This document shows positions 1 to 64,000 of a DNA stretch of 64,000 nt, piece after piece. The DNA lies in the NCBI RefSeq assembly GCF_000203975.2, contig NZ_AFCF02000001.1:248001-312000 (forward strand), given 5' to 3'. The first letter of the stretch is position 1; the number at the start of each line of letters is the position of its first letter. Source of the stretch: Leisingera sp. ANG1 (lineage in GTDB: Bacteria > Pseudomonadota > Alphaproteobacteria > Rhodobacterales > Rhodobacteraceae). Position numbers and translations under genes: made by a program. Below the pieces are notes generated by a model. The model worked only from the letters and a program-made list of their open reading frames with translations. It did not search any database and was not told the origin of the DNA.

Positions 1-759
1 CTCGTGGCTGCCCAGCAACCGGCCGTCGGAATGCACGATCTCGCCCGGCTCCGCTGCGCCGGGGCGCAGTTTCTCGATCACGCTGGCATAGTTACCGTCC
101 GGCACGAAACAGATGTCCTGGCTGTCGGGTTTGTCCGCCACCGCCAGGCCGTACTGGGCCGCCATCTCGCGGGTGGCGTCCTTGGAAGGCAGGTGGCCCA
201 GCGGGAAGCGCAGGTAATCGAGCTGCTCCGGCGTGGTGGAGAACAGGAAGTAGCTCTGGTCGCGGTTGGCGTCTTCAGCAGAATGCAATTCCGGCCCGTG
301 CTCGCCCATCTTGCGCTGGATGTAATGACCGGTCGCCATGCAGTCGGCCTCCAGATCCTTGGCGGTTTCCAGGAGATCCTTGAACTTCACCCGCTCATTG
401 CAGCGGATGCAGGGTACCGGGGTTGCACCAGCCAGATAGCTGTCGGCGAACTCGTCAATCACCGCATCCTTAAAAATGTTCTCATAATCCAGAACGTAGT
501 GCGGGAAGCCGCGTTCCTCTGCCACGCGCCGCGCATCATGGATATCGATGCCCGCGCAGCAGGCGCCTTTTTTCGCCAGGGCCGCGCCGTGATCGTAGAG
601 CTGCAGCGTCACGCCGACCACGTCATAGCCCTGATCGGCCAAATATGCAGCAACAACAGAGCTGTCGACGCCGCCTGACATCGCCACAACCACCCGGGTT
701 TCCGAGGGCGGTTTGGCAAAGCCGAGTGAATTGAGTTCCGTGTCGTGGTCCAGCGCCAT
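1..759 (-). CDS. mnmA: tRNA-specific 2-thiouridylase MnmA, C-terminus beyond the left edge
   Basis: MnmA transfers sulfur to C2 of the wobble uridine (U34) of tRNAs for Lys, Glu and Gln, using ATP to adenylate the base. The minus-strand reading begins [10 protein letters not shown] at the ATG complementary to 757-759. It shows the PP-loop motif SGGVDSS at residues 28-34, a GACCAG stretch, a YENIFKD segment, and the [11 protein letters not shown] motif that holds a catalytic cysteine. A GHY-containing nucleotide-pocket segment follows. Only the first 253 residues lie in the window; the family usually has about 360-390, so the C-terminal beta-barrel part is off the edge. It is transcribed divergently from sciP. 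Family assignment is firm from the motifs. Confidence 0.95.
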
Positions 760-906
760 GGGGCAGCTCCTGAAGGCAAGGGGGCAGGCGCCGCAGAATA
801 TATGAAAATCCTAAGGACTCTCAAGGGGCGTGGTTCATGCGGCGTTAAGCCTGTTGGGAAATTCTGGTGTCAGACCCAACGAACAAGATCTTCAGAGGGA
901 AGAAAG

Positions 907-1194
907 ATGTTTTTGAAGAAAGTCGACGGGCCGCGGGCGGTTACCCTGCCGGATGGCACCATCATGACCCGGGCGGATTTGCCGCCGGAAACCACCAAGC
1001 GCTGGGTGGCCTCGCGCAAGGCAGCTGTAGTGCGCGGCGTGCTCTATGGGCTGCTGCCGCAGAAGGAGGCGATGCGCCGCTATGGGCTGAGCGAGGAAGA
1101 GTTCCGCAGCTGGGTTGCAGCCGTTGCCGATCATGGCGAAGAGGCCCTAAAAACCACACGTCTCAAGAAATTCCGTGATCAGGACGCAAAATAA
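907..1194 (+). CDS. sciP: CtrA inhibitor SciP (DUF1153 family)
   Basis: A 95-residue helix-turn-helix protein of the DUF1153/SciP family. In Caulobacter SciP binds CtrA and blocks CtrA-dependent transcription in G1; that role is known of the family and inferred here. Diagnostic stretches are KKVDGPRAVTLPDG near the N-terminus, ETTKRWVASRKAAVV in the middle, and a helix-turn-helix around LSEEEFRSWVAAV. The reading frame stays open upstream to 745, but the ATG at 907 matches the family N-terminus and has a purine-rich GAGGGAAG site about 6 bases upstream, so the short form was chosen. It lies 117 bases upstream of ctrA on the same strand, which places regulator and inhibitor side by side. Confidence 0.92.
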   Translation: MFLKKVDGPRAVTLPDGTIMTRADLPPETTKRWVASRKAAVVRGVLYGLLPQKEAMRRYGLSEEEFRSWVAAVADHGEEALKTTRLKKFRDQDAK

Positions 1195-1224
1195 ATCAGG
1201 CCGCCCTTGAGTTGAAATTCTAAA

Positions 1225-1271
1225 TTAACCATCATGGTAACGAGGCATTAACTTTTTTCCACCAAGGTTAA
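1225..1271 (+). promoter_or_regulatory. Candidate CtrA half-sites upstream of ctrA
   Basis: Three TTAA cores lie in the short gap before ctrA: TTAACCAT at 1225-1232 (a near palindrome running on to ATGGTAA), TTAA at 1248-1251 and GTTAAC at 1267-1272. CtrA in Caulobacter recognises TTAA-N7-TTAA and the half-site TTAACCAT. None of the pairs here has exact N7 spacing, so these are half-site candidates for autoregulation, not a proven full site. Confidence 0.45.
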
Positions 1272-1311
1272 CGCGACCTGAGGGAAACAGTGTACAGGCG
1301 GAGAAAATAAT

Positions 1312-2031
1312 ATGCGCATTCTGCTGGTTGAGGATGATCCGACCACGGCAAAAAGCATCGAGCTGATGCTGACCCATGCCAACCTGAACGTTTATACGAC
1401 GGATCTGGGGGAAGAAGGGATCGATCTGGCCAAACTTTACGACTATGATCTGATCCTCTTGGATCTGGGGCTGCCGGATATGAACGGCCATGAGGTGCTG
1501 CGCCAGCTGCGCATGTCCCGCATCGAAACCCCCATTCTGATCCTGTCCGGTGCAGACGATACCGACAACAAGATCAAGGGCTTCGGCTTTGGCGCGGATG
1601 ACTATCTGACCAAACCCTTCCACCGCGAGGAACTGGTGGCGCGGATCCACGCGATTATCCGCCGGTCCAAGGGCCATTCGCAGTCGATCATCAAGACCGG
1701 CAAGATCGCGGTCAATCTGGACGCCAAGACGGTGGAGGCCGGCGGCAAGGCGGTGCATCTGACCGGCAAGGAATACCAGATGCTGGAGCTTCTGTCCCTG
1801 CGCAAGGGTACCACGCTGACCAAGGAGATGTTCCTGAACCATCTTTATGGCGGCATGGATGAACCGGAACTGAAAATCATCGATGTTTTCATCTGTAAGT
1901 TGCGTAAGAAACTCAGCAACGCGACAGACGGCGAAAACTACATCGAAACTGTCTGGGGCCGCGGCTATGTGCTGCGTGATCCGCAGGAAGATCATATGTC
2001 AGGCGGTCAGCGGATGGCTGTCGGCGCCTGA
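1312..2031 (+). CDS. ctrA: Cell-cycle master response regulator CtrA
   Basis: An OmpR/PhoB-type response regulator of 239 residues. The receiver domain spans about residues 1-120, with the acidic pair in VEDDP near the N-terminus, phospho-acceptor D51 in [11 protein letters not shown], and the conserved lysine in DYLTKPF. A winged-helix DNA-binding domain follows from about residue 125 and ends with the [13 protein letters not shown] signature. In alphaproteobacteria CtrA controls flagella, division and, in Rhodobacterales, motility, gene-transfer-agent and signalling genes. The C-terminus ends in GA, not the AA used for ClpXP proteolysis in Caulobacter. The ATG at 1312 is the only sensible start. 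A rho-independent terminator follows, so the unit looks monocistronic or shared only with sciP. Confidence 0.97.
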
Positions 2032-2076
2032 AAGGAAGAACACCCGGGTGGCGCGTGATGATGCGCCACCGGTTGC

Positions 2077-2110
2077 AAAGACCTGCCTTTGGGCGGGTCT
2101 TTTTGTTTTT
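2077..2110 (+). terminator. Rho-independent terminator after ctrA
   Basis: An 11-bp stem (2077-2087 with 2092-2102, one G-T wobble) around a 4-base loop is followed by a T-rich tail. It lies between the ctrA stop and the ligA start on the plus strand. Confidence 0.85.
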
Positions 2111-2112
2111 AA

Positions 2113-6539
<4,427 letters not shown>

Positions 6540-6569
6540 CCTCCGCTCCCGCGACTGTTTCGCTGCGGC

Positions 6570-6604
6570 GTTCTCTTGTGTTCGCAAATGTTCTCAAAAA
6601 GTTC
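6570..6604 (+). promoter_or_regulatory. SOS (LexA) box cluster upstream of a small ORF
   Basis: GTTC occurs four times, at 6570, 6580, 6590 and 6601. The last pair, GTTCTCAAAAAGTTC at 6590-6604, exactly fits GTTC-N7-GTTC, the LexA operator described for Rhodobacter and other alphaproteobacteria. The other copies are spaced 10 bases apart. The box lies 84 bases before the start of the 40-codon gene at 6688 and 31 bases after the recG stop. Confidence 0.65.
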
Positions 6605-6687
6605 TTTACAGGCGCGCCTGAAAATGAGAACAAAGAGGCAACAAGATTGCCAGAGAGCAGCGACACAGACTGGAGGAGGCCCGAGCC

Positions 6688-6810
6688 ATGATTGCACAGA
6701 TCAAGACCACCATTCAAAACGCCCATTCAACCCTGCTGCAGGACGCCATCGGTGCGGCCTCGCTGATGGTGATGCTGGTGGCGGCGCTGCACCTGCCGGG
6801 GCTGTTCTGA
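6688..6810 (+). CDS. Small predicted membrane protein (40 aa), putatively SOS-controlled
   Basis: A 40-codon gene, ATG at 6688 with a TGGAGGAGG ribosome site 8-9 bases upstream. The product begins MIAQIKTTIQNAHSTLL, a polar amphipathic stretch, and continues into a hydrophobic segment of about 20 residues (AIGAASLMVMLVAALHLPG), consistent with one inner-membrane helix. I recognise no named family. It lies downstream of an SOS box and of recG. Size, topology and control resemble small SOS-induced membrane proteins such as Caulobacter SidA (a 29-residue division inhibitor), but there is no clear sequence similarity, so any such role is inference. A structured stretch with a terminator follows. 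Confidence 0.6.
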   Translation: MIAQIKTTIQNAHSTLLQDAIGAASLMVMLVAALHLPGLF

Positions 6811-6812
6811 CG

Positions 6813-7017
6813 CCTGTACCGTTTTCCTGAATGCCTCTGCTGTGCCGGGCCGGCCCTTTCCTGTCCCGGACTGTTCTTAGGGGATCAACCGCCTGTGCAG
6901 ATCCCCCTCGGCCCGATCTTCGACTGAATTGCCTCAAGATCCTGCCTGGCCCGCCCGGGTCCCGCACAACAGAGCATGACTGCCGCCGCCATCTGCCCGG
7001 ATGTGCGGCGGTTTTTT
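6813..7017 (+). ncRNA. Structured 3' UTR or candidate small RNA
   Basis: This stretch has no convincing coding frame but carries stem-loops in series: GGGGATC at 6880-6886 with GATCCCC at 6900-6906, GATCTT at 6915-6920 with AAGATC at 6936-6941, and the terminator at 6983-7017. It may be the structured 3' UTR of the small SOS-box gene or a separately processed RNA. No known RNA family was recognised. Confidence 0.3.
6983..7017 (+). terminator. Rho-independent terminator
   Basis: CCGCCGC at 6983-6989 pairs with GCGGCGG near 7005-7011, with inner CATC/GATG pairing, followed by six T residues. It ends the transcript carrying the small SOS-box gene. Confidence 0.75.
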
Positions 7018-7044
7018 CATTGGTGCGGGGCATAGAAAGCCAAA

Positions 7045-7064
7045 GCCCTGCAAGAATGCAGGGC
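7045..7064 (-). terminator. Hairpin terminator after the NifU-like gene
   Basis: Perfect 8-bp stem GCCCTGCA/TGCAGGGC with a 4-base loop. Read on the minus strand it is followed by a moderately T-rich tail, about 50 bases past the NifU-like stop. Confidence 0.5.
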
Positions 7065-7112
7065 AGTCTGGTGCTCCTTGCTGTGAGCGTTTTGTGCCGC
7101 GGACCTAGTGCC

Positions 7113-7565
7113 TCAGGCGCATTGCTCCTTGGCAGCGGTCTGCATCGCTTCCAGAGTTGCCTCCAGCGCCAGCATGATCGAGGCGTGGCGGTTCTTGAAT
7201 TCCTTTGCAGGCTGCAGAACTTCCAGCCCGTCAAACGGCGCATCAGGGACCGGTCCGTCCTGGGTCAGCATGGCCTTGAGCTGATTGCGGGCGGTTTCAA
7301 CCTCTTCCTGCGAGCGGCCAATGACATTGGCGCCTACCACCGCGGCAGAGGCCTGACCCAGGGCACAGGCCTTCACGTCCTGACCGAAATCCGTGATCCG
7401 GCCATCCTCAACCTTGACGTCGACGGTCACGGCAGAGCCGCACAAGGGCGATCGTTTCTTGACCGTGGCGTCCGGCGCCTGCAACCGGTCGAGGTGCGGA
7501 ATGTCGGCTGCCAGCGCCAGAATGCGCGAGGAATACAGCTTGATCAGATCACTATCGCCAGACAT
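7113..7565 (-). CDS. NifU/IscU N-terminal domain iron-sulfur scaffold-like protein
   Basis: A 150-residue protein of the IscU/NifU-N fold, which assembles Fe-S clusters on three conserved cysteines. Cysteines are at C42 (SPLCGSAVTVDV), C67 (VKACALGQASA) and C149 near the C-terminus. The third lies closer to the end than in classical IscU, which is typical of the short SufU/IscU-like proteins of Rhodobacterales. The ATG at 7565 (MSGDSDLIKLYS) follows a GGGAAAG site; the frame is open seven codons further up to 7586. It is transcribed divergently from hisI across a 77-base gap. No other Isc/Suf gene is in the window, so the role in general Fe-S assembly is inferred. Confidence 0.85.
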   Translation of the reverse strand: MSGDSDLIKLYSSRILALAADIPHLDRLQAPDATVKKRSPLCGSAVTVDVKVEDGRITDFGQDVKACALGQASAAVVGANVIGRSQEEVETARNQLKAMLTQDGPVPDAPFDGLEVLQPAKEFKNRHASIMLALEATLEAMQTAAKEQCA

Positions 7566-7642
7566 TGCTTTCCCGGTCTTTCCCATTTTGCAGGTTCCCC
7601 ATACATAGGGAGCCGAACAGCAGATGCAAAAGGTTTTTAGAC

Positions 7643-8002
7643 ATGTCCTTTGATCCCGCCAGCCTGACCTACAACGATGCTGGGCTGATCCCTTGCATTG
7701 CGCAGGACGACGCCTCCGGCGAGGTGCTGATGATGGCCTGGATGAATGCCGATGCGGTGGCGAAGACGCTGGAAACCGGCAAGGTCACCTATTGGTCGCG
7801 CTCGCGGCAATCGTTCTGGATCAAGGGCGAGACCTCCGGCCACGTGCAGGAACTGGTGGATCTGCGGATTGACTGCGACCGTGACTGCCTTCTGGCACTG
7901 GTGCGCCAGACCGGTGCGGCCTGCCACACCAACCGGCGGACCTGTTTCTATACCGCGGTGCGGGACGGGGAAGAGGTTGAGCTGATGAAGCCGATGGAAT
8001 AA
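7643..8002 (+). CDS. hisI: Phosphoribosyl-AMP cyclohydrolase HisI
   Basis: Catalyses the third step of histidine synthesis, opening the purine ring of phosphoribosyl-AMP. The 119-residue single-domain form (no HisE fusion) shows the metal-binding region CDRDC, then CHTNRRTCF, and the signatures VLMMAWMN and TYWSRSR. The ATG at 7643 is preceded by a weak AAAAGG site, and the upstream in-frame extension to 7565 lacks family similarity. It stands apart from other his genes here. A hairpin-plus-box repeat begins immediately after the stop. Confidence 0.96.
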   Translation: MSFDPASLTYNDAGLIPCIAQDDASGEVLMMAWMNADAVAKTLETGKVTYWSRSRQSFWIKGETSGHVQELVDLRIDCDRDCLLALVRQTGAACHTNRRTCFYTAVRDGEEVELMKPME

Positions 8003-8003
8003 C

Positions 8004-8053
8004 GGCCCTGGCGGGCCGTGCCTCCGGCGGGGATATTTTCAGCCAGAAAGAAG
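8004..8053. repeat. Hairpin plus TGCCTCC-GGATATTT box element, copy 1
   Basis: GGCCCTGGCGGGCC (short inverted repeat) is followed by GTGCCTCCGGCGGGGATATT and a TTCAGCCAGAAAGAAG tail. A second copy with the same layout but a different stem is at 63741-63787. Both lie between converging genes. Here the tail also supplies the last codons and stop of gluQ on the other strand. Confidence 0.6.
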
Positions 8054-8899
8054 CGGCAGGCCCACCATTTCGCGGATGTCTTGCGGGGTGGTCCCTTCGG
8101 CGCGGTATTTGGCGATGGCGCGGGCGTCGTCGCGTTTGGCGAGGCGTTTGCCGTTCTCATCGCGGATCAGATGGTGGTGGTGGTAAATGGGTGTGGGCAG
8201 GTCCAGCAGGCATTGAAGCAGGACGTGGATTTGGGTTGCCTCGAAAAGGTCTGCACCGCGCACCGCATGTGTGATGCCCTGGTCCGCGTCATCCATCACC
8301 ACCGACAGGTGGTAGGAACTGCCCATGTTGCGGCGCACCAGAATGATGTCGCCAACACCTGAGATCAGCGCGTCAGGGTCCAAAGCATGCGCGCCCTGGA
8401 ACTCCGGCCCGGTCTCCGCGAAGCTTCGCAAACCGGCGGCGCGGACCGCTTTCTCCATATTCAGGCGGATCACGTCCCGGTCCGCGGTCTCCGATGGCAG
8501 GCGGCTGCGGCAGGTGCCAGGGTAGATGCGTCCGTCCGGGCCGAACTGAGGCACCCCTTCCTGCGGCGCGCCGGCAGCCGCCTCGATATCAGCACGGTTG
8601 CAGCGGCAGGGGTAGGTGAGGCCCATCGCAGTCAGCTGTTTGAGTGCTGCCCGGTAACGGGGTAACCGCTCCGACTGGCGCATCACCGGTTTCGGCCACC
8701 TGAGGCCAAGCCAGTGAAGGTCCTCATAGATTTCCGCCTCCCACTCGGCGCGCGCGCGCGACTGGTCGATGTCTTCGATGCGCAGCAGGAAGGTGCCGCC
8801 ATTGGCCACGGCCATATCATGCGCCAGAAGCGCCGAATAGGCATGGCCCAGGTGCAGCGGTCCGGTTGGCGACGGCGCGAAACGTGTGGTGAATGTCAC
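8039..8899 (-). CDS. gluQ: Glutamyl-Q tRNA(Asp) synthetase GluQ
   Basis: Attaches glutamate to the queuosine base at position 34 of tRNA(Asp). The 286-residue protein is the catalytic half of a GluRS without the anticodon-binding domain, as expected. It shows the HIGH-type signature PLHLGHAYSA, the LRIEDID motif, a zinc-site pattern (PCRCNR then YPGTC), and the KMSKS-like GKRLAKRD. The start is a GTG that overlaps the stop of the upstream methyltransferase as GTGA, so the two are translationally coupled. The last codons fall in the repeat element at 8004-8053. Confidence 0.95.
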   Translation of the reverse strand: MTFTTRFAPSPTGPLHLGHAYSALLAHDMAVANGGTFLLRIEDIDQSRARAEWEAEIYEDLHWLGLRWPKPVMRQSERLPRYRAALKQLTAMGLTYPCRCNRADIEAAAGAPQEGVPQFGPDGRIYPGTCRSRLPSETADRDVIRLNMEKAVRAAGLRSFAETGPEFQGAHALDPDALISGVGDIILVRRNMGSSYHLSVVMDDADQGITHAVRGADLFEATQIHVLLQCLLDLPTPIYHHHHLIRDENGKRLAKRDDARAIAKYRAEGTTPQDIREMVGLPLLSG

Positions 8900-9510
8900 G
8901 CTTTCTCAATTACATAAACGGTGGACTTCAGGTTAATGCCGGGGAGGTGATCCCCGTGTTCCCGGAATAGCAGCCGTGCTGCTGAACAGTCCAGCCATTC
9001 ATTGAGCTTGCCGGTGTAGGCATGGTCCGCCAGCGCGTGATCGTTGTAGGAAAAGGCGAACAATCCGCCGCGCGGCAGGGCGTGCATGATCGTGTCGAAC
9101 ACCGCGGGCGGCGCTGCGCCTGTGCCCAGAACGCCGCAACCGGTGATCAGGCGGTAGGCGCCGTGCGGGATCGGCTGTTTCGCCGCGGGATCGATCCGCG
9201 TCAGCGTGCGGTAGGCGTCTTTGCTGCGGGCCTGGGCAAGCATTTCTTCCGACGGCTCCATGCCGTCCACGGTTTCAAACCCCTGCAGCCGCAGCGCAAG
9301 GCCGGCCAAACCGGTTCCGCAGCCGAAATCCAGCACGGGCTCGCTCATGTCGGTTTGGTATTTTGCCAAAGCCTGGGCAATCCGCCCCGGTGTTGCGTAA
9401 CCGTTTTCGGCAATCTCTGCGTCGTAGGAAGCGGCCCATTGGTCATAGTGCTTCAGGGTCGCTTCCGGTGTTTCAAGGCCGTACGCCTTGTCCAGAAACT
9501 TTTCGCTCAT
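8896..9510 (-). CDS. Class I SAM-dependent methyltransferase
   Basis: A 204-residue Rossmann-fold methyltransferase with motif I VLDFGCGTGLAG at about residues 59-70 and an acidic residue of motif II in VDGMEPSEEML. It resembles the WBSCR27/TPR-methyltransferase group of small-molecule or protein methylases (N-terminal KHYDQWAASYD), but the substrate cannot be read from sequence. The ATG at 9510 is the start. The gene overlaps gluQ by four bases, suggesting an operon and possibly a tRNA-related role; that last point is speculative. Confidence 0.85.
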   Translation of the reverse strand: MSEKFLDKAYGLETPEATLKHYDQWAASYDAEIAENGYATPGRIAQALAKYQTDMSEPVLDFGCGTGLAGLALRLQGFETVDGMEPSEEMLAQARSKDAYRTLTRIDPAAKQPIPHGAYRLITGCGVLGTGAAPPAVFDTIMHALPRGGLFAFSYNDHALADHAYTGKLNEWLDCSAARLLFREHGDHLPGINLKSTVYVIEKA

Positions 9511-9543
9511 GGGAAAAGTTTAGGCGCGGGCAGGGCTTTTCGT

Positions 9544-10899
9544 CTAGGAAAAGTTTTTCAGCCACTCCTGCCAGACATCCTTGGCGCGGTCGGTATAGGC
9601 CTTGTAGCGGTCCTTGCGGCCGCGGCGGCCGCCCTTGAGGCCGTCAACCGGGCGGAACAGGCCGAAGTTCACGTTCATCGGCTGAAAGGTCTTGGCCTCG
9701 GCACCGCCGGTGATGTGGTGGATCAGCGCGCCCATGGCGCTGTCCTGCGGCACTTCCGGCAGCTCCTGGCCCAGAACCTCAGCCGCTGCCAGGCGGCCTG
9801 CCAGCAGGCCCATGGCAGCACTTTCTACATAGCCCTCAACACCGGTGATCTGGCCGGCAAAGCGGATGTTGGGCTTGGACTTCAACCGCATCTGCGCGTC
9901 CAGCAGTGTGGGCGAGTTGATGAAAGTATTACGGTGGATGCCGCCGAGCCGGGCAAAGCTGGCGTTTTCCAGTCCGGGGATCATCTTGAAGACTTCCGTC
10001 TGGGCGCCGTATTTCATCTTGGTCTGGAAGCCGACGATATTGAACAGCGTCCCCAGCGCGTTGTCGCGGCGCAGCTGCACCACCGCATGCGCCTTGACCT
10101 CCGGCTGGTGCGGGTTGGTCAGGCCAACCGGCTTCATCGGCCCGTGGCGCAGGGTTTCACGGCCGCGTTCGGCCATCACCTCGATCGGCAGGCAGCCGTC
10201 GAAGTAGCCTGCTGTCTCACCCTCGTGGAACTCGGTCTTGTCGGCGGCCAGCAGCGCGTCGATGAAGGCCTCGTACTGGTCCTTGTCCATCGGACAGTTG
10301 AGGTAGGCGGTGCGCTCTTCCTCGGTCTCGCCCTTGTCATAGCGCGACTGCATCCAGGCCTGGGACATGTCGATGCTTTCTGCATAGACAATCGGCGCGA
10401 TGGCATCAAAGAAGGCCAGTGCCTCAGCACCGGTTTCGGCCTGGATTGCCTTGCCCAGTTCCGGCGAGGTCAGCGGGCCGGTGGCAAAGATCCAGTGGCC
10501 ATCGGTGGGCAGTTCGGTGATTTCTTCATAAGAAACAGTGACATTCGGGTGCGCCTTCAGCTTGGCGGTCACCGTTTCGGCAAAGGGGTCGCGGTCTACC
10601 GCCAGGGCGCCGCCGGCGGGCAGGCGGTGCTCATCTGCGGTGGTCATGATCAGCCCGTTTGCGGCGCGCATTTCCCAATGCAAGAGGCCCACGGCGTTCT
10701 GCTCGTCATCATCGGAGCGGAAGGAGTTGGAACACACCATTTCGCCCAGGTTGCCGGTCTGGTGGGCAAAGGTTTCCACCTTGGGGCGCATCTCGTGGAT
10801 CACCACCTGAACGCCCATGTTTGCCGCCTGCCAGGCCGCTTCCGAGCCGGCCATGCCGCCGCCCACGATATGCAGTGTTTGTGCCGAATGATCTGTCAT
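9544..10899 (-). CDS. trmFO: Methylenetetrahydrofolate-tRNA-(uracil-5-)-methyltransferase TrmFO
   Basis: Makes 5-methyluridine at position 54 of tRNA using methylenetetrahydrofolate and FADH2. The 451-residue protein begins [20 protein letters not shown], with the FAD-binding [12 protein letters not shown] motif at the N-terminus. [21 protein letters not shown] and the C-terminal [18 protein letters not shown] stretches are typical of the family. The frame is open to 11109 but the ATG at 10899 matches family starts. TrmFO is characteristic of Firmicutes and many alphaproteobacteria lacking the SAM-dependent TrmA. The upstream region holds a long hairpin. Confidence 0.96.
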
Positions 10900-11221
10900 G
10901 CCCGCCACATAGGGCAGGGGGCGGGATCGTGCAACAGGCTTGGCAGTTGCGCAGGCGGATGGCCGGGCGCGGATTGTCTGGGCTGGTTGGGGAAATTTGG
11001 GGCCGCCGCTGCGGGGATGGATCGCCGGGTGAGAGACCGGTTGGAGGGACCCTTCCGCAGCAGCAGCCCAAATTGTGCGGGCCGGTGACTGCTCAGCGGC
11101 CGTGCCCAATCTTTGCCATCTTTCCGCCCGAATTGAAAGGCGGTCATTTGGCCTATTACGGAAACATTACGTTCCTATTGGTAAACAAAGGCTAAAGCTT
11201 TCCGTAAATTTTCGGAAAAAC
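10900..11221. other. Intergenic region with a long hairpin and inverted repeats
   Basis: This 322-base gap between trmFO and the crotonase gene has no credible gene. 10994-11074 forms a long stem-loop (15-bp core 11000-11014 with 11055-11069, extended by AATTT/AAATT). On the plus strand two core positions are C-A mismatches; on the minus strand they become U-G wobbles, so the paired form would be an RNA read on the minus strand, towards trmFO. Further on, TTACGGAAA at 11156-11164 and TTTCCGTAA at 11199-11207 form a perfect 9-base inverted repeat in an AT-rich stretch. Confidence 0.5.
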
Positions 11222-12007
11222 TCATTCCTGCCAGTCAGGGGCACGTTTTTCGATGAACGCGGCCATACCTTCGATGGTGTCACGGTGCATCAGGTTTTCA
11301 ACAATCACGCCGCTGGTATAGGCATAGGCCTGGTCCAGCGGCATTTGCAGCTGCTCGTAAAACGCCTGCTTGCCGATTTTCACCGCAGCACCAAGCTTGG
11401 AGGCGATGGTCTCGGCCAGCCGGTTGGTTTCAGCTTCCAACTGCTCCAGCGGCACGGCGCGGTTGGCGAGGCCTAGGTCGACAGCGCGGGCGGCATCGAC
11501 GAATTCGCCAGTTGTCAGCAGCTCAAACGCCTGTTTGCGCGGGATATTCCGCGATAGCGCCACCATCGGGGTGGAGCAGAACAATCCGATGTTCACGCCG
11601 TTGACGCCGAATCTGGTGCCCTCAGCCGCCACCGCCAGATCGCAGGAGGCAACCAGCTGGCAGCCCGCCGCGGTGGCGATGCCGTGAACCTGGGCAATCA
11701 CCGGCTGGGGCAGGGACTGCAGCCCCGTCATTACGCTGGTGCAGCGGGCAAACAGATCCTGGAAGTAAGCCTTGCCGCCGTCCTCAGACGCGCGGCCCGC
11801 GGTCATCTGCTTGACGTCATGGCCTGCGCAGAACGCCTTGCCCGCTCCTGACAGAATCACAACCTTGATGCGGCTGTCCTCGCGCAAGGCATCGATCTGT
11901 TCCTGCAGCGCAGCCAGCATCTCGTCCGACAGCGCGTTCAGCTTCTCGGGCGTGTTCATGGTGAGCCGCGCAATTGCGCCCGTGTCGTGACGTTCCAGAA
12001 TTGCCAT
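11222..12007 (-). CDS. Enoyl-CoA hydratase/isomerase family protein (ECHDC3-like crotonase)
   Basis: A 261-residue crotonase-fold protein with the CoA/oxyanion-hole segments AFCAGHDVKQM and GIATAAGCQLVASCDLAV. At the position where hydratases carry the second catalytic glutamate it reads FGVNGVNIGLFCSTP, like the ECHDC3 subgroup, and the glutamate is missing. Classical enoyl-CoA hydration is therefore doubtful; CoA-ester binding is likely and the reaction unknown. The start ATG at 12007 follows a strong GAGGAGGG site. The thioesterase gene at 12066 is divergent, with only 58 bases between them. Confidence 0.85.
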   Translation of the reverse strand: MAILERHDTGAIARLTMNTPEKLNALSDEMLAALQEQIDALREDSRIKVVILSGAGKAFCAGHDVKQMTAGRASEDGGKAYFQDLFARCTSVMTGLQSLPQPVIAQVHGIATAAGCQLVASCDLAVAAEGTRFGVNGVNIGLFCSTPMVALSRNIPRKQAFELLTTGEFVDAARAVDLGLANRAVPLEQLEAETNRLAETIASKLGAAVKIGKQAFYEQLQMPLDQAYAYTSGVIVENLMHRDTIEGMAAFIEKRAPDWQE

Positions 12008-12065
12008 CTTGCCCTCCTCGCAAATCCGGGGGCAACTCTAGGCGGGGCGAACAGAAAGGGAAAGC

Positions 12066-12488
12066 ATGGCGCTGGCATTTGATTTCGCAGGTCTGACGGA
12101 ATACCTGCATGAGATTTTTCCGCAGGTGCGGGATGACTTTGCCATCGACGCGATGGAGGAAAAGCATCTCAGGATGCGGCTGTTGACGGCAGAGAAGCAC
12201 CTGCGCCCCGGCGGCACGGTGTCCGGCCCGTCGATGTTTGCGCTGGCCGATTGCGCGGTCTACGCGCTGATCCTGGCGCATCTGGGGCAGGAGGCGCTGG
12301 CCGTGACCACCAACTGCTCGCTCGATTTCATGCGCAAGCCCGCGGCCGGGGCAGACCTGATCGGCGAGGCGCGGCTGCTGAAGCTGGGCCGGGTTCTGGC
12401 GGTGGCCGATGTGCTGATCTATTCCGAGGGCATGGCAGAGCCGGTGGCGCGTGCCTCGATGACCTATTCAATCCCGCCCAAGCGTTAG
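12066..12488 (+). CDS. PaaI-family hotdog thioesterase
   Basis: A 140-residue hotdog-fold protein with the PaaI signature region RPGGTVSGPSMFALADCAVY, which carries the helix and acidic residue that act on the acyl-CoA thioester. It continues with TTNCSLDFMRKPA and ends in a TYSIPPKR strand. Substrate unknown. It sits back to back with the crotonase gene, and both suggest acyl-CoA handling. The ATG at 12066 has an AAAGGGAAAG site. It converges with psd across only 10 bases. Confidence 0.85.
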   Translation: MALAFDFAGLTEYLHEIFPQVRDDFAIDAMEEKHLRMRLLTAEKHLRPGGTVSGPSMFALADCAVYALILAHLGQEALAVTTNCSLDFMRKPAAGADLIGEARLLKLGRVLAVADVLIYSEGMAEPVARASMTYSIPPKR

Positions 12489-12498
12489 GGGGCAGCTT

Positions 12499-13389
12499 TC
12501 ACAGGGCGGTGGCGAAAGGCTGGCCCACCTTGACCAGTGTTTCGCGGCCCTTGGCACTGTTTGCCACCAGATCATCGGCGAACCGCACTTTGCCCGGCTC
12601 GAACACCACCACCACGGTGGAGCCGCCGAACTTGAAATAGCCTTTCTCGTCCATCTTCTGCACCGCGCCCGAGGTGCGGGTGTTGACGATGGAGCCGACA
12701 CCGAAGGCGCCGACCTCGACGAAGCAATAGCTGCCCAGGTTTTCGGTTTCGATCAGGGTCCAGGTCCGCTTGTTTTCGCCGAACACATCCGGCCCCGCGC
12801 CAAGTGCAATCGGGTTCACCGAATGCAGCGCGCCGGGAATGTCCTGTGCTGCGGTGATGCGGCCCGCGGCGGGGAAGTGGTAGCGGTGGTAGTCCGCCGG
12901 GCACAGCCGCACAATTGCCAGCGCGCCGCCAATGAACCGCTCCGCAATGCCGGGCAGCATGGTGCGAACCGACATCGGATAGCCCTTGACCGGCACAAAC
13001 ACGTCCTCTGCCAGTTCCGGGAACACCAGCACCCGGCCATCGGCGGGCGATACAATGTCCTTCGGGTCCGCGCTGAAGGGGCGGGCCTCGGGCCTCAGGT
13101 GGCGCACGAAGAAGTCATTGAAACAGCCATAGCTGTCTGCCGGAGCCGTGGCCTCACTCATGTCGATGGACAGTTCGTCGACAACTGCCGCGATTTTGCC
13201 CTTGGAGAACCGGGAATCGAACCAGGCGCCCATCAGCCGGCTGATCAGGGATGAGCGGAACAGCAGCTTTTCCACCGGCCGTGCGCTGGCGTTCTGATAG
13301 GCCCAGCGGATCCACTTCTCGCCCAGCACCGCCTCTTCAAAGGTCTCACCGGTCTCGCGGTTAACAACAAGAATGGGGTCGCGCCGCAT
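12499..13389 (-). CDS. psd: Phosphatidylserine decarboxylase
   Basis: Makes phosphatidylethanolamine from phosphatidylserine at the inner membrane, using a pyruvoyl cofactor formed by self-cleavage. The cleavage motif is GGST (KFGGSTVVVVF) near the C-terminus, the usual LGST with Gly in the first place. SPADGRV and DYHRYHFP are the other family signatures. The N-terminus MRRDPILVVNRETGETFEE resembles the longer PSD type. An in-frame TTG at 13449 would add 20 residues, but those lack family character, so the ATG at 13389 (296 residues) is preferred. No strong ribosome site is visible at either start, so the start is less certain than the function. Confidence 0.93.
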   Translation of the reverse strand: MRRDPILVVNRETGETFEEAVLGEKWIRWAYQNASARPVEKLLFRSSLISRLMGAWFDSRFSKGKIAAVVDELSIDMSEATAPADSYGCFNDFFVRHLRPEARPFSADPKDIVSPADGRVLVFPELAEDVFVPVKGYPMSVRTMLPGIAERFIGGALAIVRLCPADYHRYHFPAAGRITAAQDIPGALHSVNPIALGAGPDVFGENKRTWTLIETENLGSYCFVEVGAFGVGSIVNTRTSGAVQKMDEKGYFKFGGSTVVVVFEPGKVRFADDLVANSAKGRETLVKVGQPFATAL

Positions 13390-13473
13390 CAAATCTGCCA
13401 AATCAGGTTTCGTCCCGCTGCGCCTAGCAAGAAGCGGCGGGCGCGCCAAGAGCGGTTTGCAGCAGGCAGTGCA

Positions 13474-13710
13474 TTAGCCCTGCTTGTCCTGGAACCAGCC
13501 AATGCTGTTCCGTGCTTCCAAAATCGCGGATTCAGCGTCGGCAAATACTTGGCTCCCATAGTGGCCGATACTGTACCAGCCGCGACCGTCTTCCGGGTCG
13601 CGGCGAAACTCGTCAAATCCAAAAGTGCCGTCCGGACGCTGAAAAATGTCAACGCAAACGAAATCGCCGTCCAGATTGACGGAGTGGATTACCTTGTTGG
13701 TGTGCGCCAT
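13474..13710 (-). CDS. Conserved small hypothetical protein (78 aa)
   Basis: A 78-residue acidic protein starting MAHTNKVIHSVNLDGDF at an ATG that follows an AAGGACG site. The composition (aromatic- and Asp-rich, with FGFDEFRRDPEDGRGWYSIG) looks like a small folded beta domain. No signal peptide, membrane segment or known catalytic motif is visible. The frame extends 13 codons further up without a good ribosome site. It lies upstream of psd on the same strand, 84 bases away, and may be co-transcribed. I do not recognise a named family. Confidence 0.7.
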   Translation of the reverse strand: MAHTNKVIHSVNLDGDFVCVDIFQRPDGTFGFDEFRRDPEDGRGWYSIGHYGSQVFADAESAILEARNSIGWFQDKQG

Positions 13711-13754
13711 GTCTGCGTCCTTGTGCGTGGTGCGCTTATCGCCAGGCAAGCGTA

Positions 13755-13783
13755 AATAAAAAAGGCCGGGGCGAACCCCGGCC
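13755..13783 (-). terminator. Rho-independent terminator after the DUF1127 gene
   Basis: Perfect 8-bp stem GGCCGGGG/CCCCGGCC with a 4-base loop. On the minus strand it is followed by TTTTTTATTT. It ends the DUF1127 transcript and separates it from the 78-residue gene. Confidence 0.85.
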
Positions 13784-13809
13784 GTCAGGTTGTTCCTTTG
13801 CCCAGGGGA

Positions 13810-14043
13810 TCACGGGCGCCAGAACGGAAGAGTGGCTTCATAATGGGCGTCCTCACGGCTCAGCCCGATGTCCTTCAGCTGCGTCTCGCTCAGGTGTTTC
13901 AAATGGGTTCGGGTGCGATGGCGCAGGCTCCACTTGGTCACCAGCACGGCAAAGGAGACGGCCCACTGCGCCAGCACCGGCAGGGCCGGGCGGCTGTTCA
14001 GAAAGGACATGTTCGATTGTGCCATTTGCGTGTGCTGTGCCAT
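13810..14043 (-). CDS. DUF1127 domain protein
   Basis: A 77-residue basic protein with the C-terminal DUF1127 signature HLKHLSETQLKDIGLSREDA. The hydrophobic central stretch ALPVLAQWAVSFAVLVTKW may be an amphipathic or membrane-associated helix. DUF1127 proteins are small Arg-rich proteins of alpha- and gammaproteobacteria; some are linked to RNA binding or to phosphate and oxidative stress, but no single function is settled. The ATG at 14043 follows a GAAGGAAG site. It is divergent from the MocR regulator with GATACAA repeats between them, suggesting control by that regulator. A strong terminator follows. Confidence 0.85.
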   Translation of the reverse strand: MAQHTQMAQSNMSFLNSRPALPVLAQWAVSFAVLVTKWSLRHRTRTHLKHLSETQLKDIGLSREDAHYEATLPFWRP

Positions 14044-14059
14044 GGGAGGCTTCCTTCGT

Positions 14060-14106
14060 ATTGTGTTGATACAATCCTGTTGATTTGTCGTAGTGTTTTG
14101 ATACAA
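14060..14106. promoter_or_regulatory. Paired TTGATACAA operator-like repeats
   Basis: TTGATACAA occurs at 14067-14075 and 14098-14106, 31 bases apart, i.e. about three helical turns. The first is part of ATTGT-N6-ACAAT (14060-14075). Related GATACAAT and GGTACAA words appear just inside the regulator gene. This is the usual direct-repeat layout for a MocR regulator between divergent genes. Confidence 0.55.
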
Positions 14107-14139
14107 AGGGGGTGAGATGTTGTCCAAGGATGGATTGTA

Positions 14140-15543
14140 ATGGGTACAATTTGGCCGCAAGCCCTGGGTGAGACAAAAGGTCCCAAGTACAAAAAGGTCG
14201 CAGATACAATCCGCTCTGCTGTTGAAGCGGGGAGCCTGAAAATTGGTACAAAGCTGCCACCGGTCCGCGATCTCGCGTATCAGTTGAGCATAACACCCGG
14301 CACTGTCGCCCGCGCCTACAGCATCCTGACCGATGAGGGGGTGCTGGAGGCCGAAGTCGGGCGCGGCACTTTTGTAGCCGAAAAGAAGAAGCCGGTGCCC
14401 GATGACGTATGGTCGCGGGAGCTGCATCTGCTGGAGGCGCGCGATCCCGGCCATGTCAGCCTGTTCAGCCCGCGGATTGCCGACATGGGGCAGGTGTCAG
14501 CGGTGCGCGAAGCGCTGCACAAAGTGGCCGAGGGCGAGGCGCGGAATTTCCTGAACTACCCGACCCGTGATGCCTATAAACCGGTACGCCAGGCCGCTGC
14601 AGAATGGATTGCCAAGGCGCCGGTTGGCCCGGTCAGCGAAAAGGACGTGGTGCTGACCCATGGCGGCCAAAACGGGCTGATGGTGGTGCTGCAGGCGATT
14701 CTGGAAGGCCCCCAGCCAGTGATACTTGTCGAGGACCTGACCTATGCAGGATTCCGCCGTGCGGCTGAGCTTCTGCGGGCGCAGGTGGTCGAGGTGGCGA
14801 TGGATGAACACGGCATCCGCCCGGATGCGATGGAACTGGCCATCCGCAAATCCGGCGCCTCTGTGATCTGCACCAGCCCCGAAGTGCACAATCCCACCGG
14901 ACTGTTCACCCCGCTGGAGCGCCGCAAGGAGATTGTCCGCATCGCCCGCCGCCACGGGGTGCAGATTGTCGAGGATGACTGCTACCGCCTGGGCGAGGCG
15001 CGTGCCCCCAGCTACCGGGCGCTGGCGCCGGAACTGGCCTGGCACGTGTCCTCGATCTCCAAGATTCTGACGCCGGCCCTGCGCGTCGGTTTTGCCCTTG
15101 CGCCGGAGGGGCGGGCGGCGGATCTGCGCCGGGTGGCGGAGTATGGTTATTTCGGCCTGGCCCAGCCGCTTGCGGAACTGGTGAGGATCCTGCTCAGTGA
15201 CCCGCGCCTGCCCGGGCTGGTGCAATCCGTGCGCAGTGAGATGGCCCGCTATGTGCGGGTGGCGGTCAACGCGCTTGGCGGCTTTGACCTGACCTGGAAC
15301 CCGGAGGTTCCGTTCCTCTGGCTGAAGCTGCCGTCCGGCTGGCGCGCCGCCGCCTTTACCCGCGCGGCAGAGGCCAACGGGGTGCAGATCCGCTCTGCGG
15401 ATGAGTTCGCCCTGCGCGACGGCCGCGCGCCCCATGCGGTGCGCATTGCCATCAACGCGCATGTGCCGCTGAAACAGTTTGAGGAGGCAATGCTGCGCCT
15501 GCGCGCCCTGCTGGACAACCCGCCGGAGCAGATCAGCGTGTGA
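14140..15543 (+). CDS. MocR-type GntR regulator with aminotransferase domain
   Basis: A 467-residue two-domain regulator. The N-terminal GntR winged helix (about residues 15-80) shows KLPPVRDLAYQLSITPGTVARAY. The C-terminal part is a class I/II aminotransferase fold with the PLP lysine at K308 (SISKILTPALRVG), an NPTG motif and a VEDDCY segment. In the MocR family PLP or an aldimine acts as effector; the target pathway here is unknown. The neighbour is not a pyridoxine or GABA gene but a divergent DUF1127 gene, which is the likely target. The ATG at 14140 is the first in frame, and the coding start overlaps the repeat-rich region. Confidence 0.88.
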   Translation: MGTIWPQALGETKGPKYKKVADTIRSAVEAGSLKIGTKLPPVRDLAYQLSITPGTVARAYSILTDEGVLEAEVGRGTFVAEKKKPVPDDVWSRELHLLEARDPGHVSLFSPRIADMGQVSAVREALHKVAEGEARNFLNYPTRDAYKPVRQAAAEWIAKAPVGPVSEKDVVLTHGGQNGLMVVLQAILEGPQPVILVEDLTYAGFRRAAELLRAQVVEVAMDEHGIRPDAMELAIRKSGASVICTSPEVHNPTGLFTPLERRKEIVRIARRHGVQIVEDDCYRLGEARAPSYRALAPELAWHVSSISKILTPALRVGFALAPEGRAADLRRVAEYGYFGLAQPLAELVRILLSDPRLPGLVQSVRSEMARYVRVAVNALGGFDLTWNPEVPFLWLKLPSGWRAAAFTRAAEANGVQIRSADEFALRDGRAPHAVRIAINAHVPLKQFEEAMLRLRALLDNPPEQISV

Positions 15544-15551
15544 TTTTGTGG

Positions 15552-15580
15552 GGTATTATTATACCTATTTTTTAACGCGC
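15552..15580 (+). terminator. Weak AT-rich hairpin after the MocR gene
   Basis: GGTAT-TATT-ATACC is followed by a T-rich tail just past the MocR stop. The stem is short and AT-rich, so termination would be inefficient. Confidence 0.35.
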
Positions 15581-15613
15581 TGTTTTCAAATGATTTATTC
15601 TTGTTTGGTGGTG

Positions 15614-15642
15614 TTGACTGGGGCTTGGGATGCCCGTAAACC
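15614..15642 (+). promoter_or_regulatory. Candidate rplM-rpsI promoter
   Basis: TTGACT at 15614-15619 and TAAACC at 15637-15642 with a 17-base spacer, about 70 bases before rplM. The -35 element is near consensus; the -10 is weak, as is common in Rhodobacterales. Confidence 0.4.
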
Positions 15643-15710
15643 CCGTCCATCGAATTCAGGCCGATGACCGATGGGATTCTGCCTTTCACGACAAACAGGA
15701 TTGACCTGCC

Positions 15711-16169
15711 ATGAAAACCTTCTCTGCTACTCCGGCAGATATCGAGAAGAAGTGGATCATCATCGACGCCGAGGGCGTGGTGCTGGGCCGTCTTGCCTCG
15801 ATCGTTGCCATGCGCCTGCGCGGCAAGCACAAAGCGTCCTTCACTCCGCATATGGACATGGGCGACAACGTCATCATCATCAACGCCGAAAAGGTGCAGA
15901 TGACCGGCAAGAAGCGCGATGAGCACTTCTACTGGCACACTGGCCACCCGGGCGGCATCAAGTCGCGCACCAAGCAGGAAATCCTGGAAGGTGCACACCC
16001 GGAGCGCGTTGTGACCCAAGCGGTCAAGCGTATGCTGCCGGGCAACCGCCTGTCGCGTCAGCAAATGACCAACCTGCGCGTTTACGCTGGTGCCGAGCAC
16101 CCGCACGAAGCCCAGGCACCTGAAGTTCTGGACGTCAAATCCATGAACAAGAAAAACACCCGGAGCTGA
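15711..16169 (+). CDS. rplM: 50S ribosomal protein L13
   Basis: A 152-residue L13, an early assembly protein binding 23S rRNA. Signatures include [36 protein letters not shown] and [13 protein letters not shown]. The ATG follows a CAGGATT site. It precedes rpsI by five bases, the universal L13-S9 operon. Confidence 0.98.
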
Positions 16170-16174
16170 TATTG

Positions 16175-16660
16175 ATGTCTGATCAGATCAACACTCTCGA
16201 AGAGCTCGCAGCTGCAACCGGTGTGGAAGCAGTGGCTGAAGAAACCATCGCGCGTGAGCCGGTTCGTGACGAACTGGGCCGCTCCTATGCCACCGGCAAG
16301 CGTAAAGACGCTGTTGCCCGCGTCTGGATCAAGCCGGGCTCCGGCAAGGTCGAGGTGAACGGCAAGGAAATCAACAAGTACTTCGCCCGTCCGGTGCTGC
16401 AGATGATCCTGCGCCAGCCGTTCCAGGTTGCCGGCGTCGAAGGCGAGTTTGACGTTTACGCCACCGTCAAGGGCGGCGGCCTGTCCGGTCAGGCCGGTGC
16501 GGTCAAGCACGGCATCTCCAAAGCGCTGCAGCTGTACGATCCGTCGCTGCGCGGCGCTCTGAAAGCGGCCGGCTTCCTGACCCGCGACAGCCGCGTTGTG
16601 GAACGTAAGAAATACGGTAAGGCCAAAGCCCGCCGTTCGTTCCAGTTCTCCAAGCGTTAA
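16175..16660 (+). CDS. rpsI: 30S ribosomal protein S9
   Basis: A 161-residue S9 with the alphaproteobacterial N-terminal extension of about 35 residues before [15 protein letters not shown]. The C-terminus is the conserved [17 protein letters not shown] tail that reaches the ribosomal P site. The frame contains a TTG three bases before the ATG at 16175; the ATG was chosen. It is co-transcribed with rplM and followed by a strong terminator. Confidence 0.98.
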
Positions 16661-16683
16661 GCTGGAAACATATGCTTTTGGAA

Positions 16684-16709
16684 GGGCTCGCCGCTGGCGG
16701 GCCCTTTTT
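16684..16709 (+). terminator. Rho-independent terminator of the rplM-rpsI operon
   Basis: A 9-base stem (16684-16692 with 16696-16704, one T-G pair) with a 3-base loop, followed by five T residues. Confidence 0.85.
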
Positions 16710-16812
16710 CGTTCCAGTGCCCGCCTGCTTCCGGATGCTTTCAGGGTTCCTTTAGAAAGATTTCCTAGGGTGGCACGGAAATCCTAGGACGGGAAACGGA
16801 AGGCAGAACAGC

Positions 16813-17424
16813 ATGACATCACCAGACCAATTCAAGACTGCCCCGATCGGCGACGGCAAACTGGAAATCGGCCGCTTCACTCATGGCTATGAAGATATGG
16901 AAATCGAAGGGCAGGGCGGCGGTGCCAATGTGGCAGTCGGCTCCTTCTGCTCGATCGGCCGCAGTGTCCGGATCATGCTGGATCAGTCTCCGGCGCTGGA
17001 CCGGATCTCCGCCTTTCCGTTTGGCGAAGCCTTCACGGAACATCTGGGCGGAGCCGAGACTCATGCGCAGCACTCCGGCAGCCGCGATGTGGTGATCGGA
17101 AATGACGTTTGGATTGGCGCCAATGCCACCCTATTGGGGGGTGTCAAAATCGGCGACGGCGCTGTCATCAGCCCCAATGCCACTGTAACCGGCAATGTGG
17201 GCGCTTATGAGGTCTGGGCCGGTAACCCGGCGCAGCTTGTGCGCAAACGCTTTGATGATGCGGTCTGCCAGAAACTGCTGAAACTGCGCTGGTGGGACCT
17301 GCCGCTGCCGCTGATCCAGGAAATGGCACCGCTGCTGTCTACGCAGCCGACCGTGGATCTTATCGAAGGTTTGCAGTGTATCGTCAGCGATCTGGTGACC
17401 TTCACGGATGAAAGCGCGGCCTGA
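16813..17424 (+). CDS. CatB-related xenobiotic-type O-acetyltransferase
   Basis: A 203-residue left-handed beta-helix acetyltransferase. Hexapeptide repeats are visible (VIGNDVWIGANATLLGGV, then IGDGAVISPNATV), followed by the AGNPAQLVRKRF segment that ends the coil. The catalytic-histidine loop is the region around HAQHSGSRD. CatB-type enzymes use acetyl-CoA to acetylate chloramphenicol, streptogramins or, in most genomes, sugars; the substrate here is unknown. A GGAAGG site precedes the ATG at 16813. It is a stand-alone gene between the ribosomal operon and the globin pair. Confidence 0.85.
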   Translation: MTSPDQFKTAPIGDGKLEIGRFTHGYEDMEIEGQGGGANVAVGSFCSIGRSVRIMLDQSPALDRISAFPFGEAFTEHLGGAETHAQHSGSRDVVIGNDVWIGANATLLGGVKIGDGAVISPNATVTGNVGAYEVWAGNPAQLVRKRFDDAVCQKLLKLRWWDLPLPLIQEMAPLLSTQPTVDLIEGLQCIVSDLVTFTDESAA

Positions 17425-17467
17425 CTCGGGAGGCCGGGATTTTGGCCTTGTTTTGAGCTGTTTCCCG

Positions 17468-17505
17468 GCCCGGGCGCCCCGAGCGGCCCCCGGGCGTTAA
17501 CTTTT
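17468..17505 (+). terminator. Probable terminator after the acetyltransferase gene
   Basis: GCCCGGG pairs with CCCGGGC across a GC-rich loop and is followed by GTTAACTTTTT, 44 bases past the stop and before the globin gene. Confidence 0.5.
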
Positions 17506-17559
17506 TCGCAAAATTAGCGTAACATGGGCGGACCGCTTCCTGATGGGGGGACAGCTGTC

Positions 17560-17928
17560 ATGCCGCAAACAATCTATGAGAAATACGGCGGGTTCAGCGC
17601 CATTAGCCGGGTTGTAATGACCTTCTACGAGCTGGCGCTCGATTCTGACCAGATCGGCGACTACTTCGCTGATGTCGACATGGCGCGTCTCATTGATCAC
17701 CAGACCAAGTTCATTTCCTCGCTCCTGGGCGGGCCTGCGTCCTTCAGCGACGACCGGCTGGAGGCAGTGCACAGGGCCCTCGGCATAACCCACGAAGACT
17801 TCGACGAGATGGGCGCATTGCTGAAAGAAGCGCTGGAACAGCATGGGCTGTCTGAGCCGGACATCCGCACCACGCTCAGCGCCATCGAGGGCAAACGCAG
17901 CATCATCGTTACCCGGGATGCGGCATGA
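17560..17928 (+). CDS. Group I truncated hemoglobin
   Basis: A 122-residue 2-on-2 globin. It shows the N-terminal YEKYGGFSAISRVV, tyrosine B10 at Y23 (MTFYELAL), the FISSLLGGP turn, and the proximal heme histidine F8 at H71 (LEAVHRALGIT). Such globins bind O2, NO or CO. The frame is open from 17524, but the ATG at 17560 follows a run of G residues at a proper distance and gives the normal family length. The stop overlaps the start of the adenylate cyclase as ATGA, so both are made together. This suggests the globin works as a separate heme sensor or ligand scavenger for the cyclase; that link is inference. Confidence 0.9.
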   Translation: MPQTIYEKYGGFSAISRVVMTFYELALDSDQIGDYFADVDMARLIDHQTKFISSLLGGPASFSDDRLEAVHRALGITHEDFDEMGALLKEALEQHGLSEPDIRTTLSAIEGKRSIIVTRDAA

Positions 17929-18983
17929 GCATTGCCGCCATCAATGAACAGCTGCTGCGTGCTATTGGTGTCGGCGTTGCCGTAGTGCGGGCATCAGACC
18001 TTGGATTTGTCTTTCACAATCAGCCCTTTGCGGAATGGTTCGGCACCCCGGGGGAGGGCGCGTCACTAACCGATGCCATCGATGGCCTGCAGCCGGAGGA
18101 CCTGGGGCCGCTCTGCGACGAGGGCCTGCGCTATTCAGCGGAGCTGAAGATCAAGCGCAAACGCCGCACGCTGGTGTTTGCCATCAACATTTCCCAGGCC
18201 AGCCACCTGAACGAGGCGCTGCTGGTGGTGGAATGCCAGAACATCACCCGCATCCGCGAGCTGGAAAGCATGATCGACAGCTATTCCACCATGGTGGAGC
18301 GCAACACCCGCGAGCTGGAACGCGAGAAGGAACGGGTGGAGCGGCTGCTGCTGAATCTGATGCCGCGCTCCGTCTATGAGGAATTCAAGACCTTCGGCGT
18401 CGTCACCCCGCAGCTCTATCCCAAGGTGTCGGTGGTGATGCTGGACTTCGTGAATTTCACCGACTTTGCCTCCCGCACCGATCCGACGGTCACGCTGGGA
18501 GAGCTGAACGACATCTTCACTGCGTTTGACCGCATCGTCGAGCAATACGGCTGCGAGCGGATCAAGACCATCGGCGACGCCTATCTGGCGGTTGCCGGAA
18601 TGCCGGAACCGACGCCGGACCACGCCACCGCCGTGGCCCATTGCGCCACCCGTTTCCTGCGCTATCTGGACCGGCGCAACCAGAGCCATCAGCACAAATG
18701 GCAGGCGCGGATCGGCCTTGGCACCGGCTCAGCCGTGGGGTCTGTGGTGGGTATTCAGAAGTACGTCTATGACGTCTTCGGCCCCGCAGTGAACCTGGCC
18801 TCCCGTCTGCAAGTCTTTGCCAACCCGATGAAAATCGTCGCGCCAGAGGACATGAAGGACGCATTGTCAGAGGAATTCCACGTAACCGACATCGGCCCTG
18901 AAGACATCAAGGGCATCGGCGAGGTGAACCTGGTGAACGTCGGCGATGAGCTGAGCGCCCCGCAGCCCAGCGGGCGTTTTTAG
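17925..18983 (+). CDS. Class III adenylate cyclase with N-terminal PAS-like domain
   Basis: A 352-residue signalling protein. Residues 1-105 look like a PAS-type or heme-NO-binding-associated sensor domain, followed by a coiled signalling helix (about 105-145, RELESMIDSYSTMVERN). The cyclase domain spans about 165-340. Metal-binding aspartates are D174 and D218; K214 (KTIGD) and D283 (YDVFG) are the adenine-specifying residues, and N290 and R294 are the transition-state residues. The active site is complete and predicts cAMP, not cGMP. No membrane segment is seen, so it should be cytoplasmic. It is translationally coupled to the truncated globin, which makes heme-ligand control plausible. Confidence 0.9.
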   Translation: MSIAAINEQLLRAIGVGVAVVRASDLGFVFHNQPFAEWFGTPGEGASLTDAIDGLQPEDLGPLCDEGLRYSAELKIKRKRRTLVFAINISQASHLNEALLVVECQNITRIRELESMIDSYSTMVERNTRELEREKERVERLLLNLMPRSVYEEFKTFGVVTPQLYPKVSVVMLDFVNFTDFASRTDPTVTLGELNDIFTAFDRIVEQYGCERIKTIGDAYLAVAGMPEPTPDHATAVAHCATRFLRYLDRRNQSHQHKWQARIGLGTGSAVGSVVGIQKYVYDVFGPAVNLASRLQVFANPMKIVAPEDMKDALSEEFHVTDIGPEDIKGIGEVNLVNVGDELSAPQPSGRF

Positions 18984-18992
18984 CGGCCGGTT

Positions 18993-19610
18993 CTAATTGT
19001 CCGGCCCGATCAGCCCCAGCCCGCGCAAATAAATCCCGATGCCGCTTTCCAGCAGGTCCTCCGGCGGAAAGGGGGAGGCAGCACCGGGTGAGTTGCGCGC
19101 ATAAAGCTCCACCACCCCGTGGCTCATCGCCAGCACATGCGCAGAGAACATCGAGGCCGGCGGGCGTTTCTCCGCAGGGATATGCTGGCTGAGGTCCGCC
19201 GCAGCGCGTTCCAGAATCGCGCGCGCGCGTGCCGCGGCATCTGCCAGTTCCGGCGTGCGGTTCACCGAAATACCGCTTTCGAACATCGCGATATAGTGGC
19301 CGGGATGTTTGCGGGCAAAGGCCAAATAGGCCCGCCCGGTTGCCTCAAACGCTGCCAGTGCTGACGGCTGATACTTGTCATAGGCGTGCTGCATCAGATC
19401 GGCAAACATCACATAGCCCTGGCGCGAGGCCTCCGCGATCAGATCCTCGCGGCCCTCAAAATGACGGTAGACCGCCGCCGGGGTAACACCGGCCTGCTTG
19501 GCCGCTTCCGACAGCGTAAAGCCGGTCGGCCCCTTAGCCTCGATCAGCTGCAGGGCGGCCTCGACCAGCGCCTGGCGCAGGTTGCCGTGATGATAACCGC
19601 GTTTAGGCAT
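18993..19610 (-). CDS. TetR/AcrR family transcriptional regulator
   Basis: A 205-residue repressor. The N-terminal helix-turn-helix (about residues 10-60) shows [14 protein letters not shown] and [21 protein letters not shown], with a C-terminal TetR-type ligand domain. The ATG at 19610 (MPKRGYHHG) was chosen; the longer frame to 19736 lies wholly within ppk2. The start overlaps the end of ppk2 by eight bases, so it is translated from the same message. Its ligand and targets are unknown; autoregulation of the ppk2 operon is the simplest guess. Confidence 0.9.
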
Positions 19611-20472
19611 CCCAGATTTCCGGGCCTCCGCAAATTTCTTGGTCCAGGGCGCCAATCGCCTTGGCGTCCTTCTGAGCGTAGTCAATCGCATGCAGCACGC
19701 AGCGCATCGCCGCCAGCCGAGCCCGCCGTTTGTCATCGGAGCGGATGATTGTCCAGGGGGCCTCAGCGCTGTGGCTGCGCGCGAAAGTTTCTGAAATGGC
19801 GGCGCTGTAGTCGTCCCATTTCTCCAGCCCCTTCACGTCGATCGGGCTGAGTTTCCACTGTTTCAGCGGGTCGGATTCGCGTGCCAGAATGCGGCGCAGC
19901 TGCTCGGCACGGCCGACGTTGAGCCAGAATTTGAACAGGTGGATTCCATCTTCAGTCAAAGCCGCTTCAAATCCAGGAGCCTGGTCAAAGAACCGCTCCC
20001 GCTGCTGATCCGTACAGAAACCGAACACCTTTTCCACCACACCGCGGTTGTACCAGCTGCGGTCGAAGAACACGATCTCGCCGCCCGACGGCAGCTGCTG
20101 GACGTAGCGTTGAAAATACCACTGGCTCTGCTCCGCTTCGGTGGGCTTGGACAGCGCCACGATCCGCGCACCGCGCGGGTTCAGATTCTCGCGGAACCGC
20201 TTGATGGTGCCGCCCTTGCCAGCCGCATCGCGGCCCTCAAAGACGATGGCGATCCGCTGGCCCGTGGCCTTGACCCAGGACTGCAGCTTGACCAATTCAA
20301 TCTGCAGCGCCTCAAGCTCTTTGTCATAAGCCTTGCGCTTCATCAGCTTCCTGTGCGGATAGCTGGGGCTGAGGATTTCATCTTTGTCCGCGCCCTTGAT
20401 GGCCTCGCGGATCTCCTCCGGTGCGCCGCTCTGGAAAAAGCGGCTGATGGCCCCGTCAAACGGCAGCGGCAT
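19603..20472 (-). CDS. ppk2: Polyphosphate kinase 2 family protein
   Basis: A 289-residue PPK2. These enzymes transfer phosphate between polyphosphate and nucleoside di- or monophosphates. The Walker A-like [11 protein letters not shown], Walker B-like [10 protein letters not shown] and lid-region residues (KQWKLSPID) are present. The short single-domain form resembles class I PPK2, which mainly uses nucleoside diphosphates. The ATG at 20472 is used; an in-frame TTG is two codons upstream. The downstream tetR overlaps by eight bases. Roseobacters use such enzymes in polyphosphate storage and energy balance. Confidence 0.93.
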
Positions 20473-20533
20473 GTGCAAAACCCTTCTGTCCTCAACCCCT
20501 TATATGGGAAGGAAGTATGGAATGTGAATCGCT

Positions 20534-21505
20534 TTAACGCAAATACGCGCGTTCCGCCGCGCGGCGCACCGCATCGGCAACATCTTCCGTTGCGACGTGC
20601 TGCGGCATATGGCCAATCCCCTCCAGCCGCGTCAGCCGCGCACTGTCGACATCCCGTGCCAGCCCTTCGGCATGCAGCTTGAGGTTCACCAGATCATCCT
20701 CAGTGCCGTGGATCACCTCCAGCGGAACCGTGATGCGGCGGTAATGCTGCGACAGTTCTGTCACTTCCTCCAGCAGGTTCGCCCGCTGCCGGGCGTTGGC
20801 CCGCAGCGACCCGCGCCGCAACGACAGGCTGGTGCCAAAATGCTCTGCATATCCTTCCGGCACTGCCTGCGGGGCAAAAATCTCCTGCAGGGAGCGGCTG
20901 ACCACCAAGTCCGGGACATAGGCCGCCAGCATCGGCACCGCCACAGCGCTGCCAAAACGAGAGGAGGTGAGACGGTAGAGCGGGTCCAGCGGCGTTGTCC
21001 AAGGGTAAGCCACCCCGGACACCGAAACCAGCGCAGAGACGCTTTCGGGGTGATCCACCGCCCAGGCCAGCGCCACTGCACCGCCATAGCTTTGGCCCAG
21101 CACAATTGGCTTCTCTGCCCCCATCTGCGCCGCGGCCTGGCGCAGCACCTCCGCCTGCTGGCGGATGGTCGCGCCCGTACCGTTGAGCGGGCTGGAATAG
21201 CCCAGGCCCGGGCGGTCGAAGATCAGAATCCGGAACTCGTCAGCGAGTGCTGGCGCCAGCCGGAACGTCATGTCGCGGGTGTTTCCGCTGGAGCCATGCA
21301 GCAGCACCAGATCCGGCGCGCTGCCCTTGGGCCGTCCCATCTCCACCACATGCACCCGATGGCTGCCGACCACCAGAATCTGCCCCTGCGGCGGATGGCG
21401 GGCCTCAGCCGCGGCCTCGCGCCGGCCCGCCTGCCAAAGCGTGAGGGCAGTCCCCGCTGCCACAGCAAGGCCTGCCCAGACCAGCATTCTAGCGGCCGAT
21501 CTCAT
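20534..21505 (-). CDS. Alpha/beta hydrolase with N-terminal membrane anchor
   Basis: A 323-residue serine hydrolase. The N-terminus [18 protein letters not shown] is a signal anchor or signal peptide. The core has the oxyanion segment [12 protein letters not shown], nucleophile elbow GQSYGG, acid residue in IHGTEDDLV, and catalytic histidine in GIGHMPQH. The substrate is unknown. The start is uncertain: ATGs at 21514, 21505 and 21487 are all in frame, and the first two overlap the metA stop. Coupling to metA is likely in any case. It is the last gene of the ATPase-metA-hydrolase run. Confidence 0.82.
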
Positions 21506-22406
21506 CCATGTCATAAGGCGTTGTCTGGTAAATCTCATTGATCCAGTTGCCATAGAGAAGATGCGCGTGGCTGCGCCAGCGGTTCTGCGGCTGGCGGCTG
21601 GGATCATTGTCCGGATAGTAGTTGCCCGGCACGTTGATCGGGGTGCCATTGGCCACGTCGCGGTCGTATTCCTGCTTCAGCGTATCGCTGTCGTACTCAA
21701 AATGGTTGAAGATATAGAGCGCCCGGTGCGCCTTGTCCTCAATCAGGCAGGGTCCGACCTCGTCACTGCCCAGGAGTGTCGTCAGCCCCTCGGCGGCATC
21801 GACCTCCGGCTGTTTCATCTCTGTCCAGCGGCTGACCGGGATCACGAAATCATCCGAGAACCCGCGAAGATACGGCGAGGCCGGCGCCAGGTTTTGATGC
21901 CGGAAGCAGCCGAACGCCTTGTGGTCCAGCATGTGTTTCTTCACGCCATGGAAATGATTGATCATCGCCATGCCGCCCCAACAGACACCAAAGGTCGAAT
22001 GCACGTTGGTCTGGGTCCACTCGAACACCTCGCGCATCTCTTCCCAGTAGGTAACTTCAGGAAAGTCGAGATGCTCAATCGGAGCGCCGGTGATGATCAG
22101 CCCGTCGAACTTCTCGTGCTTCACCTCCTGGAAGGAGTGATAGAACTCCTCCATATGCGCAGCCGCAGTGTTCTTGGTCTGATGCTCGGTCATCCGGATC
22201 AGGCTTAGCTCGATCTGCAAGGGCGTCGCCCCGATCAGCCGGGCAAACTGGTTCTCCGTCTGGATCTTCTTGGGCATCAAATTGAGCAGCCCGATGCGCA
22301 GGGCCCGGATGTCCTGACGTGCCGCCTGATCCGGCGACATGACCATCACGCCTTCGTTCGTCAGAACGTCATAGGCGGGCAGGTCAGCGGGGATCTTGAT
22401 GGGCAT
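21489..22406 (-). CDS. metAA: Homoserine O-acetyltransferase, MetA type
   Basis: First committed step of methionine synthesis, acylating homoserine. The 305-residue MetA fold has catalytic C142 (GVCWGG) and the histidine in the NHFEYD region. Position 111, which sets acyl-CoA choice in this family, is glutamate ([10 protein letters not shown]); published work on the family links Glu to acetyl-CoA and Gly to succinyl-CoA. Acetyl-CoA use is therefore inferred despite the common annotation as succinyltransferase. The upstream gap of 59 bases shows no recognisable SAM riboswitch. It lies between an ATPase of unknown role and a hydrolase on the same strand. Confidence 0.93.
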
Positions 22407-22465
22407 GTCAGTATCCTGATTTGCGGAAAGTTGTACGATATAGCGGAGGTTGTCAGATAGTCGGC

Positions 22466-23329
22466 TTAGCCGCGGTCCTCAAGGGCTTCGGCGATCAAAT
22501 CCACGAAACCAGCCTCATCCTTGACGGCGGAGATCTGGCTGGCAGTCACCGTGACGCCCCAATTGTCCGCCATCGCCTGATAGCGCGGCTGGCGGTGCGC
22601 CAGTGCCTGGGAGTAGGTCCAGCGGATAAATGCATCGGGATCCACATCCGCCTCAGGTATCTTGTTTTCCTTAAGGTATTCCTGCCAGACGCGGTTCAGG
22701 AACTCCGGCTGGTAAGACATCGGCTTGGGCGCCCGGTCAAAGCGCCGGACCAGTTCGGCGGTGTGCTCCTCGCTGCCCTTGATCCAGACCATCAGCGTGT
22801 GCTTGCTCAGCTCGGACAGGATCTGGTCGTTCGGGTCATTGGCGTCGACCCATTCGCAGATCGACCCGCCGGTGTCACAGATGAAATTCGGATAGCCGTA
22901 CAGCTGCTGCGCCCGGTCCGCGAAATACTCGGTGTCCAGCAGCGCGCGGATCTCGGCAACCCGGAACTGCTCCTGGCGGCGCTTGTACTCGGCAATCGGC
23001 AGCCCGCCCTTGGCGGTGTCGCCGGGCTTGCCCAGATAGGCAGAGACCGGGCGCAGGTTTTCGAAGGTGATGTTGGAGCCGATAAAGATCGAATCCGTCA
23101 GCAGCAGTTCGCGCAGAAACGGCACTTTCATCGCCTCGGCCTTGGCATTATCGGCGATGTATTCGCCCATGTAACGGGTGCCGATGCGGTAATCGATCGA
23201 GTAGTGGAACCAGCTGCCGGCCCCGCGCAGAACGTTGCTGACATAGGTTTTGCCAAGCCCGGACATGCCAAAGAACAGCACCCGTTTGCTGGGGGCGTCG
23301 CGCCAGTCCTGTGCAGAAGAGTAGAGCAT
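22466..23329 (-). CDS. P-loop ATPase of unknown function
   Basis: A 287-residue soluble protein with a Walker A loop GMSGLGKT at residues 21-28. A possible Walker B-type strand is [12 protein letters not shown]. The C-terminal third carries RPKPM-type and tryptophan-rich helices with no known domain recognised. It resembles small kinase-like or transport-type P-loop proteins rather than an ABC or AAA ATPase. The ATG at 23329 is preceded by a CAGGGAC site; upstream in-frame codons to 23356 were rejected. It heads the run leading to metA, which hints at a role tied to methionine or homoserine supply, without direct proof. Confidence 0.75.
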
Positions 23330-23359
23330 GAAAGTCCAAGTCCCTGAAGGTGTCACGCC

Positions 23360-23388
23360 TTGCTAGCCACCCGCGGGGGCCGGGTCAA
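23360..23388 (-). promoter_or_regulatory. Candidate promoter of the ATPase-metA operon
   Basis: On the minus strand TTGACC (23388-23383) and TAGCAA (23365-23360) are separated by 17 bases, ending about 30 bases before the ATPase start. The -35 box is good and the -10 moderate. Confidence 0.4.
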
Positions 23389-23410
23389 TTCCATGCGCGC
23401 ATGCGCCGCG

Positions 23411-23445
23411 GCAAAAGAAAACCCCGCCCCCAAACGGGAGCGGGG
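23411..23445 (-). terminator. Rho-independent terminator after the FadL-type gene
   Basis: CCCCGC (23422-23427) pairs with GCGGGG (23440-23445). On the minus strand a T-rich TTTTCTTTTG tail follows. It ends the outer-membrane protein transcript. Confidence 0.8.
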
Positions 23446-23469
23446 CAAACTGCCCGGCAGGTGCCCGGA

Positions 23470-24594
23470 TCAGAAGTGGAAGCCGACCTTCAGGCCGAAA
23501 CTGACTGCGTCGTTGTCCTGAAAGTTGGTGACCGGGTTGCCGCCAGGGGAGGCAACCGCATCGCCCAGCTGGGTATAGCGGACACCGGCAGAGACGGTCA
23601 TGTTGTCCTGCTTGTACTGCACGCCGACGCGGATTGCCTCATACCCGTGGGTCGGCGCCAGCGGCGAGACCAGGTTGTCGCCGTCCGAATCCGAATAGAT
23701 CAGCGCCACAGAACCGGACCAGTTCTCGTTGAAGGCGCGGCCGACACCCAGTGTGTAGGTGATCGAGTCGTCCAGGTCGATCAGATCAACGGAGCGGCCG
23801 GCCAGGGTGCTCAGGCCCGGAACCACCAAATCAGTTACGCTGTGCTCAGCCCAACGGATGCCGCCGAACAGCAGCGTGTCCTGGGCGACGCCGGTCTGGA
23901 AGTCCAGGTTCACCGATTGCGGCGTTTTGGTTTTTGTCGTGGTGCTGGCGGTGGCGGTGGTGGCAAAGGTTTCGTTCAGGTTGAAATCATGTTCGATTTC
24001 AGAGCTGTAGGTGAGTGCCACGCGCAGGGCGATATCGGGGATCTCATAGGCGACGCCGGCCACCCAGCCAAACGCGCCATCTTTGTCCACTTTCACGTTG
24101 TATCTGCCACCGATGGAGCTGTAAGCGCCGCCCTGCAGATTGATCTCGCCGTCAAGCTCCTGGTAGCGGATGCCGCCGTGGACGCTGAAGCGGTCATTGA
24201 ACTTGTAGCGCAGCATCGCAGTGAGCGAGTTCGAATCCGCCTGTGCAGTCGTGCCGCCAAGCAGCAGCGAACCACTGGTGGGATATGCGACATCCACACC
24301 CCACGGCTGGTCGAAGATCAGCGCAAAGGACAGCTGCTCATTGATGTCGCGCTTGTAGCCCGCGCCGAACATGTTGAACCGTTCGCCGACATCACCGGTT
24401 GCAGACCCCAGCGGGTTCAGCGAAGTGCGGTCGTTGCCCGACAGGTCCACCGAAGTTGTAGCAAACGAGAACTCGGCGTAGTTGCCTTCTTCGAAGATGA
24501 TGCCGATCGGCTGGCCGGTGCGGTCCAGACCGCTCGCCATGGCAGAGCCAGATACCAGCGCCAAAGCCGCCGAGGTTGCAAGATAGCGTTTCAT
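23470..24594 (-). CDS. OmpP1/FadL/TodX family outer-membrane transporter
   Basis: A 374-residue outer-membrane beta-barrel related to FadL, which lets long-chain fatty acids or other hydrophobic compounds cross the outer membrane. A signal peptide (MKRYLATSAALALVSGSAMA) precedes the mature GLDRTGQP end. The alternating polar/hydrophobic strand pattern and the C-terminal aromatic strand ending in VGFHF support a barrel. The ATG at 24594 follows GGGAGGAA; the longer frame to 24732 overlaps the next gene and was rejected. The substrate is unknown. Confidence 0.88.
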   Translation of the reverse strand: MKRYLATSAALALVSGSAMASGLDRTGQPIGIIFEEGNYAEFSFATTSVDLSGNDRTSLNPLGSATGDVGERFNMFGAGYKRDINEQLSFALIFDQPWGVDVAYPTSGSLLLGGTTAQADSNSLTAMLRYKFNDRFSVHGGIRYQELDGEINLQGGAYSSIGGRYNVKVDKDGAFGWVAGVAYEIPDIALRVALTYSSEIEHDFNLNETFATTATASTTTKTKTPQSVNLDFQTGVAQDTLLFGGIRWAEHSVTDLVVPGLSTLAGRSVDLIDLDDSITYTLGVGRAFNENWSGSVALIYSDSDGDNLVSPLAPTHGYEAIRVGVQYKQDNMTVSAGVRYTQLGDAVASPGGNPVTNFQDNDAVSFGLKVGFHF

Positions 24595-24697
24595 TGTTCC
24601 TCCCTGAGTTGCGGCCAGTGGAAGCCGCTTTACGCGAACGTAATCGGGCGGATTTCGGCAAATCAACATTAACCGCGCGGCAACTAGCCGGATTCGG

Positions 24698-25582
24698 TCA
24701 GCTTTGAGGGGTTCTGCGCGGCTGGCCTGCAACTATATTAAGATAATTTGCAATGCAGATGATGGCGGCTCCCCCCAGCACCCAGGCGTCCAGCGCCTCT
24801 CCGTAGATCACCATGCCAAGGATGGCGATGGCGGGCAGGCGGGCAAAATCCACCGGCACCACCACGCTGGCCGGCGCCAGCGACAAGGCTGTGGTCAGGC
24901 AGAAATGCGCAGTCAGCCCGGCAATGCCGATCAGCACCAGCCAGGGCAGGGTGGTTGCGTCCGGCAACGCCATGTCGCCGTCCCATCCTGCCGCCAGCAG
25001 CCCCATCACCAGCTGCATCGAGGTCAGCCAGAACAGGATTGAGGCGGTGTGCTCGTGCCGGGTCAGCCGTTTGGTCAGGATCGCGGTGAGGGCAAAGAAG
25101 ATGGCGCAGCTCGCCGCTGCCGCCAGGCCAAGGTTCAGCGTCTCGGGGCTGGGGCGGGCCACGACCAGAATGCCGGCAAAGCCAAGCGCCGCCGCCAGCA
25201 TCCGCCGCCGGGTCAGCGCCTCGCCCAGCAACAGCGGCGACAGGATGATCACCCACAGGGGCGAGGTGAACTCCAGCGCAAAGACCTGGGCCAGCGGAAT
25301 CAGCGTCACCGCCAGAAACCACAGGTTCTGGCCGGTGAAGTGGAACAGGTTGCGCAGCAGATGCACCCCCAGCCGCTGCCGCCGCACCTGATGCCAGCGG
25401 CCTGCCGCTGTCAGGACAGCCACCACGATCAGCACCCCCACCAGGCTGCGGTAGGCCATGATTTCAAAGGTATCCAGCGTCAGCCCGGCCTCACGCCCGG
25501 CAATCGCCATGGCCGAAAAGGACACAATCGCCCCCACCATCCACAGCGCCGCCAGCCCTGCGCGTGTCTCGCCCTCTGCCAT
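24698..25582 (-). CDS. EamA/DMT-superfamily exporter
   Basis: A 294-residue inner-membrane protein of the drug/metabolite transporter superfamily, with two EamA repeats of five helices each (about residues 10-140 and 150-290). Signature stretches are FEIMAYRSLVGVL, PLWVIILSPLLLGEAL and VVVPVDFARLPAIAILG. The substrate is not predictable. It is a single gene between the porin and the sulfotransferase island. Confidence 0.88.
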   Translation of the reverse strand: MAEGETRAGLAALWMVGAIVSFSAMAIAGREAGLTLDTFEIMAYRSLVGVLIVVAVLTAAGRWHQVRRQRLGVHLLRNLFHFTGQNLWFLAVTLIPLAQVFALEFTSPLWVIILSPLLLGEALTRRRMLAAALGFAGILVVARPSPETLNLGLAAAASCAIFFALTAILTKRLTRHEHTASILFWLTSMQLVMGLLAAGWDGDMALPDATTLPWLVLIGIAGLTAHFCLTTALSLAPASVVVPVDFARLPAIAILGMVIYGEALDAWVLGGAAIICIANYLNIVAGQPRRTPQS

Positions 25583-25718
25583 GCCTGCCCCCTTGTTCAG
25601 CTGGGGAGAGGAAAGGCGGAATTTTCACCCGGGGTCAAGCGCATGGCGGCGCGGCAGCTGCGATTACAGGCCTGCCAGTTGACAGCGCGGCGCAAGCGAA
25701 GGAGGCCGCGCGCCAGTT

Positions 25719-27224
25719 TCAGGCCGCCGCGCGGTGCGCTTCTTGCGCATCCAGTGAACGGCCTGACTTGATATAGGCAGAGGCAGCCTCCACCGGGTCG
25801 AAGTTCAGACGATCCAGCAGAGTGCGGATTTCCGCGGTCAGCTGCTCTGTCACTCCGGAGGAGTCGCGGGTGGCGTTTTTCTTTTCCGGCAGCAAGACCC
25901 GGCCGCGGTGGCCTAGGGCCGCCAGCAGTTTGGGGGCACCTGCCGGCTTGGTGGCCTCTTCCAGCATGGCCCCGACAAACTTAATTTGCCCGCCGTATTT
26001 CAGCAGGTAGTACGCATAGCGCGCCTCCATCTCCAGCGCGTACCAGATGGCGCAGCCGACCTGACCCAGCGGCAGGAAACGGGCAGGGTCAACGATCAAA
26101 TTGCTGTAGCCCATGTCCAGGTACCACTGCCACCGGATGGTGATATTCATAAAGTCATTGCGGCCGACATAGCTGGCGCATTGCTTGGCCAGGTCGCGGC
26201 GCAGGAGGATCACGGTGGTGCGGCTGCGGATGGGGCTTTCTGCCAGCGCTTCGATCAGCCCGCATTTGCCTAAGGTATGGTTGGACTCGGCATAGGGCGC
26301 TTCCAGCGACGCCAGCTTGTCCTTCCAGAACTTCTGCATCCGGGTATTCATGCCATAAGTGTTGAAAGTCCGCATGTGCTTGATTTCCGGCATTTGTGTG
26401 CCGAAGTCTTCAATGTTCAGCGGCTCGTGGATGGATTTGATCCGAAGATTGTCACCCAGGAACTGCGCCAGCCAGGCGGTACCGGTGCGCCCGGCCGAAA
26501 GAGTGAAGAAAAAGTCGCTTTTGGCGGGCTGTTCGTGCTTGGGCGTGGCTGGTGCCGCGCCTGGGCGCTTGTAGCCGAACTTGCGTATTTCGTCGGCGCA
26601 TTGTTCTGCAACGACATCCGCGGCCCCCGGATAGCGGGCATAGAGCGTTGCGGCATCAGTGCCGGTGCGCGGGCGGACACCTTCCTTGGCACGCAGGCTT
26701 GAAAACCGCTCCCACAGGCCTTCGACGCCAAGCGCCGCGATGTCCTCTTCCAGATGCTCGTATCGTAAAAAGACATCGGGTGCAGCCGGCCCTTCCAGCG
26801 GTGCGATTTGGACGTTTTCAGTCAGCATGCCGTAGAACTTGTGCACAAACAGCCCGAAGTTCAGGCTCTCAGTCTCGGCCATCTCCCAGTAGTAGCGGGA
26901 AATGACCGCGTCATACGGATCGCGCCAGATGGTGACCTTTGTGTAGCTGTCCCAGATGTCCTGCGGGATGAGGGCCTTGGCTTCTGCGGCGGGGATGTGA
27001 TTGTAGAAATCCCCCTCCGTTTCAGTGCCGTCGGGCCAGGTTTGGCGCTGGTGATTTTGTGCCCCGGGATAGCCCAGGCCTGCGCGGGTTTCTTCGTCCT
27101 CGGGAGACACAGGGGTGATCACACTGGTGTCGTCGCAAAAGTTGGACAAGGCGATTTCAAATGACGTGCCGCCTACCTTTTTGGTTTTGATAAAGATGAG
27201 TTTCAGCGGGTGGCAAATAATCAT
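25719..27224 (-). CDS. Two-domain sulfotransferase (tandem fusion)
   Basis: A 501-residue protein with two sulfotransferase-like modules. The N-terminal one carries a PAPS 5'-phosphosulfate loop KTKKVGGTSFE (13-23) and a 3'-phosphate motif RDPYDAVISRYY (101-112). The second begins near residue 237, with the loop SAGRTGTAWL (243-252) and an LLRRDLAKQCASY stretch as the likely 3'-phosphate motif. Each would transfer sulfate from PAPS to a sugar or other hydroxyl. The ATG at 27224 follows GGAGAACC; an in-frame TTG four codons up was rejected. It shares a strand with a glycosyltransferase-like gene and a third sulfotransferase module, suggesting sulfated-glycan modification. Acceptor unknown. Confidence 0.78.
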   Translation of the reverse strand: MIICHPLKLIFIKTKKVGGTSFEIALSNFCDDTSVITPVSPEDEETRAGLGYPGAQNHQRQTWPDGTETEGDFYNHIPAAEAKALIPQDIWDSYTKVTIWRDPYDAVISRYYWEMAETESLNFGLFVHKFYGMLTENVQIAPLEGPAAPDVFLRYEHLEEDIAALGVEGLWERFSSLRAKEGVRPRTGTDAATLYARYPGAADVVAEQCADEIRKFGYKRPGAAPATPKHEQPAKSDFFFTLSAGRTGTAWLAQFLGDNLRIKSIHEPLNIEDFGTQMPEIKHMRTFNTYGMNTRMQKFWKDKLASLEAPYAESNHTLGKCGLIEALAESPIRSRTTVILLRRDLAKQCASYVGRNDFMNITIRWQWYLDMGYSNLIVDPARFLPLGQVGCAIWYALEMEARYAYYLLKYGGQIKFVGAMLEEATKPAGAPKLLAALGHRGRVLLPEKKNATRDSSGVTEQLTAEIRTLLDRLNFDPVEAASAYIKSGRSLDAQEAHRAAA

Positions 27225-27488
27225 TGGGTTCTCCAAGCCGTCGGCGTCCTGGAGACTATTTCAAAAACACCTGACAAATTGGTTAACCGCAGGCTGCCGG
27301 TAACCCATCTGCAAGCCGGGTGAAAACTTGTAAATGCCGGCCGCAGCAACACAAAGCGGCCCGGTTTGCCAATCCGGGCCGCCATAATATGTTTTTGATT
27401 TCATTGAGAAAGGGTGGTGAGATCAAGCTAAGGTGCTAAGTCTTGCAGAACCCTGCGCGGCCTGCAGAAGCAGTGGGATTTTCAGCCG
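27225..27488. other. Intergenic region inside the sulfotransferase island
   Basis: 264 bases with no convincing gene. The only clear element is the GC-rich hairpin at 27356-27382; the rest presumably holds the promoter of the two-domain sulfotransferase. Confidence 0.4.
27356..27382 (-). terminator. Hairpin after the glycosyltransferase-like gene
   Basis: Perfect 9-bp stem GCGGCCCGG/CCGGGCCGC with a 9-base loop, 107 bases past the stop. The following minus-strand tail is only moderately T-rich. Confidence 0.5.
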
Positions 27489-28328
27489 CTAGAGTATCTC
27501 GCGCAGCAAATGCGCCTGGGGATACCGAGCAATCGTCTCGTTGCCTTTTTTGCCAATCCGTTCCAGCTTTGCTTCATCTTGCAGCACTTCAGCTATGCCC
27601 TCGGCAAGCCCGTCATAAGGCAGGCCCAGGATGCCGTCACGGTAGCATTCGTCGATCATTGTTCCACTATTGAGTTCGCTTGCCAGAGGGATGCCGTTGG
27701 TCATCAGGTAAAAGGCGCGGACGATCTCGAAAATCTGAGAGTCGTAGAAATGGAGATTCAGCACCATACGGGATCGGGAAATCCAATCATCACGGCTCTT
27801 TCCGTAAGTACCTTCCAGCTGTTTGACCGTCAAACCACACGCGCGAAGGTCATCAAGGATTTTCTTGCGTCGCGGACTCACGCTGCCGTAGAACAGAACG
27901 TCGATGTCTTTCTTTTGCCGGGGCGTGATCCGGCAGAGTTCCTTTTGATATCCGATTTGAAGCTTCTCAACCCGCTTTACACCAAAGTCATTCAGATAGC
28001 TGACATTGGCATCGCTGTAATCCCACAAGGTGAAGTCATGTGAAAACCACTCAACGATGTTTTTGTTCCAATGCGAGAGGGTGCTGCCTAACTGCTCGGT
28101 GTTCAAGATGATAGTGTCCGCTGGAACGACCTTGGCCATGGCGCAGGTCATCAAGTGAATGCCGATAAGGATATTCCGGGCTGACGGGTCGATCTTGTTT
28201 TTGTGTATTGCCGCTTCATAGCCAAGATCCCGCAGTGCGAATTGAATCAGGTCAGCAAGCTCAGAAAAGGCGCCGGTGTGCGGGTAGTTATCCGGTTGCG
28301 CCAAACAAATATTGTATTTTTGTGTCAT
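27489..28328 (-). CDS. Glycosyltransferase-like protein (CgeB-type)
   Basis: A 279-residue soluble protein whose C-terminal half (YGSVSPRRKKILDDL, then EIVRAFYLMTNGIPLASE and LPYDGLAEGI) looks like the nucleotide-sugar domain of GT-B glycosyltransferases, especially the CgeB-like family. No membrane segment is seen. Base composition is more AT-rich than the neighbours, consistent with acquisition by transfer. It sits between two sulfotransferase genes on the same strand. Donor and acceptor sugars are unknown, and enzymatic activity is inferred. Confidence 0.65.
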   Translation of the reverse strand: MTQKYNICLAQPDNYPHTGAFSELADLIQFALRDLGYEAAIHKNKIDPSARNILIGIHLMTCAMAKVVPADTIILNTEQLGSTLSHWNKNIVEWFSHDFTLWDYSDANVSYLNDFGVKRVEKLQIGYQKELCRITPRQKKDIDVLFYGSVSPRRKKILDDLRACGLTVKQLEGTYGKSRDDWISRSRMVLNLHFYDSQIFEIVRAFYLMTNGIPLASELNSGTMIDECYRDGILGLPYDGLAEGIAEVLQDEAKLERIGKKGNETIARYPQAHLLREIL

Positions 28329-28345
28329 GGGATGCCGATCAGACC

Positions 28346-29032
28346 TCAGCCAGCAGCCGCTTCGGGCAGCTGCCGGACGGCGGAGCGCCGCTGATACTGG
28401 AAATTATCGAAGTCCATGCCGTAGATCTTCTCGGCAACGGCCAAGCCTTCGTCGCTCAAAACCAGGTCGCCGGGGTTGAAACCTTCGGGAACGCGCAGGT
28501 GGTTGCTGTGCGTCATCTGCTGGCTGGCCGGGTTGCCGAACAGGGCTGCATCAATGAACGCCTTGGCTTTCTCGGCGCCGTTCTCTTCCAGCTTGAAAAC
28601 CTGGTAGTTGGCGCCGGGATAGAAGAAGCCAGACTGCGGGTAGAAATGACCGTCCATCCAGCCCTTGGTCAGCACATTCTCCAGCAGGCGGGTCTTGACG
28701 AACTGGTCCAGGGTTTCATCGCTGCCGATCCGGCGTTCCACCAGCCGCTGGAACTTGTAGGCGCTTTCAAGCCGGGCAATCGGATCGCGCACGATGGTGA
28801 AAAAGCCGGTGAAAAAATCCTTGGGAAACAGCCGCGAAATCGATTCCCCGTCGATGTGCTGCGGGGAGGATATGTTCCAGTGCTGCTGGGGCGGATTAGC
28901 GACATACTGCTCGTCCACAAACGCCAGGCTGACGCCGTTCAGGCCCTGAATGTAACGCTCAATGGATGTGCCGCCGCACTTGGGAATATGCGCGAAGTGC
29001 AGCAGCACGTCTTTGTATTTGATCAAGGGCAT
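28346..29032 (-). CDS. Sulfotransferase family 2 protein
   Basis: A 228-residue PAPS-dependent sulfotransferase. The 5'-phosphosulfate loop HIPKCGGTSIERY is at about residues 15-27, and the 3'-phosphate motif IVRDPIARLESAY at 80-92. The HIPKCGGTS form is typical of carbohydrate sulfotransferases (Sulfotransfer_2). The ATG at 29032 has a strong GGAGG site; an upstream extension to 29101 was rejected. It leads a likely operon with the glycosyltransferase-like gene, 17 bases downstream. Confidence 0.85.
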   Translation of the reverse strand: MPLIKYKDVLLHFAHIPKCGGTSIERYIQGLNGVSLAFVDEQYVANPPQQHWNISSPQHIDGESISRLFPKDFFTGFFTIVRDPIARLESAYKFQRLVERRIGSDETLDQFVKTRLLENVLTKGWMDGHFYPQSGFFYPGANYQVFKLEENGAEKAKAFIDAALFGNPASQQMTHSNHLRVPEGFNPGDLVLSDEGLAVAEKIYGMDFDNFQYQRRSAVRQLPEAAAG

Positions 29033-29061
29033 TTTGCGCCTCCATTTGCCTCCAAGCAGTT

Positions 29062-29086
29062 GGCCGCCGTGGTTAAACCGGCGGCC
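29062..29086. other. GC hairpin upstream of the sulfotransferase gene
   Basis: GGCCGCCG (29062-29069) pairs with CGGCGGCC (29079-29086). It lies between guaA and the sulfotransferase gene, both on the minus strand, and has no T tract. It may mark the end of the guaA transcript or a leader structure. Confidence 0.35.
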
Positions 29087-29179
29087 AAGCGTTTGGCTCA
29101 AGATGGCGCAAATTGTTTAAACGTTCTTTAAAACAGGCGTGGTTTCCACCGCGGTTTCAAAGCCCGTGAACTGCAGGGA

Positions 29180-30748
29180 TCATTCCCACTCGATGGTTCC
29201 CGGAGGTTTCGAGGTGATGTCGTAGGTGCAGCGGTTGATGCCCTTCACTTCGTTGATGATCCTTGTGGCGGTTTCGCCCAGGAACTCGTGGCTGAACGGA
29301 TAGTAGTCCGCGGTCATGCCATCGACAGATGTCACCGCGCGCAGGGCGCAGGCGTAGTCATAGGTGCGGCCGTCGCCCATCACGCCAACGGTGCGGACCG
29401 GCAGAATCGCCACAAAGGCCTGCCAGATGTCATCGTACAGACCGTGCTTGCGGATCTGGTCGATATAGATCGCATCCGCTTCGCGCAGGATCTCCAGCTT
29501 TTCGCGGGTGATCTCGCCGGGGCAGCGGATTGCCAGGCCCGGTCCGGGGAAAGGGTGGCGGCCGATGAAGCTCTGCGGCAGACCCAGTTCGCGGCCCAGC
29601 GCGCGGACCTCGTCCTTGAACAGCTCGCGCAGCGGTTCCACCAGCTTGAGGCCCATCTTCTCCGGCAGGCCGCCGACGTTGTGGTGCGATTTGATGGTGA
29701 CCGAAGGCCCGCCCGAGAAGGAGACCGATTCAATCACGTCCGGGTACAGTGTACCCTGTGCCAGGAACTCGGCGCCGTCGATGGTGTCGGCGTGTTTCTG
29801 GAACACGTCGATGAACAGCTTGCCGATGATCTTGCGCTTGGTTTCCGGGTCGGACTGGCCGTCCAGCTCGCCCAGGAACAGATCGCTCTCATCCGCGTGG
29901 ATCAGCTGGATGTTGTAGTTGTCGCGGAACATCGCGACGACTTCTTCCGCCTCGTTCTTGCGCAACAGGCCGTGGTCCACAAACACGCAGGTCAGCTGGT
30001 CGCCGATCGCCTCGTGGATCAGGATCGCCGCAACCGAGCTGTCGACGCCGCCGGACAATCCGCAGATCACCTGTTTGTCGCCGACCTGCTCGCGGATCTT
30101 CTCGATCATCTGCTCGCGGTAGGCGCCCATGGTCCAGTCGCCGGAGAAACCCGCCAGTTTGACAAAGTTCTCATAAAGCTTGGCGCCGTTCGGGGTGTGG
30201 TGCACCTCGGGGTGGAACTGCACCGCATAGAAATTGCGGCTGACATCGGCGGTGATGGCAAAAGGCGCGTTGGGGGAGGTGCCATAGACCTCGAACCCCG
30301 GGGCGATCTTGCTGACGTGGTCGCCGTGCGACATCCAGACCTGCTCGCGGTCGTTGTCGTTTGCGAACCAGCCCTCCAGCAGCGGCGGCGTCTCAACCGT
30401 GGGGGTCACAAAGGCCCGGCCGAATTCCGCAGTGCCATGGCCGCTTTCCACCTTGCCGCCCAGCTGATGCATCATCACCTGCTGGCCATAGCAGATGCCC
30501 AGGATCGGCACGCCGTAGTCGAAAATCTCCTGCGGCGCCCGCGGGCTGCCCTCGCGGGTCACGCTGTCAGGCCCGCCCGAGAAGATCACCGCCTTGGGCG
30601 CCAGTTCGCGCACAAAGTCCATGGTGACATTCTGATAGGGGTGGATTTCGCAATAGACATTCAGCTCGCGCAGGCGGCGCGCAATCAGCTGCGTGACCTG
30701 GCTGCCGAAGTCGATGATGAGAAGGCGGTCATGGGTGTCTTGGGTCAT
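29180..30748 (-). CDS. guaA: GMP synthase (glutamine-hydrolysing)
   Basis: Converts XMP to GMP with ATP and glutamine. The 522-residue enzyme has a class I glutamine amidotransferase domain (catalytic cysteine in GICYGQQ) up to about residue 200, an ATP-pyrophosphatase domain (GLSGGVDSS), and the C-terminal dimerisation domain ending [13 protein letters not shown]. The ATG at 30748 ([15 protein letters not shown]) is chosen over an in-frame codon at 30766. No purine riboswitch was recognised upstream. Confidence 0.98.
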
Positions 30749-30944
30749 GCACGCGCCATAGGCCAAGGAGGTTTTTTTCGCAAGGGCTTTGGTGCTTGCA
30801 GTGGCACAGGGTGCCGGGCAAACAGCTCACCCGGCTCTGAAAACCCTCCGGCTGGGTGCGGTGCAGTAAAACTCGGTGCAGAGGCTTGCCTTGCAGGTAA
30901 AGCTTCTGCTCTGCTGAACTTCCGGTACAGGGGAGGCATGCACA

Positions 30945-31442
30945 GTGGTTATCAGGGAAATGCGGGCAGGCGACCGCGCGGCTGTTGCGCAATTGCAGAT
31001 TGCCAGCTGGCGCAGTGTTTATGCCGGTGTCCTGCCGTCGGCGTATCTGCAGGAGCAGGTCGTGTCCGACCTCGCCCGGCACTGGCAAAAGCTGCAGTTT
31101 TCGGACCGTGACGTCGTGCTTGTTGCAGAGGGTGCGGGGATACAGGGCTTTATAACCGTCTGGACCGGAGATGAACCCTATATCGACAACCTGCATGTGT
31201 CGGAAACCGCCCGGTCACAAGGTCTTGGCCGCCGTCTGATGAAGGAGGCCGCCCGCCGTTTGCAGGCCCAGGGTGCAAATTCGGCTTATCTGTGGGTCGC
31301 AGAGAGTAATTCCCGCGCACTGGCGTTCTATTTCCGGATCGGCGGCAGTGCCGGCGAGCGCAAGGAGATTGACGTTTTCGGATACGCCATGCCCGCGATC
31401 CGGGTGCATTGGGACAGTCTTGATCCGCTGCTGAAAGCGTAA
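30945..31442 (+). CDS. GNAT family N-acetyltransferase
   Basis: A 165-residue GNAT. The acetyl-CoA pyrophosphate loop is ARSQGLGRRLM, preceded by the IDNLHVSETA strand and followed by AYLWVAESNSRALAFY. RimI-like layout, but the amine substrate is unknown. It starts at a GTG (30945) preceded by GGGAGG nine bases away. It stands alone between guaA and the MttB-family gene. Confidence 0.85.
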   Translation: MVIREMRAGDRAAVAQLQIASWRSVYAGVLPSAYLQEQVVSDLARHWQKLQFSDRDVVLVAEGAGIQGFITVWTGDEPYIDNLHVSETARSQGLGRRLMKEAARRLQAQGANSAYLWVAESNSRALAFYFRIGGSAGERKEIDVFGYAMPAIRVHWDSLDPLLKA

Positions 31443-31542
31443 AACCGGCTTGGCGGGTGCGAGTTCCGGCGAACTCTGTGCTGCGAATGTCGCTTTTCAA
31501 CTTGAATGGCCGCAATCCTGCGGCGGCGGCGCGCGCGAGGGC

Positions 31543-31548
31543 TATAAT
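31543..31548 (+). promoter_or_regulatory. Candidate -10 box upstream of the MttB-family gene
   Basis: A perfect TATAAT lies 38 bases before the start codon. No good -35 box is visible at 16-18 bases, so an activator may be needed. Confidence 0.35.
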
Positions 31549-31585
31549 ACCCTTCGCAATGAAATGCCTGTGGTGAGGATAAACC

Positions 31586-33133
31586 ATGACAGAAGCAGCC
31601 CCGCGCCGTCGTGCCCGCGGTTCCGGCGGCGGCGCCGCCCGCCGCGCCGAGCGCACCAGCGTCAAGATCGAAACCGCCAAGTACATCGAGCGCAACATTC
31701 CGAACTTCGAGATCCTGAATGAGGAAGCGCTGGAGATCATCGAGTACAACGCGGACACGATCCTGGAAGAGGTCGGCGTCAACTTCGTTGATAACCCGGC
31801 GGCGCTGCAGCGCTGGCGCGATGCCGGTGCCGATGTCCAGGGCGAGCGCGTGCGCATCCCCCGCGGCCTAGCCCGCAAGCTGTGCGAAACCGCACCTGCG
31901 GAATTCACCCAGCACGCCCGCAACCCCGAGAAATCGGTGGTCATCGGCGGCCGCAACCTGGTTCTGGCTCCGGTCTATGGCCCGCCCTTCGTGCGCACCC
32001 GCAGCGGCGGCCGCCGCTATGCGACCATGGACGACTTCAACAAGTTCGTGAAGCTGGCCTATATGTCCAAGTGGCTGCACCACTCCGGCGGCACCGTCTG
32101 CGAACCCACCGACATCCCGGTGAACAAGCGCCACCTGGACATGCTGATGGCGCATATGACCCTCAGCGACAAACCGTTCATGGGCTCCGTCACCGAACCC
32201 AGCCGCGCCCAGGACTCCGTCGATATGGCCGGCATCCTGTTCGGCAAGGAATTCGTGCAGAACAACACCGTGATGACCTCGCTGACCAACATCAACTCGC
32301 CGATGACCTTCGACGACGTGATGATGGGCTCGCTGGAAGTCTACGCCCAGAACAACCAGGCCTGCATCATCTCGCCGTTCATCGTCGGCGGTGCCATGGC
32401 GCCGGTGTCGGTGGCAGGCACCCTGACCCAGGTGCTGGCAGAGGTTCTGGCCGGTATCGCCTACAACCAGCTGTGCCGCCCCGGCGCGCCCGCGATCTTC
32501 GGCGCCTTCGTGTCCTCGATCGACATGAACTCCGGTGCTCCGACCTTCGGCACCCCCGAAGCGTCGCTGGTCACCTATGGCGCAGGCCAGCTGGCCCGCC
32601 GCCTGGGCGTGCCGTTCCGTTCGGCCGGCTCCTTCTGCGGCTCCAAGCTGCCGGATGCGCAGGCGGCTTATGAAACCGCCAACTCGCTCAACATGGGCCT
32701 GATGTCCGGCGTGAACTTCATGCTGCACTCCTGCGGCTGGCTCGAGGGCGGCCTGGTTGCCGACTTCGAGAAGTTCGTGATGGACGCGGACCAGCTGGGC
32801 ACCCTGCACGGCCTCGCCAAGGGCGTCCCGGTGGACGAGAACGGCCAGGCGATGGAAGCCATCCGCGAGGTTGGCCCCGGCGGCCATTACCTCGGCTGCG
32901 CCCACACCCAGGCCAACTTCAAATCGGCCTTCTGGAAATCCGAAGTGCTCGACTACAAGCCGTTCGAGCAGTGGGAAGAAGAAGGCGCGCGCGACACCTA
33001 CGCGCTGGCCGAAAGCCGGGTTGAGAAGCTGCTGGCAACTTACGAGCAGCCCGCACTCGATCCGTCGATCAAGATGGCGCTGGACGAGTATGTGGCCGAG
33101 AAGAAGGCCTCCATGCCCGACGCCTTCATGTAA
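31586..33133 (+). CDS. Trimethylamine methyltransferase (MttB) family protein, non-pyrrolysine
   Basis: A 515-residue TIM-barrel protein of the MttB family. Archaeal MttB demethylates trimethylamine using pyrrolysine encoded by an in-frame amber codon; this frame has no internal stop, so it belongs to the non-pyrrolysine branch, whose known members (such as MtgB) act on glycine betaine or related quaternary amines. The N-terminal 25 residues are Arg/Gly-rich (RRRARGSGGG). No corrinoid protein gene is next to it, so the methyl acceptor and substrate are unknown. The ATG follows a GGTGAGGAT site. Codon use is strongly biased, suggesting high expression. Confidence 0.88.
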   Translation: MTEAAPRRRARGSGGGAARRAERTSVKIETAKYIERNIPNFEILNEEALEIIEYNADTILEEVGVNFVDNPAALQRWRDAGADVQGERVRIPRGLARKLCETAPAEFTQHARNPEKSVVIGGRNLVLAPVYGPPFVRTRSGGRRYATMDDFNKFVKLAYMSKWLHHSGGTVCEPTDIPVNKRHLDMLMAHMTLSDKPFMGSVTEPSRAQDSVDMAGILFGKEFVQNNTVMTSLTNINSPMTFDDVMMGSLEVYAQNNQACIISPFIVGGAMAPVSVAGTLTQVLAEVLAGIAYNQLCRPGAPAIFGAFVSSIDMNSGAPTFGTPEASLVTYGAGQLARRLGVPFRSAGSFCGSKLPDAQAAYETANSLNMGLMSGVNFMLHSCGWLEGGLVADFEKFVMDADQLGTLHGLAKGVPVDENGQAMEAIREVGPGGHYLGCAHTQANFKSAFWKSEVLDYKPFEQWEEEGARDTYALAESRVEKLLATYEQPALDPSIKMALDEYVAEKKASMPDAFM

Positions 33134-33148
33134 GCGCGAGCCTGAAGA

Positions 33149-33499
33149 TCAGGGGCAGGGGGCAGGACCCTCTGTCGCAGCAAAACGGCGGTCCCGCGGG
33201 GCCGCCGTTCTTGTTTTCGCACGTGCCTTCAAACACGCTGCCTCACCGGCCAGTGCGATCAGTACATCCACGTGGCGGATCATCGAATAGCCGGCCTCGC
33301 CTGCCTTGCGTTCTGCGTTCAGCGCCTCCTCCAGCTCCAGCAGCCGCATCACGGCGGCAGCAGGCTTGGGCACATCTCCATAGCCCAGTATGCGGCGCAG
33401 GTCGCGCTTGCGGCAATAATTCCGGGCGCCTAACCGGGCGGCCCGTGCCAGGATCCTCGGGCGCCGGAGCAACGAAACGCGGCTGAAAACATCCTGCAT
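33149..33499 (-). CDS. DUF6477-type conserved protein
   Basis: A 116-residue basic protein starting MQDVFSRVSLLRRPRILARAARLGARNYCR at an ATG with AAGGAGA upstream. It is Arg/Ala-rich with predicted amphipathic helices and a C-terminal helix AGYSMIRHVDVLIALAGEA. It matches a Rhodobacterales-restricted family I believe is DUF6477; function unknown. It is divergent from the DUF6456 gene, a pairing that may be conserved. The long upstream extension of the frame to 33682 was rejected. Confidence 0.7.
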   Translation of the reverse strand: MQDVFSRVSLLRRPRILARAARLGARNYCRKRDLRRILGYGDVPKPAAAVMRLLELEEALNAERKAGEAGYSMIRHVDVLIALAGEAACLKARAKTRTAAPRDRRFAATEGPAPCP

Positions 33500-33731
33500 G
33501 ATCGTCTCCTTTCCTATCTCTAATCTGGCTCTGCTATAACACAACCCTAGGTGGTGTTGCGGAAAGGGGGCGACCGGCGAACGGTCCGTTTTGTGATGAT
33601 TATGGTTTTTCTGGAAACAATGATGTCCGATCCGCGCTTTTGTCCAAATCCAGCCGGGCGAAATGGGACATGCCGCAGGCACCTTTGAGTGCGGCTGGCC
33701 CGGCAGCCTGGCTCACGACCGGGGGTTACGA

Positions 33732-34805
33732 ATGCAAAACATGACACAGGCACCCTTTCCTGGCTGGGTGCCGCTGGAAACTTGCCGCTACCTTCAGCAC
33801 ACCGAGGCTGGCCGCCCGATCCGCCAGCTGGCCCGCAAGGCGGGCTGCCATCCATCCACCATCCTGCGCCAGGTCCGCCGGGTAGAGGTCCTGCGGGACG
33901 ATCCGCTGATTGACGAGGTGCTGACCTATCTGGCCGGGCGCTACCGGTCCGAAGCAGCGAAACCGCGGCAGGAGGAAAAGCCCTCCGCCGCAAGCCGCAG
34001 CCTGCGGTCGGGGTTTGAGCGGGAAGCGGCCAGCGTGCTGACCCTGCTCAGCCGCGGCGGCGCAGTTCTGGCCGCAGCAGAAGGCATGGAAATGGCCGTT
34101 GTGGTGCGCGAAGGCCAGGAGGCCGACGGGCATAAGGTGGCGGTGTCGCGGCCCTTGGCAGGGGCGCTGGCGCTGACCGGCTGGATTGCCTGCTCCCGCC
34201 GGGGCCGGATCAGCCGCTATTCCATCACCGCGGGCGGGCGCACCGCATTGAACCGGATCATCGCCGATCAGGAAAACCGCGCCCGCGCCCGGTTGGAGGG
34301 CGGCTTTGCCGAAGCGCAGACACCGTTTGGGGCGCCGGACGCGGGCGAGGGCGGCGGACTGGGCCGCAAATCCCGTTACAGCGGCGCCGAAACCCCGCTG
34401 GAAATGCTGTCCCGGCTGTCGGACAAGGACGGCAAGTCCTTCCTGACCCAGCCGATGGTGCGGGCCGGGCGGCGTCTGCGCGAGGATTTCGAACTGGCGC
34501 AGATCAGCAGCCACCTGATGCAGGAGGAGCTGTATTTCGCCCAGGGCACCCACCCGATGCGCAGCACCAGCCACCAGGCGGCGGCAGAAGCCCACCAGCG
34601 GATGACTGGGGCGCTGCAGAAGCTCGGGGCCGGCCTCAGCGACATCGCCCTGCGCTGCTGTTGCCACCTTGAGGGGCTGGAAACCGCAGAGCGCAATCTG
34701 GGCTGGCCTGCGCGGTCAGGCAAGGTGGTGCTGCGCATCGCCCTGCAGCACCTGGCCGATTACTACGGCGAGGCCAGCCCGCAGCAGGAAGAGATGATCG
34801 GTTGA
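33732..34805 (+). CDS. HTH protein with C-terminal DUF6456 domain
   Basis: A 357-residue protein. The N-terminal part has a helix-turn-helix (RQLARKAGCHPSTILRQVRRVE, about residues 32-55). The middle holds a wHTH-like region (ALTGWIACSRRGRISRYSITAGGR), and the C-terminal 150 residues (about 205-357) look like the DUF6456 domain found in Rhodobacterales. A DNA-binding regulatory role is likely; targets are unknown. The ATG at 33732 follows a GGGGG run; ATG 33741 is an alternative. It is divergent from the DUF6477 gene. Confidence 0.75.
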   Translation: MQNMTQAPFPGWVPLETCRYLQHTEAGRPIRQLARKAGCHPSTILRQVRRVEVLRDDPLIDEVLTYLAGRYRSEAAKPRQEEKPSAASRSLRSGFEREAASVLTLLSRGGAVLAAAEGMEMAVVVREGQEADGHKVAVSRPLAGALALTGWIACSRRGRISRYSITAGGRTALNRIIADQENRARARLEGGFAEAQTPFGAPDAGEGGGLGRKSRYSGAETPLEMLSRLSDKDGKSFLTQPMVRAGRRLREDFELAQISSHLMQEELYFAQGTHPMRSTSHQAAAEAHQRMTGALQKLGAGLSDIALRCCCHLEGLETAERNLGWPARSGKVVLRIALQHLADYYGEASPQQEEMIG

Positions 34806-34820
34806 GGCGCACGATGCCTC

Positions 34821-34851
34821 AAACGAAAACGGGCCCGCAGCGCGGACCCGT
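34821..34851 (-). terminator. Rho-independent terminator after the peroxiredoxin gene
   Basis: A 10-base stem (34829-34838 with 34842-34851, one wobble) with a 3-base loop. On the minus strand it is followed by TTTTCGTTT. Confidence 0.85.
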
Positions 34852-34877
34852 TCGAATGCCAGATCGGGCAGTGCAGC

Positions 34878-35426
34878 TTAGGCTGCGACTTCTGCCTTGG
34901 CTTCTTTCAGGTGCTTCAGCACGGTCTCCGGGGAGGACACGCCATAGGGGTCTTCGCCGTGGTTGTCGGACAGGCCCGGCTCTTCGAACCATGCCTCAAC
35001 AACACCGTTGTTCACGATGGCCGCATAGCGCCAGGAGCGGTTGCCGAAGCCCAGGTTGTCCTTGGCGACCAGCATGCCCATCTTGCGGGTGAACTCGCCG
35101 GAGCCATCCGGGATCACTTCCACGTTTTCCAGCTCCTGCGCGCGCGCCCAGGCGTTCATCACAAAGCTGTCGTTCACGGACATGCAGTAGATCGCGTCGA
35201 TGCCCTCGGCCTGGAAGTCGGCAAAGCCTTTTTCAAAGCCCGGCAGCTGGTAGGTCGAGCAGGTCGGGGTGAAGGCGCCCGGCAGCGAGAACAGCACAAC
35301 GCGCTTGCCTGCAAAGTAGTCAGCGGTGGTCTTGTCTTCCCAGCGGAACGGGTTCGGGCCCTCGATCGCTTCGTCGCGGACACGGGTGTGGAAGGTCACG
35401 TCGGGCAGCTTAACGCCAGCTTTCAT
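34878..35426 (-). CDS. Peroxiredoxin, Prx5 type
   Basis: Reduces peroxides. The 182-residue protein has the peroxidatic cysteine C56 in PGAFTPTCS, and the arginine of the active site lies in the NRSWRY region. The layout (VRDEAIEGPNPFRWED N-terminus, FSLPGAFTPTCSTYQLPGF) is Prx5, probably glutathione- or glutaredoxin-dependent. The ATG follows CAGGAGC. A strong terminator is downstream. It is a monocistronic gene. Confidence 0.93.
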   Translation of the reverse strand: MKAGVKLPDVTFHTRVRDEAIEGPNPFRWEDKTTADYFAGKRVVLFSLPGAFTPTCSTYQLPGFEKGFADFQAEGIDAIYCMSVNDSFVMNAWARAQELENVEVIPDGSGEFTRKMGMLVAKDNLGFGNRSWRYAAIVNNGVVEAWFEEPGLSDNHGEDPYGVSSPETVLKHLKEAKAEVAA

Positions 35427-35517
35427 CTCAGCTTGCTCCTGATTGCGGATTTCATTCGGCGGGCAGGCTTAAAATGATTCTAAGCTGGCTTCAACACGTC
35501 CCGGTGATTTGCGCGCA

Positions 35518-35565
35518 GGTTTCCGGCGCCAGTCCGCGAACACGGCAGTCCAGCGCCGGAAAACC
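35518..35565. other. Long hairpin between the peroxiredoxin and coiled-coil genes
   Basis: GGTTTCCGGCGC (35518-35529) pairs with GCGCCGGAAAACC (35553-35565), with one bulge and a 23-base loop. It lies past the stop of the Lys-rich gene on the minus strand; no T tract follows. Confidence 0.45.
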
Positions 35566-35600
35566 TCGCAAATACGGCATCTTCGCCCCTGGCAGGGACG

Positions 35601-36515
35601 TTACGCCGCAGCCTTCTTGATGGTGACCGTGGTGCCGCGGATCTTGCGTTCGGCAGCGGCGGTCAGGTCGTTGAACTTCTTGAGCGTCGCCAGAAGCTTC
35701 TTCTTGTCCTTGGAATCCTCAATGGCGCCCGGGAACTTCTTCTTGGCGGTCTGATACTGGTCGTTGATCTTCTTCAGATCCTTGTATTTCGCCGCCGCCT
35801 CTTTCAGTTCGGGCGCTGCGGCTTTCAGATCCTCGCCCGCCTTGTCGATGGCGGTCACGCAATGGGCATTGATCGCCTTGACCAGCGCGCCGACCCGGTT
35901 GGTGTATTTCTTCAGGTTGCGGTCCACCAGCAGCTGCGGCAGCTCGGTTGCGTCCTTCTTCTTGTCATGGCCTTCCGCCTTTTCCTTCAGGATCTTGTCG
36001 ACCGTCTTCTGGAAATTCGCGCCGTACAGCTTCTGCGCCGCGTTCAGCTTGCCCTCATACTCAGACGCCTTCTTGACGGCGGCAATCTCCTTTTCCAGCT
36101 CGCCCTGCAGCGCCTCGATATCCTTCTTCGAGGCTGAGGACTTGCCGCGTTTCTTCAGGTCCTTCTCGATGTCCTTCAAGAGCGCCTGCTGCTTGGCCAT
36201 ATGCGCCTTGGCATCAGCGCAGAACCCCTTCATCGCGCCGACTTCCTCCTGGTGGATGTCCACCGCCTTGTTCCAGGTGACCAGCCCGTCCTTGAAATGC
36301 TTGTTCTTCTGGAAATCGGCCAGCTTTTCCGATTTCACCCCGTCCTTGCGCGCCTTGGCCAGGCTTTCGCGGAAATAATCCTCGCCCTCCCAGGCGTTGC
36401 CCAGTGAAATCCCGATCCGCTTCTTCAGCTTGTCGCCCTCTGCGGTGGTGAATTTCTTGGTGCCTGCAGCCAGCTTCTTATGCTCTGCCTTGAATTTCTC
36501 CAGTTCCTTGGCCAT
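35601..36515 (-). CDS. Lysine-rich helical (coiled-coil) protein of unknown function
   Basis: A 304-residue protein with very high Lys, Ala, Glu and Asp content and almost no aromatic residues. Heptad-like patterns run through most of its length (for example KKDIEALQGELEKEIAAVKKAS and QALLKDIEKDLKKRGKS), so it is expected to be a long, all-helical, possibly filament- or nucleic-acid-associated protein. No signal peptide, membrane segment or known domain is visible. The ATG at 36515 has a strong AGGGAGGG site. It is divergent from lipA. I do not recognise the family. The strong ribosome site and uniform codon use argue it is a real gene. Confidence 0.8.
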   Translation of the reverse strand: MAKELEKFKAEHKKLAAGTKKFTTAEGDKLKKRIGISLGNAWEGEDYFRESLAKARKDGVKSEKLADFQKNKHFKDGLVTWNKAVDIHQEEVGAMKGFCADAKAHMAKQQALLKDIEKDLKKRGKSSASKKDIEALQGELEKEIAAVKKASEYEGKLNAAQKLYGANFQKTVDKILKEKAEGHDKKKDATELPQLLVDRNLKKYTNRVGALVKAINAHCVTAIDKAGEDLKAAAPELKEAAAKYKDLKKINDQYQTAKKKFPGAIEDSKDKKKLLATLKKFNDLTAAAERKIRGTTVTIKKAAA

Positions 36516-36722
36516 GCGTCCCTCCCTGAATGATCTGCAGCGAAATCCTGATGCTTGGTGGAATTATGTGTCCCGCTGCGCCGCTTTGGCAAAGAAAAAC
36601 GGCACATTTTCGGAGTTTGAGCCATGACAAGGCGGCAAGGCAGGGTTGACGATATGACCGTGCCAAGCCAGATCAGCTGTGTTAAACCGCTCACAAAGCC
36701 AAAGGCCGGAAGGGAAACCCAC

Positions 36723-37676
36723 GTGAGAGACCTCAAGATCCCGGAGCAGCGCCACCCCGAAAAGGCGCATCGTCCCGACAATGCTCAGCCCAAAAAGCCA
36801 AGCTGGATCCGGGTCAAGGCGCCGGGCGGCAAAGGCTATGCCGAAACCCACAAGATCATGCGCGACAACAAGCTGACGACAGTCTGCGAGGAAGCGGGCT
36901 GCCCCAATGTCGGCGAATGCTGGAGCCAGGGCCACGCCACCATGATGATCATGGGGGAGGTCTGCACCCGCGCCTGTTCCTTCTGCAACATCGCCACCGG
37001 CAAGCCGCCTGAGGCGCTGGATGCGTTTGAGCCGGGCCGCGTCGCCCATGCGGTCGAAAAACTGGGTTTGAACCACGTGGTGATCACCTCCGTGGACCGC
37101 GATGATATCGAGGACGGCGGCGCAGAGCATTTTGCCCAGACTATCCGCGCGGTGCGCCACCGCAGCCCGAACACCACCATTGAAATCCTCACCCCGGATT
37201 TCCTGAAATGCGATCCCTCGGTGCTGGAAACGGTCGTCGAGGCGCGGCCCGACGTTTTCAACCACAATCTGGAGACCGTGCCGGGCCTCTACCCTGAGGT
37301 CCGCGCCGGCGCGCGCTATTTCCACTCCCTGCGCCTGCTTCAACGGGTCAAGGAACTGGATCCGTCGATGTTCACCAAATCCGGCATCATGGTCGGCCTG
37401 GGCGAGGACGCGCAGGCGGTGAAGCAGGTGATGGACGACATGCGCGCTGCGGACATCGATTTCCTGACCATCGGCCAGTATCTGCAGCCGACGCCGAAAC
37501 ACCACGCAGTGGACCGCTTCGTGACGCCCGAGGAATTCAAATCCTACGAGAAAGCCGCCTATGGCAAGGGCTTCCTGATGGTTTCGGCAACCCCGCTGAC
37601 GCGGTCCTCCTACCATGCAGGCGACGATTTCGCCCGCCTGCGCCAGGCCCGCAACAAGAAGCTGGGCCTGGCATGA
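36723..37676 (+). CDS. lipA: Lipoyl synthase LipA
   Basis: A radical-SAM enzyme inserting two sulfurs into the octanoyl chain on lipoyl domains. The auxiliary-cluster cysteines are in [12 protein letters not shown], the radical-SAM motif is CTRACSFC, and the C-terminal RSSYHAG serine motif that ligates the second cluster is present. The frame is open to an ATG at 36624, but the GTG at 36723 (giving [13 protein letters not shown]) matches the usual N-terminus and has an AAGGGAAAC site, giving 317 residues. The stop overlaps the M20 amidohydrolase start as ATGA. Confidence 0.96.
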
Positions 37677-38815
37677 CGCCTGAGCGTCTGGCGCAGCTGA
37701 CGCAGCTGCGCCACGCCCTGCATCAAATCCCCGAGGTTTCCGGCGCCGAGGAAAAGACCGCCGTCATGGTGGCGGGCTACCTGCGCCAGCATCAGCCCGA
37801 CCAACTGCTGACAGGGCTTGGCGGCCACGGTGTTGCCGCGGTCTTTGAGGGCAGGGCGGACGGCCCCACGGTGCTGATCCGCTGCGAGCTGGACGGCTTG
37901 CCGATCGAGGAGCTGTCGGATCAACCCTACCGCTCCACCCACGCAGGCCGCGGCCATCTCTGCGGCCATGACGGCCATATGACGATGGTGGCGGCGCTGG
38001 CCGCGGATCTCGCGGTACAGCGCCCAGCAAGGGGCCGCGCCGTGCTGCTGTTTCAGCCCGCCGAGGAAACCGGCAAGGGCGCAGCGGCGGTGATTGCCGA
38101 TCCGGGTTTCGCGCAAATCGCGCCGGATTATGCCTTTTCCCTGCACAACCTGCCGGGCTTGCCGGTGGGTCAGGTGGCCTTGTGTTCGGGCGCTGCCAAC
38201 TGCGCGTCACGCGGAATGCGGATCAAACTGACCGGTAAAACCTCCCACGCTGCCGCGCCGCAGGACGGGGTGTCGCCTGCCGGTGCCATCTCCCGGCTTC
38301 TGCCGGGCCTTGCCGCCTTGGGCAGCGGCGGTGATCTGGGGCCGGAGTTCGCGCTGGTCACCTTGACCCATGCCAAGCTGGGTGAAGCCACCTTTGGCAT
38401 CGCCCCTGGCGAGGGCGAGGTTTGGGCCACTCTGCGCACCGTTACAAACATCCGAATGGATCAGCTGATTGCAGAGGCCACGGCACTGGCGGAACAGGTC
38501 TGCGCGGCGGAGCGGCTGGGGTTCTCAATAGAATTCGACGATGTGTTCGACGCCTGCACCAACCACCCGGAGGCGGTGGAGCTGTTGCAGGCCGCCTGCG
38601 CCGCGGCAGGCCATCCGGCGCATATGCGGGACTATCCGCAGCGCTGGTCCGAGGACTTCGGCCAGTTCGGCAAGCAGGCAAAGGCCGCGATGTTCTGGCT
38701 GGGGTCCGGCGAGGCGCAGCCGCAGCTGCACAACCCCGATTTCGACTTCCCGGACGCAGCAATCCCGGCCGGGGCCGGGATCTTTCTGCACACGCTCAGA
38801 AACCTGCTGGGCTGA
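37673..38815 (+). CDS. M20-family amidohydrolase
   Basis: A 380-residue metallo-amidohydrolase of the M20D group (hippurate hydrolase, IAA-amino-acid hydrolase, N-acyl amino-acid amidase). Metal-site motifs are [15 protein letters not shown] and the C-terminal [10 protein letters not shown]. The dimerisation domain lies at about residues 180-290 ([11 protein letters not shown]). It is translationally coupled to lipA by a four-base overlap, which is unusual; a link to lipoyl or other amide bonds is only a guess. The substrate is unknown. Confidence 0.85.
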
Positions 38816-38818
38816 CCC

Positions 38819-39193
38819 TTACTGGGTCAGCGCATTGACGACGGCCACCGCGCCGATGATCGCAAGCGTGTCCTTGACGACCTCAAAGATCTTGTCGCCC
38901 TGGCGCACATAGCGGTGCCCCTCACGCGGCGGGTTCAGCCCCCAGCGGCCGTAGTCGTCAATATAGACCCAGTCGTCACCGCGGATGCGGCCATCGTACC
39001 GGTCGTGATCATGGTCATGATCGTGATCGTGACTGTGCTTGCGGTGGTGCCGTTTCTTGACCTGGCCCGGCGCATAATGGGCTGCGCTCTTGCTGTGGCC
39101 GGGCGCCCATTTCGGCGGCCCCGCGTGGGTGGCTGCGGGGACAAGGGACAGGGTCATTGCGGCTGCCGCTGCTGCGGTCAAAAACTTCTGCAT
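38819..39193 (-). CDS. RcnB-like small periplasmic protein with His/Asp tract
   Basis: A 124-residue exported protein: signal peptide MQKFLTAAAAAAMTLSLVPA, a KKRHHRKHSHDHDHDHD metal-binding tract, then the RcnB-type region DDWVYIDDYGRWGLNPPREGHRYVR and a hydrophobic C-terminal helix (TLAIIGAVAVVNAL). E. coli RcnB works with the RcnA nickel/cobalt exporter; here only the family likeness and the metal-binding tract are seen, so Ni/Co/Cu/Zn handling is inferred. The ATG follows CAGGAGA. An intergenic stretch with 11-base tandem repeats lies upstream. Confidence 0.75.
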   Translation of the reverse strand: MQKFLTAAAAAAMTLSLVPAATHAGPPKWAPGHSKSAAHYAPGQVKKRHHRKHSHDHDHDHDHDRYDGRIRGDDWVYIDDYGRWGLNPPREGHRYVRQGDKIFEVVKDTLAIIGAVAVVNALTQ

Positions 39194-39289
39194 GGCGGAT
39201 CTCCTGTGATCGCTGCGTTTGGAAATCACATGAGGCAGGTTGCGGCGAAAGGCAAATCCGCTGCGCCGGAAAGCGCCACCCGCTTGGCC

Positions 39290-39315
39290 GGAACCGGCGG
39301 AGGGCCGCCGGTTCC
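39290..39315. other. Perfect 11-bp stem-loop
   Basis: GGAACCGGCGG pairs perfectly with CCGCCGGTTCC around an AGGG loop. It lies about 100 bases upstream of the RcnB-like gene and has no T tract; it may be a leader structure or operator. Confidence 0.45.
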
Positions 39316-39377
39316 CGATTGCGCTGTGTTTATCGTGGTTTGTGGCAGTTTTGCACAAGCGCCGCCGCTGGCTGCAC

Positions 39378-39410
39378 CAGGGGGTGCACAGGCGGTGTAC
39401 AGGGGGTGCA
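39378..39410. repeat. Three tandem 11-bp repeats
   Basis: CAGGGGGTGCA, CAGGCGGTGTA and CAGGGGGTGCA are contiguous with an exact 11-base period (about one helical turn). They lie between hpt and the RcnB-like gene, on the upstream side of the latter. Confidence 0.6.
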
Positions 39411-39438
39411 CGCACGTCACCCCCGGGTATTGGCTGAT

Positions 39439-39984
39439 TCAGCCCTCGTCGGTGAACCGCACTTTGCCGATATGCGGCAGATTCCGGTTGCGCTGCGCAT
39501 AGTCGATGCCATAGCCGACAACAAATTCGTCGGGGATTTCAAAGCCAACCCAATCAGAGCGGAAATCCACCTCGCGCCGCGACGGCTTGTCCAAGAGCGC
39601 AATGGATTTCAGCCGCGCCGGATTGCGGCTTTGCAGCAGGTGGGTGACATGGTTCAGCGTGTGGCCGGTGTCGACGATATCTTCCACGACCAGCACGTCG
39701 CGCCCTTCAATGGCACCGCGCAAGTCCTTGAGAATGCGCACTTCCCGGCTGCTTTCCATCGAGTCGCCGTAAGAGGACGCCTCCAGGAAATCGACCTCGA
39801 TCGGCAGATCCAGCTCCCGCACCAGATCGGCGATGAATACGAAACTGCCGCGCAGCAGGCCAACCACGACCAGCTTGTCGGTATTGCCGAATTCCTTCTG
39901 GATTTCCTCGCAAAGCTCCTCGATCCGCGCGGCGATTGCCTTGGCCGAGATCATCACATCAATGACATATGGACGCTGTGTCAT
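39439..39984 (-). CDS. hpt: Hypoxanthine phosphoribosyltransferase
   Basis: Salvages hypoxanthine (and guanine) with PRPP. The 181-residue enzyme has the PRPP motif [14 protein letters not shown], the LLRGSFVF loop, and the C-terminal [19 protein letters not shown] stretch of this group. The ATG at 39984 starts the frame. Its product feeds the same GMP/IMP pool as guaA upstream, though the genes are not adjacent. Confidence 0.95.
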
Positions 39985-40058
39985 GGCTGCCCCCTTGAAT
40001 TTCCCGCGCGTACATAGGACATCACGCCCGGTAATTGTAGCAGAAAATCAGCGGACAG

Positions 40059-40505
40059 ATGCCCACACACTCGGAAACCCGCCAGATGCCCTATTCGGCA
40101 CAGCAGATGTACGATCTGGTGGCCGATGTCGCGCAGTACCCGAAATTCCTGCCCTGGTGCGCCGCCGCCCGTATCCGCAGCCGTGCGCCGATGGGTGAGG
40201 CAGAAGTGATGGAGGCGGATCTGGTGATCTCCTTCAAGGTCTTCCGCGAACGCTTCGGAAGCCGGGTAACCCTTTATCCGGGCGAGAGAAAAATCGATAC
40301 CGAGTATCTGGACGGCCCGTTCCGCTACATGAAGTCCCACTGGATTTTCACCCCGCGCGAGGATGGCAGCTGCGACGTCGACTTCTTCGTCGATTTCGAA
40401 TTCAAGAATGCGGTTCTGCAGGGCATCATCGGCGTTGTCTTCAACGAGGCGATGCAGCGCATCGTACGCGCGTTCGAACGCCGCGCTGCGGAGCTGTACA
40501 GCTGA
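40059..40505 (+). CDS. RatA/Coq10-type START-domain protein
   Basis: A 148-residue single START/polyketide-cyclase-fold protein. The N-terminal SETRQMPYSAQQMYDLVADVAQYPKFLPWC is the family signature, and it ends in MQRIVRAFERRAAEL. Homologues are named Coq10-like ubiquinone-binding proteins or, after E. coli RatA, ribosome-association toxins; the alphaproteobacterial ones probably bind ubiquinone or a lipid. The partner RatB-type gene is absent, so a toxin role is unlikely. Confidence 0.88.
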   Translation: MPTHSETRQMPYSAQQMYDLVADVAQYPKFLPWCAAARIRSRAPMGEAEVMEADLVISFKVFRERFGSRVTLYPGERKIDTEYLDGPFRYMKSHWIFTPREDGSCDVDFFVDFEFKNAVLQGIIGVVFNEAMQRIVRAFERRAAELYS

Positions 40506-40598
40506 GGCATTGCCGCGCGAGATAGCTGTTGACCTCAAGCGCGCTTCAAGTCGTATCACCTTTTGGAAATGATACTTCCAGCTGAAAGGGAAGCTGCA

Positions 40599-41240
40599 AT
40601 GGAACAGGAATTCTGGCAGGCGCGCTGGCGCGAGAACCGCATCGGCTTTCACGAAGCGGCGCCGAACTCATTGCTGATCAAGCATTTTTCCCGGCTCGGG
40701 ATTTCGGCCGGCCAAAGCGTGTTCCTCCCTCTTTGCGGCAAGGCGCTGGACCTGGACTGGCTGCTGTCACTGGGACTGCGTGTGACCGGTGTGGAGTTCA
40801 ATCAAGGCGCGGTGGAGGAGGTCTTTGCCCGGCTGGGGCTGACACCGGACGTCTCCCAAGCAGAAGGGCTAATCCGCTATCAGTCAGGCGAGCTGGCCCT
40901 TTACGCAGGTGATTTCTTTGCCCTTGCCCCGGCACATCTTGGCGCGGTTGACGCGGTCTATGACCGGGCGGCGCTGGTCGCGGTGAAACCAGAGGACCGG
41001 CAGGCCTATGCGGCGCATTTGAACCGGATCACTGGAAACGCAAAACAACTGCTGATCGGGTTCGACTACGATCAATCCCTGATGGACGGGCCGCCGTTTT
41101 CGGTGCCGGGATCAGCGGTGCGTGCGCTCTATCAGGGCAGCCATGAAATCAGTCTGATCGAGGAACGCGCCGCGGACGGCCGGATCGGCGAACGCTGCAA
41201 TGCGCTGGAACAGGCCTGGCTGCTAACTCCCTTCTCCTGA
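40599..41240 (+). CDS. tpm: Thiopurine S-methyltransferase family protein
   Basis: A 213-residue SAM-dependent methylase with the TPMT N-terminus (EFWQARWRENRIGFHE) and motif region FLPLCGKALDLDWL. Bacterial Tpm methylates thiopurines, tellurite or selenite; physiological substrates are unsettled. The ATG at 40599 follows AAAGGG; a longer frame starts at 40563. It converges with amtB, with a terminator between. Confidence 0.92.
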   Translation: MEQEFWQARWRENRIGFHEAAPNSLLIKHFSRLGISAGQSVFLPLCGKALDLDWLLSLGLRVTGVEFNQGAVEEVFARLGLTPDVSQAEGLIRYQSGELALYAGDFFALAPAHLGAVDAVYDRAALVAVKPEDRQAYAAHLNRITGNAKQLLIGFDYDQSLMDGPPFSVPGSAVRALYQGSHEISLIEERAADGRIGERCNALEQAWLLTPFS

Positions 41241-41271
41241 AACAGAAAACGGGTCCCCCAAGGGGACCCGT
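41241..41271 (-). terminator. Rho-independent terminator after amtB
   Basis: Perfect 10-bp stem (41249-41258 with 41262-41271) with a 3-base loop, followed on the minus strand by TTTTCTGTTT. It lies just past the tpm stop on the other strand. Confidence 0.85.
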
Positions 41272-41325
41272 CCGGTGCGAAATGGCACCGTCTGCCGTGA
41301 GTGGTGGCATCCGTCATAGCCGGGG

Positions 41326-42507
41326 TCAGCTGTTCATGTCGTATGCGCGCTCACCGTGAACAGAAAGATCGAGGCCATTGGTCTCGCTTTCAAGATCCAC
41401 GCGCAGGGATGTGATCAAAGCGGAGATCTTCACCAGCGCGATGGTTACCACCACGGTGAAGATGCCGACGATCACCAGCGCACCCAGCTGCGCGGCCCAG
41501 GCGCCGGCACCGAAGATGGCGATCATGATGGTGCCGAAGATGCCGCCGACGCCGTGCACGGCAAAAACATCCAGGGTGTCGTCGATCTGCATCTTGTTGC
41601 GCACCAGATTAACCATTTCCTGGCAAAGCACGCCGGCAATGGCACCGATGATCAGCGCTTCCATCGGGCCGACAAAGCCTGACGCCGGGGTGATCGAGGC
41701 GAGGCCTGCAATGGTGCCAGTGACCAGGCCCACAAGGGAGGCCTTGCCGTATTTGATCTTTTCCCACAGCGCCCAGCTGAGCGACGCGGTGGCAGCGGAG
41801 ATATGGGTCACGGTCAGTGCCATTGCCGCGCCGCCGTCTGCGGCCAGCTGGGAGCCGCCGTTGAAGCCGAACCAGCCGACCCACAGCATTGCGGCGCCGA
41901 TCATCACATAGCCGGGGTTATGCGGCGGGATGGTGCGGTTTTTGCGCGGGCCCAGGAAGAAGGCGATGATCAAGGCTGCGAGGCCTGCGGTCTCATGCAC
42001 CACGATGCCGCCGGCAAAGTCCTTGACGCCCACGTCGCCGAAGATGCCGTCATCCGCCAGGAAGCCACCACCCCAGATCCAGTGCACCACCGGCGCATAG
42101 CACAAGAGCATCCAGAGGCCGGAGAACACCAGCACAAAGCCAAAGCCGACGCGCTCCACATAGGCGCCGACGATGAGCGCGGGCGTGATGATGGCGAAGG
42201 TCATCTGGAAGGCAAAGAACAGAACCTCTGGCAGGGTTCCGGACAGGCTGTCGGCGGTGACGCCGTTCAGGAACATCTTGTCCAGACCGCCCCAGATACC
42301 GGAGGTGCCGCTTCCGAAGGCAATGCTGTAGCCGAAGGCCAGCCACAGAACGCTCATCAAACAGGCAATGGCGTAGCAATGCATGAAGACGCTGAGCACA
42401 TTGCGGGCACGCACAAGGCCGCCGTAGAACAGGGCCAGGCCTGGCAATGTCATGAAGAGGACCAGGGCCGTGGCCACAATGATCCATGCGGTATCCGCTC
42501 CGTTCAT
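41326..42507 (-). CDS. amtB: Ammonium transporter AmtB
   Basis: A 393-residue ammonium channel with about 11 membrane helices. The first pore histidine is in IVVHETAG and the second in FAVHGVGG. The ATG at 42507 (MNGADTAWIIVAT) follows AAGGAAC; it has no cleavable signal, unlike E. coli AmtB. The usual partner glnK is not adjacent. NtrBC, encoded 4-6 kb downstream in the window, is the expected regulator, but no site was identified. Confidence 0.96.
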   Translation of the reverse strand: MNGADTAWIIVATALVLFMTLPGLALFYGGLVRARNVLSVFMHCYAIACLMSVLWLAFGYSIAFGSGTSGIWGGLDKMFLNGVTADSLSGTLPEVLFFAFQMTFAIITPALIVGAYVERVGFGFVLVFSGLWMLLCYAPVVHWIWGGGFLADDGIFGDVGVKDFAGGIVVHETAGLAALIIAFFLGPRKNRTIPPHNPGYVMIGAAMLWVGWFGFNGGSQLAADGGAAMALTVTHISAATASLSWALWEKIKYGKASLVGLVTGTIAGLASITPASGFVGPMEALIIGAIAGVLCQEMVNLVRNKMQIDDTLDVFAVHGVGGIFGTIMIAIFGAGAWAAQLGALVIVGIFTVVVTIALVKISALITSLRVDLESETNGLDLSVHGERAYDMNS

Positions 42508-42646
42508 CCGATTGTTCCTTCCCCTCAAAAGCCGGTGAGGTCAGGAGAAAGCGCAGACCGCGCGCAGAAAAAAGCGGCAGGGGTGCGGGAGGCGCACAAA
42601 AACGGGGCTTTTTTGCAAGTGCTGAAAAATTGAGCGCCGTTGCGGG

Positions 42647-43138
42647 TCAGCTGCCCGTTTCGCGTTCGATTTGGGAAACGGCCTGCGCCAGCAGCTCCAG
42701 CGCGTGGTCACGGGTGGCGGCGCGGACTTTGGCGCGGCCGATGGCGCCGAATTCCACGGTTTCTGTTGTGGCAGTCTGGCCTGCGCGGGCCAGGCCAAAG
42801 CAGACGCGGCCCTCGGGCTTGAATTCTGAGCCGCCGGGGCCTGCGATGCCGGTGACGGAGACGGCCAGGGTAACGCCTGCGTTCCGCACTGCGCCTGCCG
42901 CCATTTCCGCGGCGACCTCCTCGCTGACTGCGCCGACGGAGTCCAGCGTCTCCGCCTTGACGCCCAGCATCTGCATCTTGGCGGCGTTGGAATAGGTGAC
43001 AAAGCCGCGGTCGACCACGGCGGAGGAGCCCGGGATATCCGTCAGCGCCGCGGCAATCATGCCGCCGGTGCAGCTTTCGGCCGTGGCGATGGTGATGCCT
43101 GCGGCGGTTGCGCGTCTGATCAGCTCATCCGCGTCCAT
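42647..43138 (-). CDS. CinA C-terminal-domain family nicotinamide-nucleotide amidase
   Basis: A 163-residue protein that is only the CinA C-terminal (PncC) domain, which deamidates NMN. Signature stretches are ATAESCTGGMIAA near the N-terminus, VDRGFVTYSNAAK, and AVSVTGIAGPGGS. The ATG at 43138 lies two bases after the pgpA stop. It is the third gene of the ispDF-pgpA-cinA operon, an arrangement common in Rhodobacterales. Confidence 0.92.
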   Translation of the reverse strand: MDADELIRRATAAGITIATAESCTGGMIAAALTDIPGSSAVVDRGFVTYSNAAKMQMLGVKAETLDSVGAVSEEVAAEMAAGAVRNAGVTLAVSVTGIAGPGGSEFKPEGRVCFGLARAGQTATTETVEFGAIGRAKVRAATRDHALELLAQAVSQIERETGS

Positions 43139-43140
43139 GG

Positions 43141-43647
43141 TCACATCCCCAAGACGCCGTGCGACAGGAAGGCGAGCGCAGCCACGCAGATGGCGGCCAG
43201 GATGCCCGCGATGATGTCGTCCATCATCACACCGGTTGCGCCCTTCTGCCGGTCGGCCCAGCCGACGGGGCCGGGTTTCAGGATGTCGAACAGGCGGAAC
43301 AGCACAAAGGCGGCGATCCAGCCCGGCCACAGCGCGGTGATCTCGATATCATGCGCCCAGGCCGGGTAGGACACGGCCCAGAGCGCGGTGAACTGGCCAG
43401 CGACCTCGTCCAGGACAAATTCCGAGGGGTCCATGTTCTCGCGGTTGCGGGTCATTGCCTCTGCCGCCCAGACGCCCACGATCATGCAGATCACGGTTGC
43501 CAGCGCCAGAAGCAGAAACCCGCCCAGTTGGTGCAGCAGATAGGCCAGGGGAAGGGCTGCAAGCGAACCCCAGGTTCCGGGCGCGGGGCGCAGGTAGCCG
43601 ATGCCGCCCACGGTGCCGATCAGGAAGGCCAGGCGTTGTCTCTTCAT
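43141..43647 (-). CDS. pgpA: Phosphatidylglycerophosphatase A
   Basis: Dephosphorylates phosphatidylglycerophosphate to phosphatidylglycerol in the inner membrane. The 168-residue protein has the family pattern [46 protein letters not shown] and [10 protein letters not shown]. Several membrane helices are visible. The start overlaps the ispDF stop by four bases and its own stop abuts the cinA start. Confidence 0.95.
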
Positions 43648-44780
43648 GATTTCACCAGCGCTGCGGTGGCGATAGCGGCAATGCCCTCGCCGCGGCCGGT
43701 GAAGCCGAGGCGCTCCGACGTGGTGGCCTTGATTGACACACGGTCTGCGCCGATGCCCAGGATTTCAGCCATCACCGCGCGCATTCTGGCGGCGTGCGGG
43801 CCAACCTTGGGGTATTCGCAGACCAGGGTGCAATCGACGTTCGACAGGGTGAACCCCATCTCGCGCGCCAGATTGGCGGCGTGGCGCAGGAAAATCTCGC
43901 TGGCCGCGCCTTTCCACTGCGGGTCCGAGGGCGGGAAGTGCTGGCCGATGTCGCCCTGCGCCAGCGCGCCATAGATGGCGTCAGTGACGGCGTGCATACC
44001 AACATCGGCGTCAGAGTGGCCCTGCAGGGTTTTCTCATGCGGGATTTCCACCCCGCACAGGATCACGCTGTCGCCGGGGCCAAAGCGGTGCACGTCGTAG
44101 CCGTTGCCAAGCCTGATATCCATGTCTGCTCCCAGAATACGCTCCGCCCGGGTGAAGTCCTCGGGGCGGGTGATTTTGATATTGTCCGGCTCCCCCGGGA
44201 TAATGCGGACGTCAAGCCCGGCAGCGCGTGCCACCTCGACATCATCGGCGGCTCCGCCGGGGTGGGCAAGATGTGCCGCCAGAATGTCCTGAAACCGGAA
44301 ACCCTGGGGCGTCTGCGCGGCAAACAGGCCATTGCGGTCCTGGGTGCCGGTGACGCTGCCGTCTGCTCCGGTCCACAGCGCGTCCGTCACCGCCAGCGCC
44401 GGGGCTGCGGCAGGTCCGGCGTCCAAGGCATTGAGAATGCTGTGGATCAGGGCAGGGCTGACACAGGGGCGGGCGGCGTCGTGGATCAGCACCTTGTCTA
44501 CGCCGTGCAGCTCCAGCGCCTTGAGACCGTTCAGGACAGAGGCAGCCCGTTCTGCGCCGCCTTCAGCGAGGATCAGACCGGGGCTGCCGGAGAATTCTTC
44601 CCAGGCGGCGGCGTCATCCGGTGACAGCACCAGAACCGTGAGGTCCACACCTGCATTCGCAAAGGCTTCGAGGGTCCAGTCGATCATCCGGCGGCCCTTG
44701 AGCGGGCGCCATTGTTTGGGCGTGCCGCCGCCTGCGCGGGTGCCGCGGCCGGCGGCGACGATCAGGGCGGCTGTGGTCAT
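43644..44780 (-). CDS. ispDF: Bifunctional IspD/IspF enzyme of the MEP isoprenoid pathway
   Basis: A 378-residue fusion carrying two non-consecutive MEP-pathway steps. Residues 1-225 are IspD (CTP:MEP cytidylyltransferase) with [20 protein letters not shown] and HDAARPCV. Residues 226-378 are IspF (MECDP synthase) with [26 protein letters not shown] and the C-terminal [17 protein letters not shown]. The ATG at 44780 follows GAGGACC; an upstream ATG at 44807 is in frame but less likely. It leads the pgpA-cinA operon and diverges from dusB. Confidence 0.97.
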
Positions 44781-44962
44781 GCGGTCCTCGTCCGATAGGT
44801 CCCGCATTGTTTATGAGGTGGCGCGGGAAGTGGCAATCACCCGGCGGAATGTGATTAAAAAATAGGCAAATGAAGATCGAGAGCGGCTTGCAGAGGCGCA
44901 ATTCATTGCTGCATAGCAGAAGCTTCGGGTAAAAACCTCTCAGTTGCACAAGGATTAGGCAG

Positions 44963-45949
44963 TTGTCCTTCACGCTTGGAACCACCTCCATGTCCCCGCC
45001 CATCGCACTGGCGCCGATGGCGGGAATCACCGACCGGCCGTTCCGGGATCTTGTCCGCTCCTTCGGCGTTGGGCTGATGGTGAGCGAGATGGTGGCAAGC
45101 CAGGAGATGGTTCAGGCCAAGCCCGGCGTGCGCGAGCGGGCTGAGCTGAGCGCGGATGTGGAGAACACCGCGGTGCAGTTGGCCGGGCGGGACGAGTACT
45201 GGATTGCCGAGGCGGCGAAACAGGTCGCCGGGCAGGGCGCGCGGATCATCGACATCAACATGGGCTGCCCGGCCAAGAAGGTGACCAACGGCTATTCCGG
45301 CTCTGCCCTGCTGAAGACGCCGGATCATGCGCTGAAGCTGATCGAGGCGGTGGTCGGAGCCGTGGATGTGCCAGTGACGCTGAAGACGCGGCTGGGTTGG
45401 GACGACAACTGCCTGAACGCGCCGGACGTGGCGCGCCGCGCCTGCGAGGCCGGGGTGCAGATGGTGACGATCCACGGCCGCACCCGCTGCCAGTTCTACA
45501 AGGGCTCTGCCGATTGGGCGGCGATCCGGGGCGTCAAGGACGCGGTGACTGTGCCGCTGCTGGCAAATGGCGACATCGTTGATACCGCCTCTGCCCGGCA
45601 GGCGCTGGAGCTTTCTGGCGCAGATGGCGTGATGATCGGGCGCGGGGCCGAAGGAAAGCCTTGGCTGCTGGCTGAAGTGGCGCATCACCTGTGGGGCACA
45701 CCGGCGCCGGAGATTCCGCAAGGAGATGCGTTTATTCAAATGGTTTCAGAGCATTACCGGGCAATGCTGGATTTCTACGGGCAGGATCTTGGCGTCCGTG
45801 TCGCACGCAAGCACCTGGGCTGGTACATGGATGAGGCCGGAACCACCCCCGCCAGGCGCAGGGCGGTGCTGACGGAGAAGAACCCGGAAGAAGTTCTGGC
45901 GCTGCTGCCGGAGGCGCTGAGCGCCGAAAGACCGGAGGCCGCCGCATGA
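44963..45949 (+). CDS. dusB: tRNA-dihydrouridine synthase DusB (NifR3)
   Basis: Reduces uridines in the tRNA D-loop with FMN and NADPH. The 328-residue protein has LAPMAGITDRPFR, DINMGCPAKKVTNGYSGSAL and the catalytic cysteine in that NMGCP motif, plus HGRTRCQFYKGSADW. The TTG at 44963 with an AAGGATTA site is used because it restores the usual distance to the APMAG motif; the ATG at 44990 would cut nine residues. This is the nifR3 gene that precedes ntrB in Rhodobacter. It overlaps ntrB by four bases. Confidence 0.95.
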   Translation: MSFTLGTTSMSPPIALAPMAGITDRPFRDLVRSFGVGLMVSEMVASQEMVQAKPGVRERAELSADVENTAVQLAGRDEYWIAEAAKQVAGQGARIIDINMGCPAKKVTNGYSGSALLKTPDHALKLIEAVVGAVDVPVTLKTRLGWDDNCLNAPDVARRACEAGVQMVTIHGRTRCQFYKGSADWAAIRGVKDAVTVPLLANGDIVDTASARQALELSGADGVMIGRGAEGKPWLLAEVAHHLWGTPAPEIPQGDAFIQMVSEHYRAMLDFYGQDLGVRVARKHLGWYMDEAGTTPARRRAVLTEKNPEEVLALLPEALSAERPEAAA

Positions 45950-47025
45950 TGGACAGCGCAGCTCTCTGGGCCTCTTTGCCGGTGCCGGCGTTTCTGATCG
46001 ACGCCTGGGACAAGATTGCTGATGTGAACGCCGCCGGTGAGGGGTTCCTGAACACCTCGCGCAAGGCGCTGCTGGGGCAGCCGGTGTGGGATACGCTGGC
46101 GATCGACGCGCCGATCGAGGAGGCCTTTGCCCGGGCCCGGGTGCAGAGCACACCGCTGTTTGTGAACGATATCGACGTCGGCTCCGGCAGCCGGGCGCCG
46201 CTGCAATGCGGGGTGCAGATCGCGCCGTTGCAGGGGCAGGAGGGGGTGATGCTGCTGATGGTCACCCCGCGGGAGCTGGCCGGGCGGATGACCCAGACCC
46301 ATTCCGCCAAATCCGCCGCCGCCTCTGCCATCGGTATGGCAGAAATGCTGGCGCATGAGATCAAGAACCCGCTGGCGGGCATCACCGGCGCAGCGCAGCT
46401 TCTGAGCATGGGGCTGGGACCGGAGGACCTGGAGCTGACCGACCTGATCGTCAGCGAAAGCCGCCGCATCGTGAAACTGCTGGAGCAGGTGGAGCAGTTT
46501 GGCAACCTGACTGAACCGGCGTTCCAGCCGGTGAACCTGCATGATGTTCTGGACCGCGCGCGGCGGTCTGCGCTCTTGGGTTTTGGTGCCCATATGACCA
46601 TCACCGAGAGCTACGATCCCTCGCTTCCGATGGCCTGGGGCGATGCGGACCAGCTGCTGCAGGTGGTGCTGAATTTGTTGAGGAATGCCTCGGAAGCTGC
46701 TGATCCAAAAGGCGGAAATATTCAGATACGTACTTTCTATGAACATTCCTTCCGGCTGCGCCGCAGTGACGGGACCGGCAAACTGTTGCCCCTTCAGATC
46801 GAAATTACCGATGACGGGCCAGGGCTGCCGGACAAGATCAAGGACGATATTTTCGACCCGTTTGTTTCGGGCCGGGAGAACGGCACCGGGCTCGGCCTTG
46901 CTTTGGTGAGCAAGATCGTCTCGGAGCATAATGGCTGGATTTCCGTAAGCTCGGTTCCCGGGCGCACGGTGTTCCGGCTGTCGCTGTCGCGCGTGCCGCG
47001 TGACGCCAAACCGCAGGAGAGCTGA
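45946..47025 (+). CDS. ntrB: Nitrogen-regulation sensor kinase NtrB
   Basis: A 359-residue soluble histidine kinase that phosphorylates or dephosphorylates NtrC according to PII signals. A PAS domain is at the N-terminus. The phospho-accepting H-box reads AHEIKNPLAGITGAAQLL, followed by the N-box LNLLRNASEA, and G-boxes DDGPGLPDKI and GTGLGLALV. No membrane segment, as expected. ATGA overlap with dusB; ntrC begins three bases after its stop. Confidence 0.96.
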   Translation: MMDSAALWASLPVPAFLIDAWDKIADVNAAGEGFLNTSRKALLGQPVWDTLAIDAPIEEAFARARVQSTPLFVNDIDVGSGSRAPLQCGVQIAPLQGQEGVMLLMVTPRELAGRMTQTHSAKSAAASAIGMAEMLAHEIKNPLAGITGAAQLLSMGLGPEDLELTDLIVSESRRIVKLLEQVEQFGNLTEPAFQPVNLHDVLDRARRSALLGFGAHMTITESYDPSLPMAWGDADQLLQVVLNLLRNASEAADPKGGNIQIRTFYEHSFRLRRSDGTGKLLPLQIEITDDGPGLPDKIKDDIFDPFVSGRENGTGLGLALVSKIVSEHNGWISVSSVPGRTVFRLSLSRVPRDAKPQES

Positions 47026-47028
47026 TCC

Positions 47029-48393
47029 ATGGACGGCACCGTTCTGGTCGCTGATGACGACCGCACCATCCGCACCGTTCTGACCCAGGCGCTGACGCGC
47101 GCGGGCTGCAAGGTGCATGCGACCTCTTCACTGACGACGCTGATGCGCTGGGTGGGAGAGGGCAAGGGCGATGTCGTCATCTCCGATGTGATGATGCCGG
47201 ACGGGAACGGGCTGGAGATGCTTCCCAAGATCCAGGCGGACCGGCCCGGGCTGCCAGTGATCGTGATCTCGGCACAGAACACCATCATGACGGCGATCAA
47301 GGCGGAGGAGGCGGAGGCCTATGATTACCTGCCCAAGCCTTTTGACCTGCCGGAACTGATGAAGCGCACCGCCAAGGCGCTGGCGGCCAAGCGGGTGGCG
47401 CCTGCTGCGCGTCCGGATACAGCGGAACGCCCCGAGGAGCTGCCGCTGATTGGCCGCAGCGAGGTGATGCAGGCGCTGTACCGGCTCATTGCACGGGTGA
47501 TGAACACCGATCTGCCGCTCTTGATCACCGGTGAAAGCGGTACCGGCAAGTCGCTGATTGCGCAGGCAATTCATGATTTTTCGGACCGCCGCACCTTGCC
47601 CTTTGTGCATGCGGATGCGGCGGATCTGATCGCGCTGGAAGGCCCGTCGCGGCTGCTGGCGCAAGTGAAGGGCGGCACACTGGTGATTGATGAGCTGGCC
47701 GACCTGCCGGAGGAGGCACAGGCGCGGCTGGTGCGGATGATGGATGTGCCGGGCGATCACGCGCCGCGGTTCATAGCCTCCAGTCAGAAGGATCTGGGTG
47801 CGGCGATGGAAGGCGGCGGGTTGCGTCAGGATCTCTACTACCGGATCTGCGGCTCGGAACTGCATGTGCCGGCGCTGCGGGAACGGGTCGAGGATATTCC
47901 GCTGCTGGCGGAGCATTTCCTGATCAAGGCCGAAAACGAAGGCGCGCCGCACCGGGTGCTGAGCGAAGCTGCGCGCGAGGTTTTGCGCCGGTTCTCCTGG
48001 CCCGGCAATGTGCGGCAGCTTGAAAACACTGTCCGCCGCCTGGCGCTGACTTCGCGCAGCGAAGAAATCACCAAGGCGGATGCGGAGGCGGTGCTGGGGC
48101 CGCAAGCCGGACCGCAGCCGGAAGCGGCGGGATTTGCAAATGAGAAGCTGTCGGAAGCAGTGGGCCGCCACTTGCAGAGGTATTTTGACCTGCATGGCGA
48201 TATGCTGCCGCCGCCGGGATTGTATATGCGGCTGCTGCGCGAGGTGGAGACGCCGCTGATCGAAATCGCCCTAGCGGCGACTGGCGGAAATCAGGCAAAA
48301 TGCGCGGATTTGCTGGGGATCAACCGGAATACCCTGCGTAAGAAGATTACCGATCTGGATATTGAGGTGACACGCCGCCGCAAACTGATGTAA
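47029..48393 (+). CDS. ntrC: Nitrogen-regulation response regulator NtrC lacking the GAFTGA loop
   Basis: A 454-residue regulator: receiver domain (1-120; VADDDRT, phospho-acceptor in [11 protein letters not shown]), AAA+ domain with Walker A GESGTGKS and Walker B-type [10 protein letters not shown], and a C-terminal Fis-type HTH ([23 protein letters not shown]). The GAFTGA loop used to contact sigma-54 is deleted: the text passes directly from [18 protein letters not shown] to the Walker B. Rhodobacter capsulatus NtrC also lacks it and activates sigma-70 promoters; the same is inferred here. It is in the dusB-ntrBC-ntrYX operon. Confidence 0.96.
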
Positions 48394-48493
48394 TATCGCC
48401 ACAGAAATGTGGCCCTGTTGTAAATTTCCTAGGCAGGACCACGAGATATGGCGGTGACTCGCAAAGAGTCGCACATCAGGATGAGGGCAGTAA

Positions 48494-50776
48494 GTGGCGC
48501 ATAAGTCACATCTGAGGGCGGCATACGGGCCGTTTGCGGCCTTGGACCGGTGGCGGAGAACCCGCCGGGCGCGCAATATCGGCACCATCGGACTGGTTCT
48601 GCTGGGTCCGGTGCTGGCCTTGGCGACGTTTCTTATCATCGGCCCGCTGGGGCAGGGGGCCTCGTCCAGGTCGCTGCGGCTGATTCTGCTGGCCGACCTC
48701 GTTTACATCCTGACCATTGCAGCGCTGGTGATGGCGCAGATCGTGCGCCTGTTTGCAGCGCGGCGGTCGAAATCGGCTGGCTCCCGGCTGCACCTGCGGC
48801 TGATCGGGGCCTTTGGGTTCCTGGCGCTGATCCCCACCGTCATTGTTGCTGTCTTTGCGGTGCTGACGGTGAATGTCGGGCTTGAGGGCTGGTTTTCGCA
48901 GCGGGTGCGGCAGGTGATCGGCAGCTCGCTGGAGGCTGCAGAAGCCTATCAGTCGCAGCAGAAAGGTGATCTGACCGAGGATGCCCGTGCGCTGGCACGC
49001 TACCTCGACAGCAGCCGGTCGCGCAGTTTTTTCATCAACGATGCCGAACTGCGGCTGGTGCTGGCCCAAGGCCAGCTGCAGGTTCAGCGGGGACTGCGCG
49101 AGGCCTATATTGTTGACAGCGCAGGGCTGATCCGTGCGCGCGGCGAGCGGTCTTATGAGTTCGATTTCGAAAAGCCCAGCGAGCGGCAGCTCGGGGCTGC
49201 CCGCGAAGACGGACTGCTGCTGATCGAGGACTGGGACAACAGCGAGTTCCGCGCACTGGTGCGGCTGGACGCTTTTGTCGACCGGTTCCTGTATATCAGC
49301 CGGGACGTGGACGGCGAGCTGCTGAACCTGCTGGATGACACCCAGGAAACTGCGCATCTGTACCAGCAGCTGGAAAGCGAACGGGGAAGGGTGCTGTTTG
49401 AATTTGCGCTCTTGTATATCGGGTTTGCGGTTATCCTGATCCTGGCCGCGATGTGGCTGGGCATGTGGTTTGCGGAGCGGCTGTCGCGTCCGGTCGGGCG
49501 GCTGACAGTGGCGGCGCAGCGGGTCGGGGCCGGCAATCTGGATGTGCAGGTGCCGATTGAGGACGGCGGTGACGAAATTTCCCAGCTCGGCCAGTACTTC
49601 AACCAGATGACCCGGGAGTTGAAGGCCCAGCACGGCAGGCTCTTGGACAACACCCGCCAGATTGAACGGCGGCGGCGGCTGTTCGACTCGGTTTTGTCCT
49701 CCGTGACCTCAGGCGTGGTTGGCCTTGATGCTGACGGCCGGGTGACCTTCGTGAACCGCTCTGCCGAACGGCTGCTGGACTGGCAGGAGGATCAGCAATC
49801 GCTGGCGCTGGCCGTTGCGGTGCCTGAGTTCGGACCGCTGTTTGCAGAGCTGATCGAGACCGGTGCCGAGGTGGTACAGGAAGAGATCAAGGTGACCCGC
49901 CAAGGCCAGTTGGAGAACCTGCTGGTCAGAATGTCGCCGCGCCGCTCCGGCGAGGGCAGGCTGGAAGGTTATGTGGTGGCCTTTGATGATGTGACCGATC
50001 TGGTCAGCGCCCAGCGGATGGCGGCCTGGGGTGATGTGGCCCGCCGCATTGCCCATGAGATCAAGAACCCGCTGACCCCGATCCAGTTGAGCGCCGAACG
50101 CATCAAGCGCAAGTTCGCCCCCAAGCTGGGCGAGGAGAACAGCGATCAGCTCCAATCCATGACTGACGTGATCGTGCGCCAGACCAATGATCTGCGCAGG
50201 ATCGTAGATGAGTTTTCGAAATTCGCCCGCATGCCGGAACCGGAACGGCGCGAGGAGGATCTGGTGAAACTGGTGCGGGACGCGGTGATCCTGCAGCAGC
50301 AGGGCCAGCCGGATGTCCGGATCAAGGCGGATCTGCCCAAGGCGGAGATGCCCTCGGATCTGGATGCAACCATGATTGGCCAGGCGCTGACCAATCTGAT
50401 CAAGAACGCAGGTGAAGCCATTGAAAGCCTGCAGCAAAAAGGCGCTCCGGAGGGGCTGCTGCCGGAAATCCGGGTTTCTGTCCAAAAGGCCGGCGCTGCC
50501 TATGAGGTCCGGATTGCGGACAATGGCATCGGTCTGCCGGAAGACCGGGCGCGGCTGTTCGAGCCTTATGTGACCACGCGGGATGCTGGCACCGGGCTGG
50601 GGCTGCCGATCGTCAAGAAAATCATCGAAGAGCACGGGGGCACGCTGACGCTGGAAGATGCCCCGGTGTTCGAGGGACACGCGCATAACGGCGCAATGGC
50701 GGTGATCCGCCTGCCCGCCGCAGCCCAGAAAGCGGCGGCGCCTAACAAGAGCACAGTGAAAGCAGGTCTGACATGA
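48494..50776 (+). CDS. ntrY: Membrane sensor kinase NtrY
   Basis: A 760-residue sensor kinase. The N-terminal third has membrane helices (about residues 28-52, 65-85, 100-125 and 300-325) enclosing a periplasmic sensor region, then HAMP, PAS (about 385-480), the H-box IAHEIKNPLTPIQLSAERI and the ATPase domain (ADNGIGLPED, GTGLGLPIVKKI). It pairs with NtrX in nitrogen, redox and cell-envelope control. The GTG at 48494 is preceded by ATGAGGG. The ntrC-ntrY gap of 100 bases holds a small hairpin (GACTC-GCAAA-GAGTC, 48456-48470). It overlaps ntrX by four bases. Confidence 0.96.
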   Translation: MAHKSHLRAAYGPFAALDRWRRTRRARNIGTIGLVLLGPVLALATFLIIGPLGQGASSRSLRLILLADLVYILTIAALVMAQIVRLFAARRSKSAGSRLHLRLIGAFGFLALIPTVIVAVFAVLTVNVGLEGWFSQRVRQVIGSSLEAAEAYQSQQKGDLTEDARALARYLDSSRSRSFFINDAELRLVLAQGQLQVQRGLREAYIVDSAGLIRARGERSYEFDFEKPSERQLGAAREDGLLLIEDWDNSEFRALVRLDAFVDRFLYISRDVDGELLNLLDDTQETAHLYQQLESERGRVLFEFALLYIGFAVILILAAMWLGMWFAERLSRPVGRLTVAAQRVGAGNLDVQVPIEDGGDEISQLGQYFNQMTRELKAQHGRLLDNTRQIERRRRLFDSVLSSVTSGVVGLDADGRVTFVNRSAERLLDWQEDQQSLALAVAVPEFGPLFAELIETGAEVVQEEIKVTRQGQLENLLVRMSPRRSGEGRLEGYVVAFDDVTDLVSAQRMAAWGDVARRIAHEIKNPLTPIQLSAERIKRKFAPKLGEENSDQLQSMTDVIVRQTNDLRRIVDEFSKFARMPEPERREEDLVKLVRDAVILQQQGQPDVRIKADLPKAEMPSDLDATMIGQALTNLIKNAGEAIESLQQKGAPEGLLPEIRVSVQKAGAAYEVRIADNGIGLPEDRARLFEPYVTTRDAGTGLGLPIVKKIIEEHGGTLTLEDAPVFEGHAHNGAMAVIRLPAAAQKAAAPNKSTVKAGLT

Positions 50777-52182
50777 GTGACATTCTGATTGTTGATGACG
50801 AGCGCGACATCCGCGAACTGGTCTCGGACATTCTTGAGGACGAAGGCTATGCCACCCGCAAGGCGGGCAGTTCCGACGAATGCATGGCGCGGCTGGAAGA
50901 GGCCCAGCCGGCCCTGATGATCCTGGATATTTGGCTGAAGGACAGCCAGATGGACGGGATCGACATCCTGAAGGCGGTGAAGCGGGACACGCCGGATATT
51001 CCGGTGGTGATCATTTCCGGCCATGGCAACATTGAAATCGCGGTCGCGGCGATCAAGCAGGGCGCCTATGACTTCATCGAGAAGCCCTTCAACATCGACC
51101 AGCTGATGGTGGTGATCCGGCGTGCGATGGAAACCTCGCGCCTGCGCCGGGAGAATACCGATCTGAAGCGCAAGGACACCGGGCCGGCAGAGATGATCGG
51201 TACCTCTGCGGCGTTCCGCACCCTGACCAGCCAGCTCGACAAGGTGACGAAATCCAATGGCCGGGTGATGCTGACCGGCCCGGCGGGCAGCGGCAAGGAG
51301 ATTGCAGCGCGCTATATCCACGCCAATTCAAACCGCGCCTCTGCGCCCTTTGTCACCGTGAACTGCGCCAGCATTGAACCGGACCGGATGGAAGAGGTTC
51401 TGTTCGGCCGCGAATCCTCGGAGCGCGGTGTGGAGCCGGGGCTGCTGGAGCAGGCGCATGGCGGCGTGATGTTCTTTGACGAGGTCGCAGACATGCCGCT
51501 GGGCACCCAGTCCAAGATCCTGCGTGTGCTGGTGGACCAGCAGTTCCAGCGGGTCGGCGGTTCGGACAAGATCAAAGTCGACCTTCGGGTGGTGTCCTCC
51601 ACCAACAAGGATCTGGATGCCGAGATCGAGGCCGGCACGTTCCGCCAGGAGCTGTATCACCGGCTGAACGTGGTGCCGGTGGCGGTGCCCTCACTGGCGG
51701 ACCGGCGCGAGGATATCCCGTTGCTGGCGGGCCATTTCATCGCCCAGTTCAACGAGGCCCAGGGCCTGCCGCTGCGCGAGCTGACAGATGAGGCCGTGGC
51801 GCTGATGCAGACCATGCTGTGGCCGGGCAATGTGCGCCAGCTGAAAAACCTGGTGGAGCGGGTGCTGATCCTGGGTGACGGCAGCGGCCCGATTGAGGCC
51901 AAGGATCTGCCGCGCGAGGAAGAAAAGCCGCAGGAGGAAGGCCGGGTGGTGCTGTCCGGTGCGCTGGCGACCCTGCCGCTGCGCGAGGCGCGGGAGGCGT
52001 TTGAACGCGAATACCTGCTGACCCAGATCAACCGCTTTGGCGGCAACATCAGCCGCACGGCGTCTTTTGTCGGCATGGAACGCTCAGCACTGCACCGCAA
52101 GCTGAAGTCGCTGGGGGTGGTCACTTCCAACAAGGCGGGCGCCCGGGTGGCGCATGTGGAAGCCGAAGAAGAACAGGCCTGA
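50773..52182 (+). CDS. ntrX: Response regulator NtrX
   Basis: A 469-residue NtrC-family regulator: receiver (VDDERD, phospho-acceptor in LILD-type IWLKDSQMDG), AAA+ domain with an altered Walker A (GPAGSGKE) and Walker B FFDEVADMP, and a C-terminal HTH (GGNISRTASFVGMERSALHRKLKSL). The GAFTGA motif is absent; the loop reads LFGRESSERGVEPGLLEQAHGG. NtrX of Brucella and Rhodobacter relatives also lacks it and does not depend on sigma-54. It ends the operon; a hairpin terminator follows. Confidence 0.96.
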   Translation: MSDILIVDDERDIRELVSDILEDEGYATRKAGSSDECMARLEEAQPALMILDIWLKDSQMDGIDILKAVKRDTPDIPVVIISGHGNIEIAVAAIKQGAYDFIEKPFNIDQLMVVIRRAMETSRLRRENTDLKRKDTGPAEMIGTSAAFRTLTSQLDKVTKSNGRVMLTGPAGSGKEIAARYIHANSNRASAPFVTVNCASIEPDRMEEVLFGRESSERGVEPGLLEQAHGGVMFFDEVADMPLGTQSKILRVLVDQQFQRVGGSDKIKVDLRVVSSTNKDLDAEIEAGTFRQELYHRLNVVPVAVPSLADRREDIPLLAGHFIAQFNEAQGLPLRELTDEAVALMQTMLWPGNVRQLKNLVERVLILGDGSGPIEAKDLPREEEKPQEEGRVVLSGALATLPLREAREAFEREYLLTQINRFGGNISRTASFVGMERSALHRKLKSLGVVTSNKAGARVAHVEAEEEQA

Positions 52183-52193
52183 GAATGGCCCCC

Positions 52194-52222
52194 GCGCGCC
52201 CGGAAAGCTCCGGGCGCGCTTT
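52194..52222 (+). terminator. Terminator after ntrX
   Basis: Perfect 10-bp stem GCGCGCCCGG/CCGGGCGCGC with a 6-base loop, then TTTGG. It lies between the converging ntrX and caspase genes. The T tract is short, so termination may be partial. Confidence 0.6.
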
Positions 52223-52226
52223 GGTA

Positions 52227-54566
52227 TCAGAACAGGTCCTGGCGGATCGGGTTCAGTGCGAAATGGACCTGTGCTGCCAGTTGAAGCTGGCTGATGGCGT
52301 CCTCCGGAACCGTTGCGGGCAGACCCGCTTGGCGGGCCCAGTCGGCCAGTTCCCGGCGTGAGGCCGGGCCGAACTGGCCGTCAACAGAAATGCCGGAGCC
52401 GAGCTCACGCAGGACGGATTGGGTGGCGGCGGATATGTCCGCCGTTGTCATACCCGCCAGCAGCTCCCGTGCGGCGGCACGAGCATCCGGGTCGTTCAGC
52501 GCCATTGCTTTGCCGGCCCGCGCCGCTGCAGCATGGGCCGGAATGCGGTCTCCCAGCCGGTTCAGCGCAACCCAGGCACCGTTGGCGCCGCCCCAAGCGT
52601 CGCCGCGTGCAAGCCCCATGTCATACCATTCCAGCGCCTCGGCGGCATCGCTGCCGGGCAGATCGCCGTTCATGATCATCCGGCCGATCTCACCCGGGGC
52701 ATGCGGATGGCCCAGCTGGGCGGCCTCGGCAAACAGCGCGCGGGCTTTTTCCTTGTCCACCGCCTTGCCAGCGCCGCCATCCCGGTAGACATAGCCCAGG
52801 TTGGCCGTGCCGTAGATGTCGCCGCGCCCGGCGGAGGCTTCCAGATAGGTCAGCCCGCGCTCCGGCTGCGCCAGTTCATCGCCGCTCCACAGGAAGAACA
52901 CGCCCAGTTCGTTCAGAGCATAGGTATGGCCCAGCTCCACCGCGCGGCTGAGCAGGTCAAAGCCGCGCTGTTTCTCCTCCGCCGTTCCGTTCTTGCGCAG
53001 GAGCCGCTTGCCGCGGGCATGCATCGAAAACGGGTCGCCGGCCTCGATCCCCTTGTCCCACAGGGAAAATGCCTTGTCCGGATTGTAGGGGATCGGCACG
53101 GTTTCGCGGTCGACATTCGGCGTGACATGCAGGTAGGCGACCGCGTTATAGGCGCGGACATGGCCCAGTTCCGCTGCCTTCTCAAAGGTTTCGTAGGCCT
53201 CCATCAGGCGGCCCTGGCCCTGCAGGGCGCGGCCCAGCTGATAATGCAGCCGCCCGAGGTCTGGCGCCGCCTCGACGGCCTCGCGGCAGGCGGTTTCCGC
53301 TGCCTTGAGGTCGATTTCATTGGGAAAGCGGAACAGGCCGACGCCTTGCGGATCCAGCAGGTCGCCTGCTTCAAGATCGCATTGGCGGGCAATCATCTCC
53401 AGGTTGACGGTGACGTCGCGTACCGTGTCCGCCTGCGCCAGCCGCAGCACCATCCGGTCCTTGCGGACCTGGCCGCCGTCCTTGCGGGCGGGCAGTTCCG
53501 ACAGTTTGGGGGCATAGCTGAGGCTGAGGGCGCTTCCCTCTCCGGACCGCAGCGAGGTCACGCCTGCGGAGGGTGTCTCAACAATCGACACCTTGGTGCC
53601 GGCCTGGACGTAGGGGTTGATTTCCGGCGCCAGTTCCAAGGCCCGGCCAAGCGGCACCTTCAGAGACAGTTCTGCCGGGATCTGGTCGAGGCTGGCAGGT
53701 GCAGGTTCCGTGGTGGCTTCCGGCTCCGCTAGGGCGACATTCAGCGACCGTTCGGCGGGGCGCAGATATATCTTCTGCATCAAGGTGGAGCTTTCCCAGG
53801 GCACCTGGGTGTTGCCGGTGGCGCTGTAGACATCGCTGCGGATGGCCGCCAGCACGGTCATGGCGTCCTCATTGGGGTTGTCGGGAAAATGCCGCACGAC
53901 AGAGGCGGTGTAGGGGCTGTTGCTGCCGGGCTCCCCATCCAGAGCGGTGGCGCCGGGGGAGGTGGAAAACGCCACCAGTGTGTTCAGCGGCGGGCGGAAC
54001 ACGTCAAAACCTTCGCGCGCCTCATAGAGCTGGGCGCCGACCTCGGCGTTGAGCTTGGCCTGCGGCACCGGATTGTCGCGGCAGGAATCCAGCATCAGGA
54101 TCTGGCTCCCGGCCTTGCCGCCCAGAATGGCGGACACGCGGTCCAGCGTCACCGACTGGAACGGCAGATCGTGAATGCCCGAAAGCTCCGCATCGCTGGT
54201 CAGCAGATAGTTACGCCGCCCCAGCTGGATGCCGTGGCCTGCGTAATAGAAAAACACCTGGCTGCCATCGCGGATGTTGAGCGCGGCCTGGCGCAGCAGC
54301 GCCTCAAAGCCGCGTTTGTCCAGGTCGTAGCCCTCGTAGACGGTATACCCGAAGGACTTGAGCATCCCGGCCATCGCCTCAGCGTCCTTGCGGGTATTGG
54401 TCAGATCGCTGACGTGGTCGTAATCCTGGATGCCGATGACGATGGCGGTTTCCGGGGCGGCACCCCGTTCGCTGGTTTCATAGGCCGCCTGCGCTGCCGC
54501 TGGCGGCAGCGCAAAGGTCAGCAATGCGGCTGCAATCGCTGGATGAAGGGGGGGGAGGGCTGTCAT
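52227..54566 (-). CDS. Secreted caspase-like (C14) protein with SEL1 repeats
   Basis: A 779-residue exported protein. A signal peptide (to about residue 26, PPAAAQA) precedes a caspase/metacaspase domain (about 38-260) with the catalytic histidine H111 (YYAGHGIQ) and cysteine C162 (LMLDSCRDNP). A linker follows, then TPR/SEL1-like repeats (about 430-690; for example AYETFEKAAELGHVRAYNAVAYL and ARALFAEAAQLGHPHAPGEIG). The last 80 residues contain GISVDGQFGPASRRELADWARQ, like a peptidoglycan-binding repeat. The active-site pair is intact, so it should cleave after basic or acidic residues; its target is unknown. It starts 15 bases after the stop of a lipoprotein gene and has no clear ribosome site of its own, so translational coupling is likely. 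Confidence 0.87.
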   Translation of the reverse strand: MTALPPLHPAIAAALLTFALPPAAAQAAYETSERGAAPETAIVIGIQDYDHVSDLTNTRKDAEAMAGMLKSFGYTVYEGYDLDKRGFEALLRQAALNIRDGSQVFFYYAGHGIQLGRRNYLLTSDAELSGIHDLPFQSVTLDRVSAILGGKAGSQILMLDSCRDNPVPQAKLNAEVGAQLYEAREGFDVFRPPLNTLVAFSTSPGATALDGEPGSNSPYTASVVRHFPDNPNEDAMTVLAAIRSDVYSATGNTQVPWESSTLMQKIYLRPAERSLNVALAEPEATTEPAPASLDQIPAELSLKVPLGRALELAPEINPYVQAGTKVSIVETPSAGVTSLRSGEGSALSLSYAPKLSELPARKDGGQVRKDRMVLRLAQADTVRDVTVNLEMIARQCDLEAGDLLDPQGVGLFRFPNEIDLKAAETACREAVEAAPDLGRLHYQLGRALQGQGRLMEAYETFEKAAELGHVRAYNAVAYLHVTPNVDRETVPIPYNPDKAFSLWDKGIEAGDPFSMHARGKRLLRKNGTAEEKQRGFDLLSRAVELGHTYALNELGVFFLWSGDELAQPERGLTYLEASAGRGDIYGTANLGYVYRDGGAGKAVDKEKARALFAEAAQLGHPHAPGEIGRMIMNGDLPGSDAAEALEWYDMGLARGDAWGGANGAWVALNRLGDRIPAHAAAARAGKAMALNDPDARAAARELLAGMTTADISAATQSVLRELGSGISVDGQFGPASRRELADWARQAGLPATVPEDAISQLQLAAQVHFALNPIRQDLF
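54548..54555. repeat. 8-nt G run at codons 4-7 of the caspase gene
   Basis: Eight G residues on the plus strand (CCCCCCCC in the coding strand). Slippage here would frameshift the caspase gene at its start. Confidence 0.5.
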
Positions 54567-54581
54567 GGCGAGGACAGGGGG

Positions 54582-54941
54582 TTAACCCCAGCCTCCGCCA
54601 CCGCCGGAGCCGCCACCACCGCCCCCCCCCCCCCCCCCCCCCCCCCCACCCCCCCCCCCCCCCCCCCCGCCCCCCCCGCCGCCCCCCCCGCCGCCGCCGC
54701 CGCCGGCACCAGCGCCGCCACCGCCCGGCGGGCCAACGGGTTCAATGGCTGGCGCCGCCGGTGCTGGAGCCGCTACAGGAGCAGTTGAAGTCGCGGACGC
54801 AGGCCGCGTGGCAGGCGCACTGTAGGTTGCGGGAGCAGGGGCCGGTGCGGCTGAAGGCGGCGGCGCTATCGGAGCCGTTGGTTCACAGGCCGCAGTGACG
54901 GCTGCCAAGGGCAGCGCTGCAAACAGGAAATGAATCCGCAT
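54582..54941 (-). CDS. Gly-tract lipoprotein-like protein
   Basis: A 119-residue exported protein: MRIHFLFAALPLAAVTAAC resembles a lipoprotein signal with C19 (a loose lipobox), then a Pro/Ala-rich region, then about 35 nearly uninterrupted glycines (roughly residues 73-115), ending SGGGGGWG. The Gly tract is encoded by C runs on the plus strand of 26 and 20 nt, so length in the assembly is uncertain and slippage is expected. Frame 0 stops 15 bases before the caspase start. No known family is recognised. It may be a phase-variable gene or, if the run was misread, a miscalled frame. Confidence 0.6.
   Translation of the reverse strand: MRIHFLFAALPLAAVTAACEPTAPIAPPPSAAPAPAPATYSAPATRPASATSTAPVAAPAPAAPAIEPVGPPGGGGAGAGGGGGGGGGGGGGGGGGGGGGGGGGGGGGGGGSGGGGGWG
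54622..54689. repeat. Poly-C mononucleotide tracts
   Basis: Runs of C: 26 nt at 54622-54647, 20 nt at 54649-54668, 8 nt at 54670-54677 and 8 nt at 54682-54689, with only single A or G interruptions. They lie inside the Gly-tract gene. Such long G/C runs are rare in this otherwise ordinary chromosome and are also error-prone in sequencing. On the minus strand they could form G-quadruplexes. Confidence 0.9.
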
Positions 54942-55074
54942 CGGGTACCTTTCTCTATTGAGAATACTGGTTGCAAATAAAACAATCGGTGTTCAGCCTA
55001 CTTGATCTTAGGCCGCAAATCAAAACTGTCCTGCCGCAAAATAGCTGTTCAGGTCCGCGGGGAGACTGGATTTC

Positions 55075-55542
55075 CTAGCCGCCGGTGCGGATGACAATGC
55101 TGCCATCCCGGTTCCGCTGCGCGCAGGAGGCTTCGCTCAAGGGGGCCAGCCGCGGCCCTGCGGGGACTGCCGCGTTGCGCTGGGTGCAGCGTTTCAGCGC
55201 AATTTGCTGATACCCTTTCGAGGCCATGCAGGATTTTTCCAGCCGTTTGCGCAGGGGCTTGTTCACATCGACAGTGTAAATGCCGCCGTCCACCCAGTAT
55301 CCAGGCCGGTAGTAACACTTGCCGCCGTGGCAGACCTGCCTGCCCGGGTAGAAGACAGGGGGATGCTGCCGGATTTCATTTGCGACAGGGGCGTCTTTCA
55401 GTGCCTGGGTGGCGCAGGTCAGCTCATCACTTTGCAGGCGGGAAACCTCTGCCCCCTGCTTGTAGTAGACCGGCAGCGGTCCGCAGGCCGTTGCGAAGGC
55501 CAGCAAAACAGCGGCTGCCGTGACTGTCAAACTCCGTCGCAT
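55075..55542 (-). CDS. Small lipoprotein of unknown function
   Basis: A 155-residue exported protein starting MRRSLTVTAAAVLLAFATAC, a signal with a lipobox-like cysteine at C20. It then has a cysteine-rich region (LTCATQALKD, PGRQVCHGGKCYYRPGYW, LEKSCMASKGY), with about five to six further cysteines that probably form disulfides in the periplasm. No known family is recognised. The longer frame to 55608 was rejected. It is the first gene of the minus-strand insert, 133 bases upstream of the Gly-tract gene, and diverges from trkA. Confidence 0.75.
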   Translation of the reverse strand: MRRSLTVTAAAVLLAFATACGPLPVYYKQGAEVSRLQSDELTCATQALKDAPVANEIRQHPPVFYPGRQVCHGGKCYYRPGYWVDGGIYTVDVNKPLRKRLEKSCMASKGYQQIALKRCTQRNAAVPAGPRLAPLSEASCAQRNRDGSIVIRTGG

Positions 55543-55655
55543 GGTGAAAGAATGGCCGCAAACTGAGGAAGTTACAATTAATTTGACCGTGAAAGCGGCA
55601 TCTGTCATTCACATCGGACAAATCTCTGCCCGAAACTCCGCCAAGGGACATGTAA

Positions 55656-57032
55656 ATGAAGGTCATTATCTGCGGCGCGGGCCAGGTCGGCTGGCAGATC
55701 GCCCGGCACCTGTCCGGTGAGCACAATGATGTCACGGTGGTTGACAGCAATGCGGAGCTGGTGCGGCGGGCGACCGACACTTTGGACGTGCAGGGCATTC
55801 ACGGCTTTGCCTCATATCCGGACGTATTGGACCGGGCCGGGGCACGGGACGCGGACATGATCATCGCCGCCACCCACTCGGACGAGGTCAACATGGTGAC
55901 CTGCCAGGTGGCGCACTCCGTCTTCAAGGTTCAGCGCAAGATCGCGCGGCTGCGGGCCAAGAGCTACCTGACCGCGATCTATTCCGATCTGTACCAGCGC
56001 GAGCATTTGCCGATTGACGTAGTGATCAGCCCGGAGCGGGAGGTTGCCGCGGCGGCGATGCAGCGGCTGTCGGCGCCAGCCGCCTTTGATACCGAGACCT
56101 TCATGGGCGGCCAGGCGCAGCTTTTGGGCATCCAGATTGATGCCGAATGCCCGGTGGTAAACACGCCGCTGCGCCAGTTGACGGACCTGTTTTCTACGCT
56201 GCGTGCAATTGTGGTGGGGGTCCGCCGTGATGGCACACTGTTTGCGCCGGAGCCGGGCGACCAGCTGTTCGTGGGCGACAGCTGCTATGTGTTCTCGCAT
56301 GTGGACGACGTGCCGCGCACCATCGAGGTGTTCGGCAAGAAAGAGAAACGCCAGGACCGGGTAGTTGTGGTCGGCGGCGGCAACGTCGGGCTGGAAGTGG
56401 CGAAAGCGCTGGAAAGCAGCACCTCGCGGATCCGGGCCAAGGTGATCGAGCGGGACCGCAAATGCGCCGAACGCGCCGCCGAGGCGCTGGAGCGCACAAT
56501 CGTGCTGAACGGTGACGGTCTGGACCGCTCGCTGATGATCGAGGCTGGCATCGACAAGGCCGACGCGCTGCTGGCGGTGACCGACGACGACAAGGTCAAC
56601 ATGCTGGCGGCAGTGCGCGCCAAGGCCGAAGGCTGCCCGCTGGCAATTGCGCTGATCAATGACCCGACTCTGGTACCTCTGCTGCCGCACCTCGGGATTG
56701 ACGCCTATATCAACCCGCGCTCCACCACTGTCAGCTCCATCCTGCGCCACATCCGCTATGGCCGGGTGCGGCAGGTCTACTCGCTGGGCGACGCAGAGGC
56801 AGAGATGATCGAGGCCGAGGTGCTGTCGACCTCGCCGATTGCCGGGCAGATGATCCGCGAGACCGACTTTCCCGAGGGCGTGCTGGTTGGCGGCATTCTG
56901 AAGGGCGGCGATATGCTGCGCCCGTCGGGTGAAACCCGGATCGAGGAAGGCGACGTGATCGCGCTGTTTGCAATGGCGGACGACGTGCCCGAGGTGGAGC
57001 GGCTCCTGCAGGTGTCGATCGACTACTTCTAG
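55656..57032 (+). CDS. trkA: Potassium-uptake regulatory protein TrkA
   Basis: A 458-residue peripheral membrane protein that gates TrkH in response to nucleotides. It has two RCK modules: the first Rossmann fold begins VIICGAGQVGWQIARHL, and the second VVVVGGGNVGLEVAKAL at about residue 232. Each is followed by a C-terminal RCK domain. trkH begins two bases after the stop. Confidence 0.96.
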   Translation: MKVIICGAGQVGWQIARHLSGEHNDVTVVDSNAELVRRATDTLDVQGIHGFASYPDVLDRAGARDADMIIAATHSDEVNMVTCQVAHSVFKVQRKIARLRAKSYLTAIYSDLYQREHLPIDVVISPEREVAAAAMQRLSAPAAFDTETFMGGQAQLLGIQIDAECPVVNTPLRQLTDLFSTLRAIVVGVRRDGTLFAPEPGDQLFVGDSCYVFSHVDDVPRTIEVFGKKEKRQDRVVVVGGGNVGLEVAKALESSTSRIRAKVIERDRKCAERAAEALERTIVLNGDGLDRSLMIEAGIDKADALLAVTDDDKVNMLAAVRAKAEGCPLAIALINDPTLVPLLPHLGIDAYINPRSTTVSSILRHIRYGRVRQVYSLGDAEAEMIEAEVLSTSPIAGQMIRETDFPEGVLVGGILKGGDMLRPSGETRIEEGDVIALFAMADDVPEVERLLQVSIDYF

Positions 57033-57033
57033 C

Positions 57034-58569
57034 ATGCGCCGCGTGGTCCAAGCCCCCATTGGCGTCCTGCGCCTGCCGCTGTTCCTGCTGATCTGGGGCA
57101 TCGCTTCCTTGGCGATGTGGCTGCCGGCCATTCATGCGCTGGTGCTGGACGACCATCACACATCGCAGAGCTTTTTCTACTCCGGCCTGGCCGGGCTGAT
57201 CCTAGTGGTGCTGATTGCCCTGTCGATGGGCAACCGGGTGCCGCGCTACGGGATGCCGGGGCAGCTTTTGTCACTGCTGGCGACCTTCACGGTTCTGCCG
57301 CTGTTCCTGGCAGTGCCGGTGCAGGATGCGCTGGTCAGCACCCGCTATGTGAATGCCTATTTCGACATGATCAGCGCCATCACCACCACCGGTGCCGATA
57401 TCTGGGCCGATCCCGGCCGCCTGCCGCCCAGCGTGCACCTGTGGCGGGCCATGGTCGGCTGGATGGGCGGGCTATTGATGTGGGTAGCAGCCTCAGCCGT
57501 GCTGGCACCAATGTCGCTGGGCGGGTTCGAGGTCACCGCCAAGGGGGAGCCGGGCGGCGGCACTGCGGGGCCTGGCCATATGGAGCGGGCGGACCCGCGG
57601 CGCCAGCTGGTGCTTGTCACCCGCACGCTTGCGCCGGTCTATGCCGGGCTGACCATGGTTCTGTGGCTGCTCCTGATGATCACAGGAGAGCAAGCGCTTA
57701 CAGGCCTTAGCCATGCGATGTCGGTGATGGCGACCTCGGGCATTTCCGCAACTGGCGGGGTCGAGAACGCAGGCAGCGGCATTGCTGGCGAGATGGTTAT
57801 GTTCCTGTTCATGTTCTTCGCGCTGTCACGGCTGACTTTCTCCAGCGACACGGTGACATCCGGGCAGGGGCGGCTGGACAAGGACCCGGAATTCCGAACC
57901 GGTCTGCTGATCGTCTTTGGTGTGCCGCTGCTTTTGTTCCTGCGCCATTGGGTGGCGGCTTATGAAGTGGACGCGGGCGAGGATCTGCTGCAGGCGCTAA
58001 GGGCACTGTGGGGGACGGTGTTCACGGTGATGTCTTTCCTGTCCACCACCGGCTTCGAGAGTGTGCACTGGGAGGCGGCCCGCACCTGGTCCGGGCTGGA
58101 AACGCCGGGCATGATCCTGCTTGGGCTGGCGGTGTTCGGCGGCGGCGTGGCGACAACGGCCGGCGGGGTCAAGCTGCTGCGGGTTTACGCACTCTACCTC
58201 AACGGGCTGCGCGAAATGGAGCGGCTGGTGCACCCGAGTTCAGTGAGCGGCGAGGGCGACCGCACCAAGCGGCTGCAGAAAAACGGGGCCTTTGTTGCCT
58301 GGATCTTTTTCATGCTGTTTGCCCTGTCGCTGGCACTGGTCAGCACCGCGCTGGCCGCCGTCGGCTCCAGCTTCGAGCAGTCCCTTGTGCTGGCAATTGC
58401 CGCGCTGTCGACCACTGGCCCGCTGACCGAAAGCGCCAGCAGCACGCCGATTGTGCTGAACCTGCTGACCGACCCGGCCAAGCTGATCCTGTGTGTCGCC
58501 ATGGTGCTGGGGCGGCTGGAAACCCTGGCCTTTATCGCGCTGCTGTCCCCGAACCTCTGGCGCAGCTGA
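57034..58569 (+). CDS. trkH: Potassium transporter TrkH
   Basis: A 511-residue inner-membrane K+ transporter. Four pore-loop filter segments are visible: ITTTGAD, ISATGG, LSTTGFES and LSTTGPL, as expected of the MPM repeats. About ten membrane helices. The ATG at 57034 (MRRVVQAPIG) follows the trkA stop directly; a longer frame from 56968 was rejected. Confidence 0.95.
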   Translation: MRRVVQAPIGVLRLPLFLLIWGIASLAMWLPAIHALVLDDHHTSQSFFYSGLAGLILVVLIALSMGNRVPRYGMPGQLLSLLATFTVLPLFLAVPVQDALVSTRYVNAYFDMISAITTTGADIWADPGRLPPSVHLWRAMVGWMGGLLMWVAASAVLAPMSLGGFEVTAKGEPGGGTAGPGHMERADPRRQLVLVTRTLAPVYAGLTMVLWLLLMITGEQALTGLSHAMSVMATSGISATGGVENAGSGIAGEMVMFLFMFFALSRLTFSSDTVTSGQGRLDKDPEFRTGLLIVFGVPLLLFLRHWVAAYEVDAGEDLLQALRALWGTVFTVMSFLSTTGFESVHWEAARTWSGLETPGMILLGLAVFGGGVATTAGGVKLLRVYALYLNGLREMERLVHPSSVSGEGDRTKRLQKNGAFVAWIFFMLFALSLALVSTALAAVGSSFEQSLVLAIAALSTTGPLTESASSTPIVLNLLTDPAKLILCVAMVLGRLETLAFIALLSPNLWRS

Positions 58570-58688
58570 CCGCCTTGGCAGTGAAAAGTGTTTTTCGGGT
58601 GGAAACTTATATTTTCTTTGTTCATACTGAATTTTAACGTGCGTGCTGGTCCGCAGCGCGTGGCAAGAACAAAGGCGAGATAATAAAA

Positions 58689-58928
58689 ATGGCTTCGGAC
58701 AGACAGAATCTTCAGGATGCCTTCCTGAATCACGTTCGCAAAACCAAGGTTCCGGTTACAATCTTTCTGATCAACGGGGTCAAACTGCAGGGTGTGATCA
58801 CCTGGTTCGATAACTTCTGCGTGCTGCTGCGCCGCGACGGACAGTCGCAGCTGGTCTACAAACACGCGATCTCGACCATCATGCCGGCCCAGCCGATCAG
58901 TCTCTATGAGGGTGAAGACTCCAATTGA
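58689..58928 (+). CDS. hfq: RNA chaperone Hfq
   Basis: A 79-residue Sm-fold protein that helps small RNAs pair with mRNAs. Sm1 motif region [18 protein letters not shown] and the Sm2 YKHAIS motif are present; the short tail lacks the long acidic C-terminus of E. coli. It overlaps hflX by one base, the conserved hfq-hflX order. Confidence 0.98.
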
Positions 58929-60199
58929 TGGAGCATGACAGGAAGCAGACCCGCGCCTGGGTCCTGCATCCGGAAATCAAATCAGACAGCGGGCGCCGCG
59001 AGGCTGCTCCCGCGCTTGAGGAGGCCGTTGCGCTGGCAGCGGCCTTGCCCGATCTTGAGGTGATCGGATCAAACGTGGTGCGCCTGCCCAAGGCGCATCC
59101 AGGAATGCTGTTCGGCTCCGGCAAGATCGAAGAGCTGGCAGGCATCCTGAAGGCGAATGAAATTGAACTGGTCCTGATCGACGGGCCGGTTTCCCCCGTG
59201 CAGCAGCGCAACCTGGAGAAGGCCTGGAAGGTCAAGATCCTCGACCGGACCGGGCTGATCCTGGAGATCTTCTCCGACCGAGCAGCGACGCGTGAAGGCG
59301 TGCTGCAAGTTGAAATGGCGGCGCTCAGCTATCAGCGGACGCGGCTGGTGCGGGCCTGGACCCACCTGGAGCGCCAGCGCGGCGGCCTGGGGTTTGTCGG
59401 CGGACCCGGCGAAACCCAGATCGAGGCTGACCGGCGTGCCATCGACGACCAGCTGGTGCGGCTGCGCCGGCAGCTCGACAAGGTGGTGAAGACCCGGACG
59501 CTGCACCGTGCCTCCCGCGCCAAGGTGCCCTATCCGATCGTGGCGCTGGTGGGCTACACCAACGCCGGCAAGTCGACGCTGTTCAACCGGCTGACGGGCG
59601 CTGAGGTGATGGCCAAGGACATGCTCTTTGCCACCCTGGACCCGACCATGCGCCGGGTGCAGATCCCCGATGGGCCGGAGGTGATCCTGTCCGACACCGT
59701 GGGCTTCATCTCGGACCTGCCGACAGAGCTGGTCGCCGCCTTCCGTGCCACGCTGGAAGAGGTGCTGGCGGCGGATGTGATCCTGCATGTGCGCGACATC
59801 AGCCACGACCAGAGCGAAGAGCAGGCAGAGGATGTGGAGGCGATCCTGACGTCGCTGGGCGTGGATGAAAACCGCGCCCGGATCGAGGTCTGGAACAAGC
59901 TGGACCAGCTGTCTGAGGAAGAGGCGGACGCGCGCCGTCAGCGTGCTGAGCGCGAGGAAGGCATCCATGCGATCTCTGCTCTGACTGGTGAGGGGCTGGA
60001 CGGACTGCTGGCCGACATTGCGGAGCAGCTGCAGGGCGTCCGGCACGAGGAATTGCTGCAGCTTACCTTCGCGCAGGGCAAGCAGCGGGCCTGGCTGTTC
60101 AAGGAGGATCTGGTGCAGCGCGAGGAGCAGACCGAGACCGGGTTTGACATCACCGTGCTGTGGACCGACCGGCAGAAGGCCAAGTTCGAAAGGCTGTGA
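58928..60199 (+). CDS. hflX: Ribosome-splitting GTPase HflX
   Basis: A 423-residue GTPase that rescues stalled ribosomes. An N-terminal HflX domain (HPGMLFGSGKIEEL, and RGGLGFVGGPGETQIE with a coiled coil) precedes the G domain with G1 GYTNAGKST, DTVGFI (G3) and NKLD (G4). The ATG at 58928 overlaps the hfq stop by one base (TGATG); an in-frame TTG three bases up is not needed. It ends the block; a bidirectional terminator follows. Confidence 0.96.
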   Translation: MEHDRKQTRAWVLHPEIKSDSGRREAAPALEEAVALAAALPDLEVIGSNVVRLPKAHPGMLFGSGKIEELAGILKANEIELVLIDGPVSPVQQRNLEKAWKVKILDRTGLILEIFSDRAATREGVLQVEMAALSYQRTRLVRAWTHLERQRGGLGFVGGPGETQIEADRRAIDDQLVRLRRQLDKVVKTRTLHRASRAKVPYPIVALVGYTNAGKSTLFNRLTGAEVMAKDMLFATLDPTMRRVQIPDGPEVILSDTVGFISDLPTELVAAFRATLEEVLAADVILHVRDISHDQSEEQAEDVEAILTSLGVDENRARIEVWNKLDQLSEEEADARRQRAEREEGIHAISALTGEGLDGLLADIAEQLQGVRHEELLQLTFAQGKQRAWLFKEDLVQREEQTETGFDITVLWTDRQKAKFERL

Positions 60200-60216
60200 A
60201 GCTTGCATCATTCAGA

Positions 60217-60250
60217 AAGAAAAACGGGCGCCGCAGCGCCCGTTTTTTAT
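60217..60250. terminator. Bidirectional terminator between hflX and the acylase gene
   Basis: Perfect 11-bp stem AAAACGGGCGC/GCGCCCGTTTT (60221-60231 with 60236-60246) with a 4-base loop, T-rich on both strands. It serves both converging genes. Confidence 0.88.
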
Positions 60251-60260
60251 TGCCCCGTTA

Positions 60261-62738
60261 TTATTGGCGGGGGGTGATCCGGGTGATGCCGACAGCCGCG
60301 GCGCGGGCCAGTTCTTCGTCCAGCGACATCGGGATGTACTCGCCCCGGCGCCACAGTTGGGCCATGTCGTCATAGTAACGCGACAGCGGATGGCCGGACT
60401 GGCCGGTGGCGGTGATGAAGACGGAACTGTCCGGATCGGCAAAGTCATAGACACCGCGGTAGCCGGCAGCGTGGATGTTCTGGAACGGGTCGGGATCCTT
60501 GCCGGAGCTTTTACCGCGCTGCAGCGTGTTGTCGCCGCCGCTGGTGGACTGGCGGATGTTCACGAAATAACGCAGCAGCGGCACGTCGCCCAGCACCGCA
60601 TGGTCCTGCACCGCCTGATGCGCATCCCCCCAGCGCAGCGATTCCAGCGCATCGCCATAACGCTCCTCGATCCAGATCAGCGCGTCATCCAGTGCGAGGC
60701 GGGCCATGTCGGTGCAGGTCTCCTCCGGCGCGCTCTGGCGCACGTCGCACCAGGCGGCAGCACCGTCGACGTTGCGGAAGACGCGCTCGATGAACAGCGG
60801 CTCCACATGGCGGTAGGATTTGGCGACCGGTCCCAGCTCATCGGTGATCAGACGGGCCTGCAGCGCGCGCAGCCAGGCGGCGTAGATCAGCGGCTCCGGC
60901 AGATGCTCGTTCATCTCGCCGTTCCACTCTGACAGCAGGGTCAGGGCGATCTGGCGCTGGCGTTCGCGGGTGCCGGCCGGAGCGGCCTCGCCGGTGAACC
61001 ACAGGTTTGCGCCGATCAGCGGCAGCAGGGTGCGCGCGGTGTAGGACACGGTGTCCAGCTGCGCCTCGATAAAGCTGTCGCGGGTATGCACCTCGCGGTT
61101 CTGCATCAGCTTTTCCCAGCGGTGGATGCGCTGGGTATCACCCCAGTCAAAGGAGACATGTTTGGGGAAGGGGCGGTCGAGGATCTTGTTGTTGGTGTTG
61201 CCCAGGATGCCGCCCGCGGGGCTGACGAATTCCGGGTTTTCAGCATAAGGCGCCTGGCCTTGCCAGCGGTTCTCCGGGCGCCAGCCCTGGCTGGGCATCC
61301 GCCCTTTGCTTTGGTGGTCTGCTTGGCGCAGCGGGAAGGCGCCAACGGTTTTCAGCGCGACTGTGTCCTTGTCCGCCAGCGTCAGGTTCTGCGCCGGGGC
61401 AACAAAATCTTCGCCTGCGATGATCGCCTCCTGCACAGAGGCGCTGCGCATCAGACCGATGGTCGCGCTCATCGAGGTGTCCCTGGGGCTGAGCACAGTC
61501 CAGCCGAGCGACACCACGTGGCCGGGCGGAGTGATTTCCGCCAGGTTGAACATGGAACCGGGCAGCACCGGGCCGTTGTCGGTCCAGCGCAGGGTCAGAG
61601 TGACGGGGGCCTCGTCCTTGATCTTGATGATTGAGGGGCGGGTGACGAATTTCTTGTAGCCGTCAACGCTCAGGTATTCCTGCGGATTTTCGGGGTTCAG
61701 TTTTTCAATGAACAGGTCCTGATCGTCCATGTAGGAGGAAGTGACCCCCCAGCCCAAGGTGTCGGAGCGGCCGGTGATCACCGCCGGAATGCCGGGGATG
61801 GTGCCGCCGATCACACCGCCGGTGCCAAGCTCCAGCCGCGCCAGATACCAAACACCCGGAGCGCTGAGGCCGAGGTGCGGGTCGTTTGCCAGCAGCGTTC
61901 CGCCCGCTGCCGAGCGGCTGGGCGCGGCGGCCCAGGCGTTGGAGGCGCCAGCGAGGCCGCGCGGGGCAACCGGGAACAGAAGACTATCATCCCCTGAGGG
62001 CTTTGAAGCCGCAAATTGCCGGGCGCCCGGTACCAATTCGGCGTATTCGGGCAGGGCGGTCACGCCTTTGCCGGGGGCGTCCGGCAGGATGTCCCGGATC
62101 CGGTCCGCATCATTCAGCGCCAGCGAGGTGCGGGCGCGCAGGATCTCTTCCCGCATGTGGCCCGAAAGCTGCAGCGCCATCAGCTTCATGATCGCAATGC
62201 TGTCGGCAGGCTGCCAGGGGGCTAGCGGCATCTGAAACAGGAACATTTCCGGCGCGCCGCGGCCCAATGCGTCCTCATTGATTTCCAGCAGCCGGGCGTT
62301 CACACCGTCGGCATAGGACTTGAGCGCGGCCAGCGCCTCAGGCGACTGCACTTCTACCGACTGCCGCGCCAGATTGTAGAGATCGAGGCGGCGCAGGTAG
62401 GTGTCGGTCTCCACCGTGCGGGTGCCGAAGATTTCCGACAGGCGTCCTTGTGCCGTGCGCCGCATCACTGCCATCTGCCACAGACGGTCCTGCGCGTGGG
62501 CGTAGCCTAGGCCGAAATAGACATCTTCATCGCTGGCACCGAAGCTGCCGAAGATATGCGGGACATTGGCGTTGTCGCGCACGATTTCGACAGGCGAGGA
62601 GAGGCCGGGCAGTGCCAGCTCCTTGTTGTATTCGGGCAGCGACTGCGAAGCCAGGTAATAGACCAGCGCGGCGGCCAGAACGCTCAGCAGAATCAGGCCC
62701 GCAGCAAGGCGCAGCAGCCAGCGGAAAAGAAGTCCCAT
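60261..62738 (-). CDS. Penicillin-acylase family Ntn hydrolase
   Basis: An 825-residue protein of the penicillin amidase family. An N-terminal membrane anchor or signal (about residues 5-28, LLRLAAGLILLSVLAAALVYY) suggests export. The proenzyme is cut before the catalytic serine in GASNAWAA (about residue 265), leaving an alpha chain and a beta chain. The oxyanion-hole asparagine region GILGNTNNK is present later. Family members hydrolyse penicillins, acyl-homoserine lactones or cyclic lipopeptides; which of these is unknown. It converges with hflX. The ATG at 62738 lacks a strong ribosome site. Confidence 0.9.
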   Translation of the reverse strand: MGLLFRWLLRLAAGLILLSVLAAALVYYLASQSLPEYNKELALPGLSSPVEIVRDNANVPHIFGSFGASDEDVYFGLGYAHAQDRLWQMAVMRRTAQGRLSEIFGTRTVETDTYLRRLDLYNLARQSVEVQSPEALAALKSYADGVNARLLEINEDALGRGAPEMFLFQMPLAPWQPADSIAIMKLMALQLSGHMREEILRARTSLALNDADRIRDILPDAPGKGVTALPEYAELVPGARQFAASKPSGDDSLLFPVAPRGLAGASNAWAAAPSRSAAGGTLLANDPHLGLSAPGVWYLARLELGTGGVIGGTIPGIPAVITGRSDTLGWGVTSSYMDDQDLFIEKLNPENPQEYLSVDGYKKFVTRPSIIKIKDEAPVTLTLRWTDNGPVLPGSMFNLAEITPPGHVVSLGWTVLSPRDTSMSATIGLMRSASVQEAIIAGEDFVAPAQNLTLADKDTVALKTVGAFPLRQADHQSKGRMPSQGWRPENRWQGQAPYAENPEFVSPAGGILGNTNNKILDRPFPKHVSFDWGDTQRIHRWEKLMQNREVHTRDSFIEAQLDTVSYTARTLLPLIGANLWFTGEAAPAGTRERQRQIALTLLSEWNGEMNEHLPEPLIYAAWLRALQARLITDELGPVAKSYRHVEPLFIERVFRNVDGAAAWCDVRQSAPEETCTDMARLALDDALIWIEERYGDALESLRWGDAHQAVQDHAVLGDVPLLRYFVNIRQSTSGGDNTLQRGKSSGKDPDPFQNIHAAGYRGVYDFADPDSSVFITATGQSGHPLSRYYDDMAQLWRRGEYIPMSLDEELARAAAVGITRITPRQ

Positions 62739-62855
62739 CAGCGGTTGTTTTCCCTTGGGTTTTTGTCATTTCCAGCCGCATGGCAGATTGCGCCCCGCGG
62801 CGGCGGTGGTAGGGTTGGTGCCAACATATGCGAAGACAGATCAGGGGAAAAGCAG

Positions 62856-63731
62856 ATGGCAAAAATCGCGTTTCTGGGGCTTGGCGTCATGGGCTATCCG
62901 ATGGCGGGGCACCTGCAGGCCGCGGGCCATGAGGTCACCGTCTACAACCGCACCGAGGCCAAGGCCAAGGCCTGGGCCAAGGAGCATGGCGGCCACTTTG
63001 CGGCGACCCCGCGGGCAGCGGCCTCGGGCGCGGAGTTCGTAATGGCCTGTGTCGGCAATGACGATGACCTGCGCTCGGTCTGCCTGGGCGCTGACGGAGC
63101 GTTTGCCGGCATGGCCAAGGGCACGGTTTTTACCGACCACACCACTGTGTCGGCCAAGGTTACGCGCGAACTCTATGGCGCCGCGGCGGAACAGGGGATC
63201 GCGTTTGTCGATGCGCCGATATCCGGCGGCCAGGCGGGAGCGGAGAACGGGGTGCTGTCGGTAATGTGCGGCGGCGATGAGGATGCCTATGCGCGTGCGG
63301 AGCCGGTGATTGATGCCTATGCCCGCATCTGCCGCCGCATCGGCGAGAGCGGCGCCGGGCAGATGACCAAGATGTGCAACCAGATTGCTATTGCCGGTCT
63401 GGTGCAGGGCCTGAGTGAAGCATTGCATTTCGCGGAGAAGGCAGGGCTTGACGGGCGCGCTGTGGTCGAGGTGATCAGCCAGGGCGCGGCGGGCAGCTGG
63501 CAGATGGCCAACCGCTACGAGACCATGCTGGATGATCATTTCGAGCATGGCTTTGCGGTGGACTGGATGCGCAAGGACCTGGGCATCTGCCTGGACGCGG
63601 CAAATGAAACCGGCGCCAGCCTGCCGGTGACGGCGCTGGTCGATCAATTCTACAAGGATGTGCAGAAGATGGGCGGCGGGCGCTGGGACACCTCGTCGCT
63701 GTTCAAGCGGCTGCGCAAGCTGGACGGCTGA
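62856..63731 (+). CDS. 3-hydroxyisobutyrate dehydrogenase family protein
   Basis: A 291-residue NAD(P)-dependent beta-hydroxyacid dehydrogenase. The Rossmann loop is GLGVMGYPMAG, the substrate motif is FVDAPISGGQAGAENG, and the catalytic lysine is in GQMTKMCNQI. The family includes MmsB, tartronate-semialdehyde reductase and GLYR-type enzymes; the exact substrate is not certain, though hydroxyisobutyrate or succinic-semialdehyde types are likely. The ATG at 62856 follows AGGGGAAAA. A palindromic repeat element follows the stop. Confidence 0.9.
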   Translation: MAKIAFLGLGVMGYPMAGHLQAAGHEVTVYNRTEAKAKAWAKEHGGHFAATPRAAASGAEFVMACVGNDDDLRSVCLGADGAFAGMAKGTVFTDHTTVSAKVTRELYGAAAEQGIAFVDAPISGGQAGAENGVLSVMCGGDEDAYARAEPVIDAYARICRRIGESGAGQMTKMCNQIAIAGLVQGLSEALHFAEKAGLDGRAVVEVISQGAAGSWQMANRYETMLDDHFEHGFAVDWMRKDLGICLDAANETGASLPVTALVDQFYKDVQKMGGGRWDTSSLFKRLRKLDG

Positions 63732-63740
63732 CATGAAAGT

Positions 63741-63787
63741 GGCCTTTCCAATTGGAAAGGCCATGCCTCCAGCGAGGATATTTCAAG
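63741..63787. repeat. Hairpin plus TGCCTCC-GGATATTT box element, copy 2
   Basis: A perfect 22-base palindrome (63741-63762, GGCCTTTCCAA and its complement) followed by ATGCCTCCAGCGAGGATATT and TCAAGCCAGAAG. Same layout as the element at 8004-8053. It lies between the dehydrogenase and the converging SYLF gene. Confidence 0.6.
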
Positions 63788-63823
63788 CCAGAAGAAAAGG
63801 CGGGTTCTGCCGCCTGTTTCCGC

Positions 63824-64000
63824 TTAGGGAATGATACGGGTGTATTTGGTGCCTTCCAGGGTGGCACCCACACGCAGGCCCGCCTGGGCAAAGACCACGG
63901 CCAGCACCGGCGAGGTCAGCGTATTGGTATCGGCCCGCAAAGACTCGCCTTCGTTCATGATGACAAACTCGGCATCGGCGCCAGCTGCCCAGCCCTGCGA
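63824..64000 (-). CDS. SYLF/YSC84-domain lipid-binding protein, N-terminus beyond the right edge
   Basis: Only the last 58 codons are in the window. The minus-strand reading has GADAEFVIMNEGESLRADTN and ends VFAQAGLRVGATLEGTKYTR plus IIP. This is the C-terminal part of the SYLF (YSC84/BON-linked) domain, found in exported lipid-binding proteins. The stop is at 63824-63826. Start and signal peptide are off the edge. Confidence 0.8.
   Translation of the reverse strand, partial: SQGWAAGADAEFVIMNEGESLRADTNTLTSPVLAVVFAQAGLRVGATLEGTKYTRIIP

Follow-up and report, generated by a model that had tools for sequence, protein, structure and literature searches.

Here we report that a long poly-G tract near the end of a small lipoprotein gene in Leisingera sp. 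ANG1, directly upstream of a gene for a caspase-like protease, is restricted to one species among the 20 genomes compared, and that the features shared across species appear to be the gene pair itself and the end of the lipoprotein tail. We hold, at about even confidence, that the tract is a species-specific expansion by slippage within a conserved and probably coupled gene pair, and that it would be a by-product of tail expansion and not an evolved three-state switch.

Genomes and locus organization

The window, that is, the whole stretch of DNA analysed (64,000 nucleotides), corresponds to positions 248001-312000 of contig C1 in a genome of 4,587,644 bases and 20 contigs. The comparison set comprised 21 Leisingera genomes, one genome per species. 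A caspase orthologue was found in 20 of these 21 (none in G016; the copy in G010 leaves its contig at residue 682), and the lipoprotein gene lies directly upstream of the caspase in all 20. Caspase identity in ten matched loci was 85-91% in seven Leisingera, 90 and 93% in two Rhodobacteraceae, and a distant 31% in one. The features of the locus, in window coordinates, are as follows.

52227..54566, minus strand: caspase-like protease gene, 779 amino acids (PF00656, 3.8e-35; PF08238, 6.5e-09)
53766..54449, minus strand: caspase (C14) domain, residues 40-267, with motifs YYAGHG and DSCR (profile match; motifs in 20/20 orthologues)
54478..54480, minus strand: TGA closing the -2-nt frame, 86 nt beyond the caspase ATG
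54548..54555, minus strand: 8-C run, caspase codons 4-7
54563..54566, minus strand: ATGA, the stop of the -1-nt frame across the caspase start
54567..54581, minus strand: 15 nt separating the lipoprotein stop and the caspase ATG, without a Shine-Dalgarno-like site
54582..54593, minus strand: conserved C-terminal end GWG and stop (GGC TGG GGT TAA)
54582..54941, minus strand: Gly-tailed small lipoprotein gene, 119 amino acids (from translation)
54622..54689, minus strand: poly-G tract (coding strand) in the Gly tail, runs of 26, 20, 8 and 8 (run scan)
54948..54954, minus strand: AGAAAGG, probable lipoprotein ribosome site (-4.5 kcal/mol pairing with the 16S end)
55075..55608, minus strand: second small lipoprotein-like gene, upstream, with an orthologue in the same place in 20/20 Leisingera

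By translation, the 119-residue product has a signal peptide, the motif AVTAAC, which we take to be lipobox-like, a Pro/Ala-rich linker, the Gly tail, and the end GGGGWG before the stop. The second lipoprotein-like gene (55075-55608; GPLPVYYKQGAEVSRLQSDEL...) had no match in Pfam, PADLOC or NCBIfam, and is not known as a member of the lipoprotein-caspase unit. Promoter and terminator scans at the locus gave about the same numbers of sites as in shuffled sequences.

The PF00656 match of the protease (122.1 bits against a curated cut-off of 21.4) places it among proteins with a C14 domain, and the PF08238 match marks Sel1-like repeats. The motifs YYAGHG and DSCR, conserved in every orthologue, are presumably the catalytic His/Cys pair. 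The protease is probably exported, its N-terminus being signal-peptide-like on our own reading. Fifteen solved chains matched by sequence all align to the repeat half alone. Assignment to an anti-phage caspase system was considered and rejected: the PADLOC caspase model matched partially (35.6 bits, 1.5e-09), neither lipoprotein matched in the PADLOC scan of the caspase and the two lipoproteins, and the NCBIfam EACC1-type match (44.8 bits) fell below its cut-off of 140.

The poly-G tract and the frames that follow it

On the plus strand, a script run on the window located C runs at 54622-54647 (26), 54649-54668 (20), 54670-54677 (8) and 54682-54689 (8), so that the runs of 26 and 20 nt described in the original prediction are indeed present. 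The 8-C run that had been placed at caspase codons 4-7 is found there as well (54548-54555) and is ordinary; the genome has 21 isolated 8-base runs, to which this locus contributes three, and the 21 genomes of the genus have 15-51 each. Elsewhere in the 4.59-Mb genome no C or G run of at least 10 was found, and three others reach 9. In a simulation of 200,000 Gly tails of 44 codons, with codons drawn at their frequencies in 18 relatives (GGG 12/368), the longest G run was 14; runs of 26 and 20 are far beyond chance. Nor does the assembly appear to turn Gly repeats into poly-G throughout: an 8-fold GGN pattern, searched for without regard to coding frame, matched at three further sites (n=3), and all three use mixed codons.

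As assembled, the lipoprotein frame ends at TAA (54584-54582), and 15 nt separate this stop from the caspase ATG (54566-54564). Deletion of one G from the longest run moves the stop to TGA at 54565-54563, giving an ATGA overlap with the caspase start, and deletion of two moves it to TGA at 54480-54478, 86 nt beyond the ATG (about 29 codons; an 89-nt overlap). The frame trace thereby reproduces the three exits that had been proposed, namely a stop 15 bases before the caspase ATG, an ATGA overlap (reached by a one-base loss), and a frame running about 30 codons past the caspase start. The accompanying proposal that the tract reads as glycine in all frames stands in part: by our own reading of the sequence it is true when the last run slips, but slippage in the 20-base run brings the T between runs into a Val or Trp codon.

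The conserved Gly-Trp end is kept in the assembled frame and absent from both slipped frames, which argues that frame 0 is the functional frame and that slippage would cost the lipoprotein. The assembled tract length preserves the frame of the relatives, for which the chance is about one third.

Distribution of the tract among Leisingera

A G run of at least 8 in the Gly tail occurs in 0/19 of the other Leisingera orthologues (18 of them readable throughout, the G010 tail being interrupted by NN), which lends no support to an evolved three-state switch. The other tails use a mixture of codons, chiefly GGC, GGT and GGA, and the longest G run in the 19 other lipoprotein genes is 5. Their upstream stretches have no G/C run of at least 7 in 18 cases, with a C run of 7 in G020. 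Gly codons per lipoprotein gene range from 8 to 29 in the 18 readable relatives, compared with 44 here, and GGG accounts for 12/368 of their Gly codons, compared with 18/44. In a caspase-gene tree of 20 species, the tract-bearing species is placed among tract-less species; the run therefore arose on the ANG1 species branch or in assembly.

Two further observations concern individual relatives. In G010 (locus L027) a two-N gap lies approximately 240 nt into the lipoprotein gene, exactly within the Gly tail. On contig C7 of G004 (L090, approximately 1483-1510) a 28-G run lies between apparent inverted-repeat arms (GGGCAGCGCCCG ... CGGGCGCTGCCC), within a large contig.

A protein database search with the whole lipoprotein or residues 1-72 scored about 8000 candidates and returned no match, and a search with residues 1-40 yielded 66 candidates, none at E 10. 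Given a local test in which lipoprotein orthologues would score well in such a search, orthologues appear to be absent from the database searched.

Spacing and ribosome sites of the gene pair

Of the 20 Leisingera, 5 have 15 nt between the lipoprotein stop and the caspase ATG, 12 have 14 nt, 1 has 12 nt, and the remaining 2 show a TAATG overlap (-1); closeness of stop and start, from -1 to +15 nt, is thus kept in 20/20. A slipped frame gives an ATGA overlap in 6/20, ANG1 included, and in 14/20 one slipped frame would fuse the lipoprotein to the caspase, a fusion being called where there was no stop within 200 codons, i.e. in the caspase's own frame. Owing to spacings of 15, 14, 12 or -1 nt, the effect of slippage would differ between species, and the changing frame relation indicates that the three-state arrangement is not a conserved design. 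Together with the 0/19 relatives that carry a tract, this speaks against the proposed three-state switch on caspase output as an evolved arrangement. In other genera the gap is 1 and 8 nt in L049 and L050, 12-18 nt in L055 and about 43 nt in L052; L054 has the ATGA overlap (-4) in its native frame, and the caspase start of L051 is ambiguous.

The caspase start had been described as having no clear ribosome site of its own, and in ANG1 this is so: no Shine-Dalgarno-like site precedes it, and its anti-SD pairing of +1.0 kcal/mol is the weakest among the 20 orthologues (-0.5 to -11.7 kcal/mol in the other 19), compared with -4.5 kcal/mol at the lipoprotein start. Taken with the stop-start distance of -1 to +15 nt in 20/20, the absence of an SD-like site favours translational coupling, and on spacing and ribosome-site strength the pair is probably coupled. 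The weak site is not general across Leisingera. Pairing is weaker than -4.5 kcal/mol at 15/20 caspase starts and stronger at 5/20 (G011, -6.1; G001 and G005, -5.7; G008, -10.1; G017, -11.7).

At 0.33, the accessibility predicted for the ANG1 caspase start falls inside the range of relatives (0.18-0.85). The predicted mRNA fold at the locus, in which the G tract pairs with the C-rich caspase leader, is the most stable of 19 (-113.8 kcal/mol; G010 excluded because of its NN). As start accessibility is not outlying, these folding predictions would add nothing firm.

Conserved Gly-Trp end of the upstream partner

In 27/27 readable loci (L009-L028, L049-L052, L054-L056), comprising 20/20 Leisingera and 7/7 loci of other genera whose upstream DNA could be read, the product encoded upstream of the caspase ends with Trp in its last three residues, after glycines. 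The other-genus loci derive from eight matches at E 1e-90 among 198 family genomes, with L053 excluded as its contig starts within the caspase gene. Variation is seen at the margins of this set: L055 has just two glycines before the Trp, following an acidic tail, and the upstream products of L052 and L054 cannot be classed as lipoproteins with confidence. Upstream of paralogous caspases such an end was found in 0/10 fetched loci (L029-L038), many more paralogous caspases being present in the genomes searched. A second GGGWG-stop match in the ANG1 genome (C8:85313) was rejected as a paralogue, a long gene-like ORF lying there on the opposite strand.

Origin and consequences of the tract

An error of assembly or base-calling, by which the poly-G runs would stand in place of a shorter mixed GGC/GGT/GGA repeat, is a serious rival to slippage expansion, although on the whole we consider it unlikely. 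Draft genomes may contain such errors where the sequence is rich in G, and C runs of at least 14 occur in 74/248 family genomes. Among 30 run loci fetched from the family (L057-L086, each from a different one of the 74 genomes), a contig end is no more than 200 nt away in 17 and Ns adjoin the run in 3, which makes 20 in all, and several of the family loci show similar interrupted runs; the sister genome G010, moreover, has its NN gap in this very tail. Against this, the ANG1 tract is internal to its contig, 302 kb from the contig start. Likewise internal are 10/30 of the family runs and the 28-G run of Leisingera G004, which may or may not be genuine. The assembly has no other run above 9, unlike the run-ridden draft G253 (27 matches), the flanks on both sides of the tract resemble the tail of the relatives, and the total length keeps frame, which error would achieve by chance about one third of the time. 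Irrespective of its bearing on ANG1, the finding that 20/30 long poly-C/G loci lie at contig ends or beside Ns calls for caution with homopolymers reported from draft genomes.

If the tract is genuine, it could have no consequence, either by being stable enough or because caspase translation does not rely on that of the lipoprotein. The caspase start is not unusual in its accessibility, and SD-less starts are common in such bacteria. We nevertheless regard this as very improbable, as G runs of 20-26 would be expected to slip, which the available sources treat as established for G/C tracts in other bacteria, and as proximity of stop and start is kept in 20/20. An evolved phase-variation switch, in which tract length sets three caspase levels and three lipoprotein ends, appears improbable too, if slightly less so. 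The length and position of the tract suit slippage, the three frames lead to three different stops, the caspase start is weak, and in Helicobacter canadensis G tracts are reported to cause phase variation of C-termini, in which a gene may become joined to the one that follows (PMC2823697). The tract is nonetheless found in 1/20 species, the frame relation is not conserved, the genome has no repertoire of such tracts, and the conserved end is lost in slipped frames. Absence of the tract from relatives would still be compatible with a young adaptive switch.

How far the frames would differ in caspase output depends on how coupling responds to distance. Published coupling data point both ways. 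According to one study cited in a review (PMC12548453), coupling is unchanged from -4 to +25 nt and absent at -25, on which basis caspase output may be similar in frame 0 (+15) and in the ATGA frame (-4), a point against the switch. The same review also gives higher coupling at -4 than at other spacings, which favours the switch, and states that less than 20 nt of extra distance can lower coupling substantially; a phage gene pair is said there to couple at -50. Caspase output may thus differ between frames more than assumed, and distinct levels are possible.

The expansion account would run as follows. The Gly-codon tail, which varies between species by whole codons, would have been overrun by GGG codons in one Leisingera lineage through slipped-strand replication, leading to the runs of 26 and 20. 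Caspase translation, judging from the spacing and the weak ribosome site, would probably be supplied by ribosomes coming off the lipoprotein gene. The Gly tract itself would tolerate a slip, but unrelated residues would take the place of the Gly-Trp end, and by the published coupling data the caspase would stay coupled in the ATGA frame and become uncoupled in the frame with the 89-nt overlap. The locus would then probably be hypermutable, with slippage mainly harming the lipoprotein end and at times lowering caspase.

Comparison with known systems

The long simple repeat of a phase-variable locus is present here (runs of 26 and 20); the usual, if not strictly required, support of a tract kept or recurring in relatives is absent (0/19, one with an NN gap). 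With the slipped-strand phase variation at poly-G/C tracts of Campylobacter and Neisseria, as presented in the sources available, the locus shares a hypermutable sequence class in a cell-envelope gene, but it differs from them in having no tract repertoire and no conservation, and in being known from sequence alone. The closest likeness in the accessible part of the literature is to Helicobacter canadensis (PMC2823697), where, as in ANG1, a long G tract lies late in frame and a change in its length would alter the C-terminus alone, and where one frame of HCAN_0660 could merge with the next gene. In H. canadensis, however, the sequenced population was mixed in tract length and tracts are found in many genes, whereas the present case is one tract, in one species and one assembly, within a tail coding for poly-Gly.

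Conserved closeness of stop and start and a weak downstream ribosome site, as expected of a coupled pair, are both found. Described coupled gene pairs (PMC12548453 and PMC3711429, each as available in part) share with the locus the short stop-start distance kept across species, the weak downstream site (in ANG1) and the TAATG or ATGA overlap (in some relatives). They differ in that spacing varies among Leisingera, that a fair ribosome site precedes the caspase start in 5/20 species, and that coupling is predicted here. Orthocaspases and metacaspases of family C14 with Sel1 repeats (PMC3501461) resemble the protease in their His/Cys motifs, Sel1-like repeats and signal-peptide-like N-terminus; the accessible part of that source does not mention a partner gene with a Gly/Trp end. 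For phase variation in Leisingera, the literature retrieved, as far as available, consisted of Phaeobacter work (PMC6224355), and in the searched literature, available in part, we found no case in which tract length alters both a lipoprotein end and caspase coupling, and no mention of a Gly/Trp-ended partner of bacterial caspases.

Implications

If the tract is real and slipping, the locus would be a natural case, in a marine alphaproteobacterium, in which tract length changes both the end of a lipoprotein and the coupling of a caspase. It is conceivable, at a slim chance, that the exported caspase and the Trp-capped Gly-tail lipoprotein form a conserved two-protein unit of the Rhodobacteraceae, the caspase for example binding or guarding the end, and that in ANG1 poly-G slippage both removes this end and resets translation of the caspase, which would then exist in three heritable states. 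The conserved Gly/Trp-ended partner is a more solid lead than the tract switch. Independently of the tract, the pairing of a caspase with a Gly/Trp-ended, mostly lipoprotein-like product offers a testable lead to a partner or substrate of the caspase.
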